Of a stretch of 37,934 nt of DNA, positions 1 to 37,934 are shown one piece after another (the first letter of the stretch is position 1; each line of letters starts with the position of its first letter). Below the pieces are notes generated by a model. That model made no database searches. It worked only from the letters and a program-made list of their open reading frames with translations, and was not told the DNA's origin. Both the position numbers and the translations under genes were made by a program. This stretch comes from an uncultured Eubacteriales bacterium (lineage in GTDB: Bacteria > Bacillota > Clostridia > Christensenellales > Aristaeellaceae), in assembly GCA_902801765.1 (NCBI GenBank), contig CADCJO010000001.1, positions 1-37,934 on the forward strand, written 5' to 3'.

Positions 1-1
1 C

Positions 2-127
2 GGCGACAACGTGGAAATGGAAGTGGAACTGATCACCCCCATCGCCATTGAAGCCGGTCTGCGCTTCGCTATCCGCGAAGGCGGCCACACCGTCGGCGCC
101 GGCGCCGTGGTACGCATGGTGGAATAA
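2..127 (+). CDS. tuf: Elongation factor Tu, C-terminal fragment
   Basis: The window opens inside a reading frame whose last 41 residues match the end of EF-Tu domain 3, including the ending [15 protein letters not shown] and a TAA stop. EF-Tu is the GTPase that brings aminoacyl-tRNA to the ribosome. The start and the GTPase domain lie outside the window. A strong terminator at 235-265 ends the transcript, so this gene is probably not co-transcribed with the next ones. Confidence 0.95.
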
Positions 128-142
128 TCCAAACGATGAGGA

Positions 143-161
143 AATCAGCCGCAGGCTGATT
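143..161 (+). other. Small hairpin after tuf
   Basis: AATCAGCC and GGCTGATT form a perfect 8-bp stem with a GCA loop, 15 bases after the tuf stop. There is no T-run, so it is not an intrinsic terminator by itself. It may protect the tuf mRNA 3' end. Nothing else was recognised in the 107 bases between tuf and the terminator. Confidence 0.4.
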
Positions 162-234
162 CCGTCCAGCCGGGCCACATATGTGAGCACGGCTGGCATC
201 ATAATATACGGCTTCTTACGCTCAGAAGCTCACC

Positions 235-265
235 CCCGGCAGGGACATTTCCCTGTCGGGTTTTT
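235..265 (+). terminator. Intrinsic terminator of tuf
   Basis: CCCGGCAGGGA (235-245) pairs over 11 positions, one of them G-T, with TCCCTGTCGGG (250-260) across a CATT loop. Five T residues follow. Confidence 0.9.
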
Positions 266-300
266 GCTTGTAAAGTTTTGTGCTGAACATCGCTTCGGGC

Positions 301-329
301 TTGCAATCCAGATCAATCTATGCGATAAT
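301..329 (+). promoter_or_regulatory. Sigma-A type promoter
   Basis: TTGCAA at 301-306 and GATAAT at 324-329 are separated by exactly 17 bases. It lies just after the tuf terminator and about 35 bases before the next start codon, so it probably drives the run of genes from 363 onward. Confidence 0.65.
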
Positions 330-362
330 ACCTTTGATTATAATAACGGGAGTTGAACGCTT

Positions 363-656
363 ATGGCAGCCGGAATCTGGGTGCGGCTGATGCATAAAAC
401 CCGCATCGAACGGGATACGACTGTGGAGTGTGCGCACGAGGAATGGATAAAAGCGCTGGAAAAGGCCTGCCATCAGCTGGATGTGAGCCGCCCGATGGTG
501 CTGGCCCGGCACGAACGGGACTGGGAGCAGTTTTCTCAGGCACGTTTTTTAAAGGAGCATTTTGTGGAGGACGTGCCCTTCGATCGGATGGAAGTTGAAT
601 TCATCGATCCAGATAAAAAGAGAAAGAAACAAAATCCTTACGCTTCATTTCTTTAA
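363..656 (+). CDS. Conserved hypothetical protein, 97 aa
   Basis: I do not recognise a named domain. The protein is soluble-looking and charged, has no signal peptide or membrane segment, and ends in a basic stretch (KKRKKQ) before a short hydrophobic tail. GGGAG lies about 9 bases before the ATG. A promoter at 301-329 fits the start. It is followed after 27 bases by a DUF4298 gene on the same strand, so the two are likely co-transcribed. Small cytoplasmic proteins of this style are common in Clostridia; no function is proposed. Confidence 0.7.
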   Translation: MAAGIWVRLMHKTRIERDTTVECAHEEWIKALEKACHQLDVSRPMVLARHERDWEQFSQARFLKEHFVEDVPFDRMEVEFIDPDKKRKKQNPYASFL

Positions 657-683
657 TTCGCAGGGATAAAGGAAGCAAGATCA

Positions 684-1007
684 ATGACCAGGAAAGAGAT
701 ACAATGCATTCGTATCACACAAATGGAGAATATCCTGAACGATTTGATTGCTGCCAATACAAATCTTTCCAACGCGCTGGACGCATATGAAGCTCTACAG
801 ACTAAAGTTAAAAAGCTGAGCGATTATTACGACAGCAATACATGGAGTCGGGATTTTTCCGATGACGAAAAGGGTTTGCTGCCGCCTGATTTGAAGCGCG
901 GAGTGCTGAGCGAGGATGAAGTGTTTGACGCGCTTTCTGATTACAGGGAACTATATGCGAGAATGTTGGACATAGTATCCAAAGGGCTTCGCAAAGGAAC
1001 GATATAA
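684..1007 (+). CDS. DUF4298 family protein
   Basis: The 107-residue protein carries the pattern I associate with DUF4298: an opening IRITQMENILNDL helix, then LSDYYDSNTWSRDF, and the strongly conserved PPDLKRGVLSEDEVFDAL segment. The family has no known biochemical role. The predicted structure is mostly helical, and there is no signal peptide. AAAGGAAG precedes the ATG. The stop lies 22 bases before the start of a secreted CotH protein, which suggests one transcript, but I cannot link the functions. Confidence 0.8.
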   Translation: MTRKEIQCIRITQMENILNDLIAANTNLSNALDAYEALQTKVKKLSDYYDSNTWSRDFSDDEKGLLPPDLKRGVLSEDEVFDALSDYRELYARMLDIVSKGLRKGTI

Positions 1008-1029
1008 TATACTGGAGGTTATATTACCA

Positions 1030-2994
1030 TTGAAAAAACGATTTCCTTTCCTGATCCTTCTTTTATTGCTGACATTCCCCGCGCTGGCGGAGATAGAATT
1101 CAGCGAAGTGATGGCTTCCAACGGCGTGTATATAAACGGCGAAGCCTACGACTGGGTGGAGCTGCACAACACGGGAAAAAAGACCGTCGATCTGAGCGGC
1201 TGCTATCTGTCCGACAGTCAAAAGAAGCCGACAAAATGGGCGTTTCCAAAGAACACCACCATCAAAGCGGGCGGCTATATTCTGGTATACTGCACGGGTG
1301 AAGAATTGAATCCAGGAAAAAACGGAACCTATTACGCGAGCTTTAAAATCTCCGCTTCGGGTGACGACCTGTACCTGACCGACAAGGACGGAGAAACAAC
1401 GCTGGCCTCGGTATCCATTCCTACGCAGTATGGCAACGTTTCCTGGGGGCTTCCGGAGGGCGGCGACGAATATCTGTATTTCAGCGAAGCCACGCCGGGG
1501 AAAAAGAATCCCAAGGAAGGCTACGTTTCCCGCGCCGCTCTGCCGGAGATTCTGACGCCGGGCGGGTTTTATGACAGCGCTGTGACGGTCAGCGCGCAAT
1601 CAAGCGAAGAACTGCGTTATACGCTGGACGGCTCTGCGCCAACGGAAAAATCCAAGGTATTTCCGACAGAAGGATTATCCATCACCAAAACAGCCGTGCT
1701 GCGTGTGCGGGCGTTTGGGGAAAATCAGGTGCCGTCCGAAACGGTGTCTGCCTCTTATTTTATCGGGTTGGAGCAGCCGGTTCCGGTGATTTCCCTGATT
1801 ACCGACGAGAAATATCTGTTCGATAAGAAGACGGGCCTGCTGGTAAAAGGGAACAACGCCGACTATCCAAACTATGAACACGACTGGGAATACCCCGCGA
1901 ACGTGGAATACTTCAATCTCAGCGGCGAATGCGAAATCAATCAGCTGGGCACCTTCACGACAGCGGGTCACTCCGCACGGCAGAACGCCCAGAAGTCCAT
2001 CGCCGTGTTCGCCCGGAAAGCCTACGGCCCAGACCGCTTTTACTTCAATCCCTTCCCGCATCGGGATTATGAAAGCTACAAATCCCTGCTGCTGCGTTCG
2101 GCCAATTCCGACGCTTTTTCCACCCGTCTGCGGGACCCGGCGATTTCTTCCCTGGCGGAACCGCTGAACATCATCTATCAGGACGCGCTGGCGATTGAGG
2201 TGTACATCAATGGCCAATACTGGGGGCACTACAATCTTCGGGAAAAGATCAACAAGCATTTCGTCGCCCAGTGGGAGGGTGTGACGGACAGCGACGAGAT
2301 TGACAAGATCGACATCCTGGCCCGCACGGGGCGGGACGAGTTCGTCAACAACGGGAGCAACGAAGACTGGCTGGCGCTGTGTGATTTCTGCAAAAAGAAG
2401 GATCTGAACGACCCGGAGAATTTGCAGCATGTGCTGGACAATCTGGATATTGACAGCCTATTCACCCATACCGCTTTTGAAATCATCATCGGCAACAACG
2501 ATTTTACCAACGTGCGCGTGTACCGCGTGCCGGGCGGAAAATGGAAATACCTGCTCTTCGACGTGGAAGCGGGCTTCCTGTCCATGGAATCCGGGCCGAT
2601 GAATTACTACATCAAAAAGGTCAATGACAAAATCCAGGGCTTTCGTCATGAACCATTGGCCGCGCTGCTGAATGTACCGGAGATGAAGGCGAAGTTTCTG
2701 ACGCGGTTTGCGGAGGTGCTGGAGCTTTCCTTCCAATGGCCCTATGTGGAAGCGCATTTCCAGCCATGGGAGGAAACGGTCGAAGCGCTTCTGCCACGCC
2801 ACCTGGAGCGCTGGCCGCACTTTACGATGAAGGCCTGGCGGCAGAATGTGGACGCGGTCAAATACTATGCCCGGATGCGCCCTGTCAAGATCGTCGCCAT
2901 GCTGCAAAAGCACATGAGGCTGACCAACGCTGAGGTGGAGCAGTATTTCGGGCAGGTCCAGCAAAAATTGCAGGAAACGAATATTCTCAAATAG
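1030..2994 (+). CDS. Secreted lamin-tail / CotH kinase-like protein
   Basis: The start is a TTG at 1030, preceded by GGAGG at 1014-1018 with a rather long 11-base spacer. Residues 1-20 are a signal peptide ending ALA. Residues about 21-130 resemble a lamin-tail domain (NGEAYDWVELHNTG, LSDSQKKPTKWAF). Residues about 170-245 resemble a chitobiase/Fn3-associated repeat (LRYTLDGSAPTEKS). The rest is a CotH-type domain with INGQYWGHYNLREKI, GNNDFTNVRVYR and FDVEAGF. CotH proteins are atypical protein kinases, best known from Bacillus spore coats; in anaerobes similar proteins are secreted or surface-attached. A coat or cell-surface role is possible. No cohesin, dockerin or sortase signal was seen. 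Confidence 0.85.
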   Translation: MKKRFPFLILLLLLTFPALAEIEFSEVMASNGVYINGEAYDWVELHNTGKKTVDLSGCYLSDSQKKPTKWAFPKNTTIKAGGYILVYCTGEELNPGKNGTYYASFKISASGDDLYLTDKDGETTLASVSIPTQYGNVSWGLPEGGDEYLYFSEATPGKKNPKEGYVSRAALPEILTPGGFYDSAVTVSAQSSEELRYTLDGSAPTEKSKVFPTEGLSITKTAVLRVRAFGENQVPSETVSASYFIGLEQPVPVISLITDEKYLFDKKTGLLVKGNNADYPNYEHDWEYPANVEYFNLSGECEINQLGTFTTAGHSARQNAQKSIAVFARKAYGPDRFYFNPFPHRDYESYKSLLLRSANSDAFSTRLRDPAISSLAEPLNIIYQDALAIEVYINGQYWGHYNLREKINKHFVAQWEGVTDSDEIDKIDILARTGRDEFVNNGSNEDWLALCDFCKKKDLNDPENLQHVLDNLDIDSLFTHTAFEIIIGNNDFTNVRVYRVPGGKWKYLLFDVEAGFLSMESGPMNYYIKKVNDKIQGFRHEPLAALLNVPEMKAKFLTRFAEVLELSFQWPYVEAHFQPWEETVEALLPRHLERWPHFTMKAWRQNVDAVKYYARMRPVKIVAMLQKHMRLTNAEVEQYFGQVQQKLQETNILK

Positions 2995-3020
2995 AACCAG
3001 TTCAGATAGGATGATATTAC

Positions 3021-3923
3021 GTGCCAAGCCGCAGGAGCCAGGAGATGCTGGGAATCATCCGTTCCCACAAGAAGCTTGCCAGCAGCGTGAGCAACGGAAT
3101 GCTGATGAAGGTGGACATACCGGTGGAACAAGCTGCGATGTTCCGCGTGAACGGCACCTCCGCGCTGCCTGTGAACGGATTGGACATGCCCGCCATGCGA
3201 ATCAAGCCGTCCAAAGTATTGGTGGACGACGCGGTATTGCTGCACCTGCATGGCGGCGCTTACGTGTCCGGCGGGCTGCTGCAGTGCCGGGCGCTGATCT
3301 CGCCCATCTGCGCGGAGGCGTGCATTCGCGCGGTCACGTTCTCCTACCGACTGGCGCCGGAGCATTCCTATCCCGCCCAGTTGGACGACGCGTACAAGGT
3401 TTATCAGTTTCTGCGCAGCGCGGGCTTTGAAGCAAAAAAGATCGGTTTGGTGGGGGAAAGTGCCGGAGGAAACCTGGCGCTGGCGCTGACTCTGCGCCTG
3501 CGGGACGAAGGTGAGGAACTGCCCGGCGTGCTGGCGTTGCTTTCGCCCTGGGTAGATTTAGCGCAGACGGGGGAAAGCTACCGCACGCTGAAGGACGTGG
3601 ACGCCACGCTGAACGCCGAAGAACTGCTGCAAAGCGCCATTGCCTTCGCGGGGAGTGAGGATCGGCTGACTGCCCCGGAAATTTCACCTGCTTACGCGGA
3701 TTTCATCGGGTTTCCGCCGACGCTCATTCAATGCGGCACCAGCGAAATTCTGCTGAGCGACTCGGAAAAGCTGGAAAAAGCGATGCTGCGGGATGGCGTA
3801 AACGCCCATCTGGTGCGGTGGGAGGGTATGTGCCACGTGTTTCAGGCTTTCGGCTTTGAGGAAAGCAAGGCTGCCAATCACCAGCTTGGCATATTTTTGT
3901 ATGAGCATTTGCGGAATCACTGA
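3021..3923 (+). CDS. Alpha/beta hydrolase, hormone-sensitive lipase type
   Basis: The 300-residue protein has the HSL-family oxyanion motif HGGAY (residues 77-81) and the nucleophile motif GESAGGN with Ser147. An Asp near residue 247 (LLSDSEKL) and the His of MCHVFQAF near residue 275 complete a plausible triad. Such enzymes hydrolyse short acyl esters; the substrate cannot be told here. The start is GTG at 3021 with AGGATG as a weak ribosome binding site, 26 bases after the CotH gene. No signal peptide is present, so it is likely cytoplasmic even though both neighbours are secreted. Confidence 0.85.
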   Translation: MPSRRSQEMLGIIRSHKKLASSVSNGMLMKVDIPVEQAAMFRVNGTSALPVNGLDMPAMRIKPSKVLVDDAVLLHLHGGAYVSGGLLQCRALISPICAEACIRAVTFSYRLAPEHSYPAQLDDAYKVYQFLRSAGFEAKKIGLVGESAGGNLALALTLRLRDEGEELPGVLALLSPWVDLAQTGESYRTLKDVDATLNAEELLQSAIAFAGSEDRLTAPEISPAYADFIGFPPTLIQCGTSEILLSDSEKLEKAMLRDGVNAHLVRWEGMCHVFQAFGFEESKAANHQLGIFLYEHLRNH

Positions 3924-3942
3924 CGAGCGGGAGGATAAATTA

Positions 3943-5106
3943 TTGTTGCGAAAACTCATGTTATGGGTCATGGCGGTGTGCCTGCTTTTCTGCCTTTGCT
4001 CAAACGTCTTGTGCGAAGAAAGCTACGTCGTAATCGACGATGACGAGAAGAATACCGCACCCGATCCACTGTTTCAAGCAGCGGTCATGATGCGCCGCAT
4101 GAACGACCTGGAAAAAATCTGCCAGCTGTTCATCGTTGCCCCGGAAGCGCTGACGGGGGAAACGCGCACGGCTGTTTTGCCGAATGACCATACGTTTGCT
4201 CAGTATCCGGTGGGGGGAGTAATGCTGTTCGGGCAGAACATCGAATCAGAGCAGCAGCTGCGAAACCTGACGGCGCAGCTCCGCGCACAGGCAGCAGCCA
4301 CCAGGTTGTATCCCTTATTCATCGCTGTGGATGAGGAAGGCGGGCTGGTGTCCCGGGTTGCCAATAAGCTGGGATACGATTTGGCTCCTTCTCCGAACGA
4401 AATCGGGAAAACCGGCGATGAGGCCCATGCGTATGCCGCCGGGCAGTATATCTCCGGATACCTGGCGCCGCTGGGCGTGAATCTGTGTTTTGCGCCGCCC
4501 GCGGATACGGCGTTGGATGATTATATCGATGGGATGCAGTATTATGGGGAAGACCCTGCTCTGGTGTCTCGCCTGGCGTCCGCCATGGCAAAGGGCCTGC
4601 GGGAAGGCGGTGTGGTTCCTTGCTATTCGCATTTCCCTGGGCGTGGCTCCTTTGAGGGGGTGACGCTGAAAAAGCTGTCCATCAAGCGCACGGCGGATGA
4701 AATGCGCAATTCTGAATGGATTCCCTTCCGGGATGGCATCCGGGACAATATCGAAATGATCATGGTGTCCCACGGCCTGTTCCGGCTGATCGAGGATGAC
4801 ATGCCCGCCTCCACCTCCAATCGCGTCGTGAATGGCCTGCTGCGGGGAGAACTGGGGTATCAGGGCGTAGTGGTAACGGACTCTCTGCGAATGAACGCCA
4901 TTGCGTCCAACTATAAAACAGGCCAGGAATGCGTGGCCGCGCTGAAGGCGGGCGCGGATATCCTGCTGCTGCCGCCGGATCTGGGCCGCGCCATTCGCGC
5001 GATTCAGACTGCCATCAGCCAGGGAGATTTGTCCATGCAGCGGATTGAGGAAAGCGTTATCCGTATCCTTGCCGTCAAAATCCGCATGAACGTCGGCAGC
5101 TTTTAA
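3943..5106 (+). CDS. Secreted glycoside hydrolase family 3-like protein, divergent active site
   Basis: The frame resembles the NagZ branch of GH3: AVDEEGG (Asp130), GVNLCFAPPAD, and VVVTDSLRMNAIA with the expected nucleophile Asp313. The usual KHFPGHGDTxxDSH loop reads SHFPGRGSFEG (229-239), so the Lys, second His and Asp/His dyad used as acid/base are missing. It may be a weak hydrolase, a phosphorylase-like variant or a binding protein. I place the start at TTG 3943 because GGGAGG at 3929-3934 is 8 bases away and residues 1-24 then form a signal peptide. An ATG further upstream would overlap the esterase gene. Nothing in the sequence says which sugar it binds. Confidence 0.8.
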   Translation: MLRKLMLWVMAVCLLFCLCSNVLCEESYVVIDDDEKNTAPDPLFQAAVMMRRMNDLEKICQLFIVAPEALTGETRTAVLPNDHTFAQYPVGGVMLFGQNIESEQQLRNLTAQLRAQAAATRLYPLFIAVDEEGGLVSRVANKLGYDLAPSPNEIGKTGDEAHAYAAGQYISGYLAPLGVNLCFAPPADTALDDYIDGMQYYGEDPALVSRLASAMAKGLREGGVVPCYSHFPGRGSFEGVTLKKLSIKRTADEMRNSEWIPFRDGIRDNIEMIMVSHGLFRLIEDDMPASTSNRVVNGLLRGELGYQGVVVTDSLRMNAIASNYKTGQECVAALKAGADILLLPPDLGRAIRAIQTAISQGDLSMQRIEESVIRILAVKIRMNVGSF

Positions 5107-5154
5107 AAAATTGATTTATATAAGTTAAAAAGGGATAAAAACCCTTGACATACC

Positions 5155-5163
5155 TGATATAAT
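5155..5163 (+). promoter_or_regulatory. Extended -10 promoter of the CobW cluster
   Basis: TGATATAAT is a perfect extended -10 element. A TTGACA lies only 7 bases upstream (5145-5150), too close to serve this -10, so recognition probably relies on the TG extension. The start codon at 5220 is about 50 bases downstream. Confidence 0.6.
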
Positions 5164-5219
5164 AAAAAGTGCGGCAGAAAGATGGAATATGTTCTGCGAC
5201 GCAAAGGAGAGAAAGATTT

Positions 5220-6362
5220 ATGGTAAAGGTCAACATTATTTCCGGTTTTCTCGGCGCTGGCAAAACCACGCTGATTAAAAAACTCCTGGGCGGCAAAATC
5301 GCCAAGGAAAAAGTGATCCTTCTGGAAAATGAATACGGCGAAATCGGCATTGACGGCAGCTTTATGAAGGACGCCGGCATCACCGTGACGGAGCTGAATT
5401 CCGGCTGCATCTGCTGCACCCTGGCCGGTGACTTCCAGAAATCCATCGACGAGCTGATCGACACCTACCATCCTGACCGCATCCTGGTAGAGCCCACCGG
5501 CGTTGGCAAGCTGAGTGAAATCATCGCCGCCGTGGAAAAGGCAAAAACCCGTCATGATGATCTTACGATCGCGGGCTGCGCCACCGTGGTGGACGCCAGC
5601 AAGTGCCGTATGTATATGAAGAACTTCGGCGAATTCTTTATCGACCAGGTGAAGTCCGCCGCTACCATTATTTTCAGCCGCACCCAGCTTCTGTCCGCCG
5701 ACCGGGTAGAAAAGAGCCGGGGTCTGATTCTGGAGCAGCATCCCGACGCTCGCATCATCACCACCCCCTGGGATGACCTGGACGCCGACACCGTGCTGGA
5801 AGTGATCGAGAGCGGCAAGCCCATCGAAATCCACGTGGAGCTGGACGACGATGATGATGACGATGAAGATGAACACGAACATCATCACCACCATAACCAC
5901 GACGAGGACGAACACGAGCATCACCATCATGACCATGACGAGGATGAACACGAGCATCATCACCATGACCATGACGAGGATGAGCACGAGCACCATCATC
6001 ATGACCATGACGAAGATGAACATGAACATCATCACGATCATGACCATCATCACCACCATCACCATCATCCCGGCGAGCACGACGCGGACGAAGTGTTCGA
6101 GAACGTCGGCGTGGAAACGGCCCGCCGCTTCACCGAGGATGAGATCCGCAGCATGACGGCGGCGCTGTCCGATCAGGAAGAATACGGCCTGATCCTGCGC
6201 GCCAAGGGCATCCTGCAAAAGCCCGAGGGCGAATGGTTCCAGTTCGATTATGTACCCGGCGAATTGCAGCTTCGTCCCAGCACGCCGGATTACGCGGGCC
6301 GCCTGGTGGTCATCGGCACCAACATCGACGAAAAAGCGCTCAAGGCCCTGTTCCAGATTTAA
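5220..6362 (+). CDS. CobW-family P-loop metallochaperone-like GTPase with His/Asp/Glu-rich segment
   Basis: The 380-residue protein has Walker A GFLGAGKTT (9-17), the CobW metal-binding motif SGCICC (Cys63, 65, 66) and EPTGVG (91-96). Residues 209-283 are almost only His, Asp and Glu. A CobW C-terminal domain follows (about 290-380). COG0523 proteins deliver Zn, Co or other metals to client proteins; the acidic His tail suggests a metal store or capture arm. The guanine-recognition site, normally NKxD, reads SRTQ (153-156). The start is ATG 5220, after AAAGGAGAG. GNAT and second CobW-like genes follow on the same strand. Which metal it handles cannot be read from sequence. Confidence 0.9.
   Translation: MVKVNIISGFLGAGKTTLIKKLLGGKIAKEKVILLENEYGEIGIDGSFMKDAGITVTELNSGCICCTLAGDFQKSIDELIDTYHPDRILVEPTGVGKLSEIIAAVEKAKTRHDDLTIAGCATVVDASKCRMYMKNFGEFFIDQVKSAATIIFSRTQLLSADRVEKSRGLILEQHPDARIITTPWDDLDADTVLEVIESGKPIEIHVELDDDDDDDEDEHEHHHHHNHDEDEHEHHHHDHDEDEHEHHHHDHDEDEHEHHHHDHDEDEHEHHHDHDHHHHHHHHPGEHDADEVFENVGVETARRFTEDEIRSMTAALSDQEEYGLILRAKGILQKPEGEWFQFDYVPGELQLRPSTPDYAGRLVVIGTNIDEKALKALFQI
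5844..6068 (+). repeat. Coding tandem repeat, 36-bp unit (12 aa)
   Basis: Inside the CobW gene, the unit DEDEHEHHHHDH is repeated exactly three times (5901-6008). Variant copies lie on each side (5862-5900 and from 6009), with an Asp run before and a His run after. Synonymous codons vary between copies, so the peptide is better conserved than the DNA. Such arrays can change length by slippage. Confidence 0.9.
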
Positions 6363-6384
6363 CAGCATTTGTGGATAAAACGCC

Positions 6385-6792
6385 ATGGAAATCAAAGAAT
6401 ATACTGAATACAGCGAGGAAGAAATCCTGCGCCTGTATGCCGCCGTTGGCTGGACAGCCTACACGAAGAACACGGAAGCGCTGAAACAGGGCTTCCAGCG
6501 CTCTTTGCTGGTGCTGGCAGCCTATGAAAAGGATGAACTGCTTGGCATCCTCCGCGCGGTCGGCGATGGATACACCATCGTATTCGTTCAGGATATTCTT
6601 GTTTTCCCCGATCAGCAGTGGCGGGGCGTTGGCACTGCGCTGCTGCGGGCTGTGCTTGAGCGGTATTCCCATGTACGCCAGATCGAGCTGGTCACGGACC
6701 GCACGGAAAAGACGATTGCCTTTTACAAATCCCTTGGATTCTCAGAGCTTTCATCCATCGGTTGCTGTGGATTCATGAGATGCCCAAAATAA
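6385..6792 (+). CDS. GNAT family N-acetyltransferase
   Basis: This 135-residue protein has a GNAT core: VQDILVFPDQQWRGVGTALLRAVLERY supplies motif A with the acetyl-CoA loop RGVGTA, and IAFYKSLGFSEL is the typical C-terminal segment. It would transfer an acyl group from acyl-CoA to an amine; the acceptor is unknown. It lies 22 bases after the first CobW gene and 17 bases before the second, on the same strand, so it is probably in their operon. The ribosome binding site is weak (GTGGA), which may mean coupled translation. Length is normal for a minimal GNAT. Confidence 0.85.
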   Translation: MEIKEYTEYSEEEILRLYAAVGWTAYTKNTEALKQGFQRSLLVLAAYEKDELLGILRAVGDGYTIVFVQDILVFPDQQWRGVGTALLRAVLERYSHVRQIELVTDRTEKTIAFYKSLGFSELSSIGCCGFMRCPK

Positions 6793-6809
6793 ACGATTAA
6801 GGAAAGCAT

Positions 6810-7760
6810 ATGAAAACGACACAGAAAATCGCCGGGGTCTACATTGTGACCGGCTTCATCGAAAGCGGAAAGACCACCCTCATCCACTCCATGCTGGAGG
6901 ACAAGGGCTTTTCCCGGGGTGAAAAAACCCTGATCATCAGCTGTGAGGAGGGCATCGAGGAATACGATGAAGCCCTGCTCAAGGAAAACAATTGCACTCT
7001 GGTGACCATGGACGACAAAGACCAGTGGACGGAAGAAAGCTTGCGGCGCATCGACGCCCAGGTGCAGCCCGAGCGGGTCATCATCGAGTACAACAACATG
7101 TGGACGATCGACTACATGGGCAAGGTGGAAATGCCGGCCCTGTGGCGGGTGGTGCAGGTGATCACCACGGTGGATGCCACCACGTTTGACAACTACATGG
7201 CCAATGTGCGCACCATCCTGACCGACCCCATGAAGGAAGCCGACCTGGTGCTGTTCAACCGCTGCACCGAGGACATGCCCAAATCCCAGTGGCGGCGGGC
7301 CATCCGCGCCCTGAACCCCAACACCAACATTCTCTTTGAAAACAAGGATGGTTCCTCTGAGGATGGCATCGCCGATGAGGATTTGCCCTATGACATGAAA
7401 GCCGAGATTATCGACATTGCCGACGATCAGCTGGGCATTTTCTACATCGACTCCCTGGATCACCCGGAGCGCTACGACGGCAAGACCGTCCGTTTCGTGG
7501 GCCAGCCCTTTCCGGATAAGGCCATTCCCCAGGGCTACTATTACTTTGGCCGCCTGGCCATGACCTGCTGCGCCAATGACATTCAGCAGATGGGCTGGGT
7601 GACCCAGGGGAATTTAAAGCCCTCCACCCGCCACTTCTATCGGCTCACCGCCAAGTGCAGCAAGATGACCGGGGGAGACGGTCGGGCCATCCTGACCTTC
7701 AGCGAGGTCAGCGCGGAACCCGCAGCCCGGCCTCGGGAAAAGTATATCACGTTTAATTGA
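6810..7760 (+). CDS. CobW-like P-loop protein fused to a DUF1980/TIGR03943-like C-terminal domain
   Basis: Residues 15-23 form a P-loop (GFIESGKTT). The N-terminal ~200 residues follow the CobW fold outline, but the CxCC motif is absent, EPTG is replaced by EYNN and NKxD by NRCT. The last ~110 residues (GKTVRFVGQPF, then YYYFGRLAMTCCANDIQQMGWV) resemble the C-terminal domain of DUF1980/TIGR03943 (YcgQ-like) proteins. Those usually sit beside a YcgR-like permease and CobW genes linked to zinc control in Bacillus. No permease lies here, so the fusion may work with one encoded elsewhere. The start is supported by AAGGAA. Confidence 0.75.
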   Translation: MKTTQKIAGVYIVTGFIESGKTTLIHSMLEDKGFSRGEKTLIISCEEGIEEYDEALLKENNCTLVTMDDKDQWTEESLRRIDAQVQPERVIIEYNNMWTIDYMGKVEMPALWRVVQVITTVDATTFDNYMANVRTILTDPMKEADLVLFNRCTEDMPKSQWRRAIRALNPNTNILFENKDGSSEDGIADEDLPYDMKAEIIDIADDQLGIFYIDSLDHPERYDGKTVRFVGQPFPDKAIPQGYYYFGRLAMTCCANDIQQMGWVTQGNLKPSTRHFYRLTAKCSKMTGGDGRAILTFSEVSAEPAARPREKYITFN

Positions 7761-7766
7761 CGCATG

Positions 7767-7793
7767 GCCCCTGCCTTTTCTGACAGGGGCTTT
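7767..7793 (+). terminator. Short intrinsic terminator after the CobW cluster
   Basis: GCCCCTG (7767-7773) and CAGGGGC (7784-7790) form a perfect 7-bp stem with a 10-base loop, followed by only three T residues. It is weak, so some read-through into tldD is possible. Confidence 0.6.
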
Positions 7794-7820
7794 CCTGAAT
7801 TTATGAAGGAGGCGAAACCA

Positions 7821-9218
7821 TTGTCCTTTTCAACCTATCTGGATGGCAAGCGGCAGGACTGCCGGGAACTGGTGGAAGCGCTGGGCAAGCACTTTCAGTA
7901 TGTCAGCATCCTGGGTACGGACGTGACCGCAACGGTAATTCGCGCTGACAGAAATATGTCCATGGTACAGGACGGGCGCGGGGAATGCGGCTTTGTGCTG
8001 AAAATGCACAACGGGCATTCGTTTATCGAATATTCTTTGGACGACATTTCCGGCGACAAGCAGGCATTGGCTGATCAAATCATCCGGGAAACGGCCATTG
8101 ACGCCGAACTGCAAAGCAGGATGATCGAAGCGCCTGTTCCCACGGACGAACCGATGAAGCAGGATTTCAGCCGGGAAAACGACTTCGCCGATTATGACGA
8201 CGCTTCCCTGCTGGATACCTGCAAACAGCTTTCCGCCGATTTGATTTCCAAAGATGACAAGGTGCTGAATGCTTTTGCCATTATTCAGCCCTATCATGTC
8301 TCCAAACTGTTCATTACCAAAAACCGTGAGCTGTCTCAGGATTACGGCTGGGCCAACGGCATTCTGATGGTGATTTACAACGGTGAAAAAATGGCTCAGG
8401 CACGGTTCGGAGACGGTGCGTCGAGCATTAAGGAAGTATTGAATATACTCAATGGCGGCTTGGATCAGGTGATCGACCTTGCCAGGCACCTGGCGAAAGC
8501 AAAGCCCATAGAACCGGGCGTATATGACGTAATCACCGACCCGTCCATTTCCGGCCTGATCGCTCACGAGGCCTTCGGCCATGGGGTGGAAATGGATCAG
8601 TTTGTGAAAGACCGGGCCATGGCCAAGCACTGCATGGGCCAGTATGTGGCTTCACCCATCACCAATATGCACGATGGCGCGGCAGCGACGCATTCTGTGG
8701 CATCCTATTTCTTTGACGACGACGGCGTGTTGGCTCACGATACCCAGATCATCAAGGACGGCATTTTGGTATCCGGCCTGTCTGACCTGGCTTCCGCCGA
8801 ACAATTGGGCACCGCGCCCACCGGCAACGGCCGCCGTGACTCCTATAAGCGCAAAGCCTATGCCCGCATGACCAACACGTTCTTTGAAGCGGGCAAAGAT
8901 AAGCTGGAAGACATGATCGCTTCCATCCAGCATGGGTATATGCTGTTTGAAACCAATAACGGCATGGAAGACCCCAAGAACTGGCAAATTCAGTGCACTG
9001 CCGAATACGGCATAGAAATCGTGGACGGTAAGCTGACGGAGAATTACGTGTCGCCCGTGGTGATGAGCGGGTCTGTGCCCGACCTGCTCAAGTCCATTTC
9101 CATGGTGTCTGACAACTTTAAGGTCATTGGCGCCGGCATGTGCGGCAAAGGCTACAAGGAATGGGTGCGGGTGTCCGACGGCGGGCCGAACCTGAAAGTG
9201 AGGGTGAAGCTGGGATGA
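7821..9218 (+). CDS. tldD: Metalloprotease TldD
   Basis: The 465-residue protein carries the TldD signature LIAHEAFGHGVEMD, giving the zinc motif HExxxH (His249, Glu250, His254). A Cys in GAGMCGKG near the C-terminus matches the third ligand position known from E. coli TldD. TldD and TldE form a heterodimer that degrades unfolded peptides and, in some bacteria, matures ribosomal peptides such as microcin B17. I chose TTG 7821 because AAGGAGG ends 8 bases before it, whereas an earlier ATG (7764) lies in front of the terminator hairpin. The gene overlaps tldE by four bases. No candidate peptide substrate gene was seen nearby. Confidence 0.9.
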   Translation: MSFSTYLDGKRQDCRELVEALGKHFQYVSILGTDVTATVIRADRNMSMVQDGRGECGFVLKMHNGHSFIEYSLDDISGDKQALADQIIRETAIDAELQSRMIEAPVPTDEPMKQDFSRENDFADYDDASLLDTCKQLSADLISKDDKVLNAFAIIQPYHVSKLFITKNRELSQDYGWANGILMVIYNGEKMAQARFGDGASSIKEVLNILNGGLDQVIDLARHLAKAKPIEPGVYDVITDPSISGLIAHEAFGHGVEMDQFVKDRAMAKHCMGQYVASPITNMHDGAAATHSVASYFFDDDGVLAHDTQIIKDGILVSGLSDLASAEQLGTAPTGNGRRDSYKRKAYARMTNTFFEAGKDKLEDMIASIQHGYMLFETNNGMEDPKNWQIQCTAEYGIEIVDGKLTENYVSPVVMSGSVPDLLKSISMVSDNFKVIGAGMCGKGYKEWVRVSDGGPNLKVRVKLG

Positions 9219-10492
9219 GCAACGTGATTGAATTGCTGAAGCAAAACAGCCAACTCAGCGGCTGGCGCGTCAATGAAACAGCCACCAAATCCTATGAGCT
9301 GTTTTTCGTTCACAAAAACCTGGAGACCGTCCGGGCCACCGACACCGTGACCACCAGCGTAACTGTATATGTGGATCATGACGGCAAGAAGGGAGAATCT
9401 TCTTTTGAACTATCCGCAGCCATGGGGGAGGCTGAGGCTCAAAAAAAGATCGACGCTGCCGTTCAGCGGGCCAGGCTGGTGTTCAACGAACCGTATGAAT
9501 TGCCCGATGGGGGAGAACTGAACAAGGATTTGCCCTCCAATATGTGGGATGCTGAACCTCAAACGCTGGGTCGGCAGATTGCAGACGCGGTATTCGCGGC
9601 GGATACGGTGCCGGACGGCTCCATCAACGCCTGCGAAATCTTTCTGTACAAGGACACGGTTCGCGTGCGCAACAGCCGGGGGATCGACAAAACCCAGCGG
9701 ATTGGCCGGGTGATGATCGAGGCCATCCCCACCTTCACGGAAGGAACGGAATCCGTGGAACTGTACGAAGATTACCGCTTCACAGAGTTTGACCCGACCA
9801 AGGTCACTGCTGAAATCGCTCGCCGCATGGCAGAGGTGCGTGACCGCTTCCAAGCGAAAAAGCCGGAAACCCCCATGAAAATCAGCGTGCTGCTGCGGCC
9901 TGCTGAGATCCTGGAAATGCTTTGGACGTTGGTGGACGACCTGAATTATGCCGCCGTTTACAGCCATGGCAACCTGCATAAAACCGGCGACAACATCCAG
10001 GAAAACAGTACGGGTGACAAGTTGACCGTGACCCTGAAAGCCCAGATGCCCGGCAGTGAAAAATCCTCCTGGTTCGATACGGACGGCGCTTCTTTCCAGG
10101 ATACCCGAGTGATCGAAAACGGTATCGTGACTTCGTACTTCGGAAGCAGCAGATTTGGTCAGTACCTGAACATCCGGCAGCCCACCGGCAACCTGCCCTG
10201 CTTGAAAGCGGAAACAGGCACCATGGCAAAAACGGATATGAAAGCGGAGCCCTACCTGGAATGCGCGTCCCTGTCGGGTATTCAGGTGGATTTGTTCAAT
10301 GATTATATCGGCGGTGAAATCCGCCTGGCATACTGCTTTGATGGGGAAAAGACCACGCCCGTTACCGGCATTTCCATGAGCGGAAAGCTGAGCGACGTAC
10401 TGAAAACCATGCGTTTATCCCGCGAGGCTGTCATTGAAGGCGCGTATGAAGGCCCGGCGCTGCTGCTGATGCCCCAAATGAAAGTGCTGTAA
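9215..10492 (+). CDS. tldE: TldE/PmbA family protein
   Basis: This 425-residue partner of TldD has the family's late segments (STGDKLTVTLKAQMPGS, DTRVIENGIVTSYFGSSRFGQYLN, TPVTGISMSGKLSDVLK) but no HExxxH, as expected for TldE/PmbA, which builds the chamber without carrying the metal. Its ATG overlaps the tldD TGA as ATGA, so translation is probably coupled and the two products made in equal amounts. A strong terminator follows at 10502. Length is close to the family norm. Confident family call; the specific substrate in this organism is unknown. Confidence 0.9.
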   Translation: MSNVIELLKQNSQLSGWRVNETATKSYELFFVHKNLETVRATDTVTTSVTVYVDHDGKKGESSFELSAAMGEAEAQKKIDAAVQRARLVFNEPYELPDGGELNKDLPSNMWDAEPQTLGRQIADAVFAADTVPDGSINACEIFLYKDTVRVRNSRGIDKTQRIGRVMIEAIPTFTEGTESVELYEDYRFTEFDPTKVTAEIARRMAEVRDRFQAKKPETPMKISVLLRPAEILEMLWTLVDDLNYAAVYSHGNLHKTGDNIQENSTGDKLTVTLKAQMPGSEKSSWFDTDGASFQDTRVIENGIVTSYFGSSRFGQYLNIRQPTGNLPCLKAETGTMAKTDMKAEPYLECASLSGIQVDLFNDYIGGEIRLAYCFDGEKTTPVTGISMSGKLSDVLKTMRLSREAVIEGAYEGPALLLMPQMKVL

Positions 10493-10501
10493 GGATCATG
10501 T

Positions 10502-10540
10502 GCTCCTGACCGTTCCCCACGGTCAGGAGCTTTTCTTTTT
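10502..10540 (+). terminator. Intrinsic terminator of tldD-tldE
   Basis: GCTCCTGACCGT (10502-10513) pairs perfectly with ACGGTCAGGAGC (10519-10530) across TCCCC. The T-rich tract TTTTCTTTTT follows. Confidence 0.95.
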
Positions 10541-10564
10541 GCCTGAAACCAGACCAAATGATAC

Positions 10565-10593
10565 TTGTCATTCAGTGGATTCTGTGGTAAACT
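10565..10593 (+). promoter_or_regulatory. Promoter of the symporter/hydrolase pair
   Basis: TTGTCA (10565-10570) and TAAACT (10588-10593) are 17 bases apart, after the tldE terminator and 38 bases before the symporter ATG. Confidence 0.6.
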
Positions 10594-10631
10594 GAACGGG
10601 TATAAAAGTGAAAAGAGAGGGGAAAACACAT

Positions 10632-11996
10632 ATGAGTCAAAAGAAAAAACTCACCACGGGAAAAGTCTGGTGTTTTGCTATCGGCCAGCTGGGATGGAGC
10701 ATCCTGAGCGCGCTGATTTCCAATTTTATGGCGCAGTATTACGCGCCTGACCCCGCCACCATCGAAGCGGGCCAGCCGATCTTCATTCCTCAGGGATTGG
10801 TGATTTTCGGCGTGTTGACCATCCTGGCGTTCATCACCGGCTTTGGCCGGGTGTTTGACGCCATCACCGACCCGCTGATCGGCTCCATGTCCGACCGGTG
10901 CACAGCCAAATCGGGCCGCCGCATTCCCTTTATGAAAGCCGCCGCCATTCCCTTCGCGCTCGTAACCGTGCTCACCTTCTGGTCGCCCGTGAACGGGGAA
11001 AGTTGGCTGAATGCCGGGTTCCTGTTCCTGATGCTGACGCTGTTCTACCTGTTCATGACCATGTATTGCACACCCTACAACGCGCTCATTCCGGAGCTTG
11101 GCACCGACCAGAAAACCCGCATGGCCATATCCACCACGATTTCCTTCACGTTCATCGCCGGTATGGCGATTGCCTACGCGGCGCCTTTCCTGTGGGGCAT
11201 GGTGCAGGGAGCGCTGAATGTGGACAGGGTGACGGCCATTCGCTTGGTGTTTACGGTCATGAGCCTGATCGCCCTGGTGTGCATGTTCGTGCCGGTGTTC
11301 ACGATCAAGGAAAAGGATTACGTCACCGCTCAGCCCAGCCAATCCACCGCCCTCAAATCCCTGGCCGCCACCTTCCGGAACAAGGATTTCCGTATCTTTG
11401 TAGCCTCCGACATCGTGTACTTCCTGGGGATCACCATGTTCCAGAGCGCCATGCTGTACTTCGTGACCTCGCTGCTCAAACTGGATGAAAGCATTTCCAC
11501 CATTTACTTTGTGCTCATGACCGCCCTGTCCGTTCTGTTCTACCCGCTGGTGAGTAAGCTGACCCCCAAGCTGGGCAAGAAAAAGCTGATTCTGATTGCT
11601 TTCTGCATCTTCACCGCAGCCTTCATATACACCGCCTGTCTGGGGTCCCTACCCATTCCTGCTGAAATCCAGGGTTACATCCTGTGCGTCATCGCCGCGC
11701 CTGCCATGGCCATCTTCGGCATCCTGCCCCAGGCTGTGGTGGCGGATATTGCGGAGAGCGATGAGATCGATACCCACGAAAACCGCAGCGGCATGTTCTA
11801 CGCCGCCCGCACCTTCGCCATGAAGATGGGCCAGGCCGTTGCCATCATGCTGGTCACCACCCTGGGCACGATCCAGCAGGAAACCGGGTTCGGCTACCGC
11901 CTGATCGCCATTATTGCCGCAATCGTATGTGCCTTGGGCGGCTTCCTGTTCATGATGTACAACGAAAAGAAGATCTACAGCAAGATCATGAAGTAA
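10632..11996 (+). CDS. GPH-type major facilitator symporter
   Basis: The 454-residue protein has about 12 membrane helices and the cytoplasmic motif RVFDAITDPLIGSMSDR, typical of glycoside-pentoside-hexuronide:cation symporters (MelB/XynB-type). The second-half motif ESDEIDTHENRSGMFYAAR is also characteristic. It should import a sugar or glycoside with a cation; the substrate cannot be read here. I use ATG 10632, about 10 bases after GAGAGGGG, rather than the GTG at 10608, which would precede that site. A hydrolase gene follows after 16 bases. No sugar-specific hydrolase or regulator lies beside it. Confidence 0.88.
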   Translation: MSQKKKLTTGKVWCFAIGQLGWSILSALISNFMAQYYAPDPATIEAGQPIFIPQGLVIFGVLTILAFITGFGRVFDAITDPLIGSMSDRCTAKSGRRIPFMKAAAIPFALVTVLTFWSPVNGESWLNAGFLFLMLTLFYLFMTMYCTPYNALIPELGTDQKTRMAISTTISFTFIAGMAIAYAAPFLWGMVQGALNVDRVTAIRLVFTVMSLIALVCMFVPVFTIKEKDYVTAQPSQSTALKSLAATFRNKDFRIFVASDIVYFLGITMFQSAMLYFVTSLLKLDESISTIYFVLMTALSVLFYPLVSKLTPKLGKKKLILIAFCIFTAAFIYTACLGSLPIPAEIQGYILCVIAAPAMAIFGILPQAVVADIAESDEIDTHENRSGMFYAARTFAMKMGQAVAIMLVTTLGTIQQETGFGYRLIAIIAAIVCALGGFLFMMYNEKKIYSKIMK

Positions 11997-12012
11997 CGCG
12001 GGAGGTTTCGGT

Positions 12013-12993
12013 ATGTGTGAAGCTTTCAGTCCAGAGGGTCTGGTGCTTTCTGCCGCTTACGCGGATACCATGGATCACCTGGTGCTCCCGTATCTCAAAG
12101 CGCGGCAGAAGGACAGCACGGTTTCCGGCGCGGATCAGAAGCCGCTGTTCTGTTCCCAGTATACCGCCGACCAGCCAAAGGGCACCGTCCTGGTTATTCA
12201 CGGCTTTACAGAAACCGCCCTCAAATTTTCCGAGCTGATTTATTCCCTGCTGCAAAACGGGTATAACGTAGTGGCTTATGACCAACGGGGCCACGGCCGC
12301 TCCTGGCGTTCAGAAAAAGCGAAGGATATTTCATTGGTTCATGTGGATCATTTCAGCGATTATGTGCGCGACATGGAAATCATCGTGGAAACCGTCATTG
12401 CCAAGATGCCTAAGCCCTGGCTGCTGCTTTCCCATTCCATGGGCGGTGCAGTGTCTGGTTTGTATCTGGAAAAGCATCCCGATACGTTCTCCCGTGCAGC
12501 GTTCTGCTCCCCGATGATTCAGGCGAACACGGGTATATCCACCATTGTGGTCAAACTGCTCTGTCATGGCGCAAAGCTGATTGGCAAAGGTGGAAGCCGT
12601 GTATTCATTTCCAAGCCCTACACGCAAAAAGAAACCTTTGAGGAATCTGTCGCTACGGGACGGGAGAGATTTGAATGGTATGAAAACATCCGCTTTATCA
12701 CAAAGGAATATCAGACGAACGGTCCGTCCTATGCCTGGACGCTGGAATCTGTGCGGGTAACAGCGAAGCTGCTGGCTCCCGGCGCGCCGGAAAGAATCGC
12801 CTGTTCCGTGCGGTTGTATACCGCGGAACTGGACAATACCGTGATGCCGGACCCACAGAAGCAGTTTATCTCCCGCATCAAAAACGGTTCCCATGTCATT
12901 GTGAAAGGAGCCAAGCACGAAATCTACCGTTCCAGCGATGACGTGCTGTTCCCCTGGTGGCACGACGTGCTGACGTTCCTGAAAGGTAATTGA
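12013..12993 (+). CDS. Alpha/beta hydrolase, monoacylglycerol lipase/lysophospholipase type
   Basis: The 326-residue protein has VIHGFTE (oxyanion region, His63), AYDQRGHGRS and the nucleophile elbow SHSMGG with Ser142. Asp in TAELDNTVMP and His in GAKHEIYRS complete the triad, matching the Hydrolase_4 (serine aminopeptidase S33/PldB) family. It probably hydrolyses monoacylglycerols, lysophospholipids or similar esters. No signal peptide is seen. GGGAGG precedes the ATG and the gene follows the symporter closely, so both come from the promoter at 10565. The link to transport is not clear. Confidence 0.87.
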   Translation: MCEAFSPEGLVLSAAYADTMDHLVLPYLKARQKDSTVSGADQKPLFCSQYTADQPKGTVLVIHGFTETALKFSELIYSLLQNGYNVVAYDQRGHGRSWRSEKAKDISLVHVDHFSDYVRDMEIIVETVIAKMPKPWLLLSHSMGGAVSGLYLEKHPDTFSRAAFCSPMIQANTGISTIVVKLLCHGAKLIGKGGSRVFISKPYTQKETFEESVATGRERFEWYENIRFITKEYQTNGPSYAWTLESVRVTAKLLAPGAPERIACSVRLYTAELDNTVMPDPQKQFISRIKNGSHVIVKGAKHEIYRSSDDVLFPWWHDVLTFLKGN

Positions 12994-12997
12994 TTGA

Positions 12998-13039
12998 AAA
13001 AGGATTACCGGGCTCAATGCGATACCCGGCAATCCTTTT
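12998..13039. terminator. Bidirectional terminator between hydrolase and metK
   Basis: AAAAGGATTACCGGG (12998-13012) pairs with CCCGGCAATCCTTTT (13025-13039), with one internal mismatch. It has A and T runs on opposite sides, so it can end transcripts coming from both strands. Confidence 0.85.
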
Positions 13040-13051
13040 AATATGTTCCGT

Positions 13052-14224
13052 TTATTTTTTCATCGCAGCTTTCAGCGCGTCCACCATGTCCAGATGCTCC
13101 CAGGGCAGATCCACATCCGTGCGTCCAAAATGACCGTAAGCGGCGGTCTGGCGATAAATGGGGCGGCGCAGGTTCAGGCGCTCAATAATAGCGTCGGGCC
13201 GCATGTCGAACACCTGCTCCACCAGTTTGGCAATTTCCTCATCGGGCAGGATGCCGGTGCCGCGGGTGTTCACCTGGAAGGATACGGGCTTAGCTACGCC
13301 GATGGCATAAGCCAGAGCGATTTCGCACTGCTTCGCCAATCCCGCGGCAACCACGTTCTTGGCGGCATGACGGGCGGCGTAGGCGGCGGAACGGTCTACC
13401 TTCGTCGGGTCTTTGCCGGAGAATGCGCCGCCGCCATGGGGGGCGTAGCCGCCGTAGGTGTCCACGATAATCTTGCGTCCGGTCAGGCCGCTGTCGCCCG
13501 CGGGGCCGCCGATGACGAAGCGCCCGGTTGGATTGATGAAATACTTGGTGTCGCCGCTGAGAAGCTCGGCAGGAATGACCGCTTTGATCACAGATTCCTT
13601 CATAGCCCGCTCGATTTCATCATGGCTCACCTGGTCGTCGTGCTGGGTGGAAATAACAATGGTATCCACTGCCACAGGTTTTCCGTCTTCATACACCACC
13701 GTGACCTGAGCTTTGCCGTCGGGACGCATCCAGGGGCAGGTGCCGTTCTTGCGCACCTGCGCCATGCGGCGGGTCAACCGATGGGCGAGAGCAATGGGCA
13801 TGGGCATCATTTCCGGGGTCTCGTCGCAGGCGAAGCCGAACATCATGCCCTGGTCGCCTGCGCCGGTTTCGTTCTTTTCCTCCTGCCGGGTTTCCAGAGC
13901 TGCGTCCACGCCCTGGGCGATGTCGGGGGATTGGTCGTGCAGGGCGGTCAGCACAGCGCAGGATTCACCGTCGAAGCCCTTCTTGGCCCGGTCGTAGCCG
14001 ATTTCATTGACGACCTTGCGGACTACATCCGCCACGGGCACATAGCCTTCTGTGGTCACTTCACCCATCACCAGGATCAGCCCGGTCGTGGCGCAGGTTT
14101 CGCAGGCGACGCGGGAATAGGGGTCCTGCTCCAGCAGCGCATCCAGGATGGCGTCGGAAATCTGGTCGCAGATTTTGTCCGGATGCCCTTCGGTGACGGA
14201 TTCAGAGGTAAACAGTTTGCGCAT
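13052..14224 (-). CDS. metK: S-adenosylmethionine synthase
   Basis: The 390-residue product makes SAM from methionine and ATP. It begins [21 protein letters not shown] with the ATP/methionine-site His of EGHPDK, and has both family signatures, [12 protein letters not shown] and GGGAFSGKD. Length is standard. ATG 14224 lies 9 bases after AAAGGAG; an in-frame ATG three codons earlier touches that site and is less likely. Transcription is from the promoter at 14446-14474 through a SAM-I riboswitch and terminator, so the gene should be shut off when SAM is high. It is monocistronic, ended by the bidirectional terminator. Confidence 0.97.
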
Positions 14225-14273
14225 ACAGCACATCTCCTTTGTAGAAAGTTTTTCTGAACACCGTCCGGGCCGC

Positions 14274-14303
14274 AAAAAACCGCTCGTCTGGACAGACAAG
14301 CGG
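14274..14303 (-). terminator. Riboswitch-controlled terminator of the metK leader
   Basis: On the minus strand CCGCTTGTCT and AGACGAGCGG form a 10-bp stem with a GTCC loop, followed by six T residues. It sits between the SAM-I aptamer and the metK ribosome binding site, the expected position of the expression platform. Confidence 0.92.
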
Positions 14304-14324
14304 CTTGAAATAAGCTTTCGTTTG

Positions 14325-14432
14325 CGCCTTATCTGCCAGCGCGTTGCCGCGCTGCTGGAATTAGCACCTTGCGGTTTTCCGCCGGTTGCCGGGCTTCATT
14401 GGGCCAGTCCCTCAGCCGCTCTGGATAAGGTA
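14325..14432 (-). ncRNA. SAM-I (S-box) riboswitch aptamer
   Basis: Read on the minus strand, the leader has the conserved S-box blocks in order: CTTATCCAGAG, GGCTGAGGGACTGGCCC, AATGAAGCCCGGCAACC, AAGGTGCTAATTCCA, and the closing GCAGATAAG that pairs with the first block to form P1. SAM binding stabilises P1 and lets the downstream terminator form. The position directly ahead of metK is the classic one. Confidence 0.97.
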
Positions 14433-14445
14433 TTCAGTTGGATAT

Positions 14446-14474
14446 AGTATATACGCATTGTGTGGTTTCGTCAA
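14446..14474 (-). promoter_or_regulatory. metK promoter
   Basis: On the minus strand TTGACG (14474-14469) and TATACT (14451-14446) are 17 bases apart. The predicted transcript start near 14439 lies just ahead of the riboswitch. Confidence 0.85.
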
Positions 14475-14482
14475 GAGGAAGT

Positions 14483-15985
14483 TTACCGGTTCATCTCCGC
14501 CCAATGCAGCGCGCCGTCTACCGCCCGGTGCCAGCCGGTAAGCAGTTCCTCCCGGCGGTCCACGCTCATCTTAGGCTTAAAGGAATCCGCCACATGCCAG
14601 CCGGATGCGGTTTCGTTTAAATCCTTGTAAATCCCCACAGCCAGCCCGGCCAACAGCGCAGCACCCAGGGCGGTGGTTTCCAGCACGGCAGGCCGCTGCA
14701 CGGGCACGCCCAAAAGATCCGCCTGGAACTGCATCAGCAGCTGGTTGGCGCTGGCGCCGCCGTCCACCCGCAGGGCTGCGCTGGGCTTGCCGCAATCCTG
14801 CGCCATGGCGGAAAAGAGGTCCCGGCTCTGATAGGCGATGCTTTCCAATGCCGCCCGAACGATGTGCGCCCGGCCCGTACCGCGGGTCATCCCGACCAAC
14901 GTGCCCCGGGTGTACATGTTCCAATATGGCGCGCCCAAGCCCGTAAACGCGGGCACCAGATACACCCCGCCCGTATCAGCCACGGAAGCCGCCACCGGCT
15001 CGCTCTCCGCGGCGGTGGAAATCATGTGCATTTCGTCCCGCAGCCATTGGATGGTCGCCCCAGCCATGAACACGCTGCCTTCAAACGCATAGGTGGGTTT
15101 TCCGTTCAGCCGCCAGGCCATGGTGGTGAGCAAGCCGCATTGGGAGAGACGGAAGGTATCGCCCGCGTTCATCAGCATGAAGCAGCCGGTACCATAGGTA
15201 TTTTTGACATCGCCCTCTTTGAAGCACGCCTGACCGAACAGCGCCGCGTGCTGATCGCCTACCAGCGCAGCCACGGGAATCCGTTCGCCCAGCAAATCCT
15301 CCCGCAGCATACCGACCACATGGGCGGTGTCTACGACTTCGGGCAGAATCTCCCGGGGAATATCCAGAATGGATAAAAGTTCGTCGTCCCATTCCTGGGT
15401 GTGCAGGTTAAACAGCATCGTGCGGCCCGCGTTGGTGGCGTCAGTCACGTGCGGATGACCCTCCACCAGGTGCCAGGCCAGGAAGCTGTCCACAGTGCCG
15501 AAGCAGATTTCGCCTTTCCTGGCCCGCTCCCGAAGGTTCAGCTCGTCCAGCAGCCATTTGATTTTACTGCCCGCGAAGTAAGCATCGGGCACAAGGCCGG
15601 TCTTTTCCCGAATTGTATCAGCATATCCGTCGGCCACCAACTGTTCGATAATCGGCGCAGTGCGGCGGCACTGCCAAACGATGGCGTTATACAGGCAAGC
15701 GCCGGTCTCCCTTTCCCACAGAAAGGTGGTCTCACGCTGATTGGTGATCCCAATCGCGGCGATTTCCTTGGGATCGATTTCCGCTTTGCGCACAGCAGCG
15801 CGCAGCGCTTCGATCTGCGTGGACAGGATGTCGGCGGGATCATGCTCCACCCAGCCGGGATGGGGGTAATGCTGGGGAAACTCCTGCGCAGCGGCGGATA
15901 CCATATGCCCCTCCAACGTGAAAACCACAGCCCGGGAGCTGGTCGTGCCCTGATCCAATGCAACCAAATACCGTTTGTTCATCAT
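14483..15985 (-). CDS. glpK: Glycerol kinase
   Basis: The 500-residue FGGY kinase phosphorylates glycerol to glycerol 3-phosphate. It shows LVALDQGTTSSRAVVF at the N-terminus, PGWVEHDP, AIGITNQRETT, TYGTGCFMLMN and LRVDGGASANQLLMQFQAD, all typical of GlpK. Length matches the E. coli enzyme. The start is ATG 15985, nine bases after GAGGAGG; the next ATG is adjacent. No glpF or glpD lies beside it. The 5' neighbour fba is separated by its own terminator, so glpK has its own promoter region (16015-16042). A glycerophosphodiesterase at 31185 could feed the same pool. Confidence 0.96.
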   Translation of the reverse strand: MMNKRYLVALDQGTTSSRAVVFTLEGHMVSAAAQEFPQHYPHPGWVEHDPADILSTQIEALRAAVRKAEIDPKEIAAIGITNQRETTFLWERETGACLYNAIVWQCRRTAPIIEQLVADGYADTIREKTGLVPDAYFAGSKIKWLLDELNLRERARKGEICFGTVDSFLAWHLVEGHPHVTDATNAGRTMLFNLHTQEWDDELLSILDIPREILPEVVDTAHVVGMLREDLLGERIPVAALVGDQHAALFGQACFKEGDVKNTYGTGCFMLMNAGDTFRLSQCGLLTTMAWRLNGKPTYAFEGSVFMAGATIQWLRDEMHMISTAAESEPVAASVADTGGVYLVPAFTGLGAPYWNMYTRGTLVGMTRGTGRAHIVRAALESIAYQSRDLFSAMAQDCGKPSAALRVDGGASANQLLMQFQADLLGVPVQRPAVLETTALGAALLAGLAVGIYKDLNETASGWHVADSFKPKMSVDRREELLTGWHRAVDGALHWAEMNR

Positions 15986-16014
15986 GGAGAAAAGCCTCCT
16001 CAATTGAAATCAAT

Positions 16015-16042
16015 ACTTTACATTCAGTGTACCATATTTCAA
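16015..16042 (-). promoter_or_regulatory. Possible glpK promoter
   Basis: On the minus strand TTGAAA (16042-16037) and TAAAGT (16020-16015) are 16 bases apart, about 30 bases before the glpK start. Matches are moderate. No clear cre-type palindrome was seen. Confidence 0.4.
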
Positions 16043-16100
16043 AACGGAATTCAACAAAAACGGAAAATAATATACCGTTCGTTACAGGAGACATCAAATA

Positions 16101-16124
16101 AAAACCCCCCGGAATGGTTCCGGG
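16101..16124 (-). terminator. Intrinsic terminator of fba
   Basis: On the minus strand CCCGGAA and TTCCGGG (16124-16108) form a 7-bp stem with a CCA loop. A short G run and the T-rich tract TTTTTATTT follow. Confidence 0.85.
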
Positions 16125-16155
16125 AGGCTGTGCATCAAATTTGTAATGCTCAAAA

Positions 16156-17121
16156 TCAGGCTTTGCCGTTGCAGCCCAGCACGTCCACGATCTTATGGCG
16201 CACCATGTCGCGCAGCGCGGCGCGGGCGTCGGTGAGATACTGACGGGGGTCAAAGTGATCGGGATGCTCGACGAAGTGCTTGCGGATCATGGCGGTGAAG
16301 GCCAGACGCAGGTCGCTGTCGATGTTGATCTTGCAAACGGACATGGTGGCCGCCTTGCGCAGCTGTTCTTCGGGGATACCAACTGCGTCGGGCATCTTTC
16401 CGCCGTATTCGTTGATGATCTTCACGAATTCCTGGGGCACGCTGGAGGAGCCGTGCAGCACGATGGGGAAGCCGGGCAGACGCTTGCTCACTTCTTCCAG
16501 CACGTCAAAGCGCAGGGGCGGGGGCACCAGGATGCCGTCGGCGTTGCGGGTGCACTGGGCAGGGGTGAACTTGTAAGCGCCGTGGCTGGTACCGATGGCG
16601 ATGGCCAGGGAGTCGCAGCCGGTGCGGTTCACGAATTCTTCCACTTCTTCGGGACGGGTGTAGGAGGAATCCTCAGCGGACACCTTCACTTCGTCTTCCA
16701 CGCCGGCCAGGGTGCCCAGCTCGGCTTCGACGACCACGCCGTGATCGTGGGCGTATTCCACCACGCGGCGGGTTTCCTTGATGTTTTCTTCAAAGGGCAG
16801 GCCGCTCTTGTCGATCATGACAGAGGTGAAGCCGCCGTCGATGCAGCTCTTGCAGGTTTCAAAGTCGGGGCCGTGGTCCAGATGCAGCACGATGGGCAGG
16901 TCGGTTTCCTTGACAGCCGCTTCCACCAGCTTGACCAGGTAGGTGTGGTTGGCGTAGGCGCGGGCGCCCTTGCTGACCTGCAGGATCACGGGAGCGTTTT
17001 CCATCTTGGCCGCTTCAGTGATACCCTGCACGATCTCCATGTTGTTCACGTTGAACGCGCCGATGGCATAACCGCCTTCATAAGCCTTTTTGAACATTTC
17101 CTTGGAAGTAACCAGAGCCAT
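16156..17121 (-). CDS. fba: Class II fructose-1,6-bisphosphate aldolase
   Basis: The 321-residue protein has the class II zinc and catalytic motifs: VLHLDHGPDFE (Asp82, His83), VEAELGTLAG, GTSHGAYKF and VLHGSSSVP. It splits fructose 1,6-bisphosphate into dihydroxyacetone phosphate and glyceraldehyde 3-phosphate in glycolysis and works in reverse for gluconeogenesis. Length and motif order fit the Gram-positive FbaA type. AGAGAGGATG precedes the ATG. It sits upstream of glpK on the same strand, but a terminator separates them, so they are probably independent units. Confidence 0.96.
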   Translation of the reverse strand: MALVTSKEMFKKAYEGGYAIGAFNVNNMEIVQGITEAAKMENAPVILQVSKGARAYANHTYLVKLVEAAVKETDLPIVLHLDHGPDFETCKSCIDGGFTSVMIDKSGLPFEENIKETRRVVEYAHDHGVVVEAELGTLAGVEDEVKVSAEDSSYTRPEEVEEFVNRTGCDSLAIAIGTSHGAYKFTPAQCTRNADGILVPPPLRFDVLEEVSKRLPGFPIVLHGSSSVPQEFVKIINEYGGKMPDAVGIPEEQLRKAATMSVCKINIDSDLRLAFTAMIRKHFVEHPDHFDPRQYLTDARAALRDMVRHKIVDVLGCNGKA

Positions 17122-17168
17122 TTCTAATCATCCTCTCTTTGTTTTTTCAGGGGATACCGATCTTCTTT

Positions 17169-17174
17169 ATTATA
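17169..17174 (-). promoter_or_regulatory. fba promoter -10 element
   Basis: TATAAT on the minus strand, about 48 bases before the fba ATG. The best -35 (TGGTCA, 18 bases upstream) is only a 4/6 match. Confidence 0.55.
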
Positions 17175-17220
17175 CACGAACTTTCCTTTTTTGACCAGCC
17201 CTGGGCGGAAATTATCCCAC

Positions 17221-18045
17221 TTATGGGGAGAATGTCACATTTTCCCCTTGGGCGGAAAGGCGGGTGATGGGATGGGCGGAAGCAGCAAATTCACTCCAAT
17301 TTACCTTTGCCGGGTCGGGGAACTGCTCGGGATTGGAATAAGCGCATTCCAGGATGTCCAGACTGTCAGGCTTCAAAACGCCAACCGCAGTGATAAAACC
17401 ATCCTGCGTATGCAAGCCGCTTTCATCAATGGTGATGTTCAGCGTGGCGTCCACAAAATACAGGCTGCCGTCCCGCACGCTGAACGCAAAGTACTCATGT
17501 CCCGTGACTTCACCATTGAGCGAATCGCTGATTTCCATGCGGCCGCGGGTAACGGTCTCGGCAAATTCATAACTGCGGACGCGCTCGAACAGCCCGCCGC
17601 CGGATACCTCATAATCCCCGTTCAGCTGATTGTCCATCGGCGCTTCGTCCCGGGGGTCCGGGGTGACAGCTTCAATTTCCGGGGCGTCGTCCACCGTGGT
17701 CTCGTAGGTGTAGTCGCCGCTCTGCGTCCAAGAGAAACGATAGTAGCCATCAGCCGGCTCTGCTCCGGAAGCCTGCGCGTCCTGAATAAACTGGTTAATC
17801 ACGTTTCCGGGAATCGTATAGGTCAGATTGTCCAGGCTTTTCGCAGCGACAGCACTTAACTCTTCCTCATAGGCGGACATGATATTCTTGGCCGTTTCTG
17901 CCAGTTTTCCTTCCCCCTGAATCGTTGGCGCTTCCAAATGCTCCGGCGTGGGGGAGGGCGACACCTCTTCTACTTCTTCTTTCCCGCACGCAGCGAGCAG
18001 CAGCGGCATCAGCAAAAGCAACCACAAAACAATATGTTTCCGCAT
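17221..18045 (-). CDS. Putative lipoprotein
   Basis: The 274-residue protein starts with a lipoprotein signal: a basic MRKH, a hydrophobic run and the lipobox LLAAC, so Cys is expected to be lipidated and anchored outside the membrane. A Pro/Ser/Glu-rich linker follows. The remainder has no domain I recognise; it contains acidic segments (DDAPEIEAVTPDPRDEAPMD) and beta-rich stretches such as EYFAFSVRDGSLYFVDATLNI. GGAGG lies about 9 bases before ATG 18045. It has its own promoter and no obvious partner. A secreted binding or sensing role is possible but not supported. Confidence 0.8.
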   Translation of the reverse strand: MRKHIVLWLLLLMPLLLAACGKEEVEEVSPSPTPEHLEAPTIQGEGKLAETAKNIMSAYEEELSAVAAKSLDNLTYTIPGNVINQFIQDAQASGAEPADGYYRFSWTQSGDYTYETTVDDAPEIEAVTPDPRDEAPMDNQLNGDYEVSGGGLFERVRSYEFAETVTRGRMEISDSLNGEVTGHEYFAFSVRDGSLYFVDATLNITIDESGLHTQDGFITAVGVLKPDSLDILECAYSNPEQFPDPAKVNWSEFAASAHPITRLSAQGENVTFSP

Positions 18046-18076
18046 TTTACGAAACCTCCAAACAGGATCAGCAACC

Positions 18077-18105
18077 ATTATACAATATTTTTCCCGAATT
18101 AACAA
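18077..18105 (-). promoter_or_regulatory. Promoter of the lipoprotein gene
   Basis: On the minus strand TTGTTA (18105-18100) and TATAAT (18082-18077) are separated by 17 bases, about 30 bases before the start codon. Confidence 0.75.
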
Positions 18106-18212
18106 GGATGACATGCAAAGCCGATTTATCGAAAGAATATAGGAAAAACGCAGGAAAAACGCAGTTCCTGCAGAATATTGTACTTGTAATACATAGGCCG
18201 GAGGATTTATTT

Positions 18213-18917
18213 ATGTTTTTTTACGAATTGCACATGCACACCGCAGAGACCAGCCGCTGCGGCCGTTCGCCCGCCAGCGATATGGTAAAGGAGTATGCTG
18301 AACGCGGTTTTACCGGCATCGTGGTGACCGATCATTTTATTAACGGCAATTCTTACGCTGGGGAAAAGGAAACCTGGAAAGAAAAAATGGATGCCTATTT
18401 GCTCGGCTATCAGGCTGCGAAAGCCGCGGGGGATGAACTGGGGCTGGAGGTTTTCTTCGGGGTGGAATACACGCATCTGGGCGGCAATGGGGAAGACTAC
18501 CTGCTATTGGGGCTGAAGCCCGAACACTTGTATATCGAGCTAAAAGACTGCGATAAATGGAGCATTGAATACCTGTGTGACATGGTGCACAGCCTGGGCG
18601 GCATCGTTATCCGCGCTCATCCATACCGCGAGGCGGGGTATATTGCCCACGCCGGAATCGAGCGACCCGGCCTGCCCGTCGATGCGGTGGAGGTGTTCAA
18701 CGCAGGCAATCGGGAGGATGCCTTCAACGCAAAGGCCCTGAACCTGGCGATGCAGGAAGGAAAGCCCTGGACGGCGGGATCGGACACCCATCACGTCAGT
18801 ACAGCAGCGACAGCTTACGTGGGTTTTGAGCATAAACCCAAGGACTATGCCGAATTGTGCGAATATATCCGGAATGGAAAAGCGTTTGTGATTTACCGGC
18901 CCAAGATGGAAACATAA
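18213..18917 (+). CDS. PHP-domain phosphoesterase
   Basis: The 234-residue protein has PHP metal-binding motifs: LHMHT (His7, His9), VVTDHF, FFGVEYT, VIRAHPYR and AGSDTHH. PHP enzymes hydrolyse phosphate esters with a two- or three-metal centre; relatives include histidinol phosphatase and nucleotide phosphatases. The substrate is unknown, and no histidine genes are near, so I do not call it HisK. GGAGG at 18199-18203 sets the start at ATG 18213. It is transcribed divergently from the lipoprotein gene and ends in a shared bidirectional terminator. Confidence 0.88.
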   Translation: MFFYELHMHTAETSRCGRSPASDMVKEYAERGFTGIVVTDHFINGNSYAGEKETWKEKMDAYLLGYQAAKAAGDELGLEVFFGVEYTHLGGNGEDYLLLGLKPEHLYIELKDCDKWSIEYLCDMVHSLGGIVIRAHPYREAGYIAHAGIERPGLPVDAVEVFNAGNREDAFNAKALNLAMQEGKPWTAGSDTHHVSTAATAYVGFEHKPKDYAELCEYIRNGKAFVIYRPKMET

Positions 18918-18923
18918 ACAATC

Positions 18924-18966
18924 AAAGAGCCTTCGCTCGCGCTGACAGCCGAAGCGAAGGCTCTTT
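18924..18966. terminator. Bidirectional terminator between PHP gene and dapB
   Basis: AAAGAGCCTTCGCT (18924-18937) pairs perfectly with AGCGAAGGCTCTTT (18953-18966), and further T residues follow. It lies between two converging genes and can serve both. Confidence 0.9.
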
Positions 18967-18967
18967 T

Positions 18968-19717
18968 TTATTTTACCAAATCCTTGGCCAGGTCGTCCAT
19001 GCTGTATTCACCCGGTTTTTGTCTGGCGATAAACCGGGCGGCTTTCAGCGCGCCGCGGGCGAAAATGGAGCGATCCTGAGCGGAATGACTCAGGGTAACC
19101 ACCTCGGAGGGTCCGTAGAAGCCCACCTCGTGCTCGCCCGGCACGGTCCCGCCGCGAATGGCGTGCACCCCGATTTCCCGCTTCTCCCGCTTCTGGGTGC
19201 GCCCGTTGCGGCCAAAGACAGGGATCGTGTCAGGCTGGCTCACCGCGTCGTAAAGCATCAACGCGGTGCCGCTGGGGGCGTCGATCTTCTGGTTGTGGTG
19301 CTTTTCGATAATCTCGATATCAAATCCCGGAAGCAGCTGCGCGGCCTGATGCGCCAGGGTTTTGAGCACGTACACGCCCAGGCTCATGTTGGCGCTGCGA
19401 AAAACGGGAATCTCCTTCGCGGCTTCCGCGATGGCTGCCAGGTCTTCTTCGTTGTATCCAGTAGATGCCAGCACCACGGGCAGATGACGCGCCTTGGCGT
19501 ATTCCAGCAAAGTGGGCAGAATTTCAGGGCGGGAAAAATCCACGATCACATCCGCGTCTTCCTCAACAAGGGAGAAGGAGGGATAAACAGGAAAGTCGCT
19601 CCACTTTTCCACGTGCACATCCACGCCGCAAACGATCTTCGCCTGTTCATCCTCGGCCAGATTCGCCACCTGACGGCCCATCCGTCCGCACGCGCCGGAC
19701 AGTAAAATCTTCAGCAT
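18968..19717 (-). CDS. dapB: 4-hydroxy-tetrahydrodipicolinate reductase
   Basis: The 249-residue enzyme reduces the DapA product with NAD(P)H in the diaminopimelate/lysine pathway. It has the Rossmann motif GACGRMG (8-14) and the DapB signature EIIEKHHNQKIDAPSGTA with catalytic His140/141 and Lys144. ATG 19717 overlaps the end of dapA by seven bases, and the ribosome binding region lies inside dapA, so translation is probably coupled. Diaminopimelate made here feeds peptidoglycan as well as lysine. Confidence 0.96.
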   Translation of the reverse strand: MLKILLSGACGRMGRQVANLAEDEQAKIVCGVDVHVEKWSDFPVYPSFSLVEEDADVIVDFSRPEILPTLLEYAKARHLPVVLASTGYNEEDLAAIAEAAKEIPVFRSANMSLGVYVLKTLAHQAAQLLPGFDIEIIEKHHNQKIDAPSGTALMLYDAVSQPDTIPVFGRNGRTQKREKREIGVHAIRGGTVPGEHEVGFYGPSEVVTLSHSAQDRSIFARGALKAARFIARQKPGEYSMDDLAKDLVK

Positions 19718-20583
19718 ATCAAACCAACCTTCTGCATTTCTTCTTTGAGCTTCTGCTCTTTCGTTGCACTCATGGGCACCAGCGGCAGCCACAGTTCGTT
19801 TTCGCACAGGCCCATCATCGCCGCAGCAGCCTTCACGGGGATGGGGTTCACCTCGGAGAACAGGGCGTTGATGAACGGCAGATATTTGAGGTTCAAAGCG
19901 ACCGCCTGTTCAAGCGTTCCGTGGGTCATGTCCCGCATCACGGCGGGGGCGATATTGGACAGCACGGAAATGGTGCCCGCGCCGCCGACCGCCCGCATAG
20001 GCGCGGTGATTTCGTCTGAACCGGAATAGAAAGCAATGTCATTGCCGCACAGGCGGATCATGTCCAGGATCTGCGCCATATTGCCGGAGGCTTCTTTCAT
20101 GCCAATCACGTTTTCTTCTTTCGCGATCACCGCCAGGGTGGCGGGCAGCAGATTCAGATTGGTACGGGACGGCACGTTATAAACGATCACCGGCAGCGTG
20201 TTGCTGCGGGCAATCGCCTGATAATGGGCGATCAGCCCCGCCTGGGTGGTTTTGTTGTAAAACGGCGTCACGCACAGCTGGGCGTCCGCGCCGATTTCCC
20301 TGGCCCGGGCAGCCTTACAGATTACATCCGCGGTATTATTTCCGCCGGTGCCCGCGATCACGGGGACGCGACCATGCACATGGTTCACGATCAGAGAAAG
20401 GGTGCTTTCCCATTGCTCCGCTGTCATGGCGGCAGGTTCGCCGGTGGTGCCACAAGCCACGATGGCGTCAATGCCGTTCTCCAACTGGAAGTCCAGCAAG
20501 CGGTGCAGCGCGGGTTCATCCACCTGACCGTTCCGGATGGGCGTGATCAGCGCGGTGGCGCAGCCGGTAAACAAAGGTTTCAT
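19711..20583 (-). CDS. dapA: 4-hydroxy-tetrahydrodipicolinate synthase
   Basis: The 290-residue class I aldolase condenses aspartate semialdehyde and pyruvate. It has GTTGEPAAMT (phosphate/pyruvate loop), VIVYNVPSRTN with Tyr135, and NVIGMKEASGN with the Schiff-base Lys163; spacing matches E. coli DapA. AAAGGAG lies 8 bases before ATG 20583. The gene starts four bases after the asd stop and overlaps dapB, giving the order asd-dapA-dapB, which is the pathway order. No lysine riboswitch was recognised upstream of asd. Confidence 0.97.
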   Translation of the reverse strand: MKPLFTGCATALITPIRNGQVDEPALHRLLDFQLENGIDAIVACGTTGEPAAMTAEQWESTLSLIVNHVHGRVPVIAGTGGNNTADVICKAARAREIGADAQLCVTPFYNKTTQAGLIAHYQAIARSNTLPVIVYNVPSRTNLNLLPATLAVIAKEENVIGMKEASGNMAQILDMIRLCGNDIAFYSGSDEITAPMRAVGGAGTISVLSNIAPAVMRDMTHGTLEQAVALNLKYLPFINALFSEVNPIPVKAAAAMMGLCENELWLPLVPMSATKEQKLKEEMQKVGLIC

Positions 20584-20587
20584 TGAT

Positions 20588-21679
20588 TTACTCCTTTCGG
20601 GTGATATAGCCCTTGGCACAAAGCAGCTCAGCGGACAGCACACCGCCGCCGGCAGCGCCCCGGAGCGTGTTATGGCTCAGGCACACGAACCGGTAATCAA
20701 ACAGCGAATCCGTGCGCAGACGCCCGATGGTTACGCCCATGCCACGTTCAAAGTCGCGGTCCAGCCGGGTCTGGGGCCGGTCAGGCTCCTGCATATACTT
20801 CAGGAAGGGTGACGGCGCGCTGGGCAGCTGCAATTCCTGAGCCGGGGTGTGCCAATTGGCCCAGCGTTCCAGCATTTCGTCCATGGTGGGCTTGCGCTCA
20901 AAGGACACGCTGACCGCCGCCATGTGGCCGTCGGATACCGGTACGCGCAGACACTGAGCGCTGATGACGGGCTTTTCCGCCTTGAGGATTTCGGTCTTAT
21001 CGTCGTTCAGATGGCCCCAAATCTTCAGGGGCTCCTGCTCGCTCTTTTCTTCCTCGCCGCCGATGTAGGGGATCACGTTGTCCAGGATCTCCGGCCAGCG
21101 CTCAAAGGTCTTGCCCGCGCCGCTGATCGCCTGGTAGGTGCATACGGAAATGGCTTTTAAGCCAAAGTCCCGCAGCGGCGTCAGAGCGGGTACGTAACTC
21201 TGGATGGAGCAGTTGGGCTTCACCGCGATGAAGCCGCGCTGAGTGCCCAGGCGCTTGCGCTGAGCGGCGATAATCTCCGCGTGCTCCGCGTTGATTTCGG
21301 GAATCAGCATGGGCACGTCAGGCAGCAGCCGACACGCGCTGTTGTTGCTGACAACCGGCGTTTCCGTCTTGGCATAGCTTTCTTCCAAAGCGCGGGTAGC
21401 CGCTTTGTCCATGGCCACGGCGCAGAACACAAAGTCACATTTAGCGGCGACTGCTTCCACATCAGCCGCGTCCATGACCGGCAGTTTCGCAGCCTTTTCA
21501 GGAATGGGCCAGGAAAAAGCCCAGCGGCCTGCCACGGCTTCTTCGTAAGGCTTGCCCGCGCTGCGTCCGCTGGCAGCCAGGGCGGTGATTTCAAACCAGG
21601 GATGATTTTCCAAAAGAGATACGAACCGTTGGCCCACCATGCCGGTAGCGCCGATAATGCCCACGCGATACTTTTCCAT
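20588..21679 (-). CDS. asd: Aspartate-semialdehyde dehydrogenase, archaeal/fungal type
   Basis: The 363-residue enzyme reduces aspartyl phosphate to aspartate semialdehyde. It has the NADP site GIIGATGMVGQRF (8-20), SNNSACR, the catalytic Cys157 in VKPNCSIQSY, VCTYQAISGAGK, and RVPVSDGHMAAV with His252. These segments look like the archaeal/eukaryotic Asd subclass rather than the E. coli form. ATG 21679 is used because AAGGA lies 8 bases before it; an ATG three codons earlier touches that site. It heads the lysine operon, preceded by a repeat-containing intergenic region. Confidence 0.93.
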   Translation of the reverse strand: MEKYRVGIIGATGMVGQRFVSLLENHPWFEITALAASGRSAGKPYEEAVAGRWAFSWPIPEKAAKLPVMDAADVEAVAAKCDFVFCAVAMDKAATRALEESYAKTETPVVSNNSACRLLPDVPMLIPEINAEHAEIIAAQRKRLGTQRGFIAVKPNCSIQSYVPALTPLRDFGLKAISVCTYQAISGAGKTFERWPEILDNVIPYIGGEEEKSEQEPLKIWGHLNDDKTEILKAEKPVISAQCLRVPVSDGHMAAVSVSFERKPTMDEMLERWANWHTPAQELQLPSAPSPFLKYMQEPDRPQTRLDRDFERGMGVTIGRLRTDSLFDYRFVCLSHNTLRGAAGGGVLSAELLCAKGYITRKE

Positions 21680-21733
21680 GCCGCACATCCTTCCTTGCCT
21701 CGAGGCTTTTCGATAGTATATTATGCGAATATG

Positions 21734-21815
21734 AGTTCGAAGTTCTAAGCTATAAGTTCTAAGCAGATGACAAGGCTGAAATCATCCAATCGCTTGGACC
21801 TTAGAACTTGGAACT
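21734..21815. repeat. Imperfect inverted repeat with AAGTTCTAAG copies
   Basis: Arm 21734-21749 and arm 21800-21815 are inverted copies matching at 15 of 16 positions. The core AAGTTCTAAG occurs at 21740-21749 and again at 21754-21763, and inverted at 21800-21809. The whole could fold into a long stem-loop. It fills the 147-base gap between the DUF6320 gene and asd. It looks like a small palindromic intergenic element rather than a terminator, as no T-run follows. Confidence 0.75.
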
Positions 21816-21826
21816 AAAAACGAAGC

Positions 21827-22534
21827 TTAAAAATGCACCCGCCGCCGCACTTCCTCCCGCACAGCCCGGTTATAATTGATGAAGAACAGGGCCAGGGAAA
21901 TGAAAGCGCACGGCGCCAATACAAAGGGTGACCAGATAAAATCGCCGCTTTTGCCGTTGGCCGCTGAGATCAGCCATTCGATCGCCACACATTCCAATGC
22001 AGCAGCGGCGAATGAAGCGGCAATCAGCGTCAGGCGGTTCAGTACATTTCGCCGGTACATCAGGATGACAGCGGTCATCATCACCGCGCACAGCGAAAGA
22101 GCGGGCAGGGCAATGGGGAAAAACCACGCGCCGGAATTGCTGAGCTGTTCTACCAAAAACAGGTAAATATTCAGGCACAGAAACCCCATGCCGACAGCAG
22201 CATACGCCTGATGCTTTTCTAACGCTAACGGCACAGCCACAGCAGCAAACAGCAGGATCAGCGCGCTGGACGCGTATCCGCTCCATGTGATGCTGCCCGT
22301 GATCAGCAGATCGATGATCAGGCACAACAGGGCAGGCGCTGCCAGCATCAACCCAGCCATGATGAGCAGGAAATGCTTGTTCTTTTTCAGCTCCTGTTCA
22401 GGCGTTCGCACCGGATAAGCACGCGGCGCATTGGAACGCCTTGGCTCCGCCGGGTCGAATACGGGCGTCAGGCACAGCGGGCATCGCTTTTCACCATCGC
22501 TCAGCTTCACGCCGCAATGCACACAGTAAGACAT
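21827..22534 (-). CDS. Zinc-ribbon membrane protein, DUF6320-like
   Basis: The 235-residue protein begins with a four-cysteine zinc ribbon (CVHCG then CPLCL) and, after a charged linker, has about six membrane helices. The layout fits DUF6320 proteins, which I recall as neighbours of alcohol-acetyltransferase-like genes in Clostridia; that is exactly the case here. It starts three bases after the stop of the acyltransferase gene, with a GGAGG inside that gene's end, so the two are made together. Function is unknown; a membrane partner or chaperone for the acyltransferase is an inference. Confidence 0.75.
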   Translation of the reverse strand: MSYCVHCGVKLSDGEKRCPLCLTPVFDPAEPRRSNAPRAYPVRTPEQELKKNKHFLLIMAGLMLAAPALLCLIIDLLITGSITWSGYASSALILLFAAVAVPLALEKHQAYAAVGMGFLCLNIYLFLVEQLSNSGAWFFPIALPALSLCAVMMTAVILMYRRNVLNRLTLIAASFAAAALECVAIEWLISAANGKSGDFIWSPFVLAPCAFISLALFFINYNRAVREEVRRRVHF

Positions 22535-22537
22535 GGT

Positions 22538-23830
22538 TCATTCATCCTCCAGATTGCTTTCCACCTCTGCCTGGATGCCCTGCTCCACCAGAAACCGCAG
22601 CATGTCCCGGGGCAGCGTGGTCTCCCGAATATTACTGGAAAATACCAGCCGGAGTTCATTGCCATTGGTGATCGAAGAACAGTTGCACAGCGGCGCTGAA
22701 GGCACACCCAACTGAAACTCAAACCGGCGGATGAACTTTTCCGCGCCGGTGGGCATCTCCGTGCGGCCCAGGTTCGATAGGGTAGAGGTGACCAGCTTAT
22801 CGCCCGCCTGCCGGAAAATGCCGCTGATGACCAGGTTTTTGATCCTGAGCGGCACCAGGCGGATCAGCAGGTTCTTTTCATCGGAAACATTGGTGGCAAT
22901 CGTGGCGGAAAGCAGCTTGGGATTGACCATGTACCGCATGAAACCGCGTACCTCCCGCACGATTTCTTCAAAAGAATACTCGCCCAGACGCGGGTCGATA
23001 CCGGGATTGACAAAGGTGGAAAAGTTCCGCAGGGTCGGGATGGGATAAAAGGCGCGCATGTTCACCGGCACAGACACCCTGATCGGCAGCTTTTTCCGAG
23101 AATTTTCGATTTCCTGTTCCCGGTAAGCTGCCCACAGCATCACGCTAACCAAGTATTCCGTCATCGTCGCACCGATTGCTTTTGCTCTTGCAAGCACCTG
23201 ATCGCATGGAATAGAGGCGGCAATGATGCGCAGCGTATGCGGGATTTCCGGGGTTGCGGGAAAGTGATAAGCGGCGCTTTCCTTGCGGGAAATACGCACT
23301 TTGGGCAGCGGCATTTTCAGGAAAGCGTCCTGGGTTTCCTCCTGTTTCGGCGCATCCCGCAGGTTCAGCGCGCCGTGATCAAACTCCACCTTTCTGCTGC
23401 CCAGCCGCAGATACTCCACCGCCAGCGTTTTGATAAACACCAGCCCGCCGGAACCGTCCGTCAGGGAGTGGAAAAACTCAGCGGAGATGCGGTTCCGAAA
23501 ATAGAATACCCGCAGCAGATAGCCGTTATCCTTTTTGAAGTTGAACGGCATACAGGGATGCCCCGCATCCTGTCTGACCAGGAACGGCGCGTCGTTCTCC
23601 TCCAGGTAATACCAGAACAAGCCTGCCCGCATCCTGACCTTCATGGAAGGAAAACGCTTCAGCACATGGTTGACCGCTTTTTGCAGCCTGTCCGGGTCGA
23701 TCAGCTCATACAAATCCGCGGACACGCGGAACGTGCTGCTCCAATGGTCGTTGGAAACGGCGGGATACAGCTTGGCCGCGTTATCCAGCTTAAACCACCG
23801 CTTTCTCCGCAAACCGCTTTCCACCTCCAT
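22538..23830 (-). CDS. Alcohol acetyltransferase / condensation-like acyltransferase
   Basis: The 430-residue protein resembles the BAHD/condensation superfamily: EFFHSLTDGSGG supplies the HxxxDG catalytic motif, RKRWFKLDNAAKLYPAV is the usual N-terminus of the clostridial group, and TSTLSNLGRTEMP resembles the late structural motif. It would move an acyl group from a thioester to an alcohol or amine. A strong promoter at 23867-23895 fits ATG 23830. TTG 23812, eleven bases after GGAGG, is a good alternative start that leaves MRRKRWFKLDN. It is followed by the DUF6320 gene. Confidence 0.8.
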   Translation of the reverse strand: MEVESGLRRKRWFKLDNAAKLYPAVSNDHWSSTFRVSADLYELIDPDRLQKAVNHVLKRFPSMKVRMRAGLFWYYLEENDAPFLVRQDAGHPCMPFNFKKDNGYLLRVFYFRNRISAEFFHSLTDGSGGLVFIKTLAVEYLRLGSRKVEFDHGALNLRDAPKQEETQDAFLKMPLPKVRISRKESAAYHFPATPEIPHTLRIIAASIPCDQVLARAKAIGATMTEYLVSVMLWAAYREQEIENSRKKLPIRVSVPVNMRAFYPIPTLRNFSTFVNPGIDPRLGEYSFEEIVREVRGFMRYMVNPKLLSATIATNVSDEKNLLIRLVPLRIKNLVISGIFRQAGDKLVTSTLSNLGRTEMPTGAEKFIRRFEFQLGVPSAPLCNCSSITNGNELRLVFSSNIRETTLPRDMLRFLVEQGIQAEVESNLEDE

Positions 23831-23866
23831 GTGTTCCAACCGGCTTTGCGCCGATTGTTGCGAACG

Positions 23867-23895
23867 ATTATAACATAATTTCTGTTTTTGTACAA
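23867..23895 (-). promoter_or_regulatory. Strong promoter of the acyltransferase/DUF6320 pair
   Basis: On the minus strand TTGTAC (23895-23890) and TATAAT (23872-23867) are 17 bases apart, and the -10 has a TG extension (TGTTATAAT). Confidence 0.88.
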
Positions 23896-23968
23896 GCAAT
23901 GATTTCCTGCTTTTGCCATTTTTTGAATTTATTCTGTATTTTTGTATGCATAAAACAGGGAAAAGACC

Positions 23969-25063
23969 TTATTCATCCGCATTTTTGATTTCCGCTTTCG
24001 GCAGAGGCACCACTTTCGACGCTTTTCGCTTGTTGGCGTCGCTCATGGCGGCATAATGGCGGCGTGTGGTGTTCACGTCGGCGTGGCCCAGCACGTCGGC
24101 GACCAAATAGATGTCGCCGGTTTCCTGATAGAGGTTCGTTCCGAAGGTGCTGCGGAGTTTATGGGGACTGATGCGTTTTTTGAGCGGCGCAGCCACCAGG
24201 GCGTATTTCTTCACCATGTTCTCCACGGCGCGCTGGGTCATGCGCCGCTTTTTCAAGGATAAGAACAGCGCGTTTTCGTGGCCTTCCAGGGGTTCGATTT
24301 CCGCTCGTTCCGCTAGATATGCTTTCAGCGCGTCGGCCACTTGCTCCGGGAAATACAGAATGCTTTGATCGCCGCCTTTGCGCGTGACCAGGAAGGCGTT
24401 CAGATCAAAGTCCAAATCGTCGATGTCCAGGCCCACGCACTCGCTGACGCGGATACCGGTGCCCAAGAACAGCAGCAGCATGGCCGTGTCCCGGGTGCGG
24501 GTAAATTTCAAATATCGCTGCTGGGTTTTGGACAGGCCTTCGCCGGAGGCTACCGTGTCCAGCATCCGCTGCATTTCGTCGGGTTCCAGGCGCAGAATGG
24601 GTTTGTCATGCAGCTTCGGCAAAGTCACCAACGTGGCGATATTGGCCTCAATATGGCCGTTTTTAAACAAATATTCAAACAAAGAACGCAGTGAACACAG
24701 CTTTCGCATGATGCCCAGCTCGTGGTTCTGGACGACTTTGGATTCGCCGGTTTCCTCGTCCGTCACATAATATTGCATCAAATATTCTTGGAACCCGTCA
24801 ATGTCGCGCATTTTGATCATTCGCAGATGACGGTCGTCCATGAAACGCGGTTCCACATCCGCGAAGAAGGGGTTTTCGTGGATAAGGTACTGAAAGAAAA
24901 TGCGGAAGTCGTAAGCATAGACCAGGCGGGTGAGCGTGCTGGTGGTTTGGGTGATGGAGCGGAAAAAGTCCGTGCAGGCCAGCGGCAATTCTTTTTCCAA
25001 TTGCTTCAGCCGATCTAAGCGCTGAATATCGGCTTGGGTGTGGAATCGTACAGGATCAGACAT
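23969..25063 (-). CDS. Tyrosine recombinase, XerS-like
   Basis: The 364-residue protein has all catalytic residues of the tyrosine recombinase family: Arg205 (GTGIRVSE), Lys229 (TRKGGDQS), His301 and Arg304 (SPHKLRSTF), His327 (LGHADVNTT) and Tyr337 (HYAAM). The N-terminal DNA-binding part (ELPLACTDFFRSI, YDFRIFFQYLI) resembles single-recombinase XerS proteins, so chromosome dimer resolution is a possible role. I place the start at ATG 25063, eight bases after GAGG; an in-frame ATG at 25159 has only a poorly spaced site. No other mobile-element genes are nearby. A perfect palindrome lies 172 bases upstream. Confidence 0.88.
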   Translation of the reverse strand: MSDPVRFHTQADIQRLDRLKQLEKELPLACTDFFRSITQTTSTLTRLVYAYDFRIFFQYLIHENPFFADVEPRFMDDRHLRMIKMRDIDGFQEYLMQYYVTDEETGESKVVQNHELGIMRKLCSLRSLFEYLFKNGHIEANIATLVTLPKLHDKPILRLEPDEMQRMLDTVASGEGLSKTQQRYLKFTRTRDTAMLLLFLGTGIRVSECVGLDIDDLDFDLNAFLVTRKGGDQSILYFPEQVADALKAYLAERAEIEPLEGHENALFLSLKKRRMTQRAVENMVKKYALVAAPLKKRISPHKLRSTFGTNLYQETGDIYLVADVLGHADVNTTRRHYAAMSDANKRKASKVVPLPKAEIKNADE

Positions 25064-25234
25064 TGAAATCGCCTCACAATCGAACGTGTGGTTCTTTAGA
25101 GATTCGGAATCCAAATGGCTTTGAAAAAAGGAAAAAGTTTTGAGTTCCTTTTCAGGCATTTCACCGGCTTGCTGAGAATGATGGCGTCAAATCATCCCAG
25201 CGTCAGATATTATAGTCTTTCTGTTCTTTTATGT

Positions 25235-25274
25235 CAATAGACTTCGTAAAAGTTTTCTTTTACGAAGTCTATTG
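25235..25274. repeat. Perfect 18-bp inverted repeat upstream of the recombinase
   Basis: CAATAGACTTCGTAAAAG (25235-25252) and its exact complement (25257-25274) are separated by TTTT. Neither side is followed by a T-run of terminator type. It could be a recombinase binding site, an operator or an mRNA structure in the recombinase leader. Confidence 0.9.
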
Positions 25275-25303
25275 AATTTGCCTGCCTCTGCCCCGTACCA
25301 AAG

Positions 25304-25324
25304 AAAAGCGCCCTATTCGGGCGC
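25304..25324 (-). terminator. Intrinsic terminator of the XRE/DUF6773 cassette
   Basis: On the minus strand GCGCCC and GGGCGC form a 6-bp stem with a GAATA loop, followed by TTTTCTTT. It lies 16 bases after the DUF6773 stop. Confidence 0.8.
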
Positions 25325-25339
25325 AGGACGTTGTTTCCT

Positions 25340-25810
25340 TTATTGATCAATTTCAGTTTCATCCGTATCATCCAGCTTTTTTCGTCTTTTGTTATAAGCG
25401 GTACGATATACCTCCAGGATAACAAAACAGCCAATATAGGCAGCTATGGCGAACGCTGCGGCAATCAGAATCGAGTTTGTTTCCAGTTGATTGTTCTGAA
25501 TCATTTTGAATGCATTGATCGCCGCGATGATTACAGCAGGAATGATACTTATTACGGCATTCCCTTTTCGGGAAGGTTCGGACGATCTTGTCCAAAGACC
25601 GTTCTTCAGGGTGGTTACTGACAGATATGCGCTTGCAACCAAAAACACAATGATTTCTCCGAGAACCTGTTTGATCGTTCCTCCCATCATGAATTGAATA
25701 ATAATTGAAGCAAGCAGCGCCCAAAACAAAATCCAGTAACCATACTCTTCCAGTTTCAATAGTTTTTGATCCTGCATTTCATCAAGATGATAATTGTGTT
25801 CTTTTTTCAT
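25340..25810 (-). CDS. DUF6773-like small membrane protein
   Basis: The 156-residue protein has four hydrophobic segments (about residues 23-43, 49-65, 86-104 and 112-135) and a charged C-terminal tail. I associate this layout, with an opening KKEHNYHLDEMQDQKLLKLE, with DUF6773 proteins that accompany small XRE regulators. GGAGG lies nine bases before ATG 25810, and the first 29 bases overlap the end of the XRE gene, so expression is coupled. The function is unknown. Its base composition is more AT-rich than most neighbours, which may hint at a separately acquired cassette. Confidence 0.75.
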   Translation of the reverse strand: MKKEHNYHLDEMQDQKLLKLEEYGYWILFWALLASIIIQFMMGGTIKQVLGEIIVFLVASAYLSVTTLKNGLWTRSSEPSRKGNAVISIIPAVIIAAINAFKMIQNNQLETNSILIAAAFAIAAYIGCFVILEVYRTAYNKRRKKLDDTDETEIDQ

Positions 25811-26015
25811 CCAATGTGTCCTCCTCCCCAAACAGTTCGTCCAGGCTTTTTCCGAGTACCCTGCAAATCGCCCGGCAAAGCCGGATGGTCGGATTGTATT
25901 CCCCTTGCTCGATCGCGTTCATCGTCTGCCGTGAAATGCCAACTGCTTCAGCAAGCGCCTTTTGTGTCATATCTTTTTCAGCTCTTGCTATCTTGATTTT
26001 GAGGTTCCGTGCGAT
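25782..26015 (-). CDS. Small XRE-family regulator with apparent ATC start
   Basis: The product is a single helix-turn-helix domain (NLKIKIARAEKDMTQKALAE, then GISRQTMNAIEQGEYNPT), followed by RAICRVLGKSLDELF, typical of short regulators such as YozG. Translation seems to start at ATC 26015: AAAGGAGG lies 8 bases before it, and no ATG, GTG or TTG is available at that distance. An in-frame TTG at 26039 lies ahead of the predicted transcript start, and the next ATG would cut the first helix. That gives 77 residues. It overlaps the membrane-protein gene and probably represses its own duplicated promoter. Confidence 0.8.
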   Translation of the reverse strand: MARNLKIKIARAEKDMTQKALAEAVGISRQTMNAIEQGEYNPTIRLCRAICRVLGKSLDELFGEEDTLDEKRTQLSS

Positions 26016-26040
26016 CTTACTCACCTCCTTTATGGTCAAA

Positions 26041-26069
26041 ATTGTATCATATAGTTTTCATAATGTCAA
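26041..26069 (-). promoter_or_regulatory. Proximal promoter of the XRE cassette
   Basis: On the minus strand TTGACA (26069-26064) and TACAAT (26046-26041) are exactly 17 bases apart. Transcription should begin near 26034, only a few bases before the ribosome binding site. Confidence 0.85.
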
Positions 26070-26123
26070 GTATAATTTACATAGTATCATATAGTTTTCA
26101 TAATGTCAAGTATAATTTACATA
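26044..26123. repeat. Perfect 40-bp tandem duplication carrying the promoter
   Basis: Bases 26044-26083 and 26084-26123 are identical. Each copy holds a minus-strand TTGACA. The distal copy has TACTAT (26086-26081) as a possible -10, 17 bases from its TTGACA, so the duplication may create a second, weaker promoter and a second operator. Confidence 0.95.
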
Positions 26124-26178
26124 ATTTATTATTTAAACGACATTTCATCGGAATGAAAATAAAAATTTGATTTAGGTA

Positions 26179-26207
26179 TTGACTTTAACGCTTTTATGCG
26201 TTACACT
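26179..26207 (+). promoter_or_regulatory. Promoter of the sodium:solute symporter, with internal inverted repeat
   Basis: TTGACT (26179-26184) and TACACT (26202-26207) are 17 bases apart. AACGC (26187-26191) and GCGTT (26198-26202) form an inverted repeat filling the spacer, where a repressor could block polymerase. Confidence 0.7.
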
Positions 26208-26225
26208 TTAAAGCAATAAAGAAAT

Positions 26226-26258
26226 CGTTCGGAATGCCCTCTTCCCTGCATCCGAACG
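26226..26258 (+). other. Leader hairpin before the symporter ribosome binding site
   Basis: CGTTCGGAATGC (26226-26237) pairs with GCATCCGAACG (26248-26258) with one bulged A and a 10-base loop. It ends five bases before AAAGG. It may modulate translation or RNA stability; there is no T-run. Confidence 0.6.
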
Positions 26259-26274
26259 TTCAGAAAGGATGGGA

Positions 26275-27837
26275 ATGTGTATGCTGATCAAAGCGGTGCT
26301 GCTGATCGTATTTTTCGGAGTGATGGTTGGCATCGGATTATACTGCCGTAAAAATGCCACCAATGTGGACGGATTCGTACTGGGCGGCAGGAACGTGGGT
26401 CCCTGGTTGACAGCTTTTGCTTATGGCACTTCTTATTTTTCCGCCGTTATTTTCGTGGGATATGCCGGTCAATTTGGCTGGAAATACGGCATTGCCGCTA
26501 CTTGGGTGGGCATCGGCAACGCGCTGGTCGGGTCCCTGATGGCCTGGGGCGTGCTGGGCCGCCGCACCCGCATTATGACCCAGCATTTAAAGAGCGCCAC
26601 CATGCCGGAATTTTTCGGCAAGCGCTTCAACAGCAAGAGCCTTAAGATTGCCGCTTCCGCCATTATTTTTATTTTCCTGATTCCTTACACCGCCAGCCTG
26701 TATAACGGCTTGAGCCGCCTGTTCGGCATGGCGTTCAACATCGACTATTCCATCTGCGTGATCGTGATGGCCATTCTCACGGGGGTGTATGTTATTGCCG
26801 GCGGCTACATGGCCACCGCCATTAACGACTTTATCCAGGGTATTATCATGGTCTTTGGCATCGTAGCGGTCATCGCGGCGGTACTGAACAGCAAAGGCGG
26901 CTTCCTGGCTTCGCTGAACGGGTTGGCTCAGGTAACGGATGCATCCGTATCTTCCTCCCCTGGCGTGTTCAATTCTTTCTTCGGTCCTGACCCGCTGAAC
27001 CTGCTGGGCGTGGTCATTCTGACTTCTCTGGGCACCTGGGGTCTGCCCCAGATGGTGCAGAAATTCTACGCCATCAAGAGCGAAGGCGCTATCAACAAAG
27101 GCATGATCATTTCCACCGTATTCGCCTTCATCGTGGCGGGCGGCTGCTATTTCCTGGGCGGCTTCGGCCGACTGTTCTCCGAAACCATCGGCGTCACCGA
27201 AGCGGGCACGCCGGTGGGCGGGTTTGACGCCGTTGTACCCGGCATGCTGTCCGGGCTGCCGGATATCCTGATCGCGGTGGTGGTGATCCTGGTGCTGTCC
27301 GCTTCCATGAGCACGCTGTCCTCCCTGGTTCTGGCTTCCTCCTCCACCCTGACGCTGGACTTCCTGAAAGGCAACATCATCAAGGACATGGACGAAAAGA
27401 AGCAGGTCAAATGGATGCGCGGCCTGATCGTTGCGTTCATCGCCATTTCCGTGGTGATTGCTATTATTCAGTATACATCCAATGTCACCTTCATTGCGCA
27501 GCTCATGGGCGTCAGCTGGGGCGCATTGGCTGGCGCGTTCCTGGCCCCCTTCCTCTACGGCCTCTACTGGAAGCGCACCACCAAGCTTGCCTGCTGGGTC
27601 AGCTTCGTGTTCTCCACCGTGGTCATGATCGCCAACATGCTGGTTCGCTCCAGCTTCCCCCCCATCCTCCAATCCCCCATCAATGCCGGGGCATTCTGCA
27701 TGCTGGCCGGATTGATCATTGTGCCGGTGGTCAGCTTTATCACCAAAGCGCCTGACAAAGCGTTGGTGGACGACGCCTTCTCCTGCTACAATGTGAAGGT
27801 CACCGTGCGCCAGACTGAAGCGCTGGGCGACGAATAA
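26275..27837 (+). CDS. Sodium:solute symporter (SSS family)
   Basis: The 520-residue protein has about 13 membrane helices and family features: GFVLGGRNVGPWLTAFAYGTSYFSAV in the first helices, VIAGGYMATAINDFIQG in helix 5, and LSASMSTLSSLVLASSSTL with the small/Ser-rich sodium-site helix. It should import an organic solute with sodium. PutP- or PanF-like alignment is possible, but the substrate is not evident. Three ATGs are close together (26269, 26275, 26281); AAAGG at 26264-26268 favours 26275. It is divergent from the XRE cassette, which might regulate it. A terminator follows. Confidence 0.9.
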   Translation: MCMLIKAVLLIVFFGVMVGIGLYCRKNATNVDGFVLGGRNVGPWLTAFAYGTSYFSAVIFVGYAGQFGWKYGIAATWVGIGNALVGSLMAWGVLGRRTRIMTQHLKSATMPEFFGKRFNSKSLKIAASAIIFIFLIPYTASLYNGLSRLFGMAFNIDYSICVIVMAILTGVYVIAGGYMATAINDFIQGIIMVFGIVAVIAAVLNSKGGFLASLNGLAQVTDASVSSSPGVFNSFFGPDPLNLLGVVILTSLGTWGLPQMVQKFYAIKSEGAINKGMIISTVFAFIVAGGCYFLGGFGRLFSETIGVTEAGTPVGGFDAVVPGMLSGLPDILIAVVVILVLSASMSTLSSLVLASSSTLTLDFLKGNIIKDMDEKKQVKWMRGLIVAFIAISVVIAIIQYTSNVTFIAQLMGVSWGALAGAFLAPFLYGLYWKRTTKLACWVSFVFSTVVMIANMLVRSSFPPILQSPINAGAFCMLAGLIIVPVVSFITKAPDKALVDDAFSCYNVKVTVRQTEALGDE

Positions 27838-27857
27838 GGCCATAATGAATATATGAA

Positions 27858-27892
27858 GAAGTCGCTTCTGGATGGTCAGAGGCGGCTTCTTT
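27858..27892. terminator. Terminator between symporter and sirtuin genes
   Basis: GAAGTCGCTTCTG (27858-27870) pairs over 13 positions, with G-T wobbles, with CAGAGGCGGCTTC (27877-27889), followed by TTT. An upstream A-rich side allows some action on the opposite strand as well. Confidence 0.75.
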
Positions 27893-27899
27893 CCGTTCG

Positions 27900-28610
27900 T
27901 TATTCGTTTAGCTGTTCAAAGATTTCATTCATGTCGTCCCGGAGCACCAGTGTGGCTTTTTCATCGGCGGGTGTGGGTTCCCGATTGATGACAACCAGAT
28001 TCTTTCCATTGAAATAATTCAGAAAGGAAGCAGCCGGCTCCACGGACAGCGACGTTCCAGCCACGATTAAAGTATCAGCATTGGAGATTTCCCGGCACGC
28101 GCCGATGGTGACATACTTGTCCAGCCCTTCGCCATACAGCACCACAGAAGGCTTGATGACACCCCCACAGTGTTTGCAACGTGGAATTCCTTCGGATTGC
28201 AAAACGGTTTCCAGCGGAAAGAAGGCGTTGCAGTCCATGCAATAGTTTTCATGGATGCTTCCGTGGATTTCGTACACTCGCTTGTTGCCTGCCGCCTTAT
28301 GCAGTCCGTCAATGTTCTGGGTCACGATGCCGCGCAGTTTGTCCTTCTGCTCCAGCAGATACAAATACCGATGCACAGCGTTAGGCCTTGCATCCGGATA
28401 GATCAAATACTTTTTATAGAAGTCATAAAACATATCAGGATGAAGATAAAAGAAGGATTTACTGAGAATCATTTCCGGTGTCAACCCATTGTATTCTTTG
28501 CTGTATAATCCATCTGATGATCGGAAATCCGGGATGCCGCTGGCTGTGGACACTCCTGCTCCACCGAAGAAAACGATTCTCTTGGATTGATTGATGATGG
28601 CTTGCAGCAT
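27900..28610 (-). CDS. Sir2-type NAD-dependent protein deacylase
   Basis: The 236-residue sirtuin has GAGVSTASGIPDFRS (17-31), TQNIDGLH (98-104 region), the catalytic His116 in YEIHGS, and a zinc site of Cys124, Cys127, Cys145 and Cys148. It removes acyl groups from lysine using NAD. Bacterial CobB-like sirtuins often reverse acetylation of acetyl-CoA synthetase; no such gene is near. AAAGGA lies 8 bases before ATG 28610. It is downstream of lysS on the same strand but separated by a hairpin. Length is typical for the bacterial class. Confidence 0.95.
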   Translation of the reverse strand: MLQAIINQSKRIVFFGGAGVSTASGIPDFRSSDGLYSKEYNGLTPEMILSKSFFYLHPDMFYDFYKKYLIYPDARPNAVHRYLYLLEQKDKLRGIVTQNIDGLHKAAGNKRVYEIHGSIHENYCMDCNAFFPLETVLQSEGIPRCKHCGGVIKPSVVLYGEGLDKYVTIGACREISNADTLIVAGTSLSVEPAASFLNYFNGKNLVVINREPTPADEKATLVLRDDMNEIFEQLNE

Positions 28611-28664
28611 ACTCTGGTTCCTTTCCAAAAAAGCAAACCGGTTTCTGTATTTGAAGATAAGATA

Positions 28665-28695
28665 ACAGCCCTGCGCATCAAGCAAGCAGGGCTGT
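28665..28695. terminator. Hairpin between lysS and the sirtuin gene
   Basis: ACAGCCCTGC (28665-28674) pairs perfectly with GCAGGGCTGT (28686-28695). On the minus strand, the direction of both genes, only a broken T-rich tract follows (TATCTTATC), so termination of lysS may be partial. The better T-run is on the plus strand. Confidence 0.6.
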
Positions 28696-28707
28696 TTTTC
28701 GCTCAAA

Positions 28708-30633
28708 TCAATACATCTTAGCACCGGCGGGAATGTGTTCGTCCAGCATCAGCAGATGGAGCTTTTCTTCTCCGTTCTCATGATGCACGGCGCTGATGAG
28801 CATACCGCAGGATTCTATGCCCATCATGGGCCTGGGCGGCAGATTGGTGATGGCGACACAGGTCTTTCCGATCAATTGCTCCGGCTCATAGTAAGCATGG
28901 ATGCCGCTGAGGATCACGCGATGTTCAGGCGTTCCGTCGTCCAGTGTGAATTTGAGGAGCTTCTTGGACTTTGGAACTGCTTCGCATTCCAGCACCTTCA
29001 CCGCCCGGAAATCGGATTTGCTGAAGGTTTCAAAGTCAACAGTATCCTGGAACAGGGGTTCGATCTCCACATTGGAAAAATCGATCTTTTCCGGTTCGGC
29101 GTTTTCCATGGACACGGCGGGTTTTGCCTCTGCCTTGGCTGTATTGCCACCCTGTTCGGTGGGCTTCATGGTGGGGAACAGCAGCACGTCGCGGATGGAC
29201 TGAGCGCCGGTGATGAGCATCACCAAGCGGTCCACACCCACGCCGAGGCCGCCTGTCGGCGGCATGCCAATTTCCAGCGCGTTCAGGAAGTCTTCGTCCA
29301 CGCCCTGAGCTTCTTCATCGCCCTGAGCTTTCAAAGCCGCCTGTGCCTCGAAGCGCTGACGCTGATCAATGGGATCGTTCAATTCAGAGAAGGCGTTGCC
29401 GTGCTCCCGGCCCAGGATGAACACCTCGAAGCGCTCGGTGTACGCGGGATTCTCCGGCATCTTCTTGGCCAGCGGAGAAATTTCCACCGGGTGGCCATAG
29501 ATGAAAGTGGGCTGCACCAGATGTTCTTCCACATATTCGTCGAAGAACAGGTTCAGGATGTCGCCCTTCTTGTGGCGCTGCTCATAGTGGATTTTCCGTT
29601 CGTCGGCCACAGCCCGGGCTTCTTCCAGGCTACTGATCTGATCAAAGTCCACGCCGGAATACTTCTTCACGGCTTCTACCATGCTCAACCGTTCAAAGGG
29701 CTTTTCCAGATCGATGGTTACGTCGCCGTACTGCACGATGGCGGTGCCATTCACGGCGCGGGCCACATAACGGAACATGTCCTCCGTAATGTCCATCATG
29801 CCGTGGAAATCAGTGAACGCCTGATACAGCTCCAGCATGGTGAACTCAGGGTTATGTTTGGTGTCCATGCCCTCGTTGCGGAACACGCGGCCGATTTCGT
29901 ACACCCGGTCAAAGCCGCCCACGATGAGGCGCTTTAAGTGCAGCTCCAGCGCGATGCGCAGGTACATGTCGATATCCAGGGTGTTGTGATGCGTAATGAA
30001 GGGCCGCGCCGCCGCGCCGCCCGCCTGGGTATGCAGCACGGGGGTTTCCACTTCCATAAAGCCCCGGCTTTCCAGGAAAGTGCGGATGGCGGAAATAATC
30101 TGGCTGCGCTTGCGGAAGGTGTCCCGTACTTCGGGATTCACCACCATGTCGAGATACCGCTGGCGATAGCGCAGGTCCATATCCGTCAGGCCGTGGAACT
30201 TTTCGGGCAGGGGCTTTAAGCACTTGGCCAGCAGCGTGATTTCTTCCGTATGGATGGAGATTTCACCCGTCTTGGTTTTGAACACCTTGCCCTTCACGCA
30301 TACCACGTCGCCGATGTCCATTTTCTTGAACCCGGCGTACACATCCTCGCCCACGTCGTCCCGGCGGATATAAAACTGCATGTTGCCGTCGGTGTCCAGC
30401 AGCTTGGCGAAAGACGCCTTCCCCATGATGTTCCGGGCCATGATGCGTCCGGCCAAGGTCACTGTCTTGCCTTCATAAGCGTCATAATCGTCCCGGATCT
30501 GGCTGCTCTTAGTGTCCACATCGGCTTTGGTGAGCAGATAAGGATCGTGTCCGCTTTCCCGCAGGGCGGTCAGCTTGTCACGGCGAATCTGTTCCTGTTC
30601 GGAATAGGAGGGTGTGTTTTGTTCCTGCGCCAT
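28708..30633 (-). CDS. lysS: Lysyl-tRNA synthetase, class II, with C-terminal tRNA-binding domain
   Basis: The 641-residue enzyme attaches lysine to tRNA(Lys). The anticodon-binding OB fold covers about 55-145. Class II motif 2 is [11 protein letters not shown] (245-255) and motif 3 [13 protein letters not shown] (461-473). After a variable linker (about 490-530), residues 537-641 form an EMAPII/Trbp111-like domain ([52 protein letters not shown]). That domain is more familiar at the end of MetRS; ordinary LysRS is about 500 residues. It should raise tRNA affinity. The gene follows greA closely, and GAGG lies 10 bases before the ATG. Confidence 0.95.
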
Positions 30634-30668
30634 CTTATAAAAACCTCACTTCGTTGGTAGAATCAAAT

Positions 30669-31157
30669 TTACAGCTTGATTTCCAGAATCTTGAGCTGAT
30701 AAGGGCCATCAGGCGCTTCCACGGTAACCACATCTCCGGCCTTATGCCGCAGCATGGCGGAACCCAGGGGGGATTCGTTGGAAATCTTGTTGTGCATGGG
30801 ATCGCTTTCACGGGCGCCGACAAGGGTAAATTCCTCTTCTTCATCCTCGTCCAGATACAGCACCCGCACGGTGGTGCCCACATTCACAAAGTCGGTGGAC
30901 ACATCCTGGTCGTCGATAACGATCACGTTCCGCAGGGCGGCTTCCAGCTCGATGATATCCGCTTCCAGCTTGGCCTGTTCGTCCTTGGCTTCGTCATATT
31001 CGGCGTTTTCACTCAAGTCACCAAAGCCGCGGGCGATGTTCAGATGCTCGGCCACCTCAGCGCGGCGTACGGTTTTCATGTACTTGAGCTTTTCTTCCAT
31101 TTGCCGCAGACCTTCCGCGGATACGACAGTCTTGTTTCCATGTTCCATTTCGCTCAT
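30669..31157 (-). CDS. greA: Transcription elongation factor GreA
   Basis: The 162-residue protein rescues backtracked RNA polymerase by stimulating transcript cleavage. The N-terminal coiled coil carries the acidic tip GDLSENAEYDEAKDEQ, and the C-terminal domain has SPLGSAMLRHKAGDVV and YQLKILEI, as in GreA. AAAGGAG precedes the ATG. It lies between a glycerophosphodiesterase gene and lysS with gaps of 27 and 35 bases, so all three are likely one operon; greA-lysS is a common pair in Firmicutes. Confidence 0.96.
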   Translation of the reverse strand: MSEMEHGNKTVVSAEGLRQMEEKLKYMKTVRRAEVAEHLNIARGFGDLSENAEYDEAKDEQAKLEADIIELEAALRNVIVIDDQDVSTDFVNVGTTVRVLYLDEDEEEEFTLVGARESDPMHNKISNESPLGSAMLRHKAGDVVTVEAPDGPYQLKILEIKL

Positions 31158-31184
31158 GATTCTTGCTCCTTTATTCTATGATCA

Positions 31185-32015
31185 TCATGGTTCAAAGCCT
31201 TCAAAGATTTGCAGGTCATATTGCTTCCGCAAACGCTGGCAGGTTTCCCGGTTCTTCACAGTCCAGGCAATCAGCACCGGGCGGAACAGCAAGCGCACGA
31301 AGCGGAAAGAAAAATTCCTGTCCGTTTCATGGCAGTACGCCACAAAATCAGGCCGTGATATGCAGTTCATGAATAGGTTCGAGAGGAACCAGTATCCAAT
31401 GCCGCTGCCCGGCGGGCCCCCAAGGTGCGGGTCAAATGCCAATTGCCCGCGGATGACCTGGGGCGCATGCCTGCGAAACCAGTGCATCAGCCGGGGATCA
31501 AAGGATTCGACGACCCAATCGCCGCCGGATTCGGTCAATTGACCGTATACCTTTTGCGCTAACTCCGCGTTTCGCTTACCAGCTGTTTTCAGCTCAACGA
31601 TCATCGGCACGCGGCCATGGATGCAGTTGAGCGCTTCCCGAAGCGTGGGAATGCGTTCGCCGGAATCTCCCAGCGAATAACGCCTGATCTCCCCCATCGT
31701 CATTCCGCTGATCTTTCGATCAACGCCGCAGGTGCGCAAAAGCGATGCGTCGTGATGTACGGCCAATTCGCCGTCCAGGGTCAGATGCACATCCAGCTCG
31801 ATACCGTATCCCTTTTCCGCTGCCAGCGCGAAAGCGGACAGCGAATTTTCAGGAATGCCGTTTCCGTGCAGCCCGCGGTGCGCATAATCATACCGGAAAA
31901 ACGAAGCAGGCCATTGCTTTCTTCGCGGAAAGCGCGGGGCGATCAGAAACAGATACAGCGCCAGACACAGGACCAGCCCTATGCCCAGAACATCCAACAC
32001 CGCCATCCCTCCCAT
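31185..32015 (-). CDS. Membrane-anchored glycerophosphodiester phosphodiesterase
   Basis: The 276-residue protein starts with one membrane helix (VLDVLGIGLVLCLALYLFLI) and then a GDPD domain: YAHRGLHGNGIPENSLSAF with the first catalytic His, ELDVHLTLDGELAVHHD with metal ligands and the second His, and IPTLREAL. It hydrolyses glycerophosphodiesters to glycerol 3-phosphate and an alcohol, probably at the membrane. ATG 32015 is preferred to 32006, which touches its own GGGAGGG. It heads the greA-lysS operon from the promoter at 32050-32078. The UTR holds a small hairpin (ACGCC/GGCGT). Confidence 0.9.
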   Translation of the reverse strand: MGGMAVLDVLGIGLVLCLALYLFLIAPRFPRRKQWPASFFRYDYAHRGLHGNGIPENSLSAFALAAEKGYGIELDVHLTLDGELAVHHDASLLRTCGVDRKISGMTMGEIRRYSLGDSGERIPTLREALNCIHGRVPMIVELKTAGKRNAELAQKVYGQLTESGGDWVVESFDPRLMHWFRRHAPQVIRGQLAFDPHLGGPPGSGIGYWFLSNLFMNCISRPDFVAYCHETDRNFSFRFVRLLFRPVLIAWTVKNRETCQRLRKQYDLQIFEGFEP

Positions 32016-32049
32016 AGAAAACAAACGCCTTCTGCGGCGTGGACAAGTT

Positions 32050-32078
32050 ATTATACTCCAGAAAACCAGGAAATGCAA
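32050..32078 (-). promoter_or_regulatory. Promoter of the GDPD-greA-lysS operon
   Basis: On the minus strand TTGCAT (32078-32073) and a perfect TATAAT (32055-32050) are 17 bases apart. The -35 matches the consensus only in TTG. Confidence 0.65.
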
Positions 32079-32130
32079 CCGGTTGGAGTGACATTATTTG
32101 TCTGTTTCGCAAAAATGTTTCGCAAGCAAA

Positions 32131-32156
32131 AGCGCGAATACCAATGCATTCGCGCT
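32131..32156 (-). terminator. Hairpin terminator after DUF896
   Basis: On the minus strand AGCGCGAAT and ATTCGCGCT form a perfect 9-bp stem with an 8-base loop, followed by TTTGCTT. The T-run is short. It separates the envelope cluster from the GDPD operon promoter. Confidence 0.6.
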
Positions 32157-32165
32157 GGGTCTTTT

Positions 32166-32378
32166 TCAATTGAGCGGCGGCTTTTTTTTCAGTTTTTCGT
32201 AGGTGCCGTCTTCCCGCTCGATGTACACCTGATCGAGGGTTGATTTCAGGTTTTCCTTGAATTCGTCGATGTACTGGCGGCGGAGGCGCTGCTGCTCCTC
32301 CACTTCGGAAGCCGACAGGCCCACGGTCTTTTTCTTCCGGGCCAGTTCGTTGATGCGCTCAATGTCTTCTTTCTTCAT
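32166..32378 (-). CDS. DUF896 (YnzC-like) small protein
   Basis: The 70-residue protein has the DUF896 pattern: IERINELARKKKTVGLSASE, EEQQRLRRQYIDEFKENLKS, with a short basic tail. B. subtilis YnzC, a member, forms a helical hairpin; its role is not settled, although some members are under SOS control. No LexA box was seen here. Its ATG overlaps the stop of the Lgt-like gene as ATGA, so it is the last gene of that operon by position and translation is coupled. Confidence 0.9.
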   Translation of the reverse strand: MKKEDIERINELARKKKTVGLSASEVEEQQRLRRQYIDEFKENLKSTLDQVYIEREDGTYEKLKKKPPLN

Positions 32379-33328
32379 GCTTCTGCTGTTTCCTTCCGAA
32401 GTTTCAGGCCCAGGGCTACCTGCACGCCCACTACGATCAAAAACGCGGCGTAAAGCAGGTAATGGCTCACGGCGGTGCGGTCGATCATGAATTCAATGCC
32501 CACGCCAGCGCCGACACAGAGGGGGATGAAAGCCAGCGAAGCGATTGCCAGCTTCCGATGCTGCTTCCAGCCCCGGACCGCCAGCATGATCACGCCCGCG
32601 CCCAGCAGCATCATGGCCATGACCTGCTGCAGCTTCACATAGGCTTTGATGGTCATGTGCTGGTCATACCGCAGGCTTTCCAGCAAAATTTGGGCCCCGC
32701 CGAACAGCAGCAGGAATTTGATGAAGGTATCCCCCGCTTTTCGTTTGCCGGAAATATCCAGAAAAAGCAGAATCGACAGGATCAGCATCACGGCGGATTC
32801 GATCATATAGGTATTCAGCCGCAGGCCGAAATCGGTTTCTTTCACCAGGAAGGAGCCTTTGAACAACTCATCGGACAGGAAGCGGCTGACGCCGAATTCC
32901 TCCACACAGCCCTCCCCCATGCGCTCGCACGCAGCGAACAGCAGCAGGCAGGGGGCCAGATAATCCAGCAGCCGGGCGGAGCTTTGCCGGCTCAGTTTGG
33001 CGGAAATCACAGCGCCAATGGAGGCCCCAATCAGCGCGCCCATCATGGAATAGCCGCCGGTATTTACCCGCAGCATGGCCCACAAGGGCATGGTCTGCCC
33101 CAGGGATTCATCCATGAACCCGAAGAACAAGCGGGACAGCACGAACCCGCAGCCCATGGCCAGCGCGCCGGTAAGCGGGGTGGTGCCGGGCTTGCCTTTG
33201 TATTTTTTCACCAGGAAGATAAGCAGAAGCAAGCCAAGCGCCAGGCCGACCGCCACATACAGGCCGAAGGTATAGACATTCACGCCCAGAATCGAAACCG
33301 TCGGGGCGTCCTCACGCAACGCAAACAC
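32375..33328 (-). CDS. Divergent prolipoprotein diacylglyceryl transferase-like membrane protein
   Basis: The 317-residue protein has about 8-9 membrane helices and aligns by eye with Lgt: a GGYSMMGALIGA segment where Lgt has GGxxFHGGLIG, CERMGEGCVEEFG where Lgt has GRxGNFxNxE, and LLESLRYD near the end where Lgt has its conserved Arg. The essential His of the HGG motif is replaced and the GNFxN core is missing. It may be an Lgt paralogue with a different acceptor, or an inactive form. The start is GTG 33328 after AGAGGA, five bases after the phosphodiester glycosidase stop. Confidence 0.75.
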   Translation of the reverse strand: MFALREDAPTVSILGVNVYTFGLYVAVGLALGLLLLIFLVKKYKGKPGTTPLTGALAMGCGFVLSRLFFGFMDESLGQTMPLWAMLRVNTGGYSMMGALIGASIGAVISAKLSRQSSARLLDYLAPCLLLFAACERMGEGCVEEFGVSRFLSDELFKGSFLVKETDFGLRLNTYMIESAVMLILSILLFLDISGKRKAGDTFIKFLLLFGGAQILLESLRYDQHMTIKAYVKLQQVMAMMLLGAGVIMLAVRGWKQHRKLAIASLAFIPLCVGAGVGIEFMIDRTAVSHYLLYAAFLIVVGVQVALGLKLRKETAEA

Positions 33329-33333
33329 GATGA

Positions 33334-34323
33334 TTATTCCTCTGAGGGTACGGCGGTGGCAAAGTAAATCACATCCGCCACGTCGCGTTCCCTGGCTTTA
33401 TAGTTGTAGATTTCGTTGTTGTACACCATGATGGCGCTGTTGCCGCCGTCCAGGTTGTAGGCTTCGCGGCAGCCCAGGGAGGCCATGAACTCGGCCAGCT
33501 CTTTGTGGGTCGCGCCGTCGCTGCCGGAATTGCCGCGGCCGTCGGCGATGACCAGGACGTAACTCAGGGTATCCAGCTGGCCGATGGCACAGCGGGGCTC
33601 CCGGCCGTTGGGGTTAAAGTTGTATTCCTTATCCAGGGTGAGCACTTCGCCGTTCTGCACCAGCGCGGGACCGAACATGAAGGCGTTCACGATTTTGTGT
33701 CCGGTATCCTTTTCAAACTTATCCGCGCCGGCGGACTTGACGAAGGTATGGAAATCACCGTTTTCGTCAATGATGAGAATGTCCTTTTGCTTGTTCAGCT
33801 TGTCCTGGCGCTTTTCGCCCATGCGGTAGATAAAGCTGTGCTTGGCTTTTTCGTTGGTATAGTTGTCGCCGTTGATGGCAACGATGGCGTTATGCTGCTT
33901 TGCCATCACGGTGACCAGGCCGGTCGTGTCCTTCTTGATGGTCTTGCCCGCATAGGCGGTACGCAGCTGAGTGGGAGAAGCGATTTCCACCCACGCGATA
34001 CGCCACACCACGCCGTCCTCCTCTCGGGTTTCCATCTGCACGCGGATGGAGGCATCCTCATAGCCGTCGGGGGTAAAGAGGGAAGCGTCAGGCTTCATGC
34101 CGGCGGAGGTGTCCATGGGCAGGGAAAATTCAGAGGTTTCCTCTGCTCGCGCGGATGACACAAACAGGGACACAAGCCCGCTTTCCTCGGCCGCGCTGTC
34201 CAGCTCATCCTGCATTTCCCAGAGAGCGTCTTCCAGGATGCTGGGAGAAGAAACCACAAATAAAGAGGAAAGAACCATCGCGGCGCAAAGCAGCGACAAA
34301 AGGATTCGAACAGGCAGTTTCAT
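33334..34323 (-). CDS. Secreted phosphodiester glycosidase (NAGPA/DUF2233 family)
   Basis: The 329-residue protein starts with a signal peptide or anchor helix (MKLPVRILLSLLCAAMVLSSLFVV). The family motifs follow: VAINGDNYT, FGPALVQNGEV, EPRCAIGQ, VIADGRGNSGSDGATHKELAEFMASLGC and the hallmark AYNLDGGNSAIM. These enzymes cleave a sugar from a phosphodiester, as in lysosomal NAGPA, and bacterial members act on cell-wall glycopolymers. The gene lies six bases after the GT2-GtrA gene and five before the Lgt-like gene, so the cluster probably handles a surface polymer or glycolipid. Confidence 0.9.
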   Translation of the reverse strand: MKLPVRILLSLLCAAMVLSSLFVVSSPSILEDALWEMQDELDSAAEESGLVSLFVSSARAEETSEFSLPMDTSAGMKPDASLFTPDGYEDASIRVQMETREEDGVVWRIAWVEIASPTQLRTAYAGKTIKKDTTGLVTVMAKQHNAIVAINGDNYTNEKAKHSFIYRMGEKRQDKLNKQKDILIIDENGDFHTFVKSAGADKFEKDTGHKIVNAFMFGPALVQNGEVLTLDKEYNFNPNGREPRCAIGQLDTLSYVLVIADGRGNSGSDGATHKELAEFMASLGCREAYNLDGGNSAIMVYNNEIYNYKARERDVADVIYFATAVPSEE

Positions 34324-34329
34324 TGGATT

Positions 34330-35442
34330 TTATTCTCCTTTCACTTTTTCGACGGGAAACACCCAGGCTTTCTGGATGCGGTAGTTGATCACGTACATCG
34401 CCGTGTCGATCACAATTTTCAGCAGAATATGCAGGAAGGGCGTATTCACATAAAGATCCAGGAAGCCGAACACGAAGGTCGTAATCACCAGCGCGCACAC
34501 CGCCAGAATAATGTACCGTCCCACCGCGCCAGGTGCGTTTTTCGTCTGAAATACAAAGTTTTTATTCAGCAGGAAGTTGAATGGCGCTGAGCACACACGG
34601 GCGATGGGTGTCGCTACCAACGCTTTGAAGCTGAACGGAATACCCAGAAGCGTGATGTCCGGCTTGTCCTTGAACACCCAGAACATCAACAGCGAAAGCA
34701 CCAGATAATCGATCAGGAAGGAAATAATGCTGGCCGCGCTGTAGCGGAAAAAGCTGCCCAGGAGCAGCTTGTAGATGCGCCAGGAGTCCCGGATGGGATG
34801 GAAGTGGGTGCCCTTGTTTTCTTCATGGTAAATGGTTTCAATGGTGATGGCCCGCATGGGAATTTTCTGATTGCTGGCCTGAATGAGCATATTCATTTCA
34901 TACTCGAACCGGTCGCCCGACACGGACAGCATAAAGTCCGTCAGGCTCCTGGGAAACGCGCGCAGACCCGTCTGGGTATCCGGCAGCCATTGACCGTAAA
35001 GCAGCCTGAACACGCCGCTGGTCATCCGGTTGCCAAAACGCGATTTGGGCGGCACGTTGGGATTATTCCGGGAAAAGTCGCGGCTGCCCAGCAGCAGTTC
35101 TTCCTTGCTGCTCAGTTCTGCTGTCAGCTTTAAGGTGTCCGGCACGGTGTGCTGCCCGTCCGAATCGGCGGTGATCATGCCCTGCAATTTCGTATGCTCT
35201 TTCAGATACGCAAAGCCGGTGCGCAGCGCGGCGCCTTTGCCCCGGTTCACCTCGTGGTGCAGCACGTGGCAGCGTTCCCATTCGGCGATTTCGTCAAAAA
35301 TTTTCTGGTATTCCGTAGTGGACCCGTCATCCACCACCAAAATCAATCCGAAATCCGCCGCCAAAAGCTCCTTAACGTAGGCGGGCAGCCGTTCGTCCGG
35401 CGACAGGGAAGGAATCAACACGCAGCATTCCTGTGGTTTCAT
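34330..35442 (-). CDS. Glycosyltransferase family 2 / GtrA-like fusion
   Basis: The 370-residue protein joins a GT2 domain (about 1-225; VVDDGST, NRGKGAALRTGF, ITADSDGQH with the DxD-type motif, and TGLRAFP) to a GtrA-like membrane domain with four helices (about 232-365; RYSAASIISFLIDYLVLSLL, FLLNKNFVF, VINYRIQKAWVFP). GT2 domains of this kind move sugars to undecaprenyl or dolichyl phosphate, and GtrA proteins are thought to flip the product, so the fusion may do both steps. AAAGGAG precedes ATG 35442. It heads a four-gene operon with gaps of six bases or fewer. Confidence 0.9.
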   Translation of the reverse strand: MKPQECCVLIPSLSPDERLPAYVKELLAADFGLILVVDDGSTTEYQKIFDEIAEWERCHVLHHEVNRGKGAALRTGFAYLKEHTKLQGMITADSDGQHTVPDTLKLTAELSSKEELLLGSRDFSRNNPNVPPKSRFGNRMTSGVFRLLYGQWLPDTQTGLRAFPRSLTDFMLSVSGDRFEYEMNMLIQASNQKIPMRAITIETIYHEENKGTHFHPIRDSWRIYKLLLGSFFRYSAASIISFLIDYLVLSLLMFWVFKDKPDITLLGIPFSFKALVATPIARVCSAPFNFLLNKNFVFQTKNAPGAVGRYIILAVCALVITTFVFGFLDLYVNTPFLHILLKIVIDTAMYVINYRIQKAWVFPVEKVKGE

Positions 35443-35499
35443 CTTGCGTCTCCTTTGTTCGTTCTAAACTTTTTGTTCTCATGATCAAGGCGTTTTTCT

Positions 35500-37008
35500 T
35501 TACATTGCCGTGTCCAGATAATCCAGCAGAAGCGGGCTTGCATCCAGACCTGAATAATCGTTCAAAAATGCTTCGAACTGTTTCCTGGTCACATGCTGAA
35601 AAGCAAATTCTTTCGCGTAGGCTTTCAGAAAAGCATCCGTCCCGCCTGGCAAAAAATCATCCAGCGCCATCAGCAGCGCGGCGCCCCGGCCATAGACTAC
35701 GGTTCGGTAATCCTGATAATTGCTGAAATAAGAGATGGGACTGCCGGGGGTCAGGCTGCCGGGCACGCTTTCCATGATTGCTGCGTCCACCCGGTAGTAT
35801 TTCAGCGCCTCAAAGCTGCTTTGACCGTATCTATTCTGAACGTAGCGCAGCACAGCGTATTCGCACAGCGCTTCGTCCTGCCAGGGAGACAGCGCCTGAT
35901 CCGACCCCACCATCGCGTAAAACCACTGGTGCGCCGTTTCGTGGGCAACGGTCAGTTCCAAGCTGTCAGCCTTTTCCGCGGAATACTGGTCTATCCCGAC
36001 CATGCACAGCGCAGGGTATTCCATGCCGCCGAACGGGAAATTCACCTGACAGACAGAAAATGCTGGGTATGGATAATCCCCGTACAGCTCGGAAAAAACC
36101 CGGAGCGCTTTTTTCGCGCTGCTCAGGGCGCGCTTTGCATGATCCTCCGTGTCGGCATAGGAGAGAATCAAAGTGCTTCCCGCTTTTTCTTTCGCAACTT
36201 TGATATTCTCATAAACACACAGGGCCAGATCACGGGCTGACAGCAGGTCGCCCTGCCACGAACCATCCTTGCCTTTTGTCAGTACGGCAGAACAGGCAGG
36301 AACGTATCCCTCCGGCGCATGCAGAGAAACATGAAAATTGCCGCACTCACTGACGAACGGATCGCCGATGGGAGAATATGCATCCGTCTGCCAGTCTTTG
36401 TCAGAATAAACAGACAATAACGGCACCACATTCCCAAGCTGCCAGCAGCCGTTCGCCCATCCCGTGCGGTAAGCGCAATCCGGGATGGCGGCAACACAGC
36501 GAAAAAACAGCGTGCCGCTCTCCCCCGGTTCCAGAGCCGGGATATTGATTCGCAAAGCAGTTTTATCAGGGTTGACATACGCATACTCCGCCGGCTGTCC
36601 GTTCCAGGTCACATCGTACAGCGTCAGCCCGCCGTAAGAAAACCCGTTCAGATAGCATGCGCCGTACAGTTCTTCCAACGCTGCCGGGCTTGTTTCTTCC
36701 GTCTCAAACGCATTTAGCCACGTGCGCAGGACAAGCCAATTCAGCGTATCCCCCGTATCATTCCGATAGCGTATGGTTTCGGAAATCGCCTCGGTTTTTT
36801 CCTCCGGAATCAAACGAAGCTCAACCGTGTAATCCGTCAGCCCCTCCGACGCGTTTTTCAGAGCCTGGGTGAACTTGGGAATACCGCTGCTCCAGGGCAG
36901 GAAATGCCAAATGAGCAGACACAAAAGGACTGCGGCGCAGCAAAGAGCAGCAATTCTCTGCCAGCCATGCGCCATACGCGACAACATTATACACCTCTTT
37001 GGCCCCAT
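35500..37008 (-). CDS. Membrane-anchored M1-type metallopeptidase
   Basis: The 502-residue protein has one N-terminal membrane helix (IAALCCAAVLLCLLIWHF) and then a gluzincin domain outside the cell: GGMEYP (327-332, the GxMEN-like motif) and AHETAHQ with His356, Glu357, His360, followed 18 residues later by Glu379, the M1 spacing. The Tyr of YGRGA may be the transition-state residue. It should trim peptides outside the membrane. I take ATG 37008, after AGGGG; ATG 36987, six bases after AAAGAGG, is also plausible. An extended -10 lies at 37039-37047. It may continue into the GT2 operon after 57 bases. Confidence 0.88.
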   Translation of the reverse strand: MGPKRCIMLSRMAHGWQRIAALCCAAVLLCLLIWHFLPWSSGIPKFTQALKNASEGLTDYTVELRLIPEEKTEAISETIRYRNDTGDTLNWLVLRTWLNAFETEETSPAALEELYGACYLNGFSYGGLTLYDVTWNGQPAEYAYVNPDKTALRINIPALEPGESGTLFFRCVAAIPDCAYRTGWANGCWQLGNVVPLLSVYSDKDWQTDAYSPIGDPFVSECGNFHVSLHAPEGYVPACSAVLTKGKDGSWQGDLLSARDLALCVYENIKVAKEKAGSTLILSYADTEDHAKRALSSAKKALRVFSELYGDYPYPAFSVCQVNFPFGGMEYPALCMVGIDQYSAEKADSLELTVAHETAHQWFYAMVGSDQALSPWQDEALCEYAVLRYVQNRYGQSSFEALKYYRVDAAIMESVPGSLTPGSPISYFSNYQDYRTVVYGRGAALLMALDDFLPGGTDAFLKAYAKEFAFQHVTRKQFEAFLNDYSGLDASPLLLDYLDTAM

Positions 37009-37038
37009 TTTCCAGCCCCTTTCCTTGATTTCCTCCAC

Positions 37039-37047
37039 ATTATAACA
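37039..37047 (-). promoter_or_regulatory. Extended -10 promoter of the M1 peptidase gene
   Basis: On the minus strand TGTTATAAT, a full extended -10, lies about 30 bases before ATG 37008. No -35 with good spacing was found. Confidence 0.65.
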
Positions 37048-37226
37048 CATGAAGCGCTGATTTTCCTGCAATGCTTCAGCAAAATCAGGAAAATTTACGA
37101 TTCATTCACGGAGTATTACCAATATAAAGCCAAAAAATATTTAAAAAAATTTTTTGTAAATAGCAGGAAAAAAGAAATATGCGCCGAACATTTAAAAAAT
37201 AGCCACTACTATGGAGAGGTATGAAG

Positions 37227-37934
37227 ATGCCCTACACCATCGCACGCTATGCCGGTTACTGCGCCGGAGTCCGCAGAGCCATGGAGATTGCCTTCCGTGC
37301 TGCGCGGGAAGCCAGGGAACTGAATGTAAGGTGCTATTCTCTGGGGGAATTGATTCATAACCCGGAAGCCGTCAGCGCGCTTCGGGAAGAAGGAATCGTT
37401 TCCATCGAACAGGTAGAGGAAGCGGAAAAAGGCAGTATCATTCTGCTTCGCAGCCACGGCGTTTCTCCCCAAGTGGAAGAGAAGTGCCGACAGCAGGGCC
37501 TCATGATTCGGGACACAACCTGCGGTTCAGTGCAAGCCCTGCACAAAATTGTCCGGGAAAGCGGAAAAGCGGGAATCCCCGTCATCCTGGTGGGAGAGCC
37601 GGAGCACCCCGAAGTACAGGGGACTGCCGCCTGGTGTCCGGGAGAATGCCACATTGTTCAGAACGAACAGGATGTGGATAAACTTCCGCTCATGGAGAAG
37701 GCGCTGGCCGTATCTCAAACCACCTTTTCCCTCACTTCCTGGGAAAGCATCCTGAAGCGGCTGAAGGAGCGGGTTCCTTCTCTTGACGCCCGATGCACCA
37801 TCTGCCCCGCGACCCAGATGCGCCAGAAGGAAGCGCAGGCGCTAGCCGCGAAGGTGGATGCCATGGTGGTGGTCGGCGGGAAGAGCAGCGCCAATACCCG
37901 CAAATTATATGAAGTATGCCGGGCCATCTGCCCG
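37227..37934 (+). CDS. ispH: 4-hydroxy-3-methylbut-2-enyl diphosphate reductase, 3' end missing
   Basis: The frame stays open to the window edge (236 codons). It has the IspH [4Fe-4S] cysteines: Cys12 (GYCAGVRRAM), Cys99 (DTTCGSVQ) and Cys193 (TICPATQMRQ), with RSHGVSP and EPEHPEVQG for diphosphate binding. IspH makes IPP and DMAPP in the last step of the MEP pathway. ATG 37227 is chosen because GAGG lies 7 bases before it; ATG 37221 is too close. The 218 bases upstream are AT-rich (37072-37204) with no clear promoter. A C-terminal S1-domain fusion, known in some Clostridia, cannot be tested here. Confidence 0.93.
   Translation, partial: MPYTIARYAGYCAGVRRAMEIAFRAAREARELNVRCYSLGELIHNPEAVSALREEGIVSIEQVEEAEKGSIILLRSHGVSPQVEEKCRQQGLMIRDTTCGSVQALHKIVRESGKAGIPVILVGEPEHPEVQGTAAWCPGECHIVQNEQDVDKLPLMEKALAVSQTTFSLTSWESILKRLKERVPSLDARCTICPATQMRQKEAQALAAKVDAMVVVGGKSSANTRKLYEVCRAICP

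Follow-up and report, generated by a model that had tools for sequence, protein, structure and literature searches.

The window, i.e., the whole stretch of 37,934 nucleotides analyzed here, encodes two unlike NTPases of the CobW group, C1 and C2. Judging by sequence comparison, their genes form a conserved unit that is old and widespread in gut Clostridia. We suggest, with somewhat better than even confidence, that the two genes form an operon whose products work as a machine that hands over metal, most likely zinc, in the cytosol; C2 would be the partner of C1, and the whole a permease-free derivative. The idea of a metal-handling module, put forward in the original prediction for this DNA, is supported as probable. 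Two such NTPases, both without a normal guanine site, are inherited together across many Clostridia, and in relatives the second one is welded to a permease, often near zinc-uptake genes. This would provide a testable partner and a route for zinc to a chaperone system (membrane permease, DUF1980 site, CobW2, CobW1) and suggests a role for DUF1980_C, which is by name a domain of unknown function in Pfam.

Features of the two NTPases

C1 (5220..6362, forward strand, as are all features below; 380 aa) is a CobW/COG0523 protein. In a Pfam scan it matches PF02492 (128.4 bits, E 3e-37) and the CobW_C domain PF07683 (35.8 bits against a cut-off of 22, E 7.4e-9); it also matches YjiA (E 7.4e-17). Both Walker motifs are intact: GFLGAGKTT is found in all 60 readable rows of the C1 alignment, and the Walker B glutamate lies in E-P-[TS]-G in the rows inspected. 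The CxCC motif that follows switch I in COG0523 proteins is present as CICC (residues 63-66, 5406..5417), and of the 65 aligned rows, 61 can be read at this place and all 61 have GCICC. The His/Asp/Glu arm (residues 209-283, 5844..6068) is an uninterrupted run of H, D, E and N with 38 His, 21 Asp and 15 Glu in 75 residues. At least 10 His lie between the NTPase and CobW_C domains in all 64 C1 proteins of 250 aa or more, including that of the window. In one related locus (L061) the C1 frame is split in two.

C2 (6810..7760, 316 aa) is a P-loop NTPase domain joined to DUF1980_C. It scores 38.9 bits against PF02492 (cut-off 20.7) and 31.9 bits against PF21537 (cut-off 25.9). The P-loop residues G15, G20 and K21 and the Walker B residue E93, characteristic of the G3E class, are invariant in all 32 aligned C2 sequences. 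CxCC was found neither in C2 nor in the four permease fusions and two small CobW2 domains inspected, so we class C2 as CobW-like rather than COG0523. Its closest NCBIfam model by the NTPase domain is NF041053, a CobW-related selenoprotein, at 40.5 bits, far from the cut-off of 180. The AlphaFold2 model of C2 has a pLDDT of 86.4 and matches HypB, YjiA and UreG in a Foldseek search; with a pTM of 0.59, its domain arrangement is unsure.

The candidate metal site of C2 is the CCxxD motif of DUF1980_C (residues 253-257, 7566..7580). C253, C254 and D257 are the same in every one of the 32 aligned rows, and the motif recurs in 9 of 9 further C2 proteins inspected. Of 11 membrane DUF1980 proteins, which have two to four membrane segments by hydropathy, 10 also carry it in their C-terminal part; in the remaining one (d_L107) the sole match is elsewhere, at residue 72. 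Cys45 of C2 was considered as a third ligand besides C253 and C254. It is invariant in the 32-row alignment, but we dropped the idea because it is replaced in three (L129, L131, L135) of the eight wider C2 proteins whose switch region could be matched; a ninth had no match to the search pattern.

Neither protein has a normal NKxD motif at the G4 site. C1 has SRTQ instead (residues 153-156, 5676..5687): the 64 rows with letters there comprise 58 SRTQ, 5 SRSQ and 1 SRTG, and S-x-[TSN]-x is common to the inspected rows of the wider C1 subfamily. C2 has NRCT (residues 150-153, 7257..7268), which retains just the first Asn of NKxD; N150 and R151 are found in all 32 aligned rows, whereas the Lys and Asp are not conserved. 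Since both motifs are conserved in relatives, they are not sequence errors. The original prediction had read these motifs correctly, as it had the complete CxCC and 75-residue arm of C1 and the lack of CxCC and DUF1980-like fusion of C2. Its further suggestion that both sites were lost in parallel holds insofar as neither protein has NKxD, but not as a local event: the motifs are common throughout their families (SR[TS]Q in 63 of 64 C1, NR in 32 of 32 C2) and thus appear from the alignments to be old traits of the two lineages rather than recent parallel losses. The preference for GTP was probably lost in the pair. CooC and the ATP-using HypB are among the closest known systems. According to the available text of PMC9164220, CooC keeps only the first Asn of G4, as C2 does, and CooC itself binds an adenine nucleotide; it belongs to the MinD/BioD class, unlike C2.

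C1 resembles the COG0523 zinc metallochaperones (YciC/ZagA, ZigA, YjiA) in its P-loop, GCICC motif and His-rich stretch before CobW_C. It differs from them by SRTQ in place of NKxD, by low scores with the ZigA (78.8 of 600 bits) and CobW (87.7 of 332.1 bits) models, and by its pairing with C2. The accessible parts of the literature treat COG0523 proteins as stand-alone GTPases for the delivery of zinc, cobalt or iron. Our literature search, from which subscription papers were mostly absent and whose silence therefore weighs little, gave no record joining COG0523 with DUF1980, and the available part of a 2026 paper on Staphylococcus aureus ZigA (PMC13339975) contains nothing on such a pair.

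The pair across genomes and its permease-bearing relatives

Of the 78 loci that have at least some sequence upstream of C2, 77 have C1 immediately before it, either complete or truncated where the contig stops; in 64 of 80 related loci the gap is at most 153 bp. The single exception among the 78 (L027) has 2.6 kb upstream of C2 and no C1. Among 15 loci with less than 1.3 kb upstream, the C-terminal end of C1 is seen in 13, and two (L063 and L076) begin at C2. In a whole-genome draw of 398 genomes, 10 (that of the window included) carry full-length C2, with 11 copies in all. C1 adjoins ten of these 11, and in G142 (contig 16) C2 stands without C1 within the 11 kb examined. Among 41 relatives, 18 have both genes, two have C2 only, one has C1 only and 20 have neither (Fisher p 1.7e-8, a value that is too small because the genomes are related). 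C1 aside, each neighboring family is found in nine or fewer of the 81 neighborhoods.

As originally predicted, no zinc permease is adjacent to the pair: a Pfam scan of the ten proteins in the span 1030-12993 gave no metal permease. In other Bacillota, seven proteins were found in which a C2-type NTPase domain is fused to a permease (CobW2::ArsP_1), four among 12 hand-picked stretches and the other three in the class of G307, which has 97 genomes. Each of the seven stretches also carries a C1-type gene and a gene for a membrane DUF1980 protein. A Fur-type gene is near five of the seven fusions and an ABC-3 (Znu-type) permease is near four; two (L151, on a 4.7 kb contig, and L152) have neither. 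This context was assessed with profiles for Fur, ABC-3, ZnuA and ArsP that we built ourselves, some being checked with Pfam. The same profiles have no match in the 80 loci or the window, and no Fur-family gene was found in the genome of the window (81% complete). Sites like a Zur box are not above the chance level upstream of C1 (one of 59 regions at p 0.05); the search also yielded no clear box in loci that carry Fur, so it is insensitive.

C1 forms one clade of 27 rows (99/94), nested in a clade of 34 rows (96/96) together with four C1 of permease-bearing genomes. C2 likewise forms one clade of 28 rows (100/97). The C2 clade, the fusions and the small CobW2 domains lie on one side of the tree (93/88); this branch carries no star, and two of the fusions have long branches. 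The new observation is that the two NTPase lineages of the pair also occur in a zinc-linked cluster with an ArsP_1 fusion. A zinc-gene context often accompanies the permease-bearing relatives of both lineages, and the pair looks like a cytosolic, permease-free derivative of this cluster. The permease would have been lost rather than gained. ArsP_1 is over the cut-off in one of the ten C2-bearing genomes, weak in one and not found in eight, while DUF1980_C is found in all ten, and all 11 of its matches are C2 itself.

The membrane pair of ArsP_1 and TIGR03943/DUF1980 proteins goes by the names YcgR/YcgQ. C2 shares DUF1980_C with CCxxD with this pair, and the C1 and CobW2 lineages are also present in its clusters in other Bacillota. 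C2 differs in that it has no membrane segment over the hydropathy threshold, no permease nearby and a score of 40.1 of the 88.8 bits needed with the whole-protein TIGR03943 model. ArsP_1-DUF1980 pairs without any CobW gene occupy five of the 12 examined stretches (L105-L109), four of which have no Fur, ABC-3 or ZnuA matches. FeoB is of another NTPase class and has another permease than the CobW2::ArsP_1 fusions. As an NTPase and an iron permease in one protein (PMC9164220, available text), it is analogous to these fusions; the form in the window is without the permease. For the ArsP_1 and TIGR03943/DUF1980 pair, the accessible part of PMC6336718 gives the name SMU_747c.

Proposed mechanism and alternatives

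While the pairing, the motifs, the fusion, the lineages shared by the pair and the permease cluster, and the zinc-linked gene neighborhoods of the permease-bearing relatives are read from the sequences themselves, we infer zinc as the metal, a storage role for C1, a dock role for C2, and their heterodimer. C1 would be a metallochaperone with a reserve of metal on its His/Asp/Glu arm. One ion would be bound at CICC, within a switch region that depends on NTP, and be passed on to client proteins. As its partner, C2 would be a P-loop NTPase that has no CxCC and uses CCxxD as a dock for metal or for a metal complex. A heterodimer of the two is probable, in which hydrolysis would power the movement of metal between C1 and the dock on C2. 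In the related cluster, the C2-type domain is part of an ArsP_1 permease fusion whose gene lies near that of a membrane DUF1980 protein and often near Zur/Znu-type genes; in the lineage of the window, the permease would have gone and DUF1980_C been joined directly to the NTPase. A bolder version, which we offer tentatively and consider doubtful, is an obligate, SRP/FtsY-like heterodimer of unlike G3E-type NTPases without guanine preference, derived from a zinc permease complex that shed its membrane part, one partner having CxCC and the metal store and the other a dock taken from a membrane protein.

C1 might instead work alone as a zinc metallochaperone, with C2 a decayed paralogue retained as structural subunit or inhibitor that performs neither NTP hydrolysis nor metal transfer. 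C2 diverges faster than C1 within the same loci (in L048, C1 is 83% and C2 52% identical) and has lost CxCC and the G3 glycine, which is not conserved across C2 rows, so C2 may hydrolyze poorly. Yet G20, K21, E93 and CCxxD are invariant in all 32 aligned C2, and therefore the NTP and metal sites look selected; we regard a decayed C2 as rather unlikely.

Less probable still is the same machine with another cargo or direction, namely nickel, cobalt/corrinoid, copper or an organo-metal(loid), or a pair derived from an exporter. ArsP permeases export organo-metal(loid)s. The top models of the permease part of the fusions are SO_0444 Cu/Zn efflux and SaoE efflux, both far below their cut-offs, and C-x-C occurs within the arm region of 23 of 64 C1. 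According to the available text of PMC9164220, the metals handled by members of COG0523 include zinc, cobalt and iron. Against another cargo stand the Fur-type genes and ABC-3 permeases beside the fusions and, in the accessible part of PMC6336718, the binding of Zur upstream of an ArsP_1 permease gene of Bacillus anthracis whose locus tag adjoins that of yciC. The same source interprets these Zur boxes as positive regulation, which would be compatible with either efflux or uptake. The hand-over of zinc between C2 and C1 remains our preferred reading.

Other genes and elements around the pair

In the window, C1 and C2 are separated by a gene for a GNAT acetyltransferase (6385..6792, 135 aa), which is outside the conserved unit. 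Its product is over the cut-offs of PF13508, PF13673 and PF00583, and its closest solved relative is 2atr (E 1.2e-33). The original prediction included the GNAT in the module and suggested an acylation step tied to metal delivery; the target would be C1, C2 or a client. The gene is co-directional, 22 bp 3' of C1 and 17 bp 5' of C2, and the order is repeated with a 76% identical GNAT in L008, but this is the only case among 77 related loci with C1 or its end upstream of C2; the other 76, L006, L007 and L009 among them, carry no GNAT between. The GNAT adjoins C2 in two of the 20 C2-bearing genomes among the 41 relatives, one being that of the window. In 15 of 16 relatives' genomes with both genes on one contig, 345-663 bp separate the C1 NTPase domain from C2; in the genome of the window the span is 1003 bp. 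Related GNATs are on contigs other than that of C2 in G415 (46%) and G420 (53%) and are present without C2 in G405 and G437. This distribution rejects the GNAT as a module part, makes the acylation reading highly improbable and indicates that the gene is a chance insertion uninvolved in the function of the pair.

TldD/TldE were considered as fixed clients and rejected: they are directly 3' of C2 in the window and in nine of the 13 nearest loci (L006-L018) and never directly after C2 in L019-L085, where L038 and L041 have TldD-like matches about 1.5-3 kb off. A scan for sigma-70-like promoters over 5000-8000 gave two sites, both on the other strand. There are no Rfam elements near the pair, the sole match in the window at the gathering score being a distant SAM riboswitch. 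The TTGACA-N7-TATAAT element upstream of C1 (5145..5163) is probably an extended -10 promoter with a conserved TTGACA 7 bp away. It recurs as TTGAC-N8-TATAAT in 22 of 59 C1 upstream regions, and at spacings of 5, 6 and 8-11 in 0 of 59. The 2.4 Mb genome has two exact TTGACA-N7-TATAAT sites, the other being inside an open frame of 416 aa.

Conservation of the C1-C2 pair

The gene of the CobW/COG0523 NTPase C1 (5220-6362; PF02492, 128.4 bits; CobW_C, 35.8 bits) encodes a Walker A motif, GCICC, SRTQ at the base-recognition site (G4, normally NKxD) and an arm, i.e., a run of His, Asp, Glu and Asn of exactly 75 residues (209-283). Its nearest solved structure is YjiA of E. coli (E 7.4e-17). The product of C2 (6810-7760) has no CxCC, reads NRCT at G4 and joins a CobW NTPase domain (38.9 bits, cut-off 20.7) to DUF1980_C (31.9 bits, cut-off 25.9). 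The NTPase assignment is weak in score but clear. A Foldseek search with the predicted C2 structure (pTM 0.59) returned HypB, YjiA, UreG and SRP GTPases, which bears on the NTPase part alone. An ordinary small GNAT acetyltransferase is encoded between the two genes (6385-6792). The scanned neighbours encode a CotH protein, an alpha/beta hydrolase, a GH3 enzyme, two TldD/PmbA-type proteins, an MFS_2 transporter and a lysophospholipase-like hydrolase, with no metal transporter among them. The domains, motifs, arm length and lack of such a transporter in the scanned neighbourhood are as described in the original prediction. The sole Rfam match in the window at gathering score is a SAM riboswitch (14326-14431, minus strand, 90.6 bits).

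A C2 scan of genome contigs gave 402 stretches, of which 395 encode relatives. We analyzed the best 80 of these 395 loci, whose record titles name Clostridia/Clostridiales, Christensenellaceae, Lachnospiraceae, Oscillospiraceae, Ruminococcaceae, Eubacteriales or Bacillota. In 64 of the 80, C1 is immediately 5' of C2 on the same strand and no more than 153 bp away, with overlap at some of the called start codons. Fifteen others have less than 1.3 kb upstream; the C-terminal end of C1 is present in 13 of them, and C2 comes first in two (L063, L076). The sole locus with 2.6 kb 5' of C2 and no C1 is L027. Contig ends truncate several C1 copies, and in L061 the frame is split in two. Because C1 is visible in 77 of the 78 loci having any upstream sequence and a GNAT intervenes in only one of those 77 (L008), gene order indicates that the conserved unit is the C1-C2 pair. 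The GNAT had been proposed as a third member; this is not supported, and L006, whose C2 is 100% identical to that of the window, has a C1-C2 gap of 9 bp and no GNAT.

We also searched 41 relatives' genomes for C2 (E ≤1e-20), C1 (E ≤1e-30) and the GNAT (E ≤1e-10). C2 was found in 20, C1 in 19 and both in 18 (Fisher p 1.7e-8, which is too small as the genomes are related). C1 and C2 occur on a single contig in 16 of the 20 C2-bearing relatives, where the span from the C1 NTPase domain to C2 is 1003 bp for the window's genome and 345-663 bp for the other 15. GNAT matches occur in 9 of the 41 and adjoin C2 in just two, the window's own genome and G410, the latter being the same record as L008 (the coordinates match, read backwards). 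Neither loci nor genomes are independent samples.

Permease-bearing relatives and zinc genes

When 398 genomes drawn from the phylum were searched, the C2 model matched 87 at E 0.001. Many matches are plain CobW or DUF1980 proteins; full-length C2 numbers 11 in 10 genomes (window included). Some genomes have adjoining separate matches to the two halves of C2, and 12 such stretches were hand-picked from 11 genomes, which is not a census. Four of them contain a gene for a 516-549 aa protein in which PF03773 (ArsP_1, a predicted permease) comes after a CobW domain, as well as genes for a membrane DUF1980 protein and a C1-type protein. TIGR03943 is above cut-off in both membrane DUF1980 proteins tested (L098, L101). 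A search at E 1e-90 through the class of G307 (97 genomes) found four CobW-ArsP_1 fusions, that of G307 included.

All seven distinct fusions have C1-type and DUF1980 genes in the stretch, C1 being truncated by a contig end in L102 and divergent in L152. By our own profiles, a Fur-type gene is present in five of the seven (with only 48 bits in L098), an ABC-3 permease in four (L099, L100, L102, L150), and neither in L152 (13.5 kb) or L151 (4.7 kb contig). A Pfam check returned FUR in L099, L100 and L102, ABC-3 in L100 and L102, and ZnuA in L102. In genomes G151 and G203, the C2-type domain is a separate small protein (CobW2) whose gene adjoins those of ArsP_1 and DUF1980; C1 and a ZnuA-like gene (118-126 bits, one-sequence profile) lie either alongside or at another locus. 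The other five stretches (L105-L109) have ArsP_1 and DUF1980 genes without any CobW match; Fur, ABC-3 and ZnuA matches accompany this pair in L105 and are all absent from L106-L109. Thus the ArsP_1-DUF1980 pair is wider than its link to CobW and is not always near zinc genes.

In Bacillus anthracis, Zur binds 5' of the ArsP_1 permease gene BAS1632, whose locus tag adjoins that of yciC (BAS1633), which the study interprets as positive regulation (PMC6336718). This site supports zinc and is compatible with uptake or efflux. The available part of Haas et al. 2009 reports Zur-linked COG0523 genes, two in some genomes, and CxCC in all COG0523, and makes no mention of a CobW that lacks CxCC and is joined to DUF1980 or ArsP_1 (PMC2770081).

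Across the ten C2-bearing genomes, ArsP_1 is above cut-off in one (G142, elsewhere in the genome), weak in one and absent from eight, and all 11 DUF1980_C matches are C2 itself. Our Fur, ABC-3, ZnuA and ArsP profiles gave zero matches in the best 80 of 395 loci or the window. ZnuA occurs in six of the ten genomes, including the window's, always away from C2; Fur-family matches occur in nine, eight above cut-off, and none was found in the window's genome (81% complete). Judged by these matches, the membrane part is missing from the C2 lineage.

Ancestry of the motif changes

G4 could be read in 64 of 65 C1 rows (58 SRTQ, 5 SRSQ, 1 SRTG), and all 32 aligned C2 begin G4 with NR. A parallel loss of normal GTP specificity had been suggested; such uniformity points instead to old traits of both lineages. 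A second C2 copy, L132, has lost the NR. A second C2 with a changed G4 (L146, 5162-6097 on contig 16 of G142) has no C1 in the 11 kb covered, and its genome also has a normal pair.

In a tree of NTPase domains (76 rows, unrooted as to direction of change), 27 C1 rows form one clade (99/94) and 28 C2 rows another (100/97). The C1 clade sits in a larger one of 34 rows (96/96), whose further members are four C1 of permease-bearing genomes plus three more. The 14 printed rows of this larger clade all have S-x-[TSN]-x at G4 (SRTQ, SRSQ, SHTT, SRTG, SKTK, SKND, SMTQ), of which a single one, c1_L103, is still Asp-terminated. Of the eight COG0523 proteins in the tree outside the 34-row clade, seven have NKxD and one has TKTD. 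C2, the permease-fused CobW domains and the small CobW2 fall together on the same side of the tree (branch 93/88, not starred); all their printed rows lack the CxCC loop and have E-x-N at G3. Two permease fusions are long branches. The permease may have been lost, or the fusion gained elsewhere.

Proposed working and the upstream region

The pairing, the motifs, the fusion and the link to zinc clusters are read from the sequences themselves. We lean towards a two-gene cytosolic machine for metal hand-over, most likely of zinc. The arm of C1, with 10 or more His in all 64 proteins and C-x-C in 23, would store metal, and one ion would be held at CICC. The CCxxD motif in DUF1980_C, strictly conserved across all 32 aligned C2 and shared by 10 of 11 membrane DUF1980 proteins, would dock the metal in C2. 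The P-loop domains of both proteins would meet, and hydrolysis would drive the hand-over. NTPase metallochaperones differ in base preference, and CooC, whose G4 keeps the first Asn only, binds an adenine nucleotide (PMC9164220); use of a nucleotide other than GTP by the pair is therefore plausible by analogy. The same machine could carry another cargo or work in the opposite direction, as the CobW-free ArsP_1-DUF1980 stretches and the positive reading of Zur at BAS1632 would allow. Both points count somewhat for this reading, which we still consider rather unlikely, and slightly lower our modest preference for zinc hand-over.

Some C1 arms (L022, L030, L065, L072, L078) have metallothionein-like repeated Cys units amid His repeats, e.g., CDCGCH and ECCGHH. 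Two TldD/PmbA-type metallopeptidase genes (7764-10492) lie immediately 3' of C2; such genes hold this position in 9 of the 13 nearest loci and not in more distant ones, and their products are possible local clients of the pair.

Upstream of C1, TTGACA and TATAAT lie 7 bp apart (5145-5163), a full helical turn less than the usual 17 bp. The exact spacing is kept in 22 of 59 relatives. Within the window's genus there are 27 exact sites; 13 of them lie before C1, and 13 of the 14 genomes with a C1 match have one there. This element may be a promoter, an operator or both. A scan of low sensitivity showed no Zur box upstream of C1. A short GC-rich inverted repeat of varying sequence, seen by eye downstream of the -10-like site and ahead of the ribosome site (5164-5210, and in the C1 leaders of L011, L013, L048, L049, L056 and L060), is possibly a 5' stabilising hairpin. 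In L070, L075, L081 and L084, the pair is preceded by what we take to be infC, rpmI and rplT, and parts of this presumed order are also upstream in L069, L080, L082 and L085.
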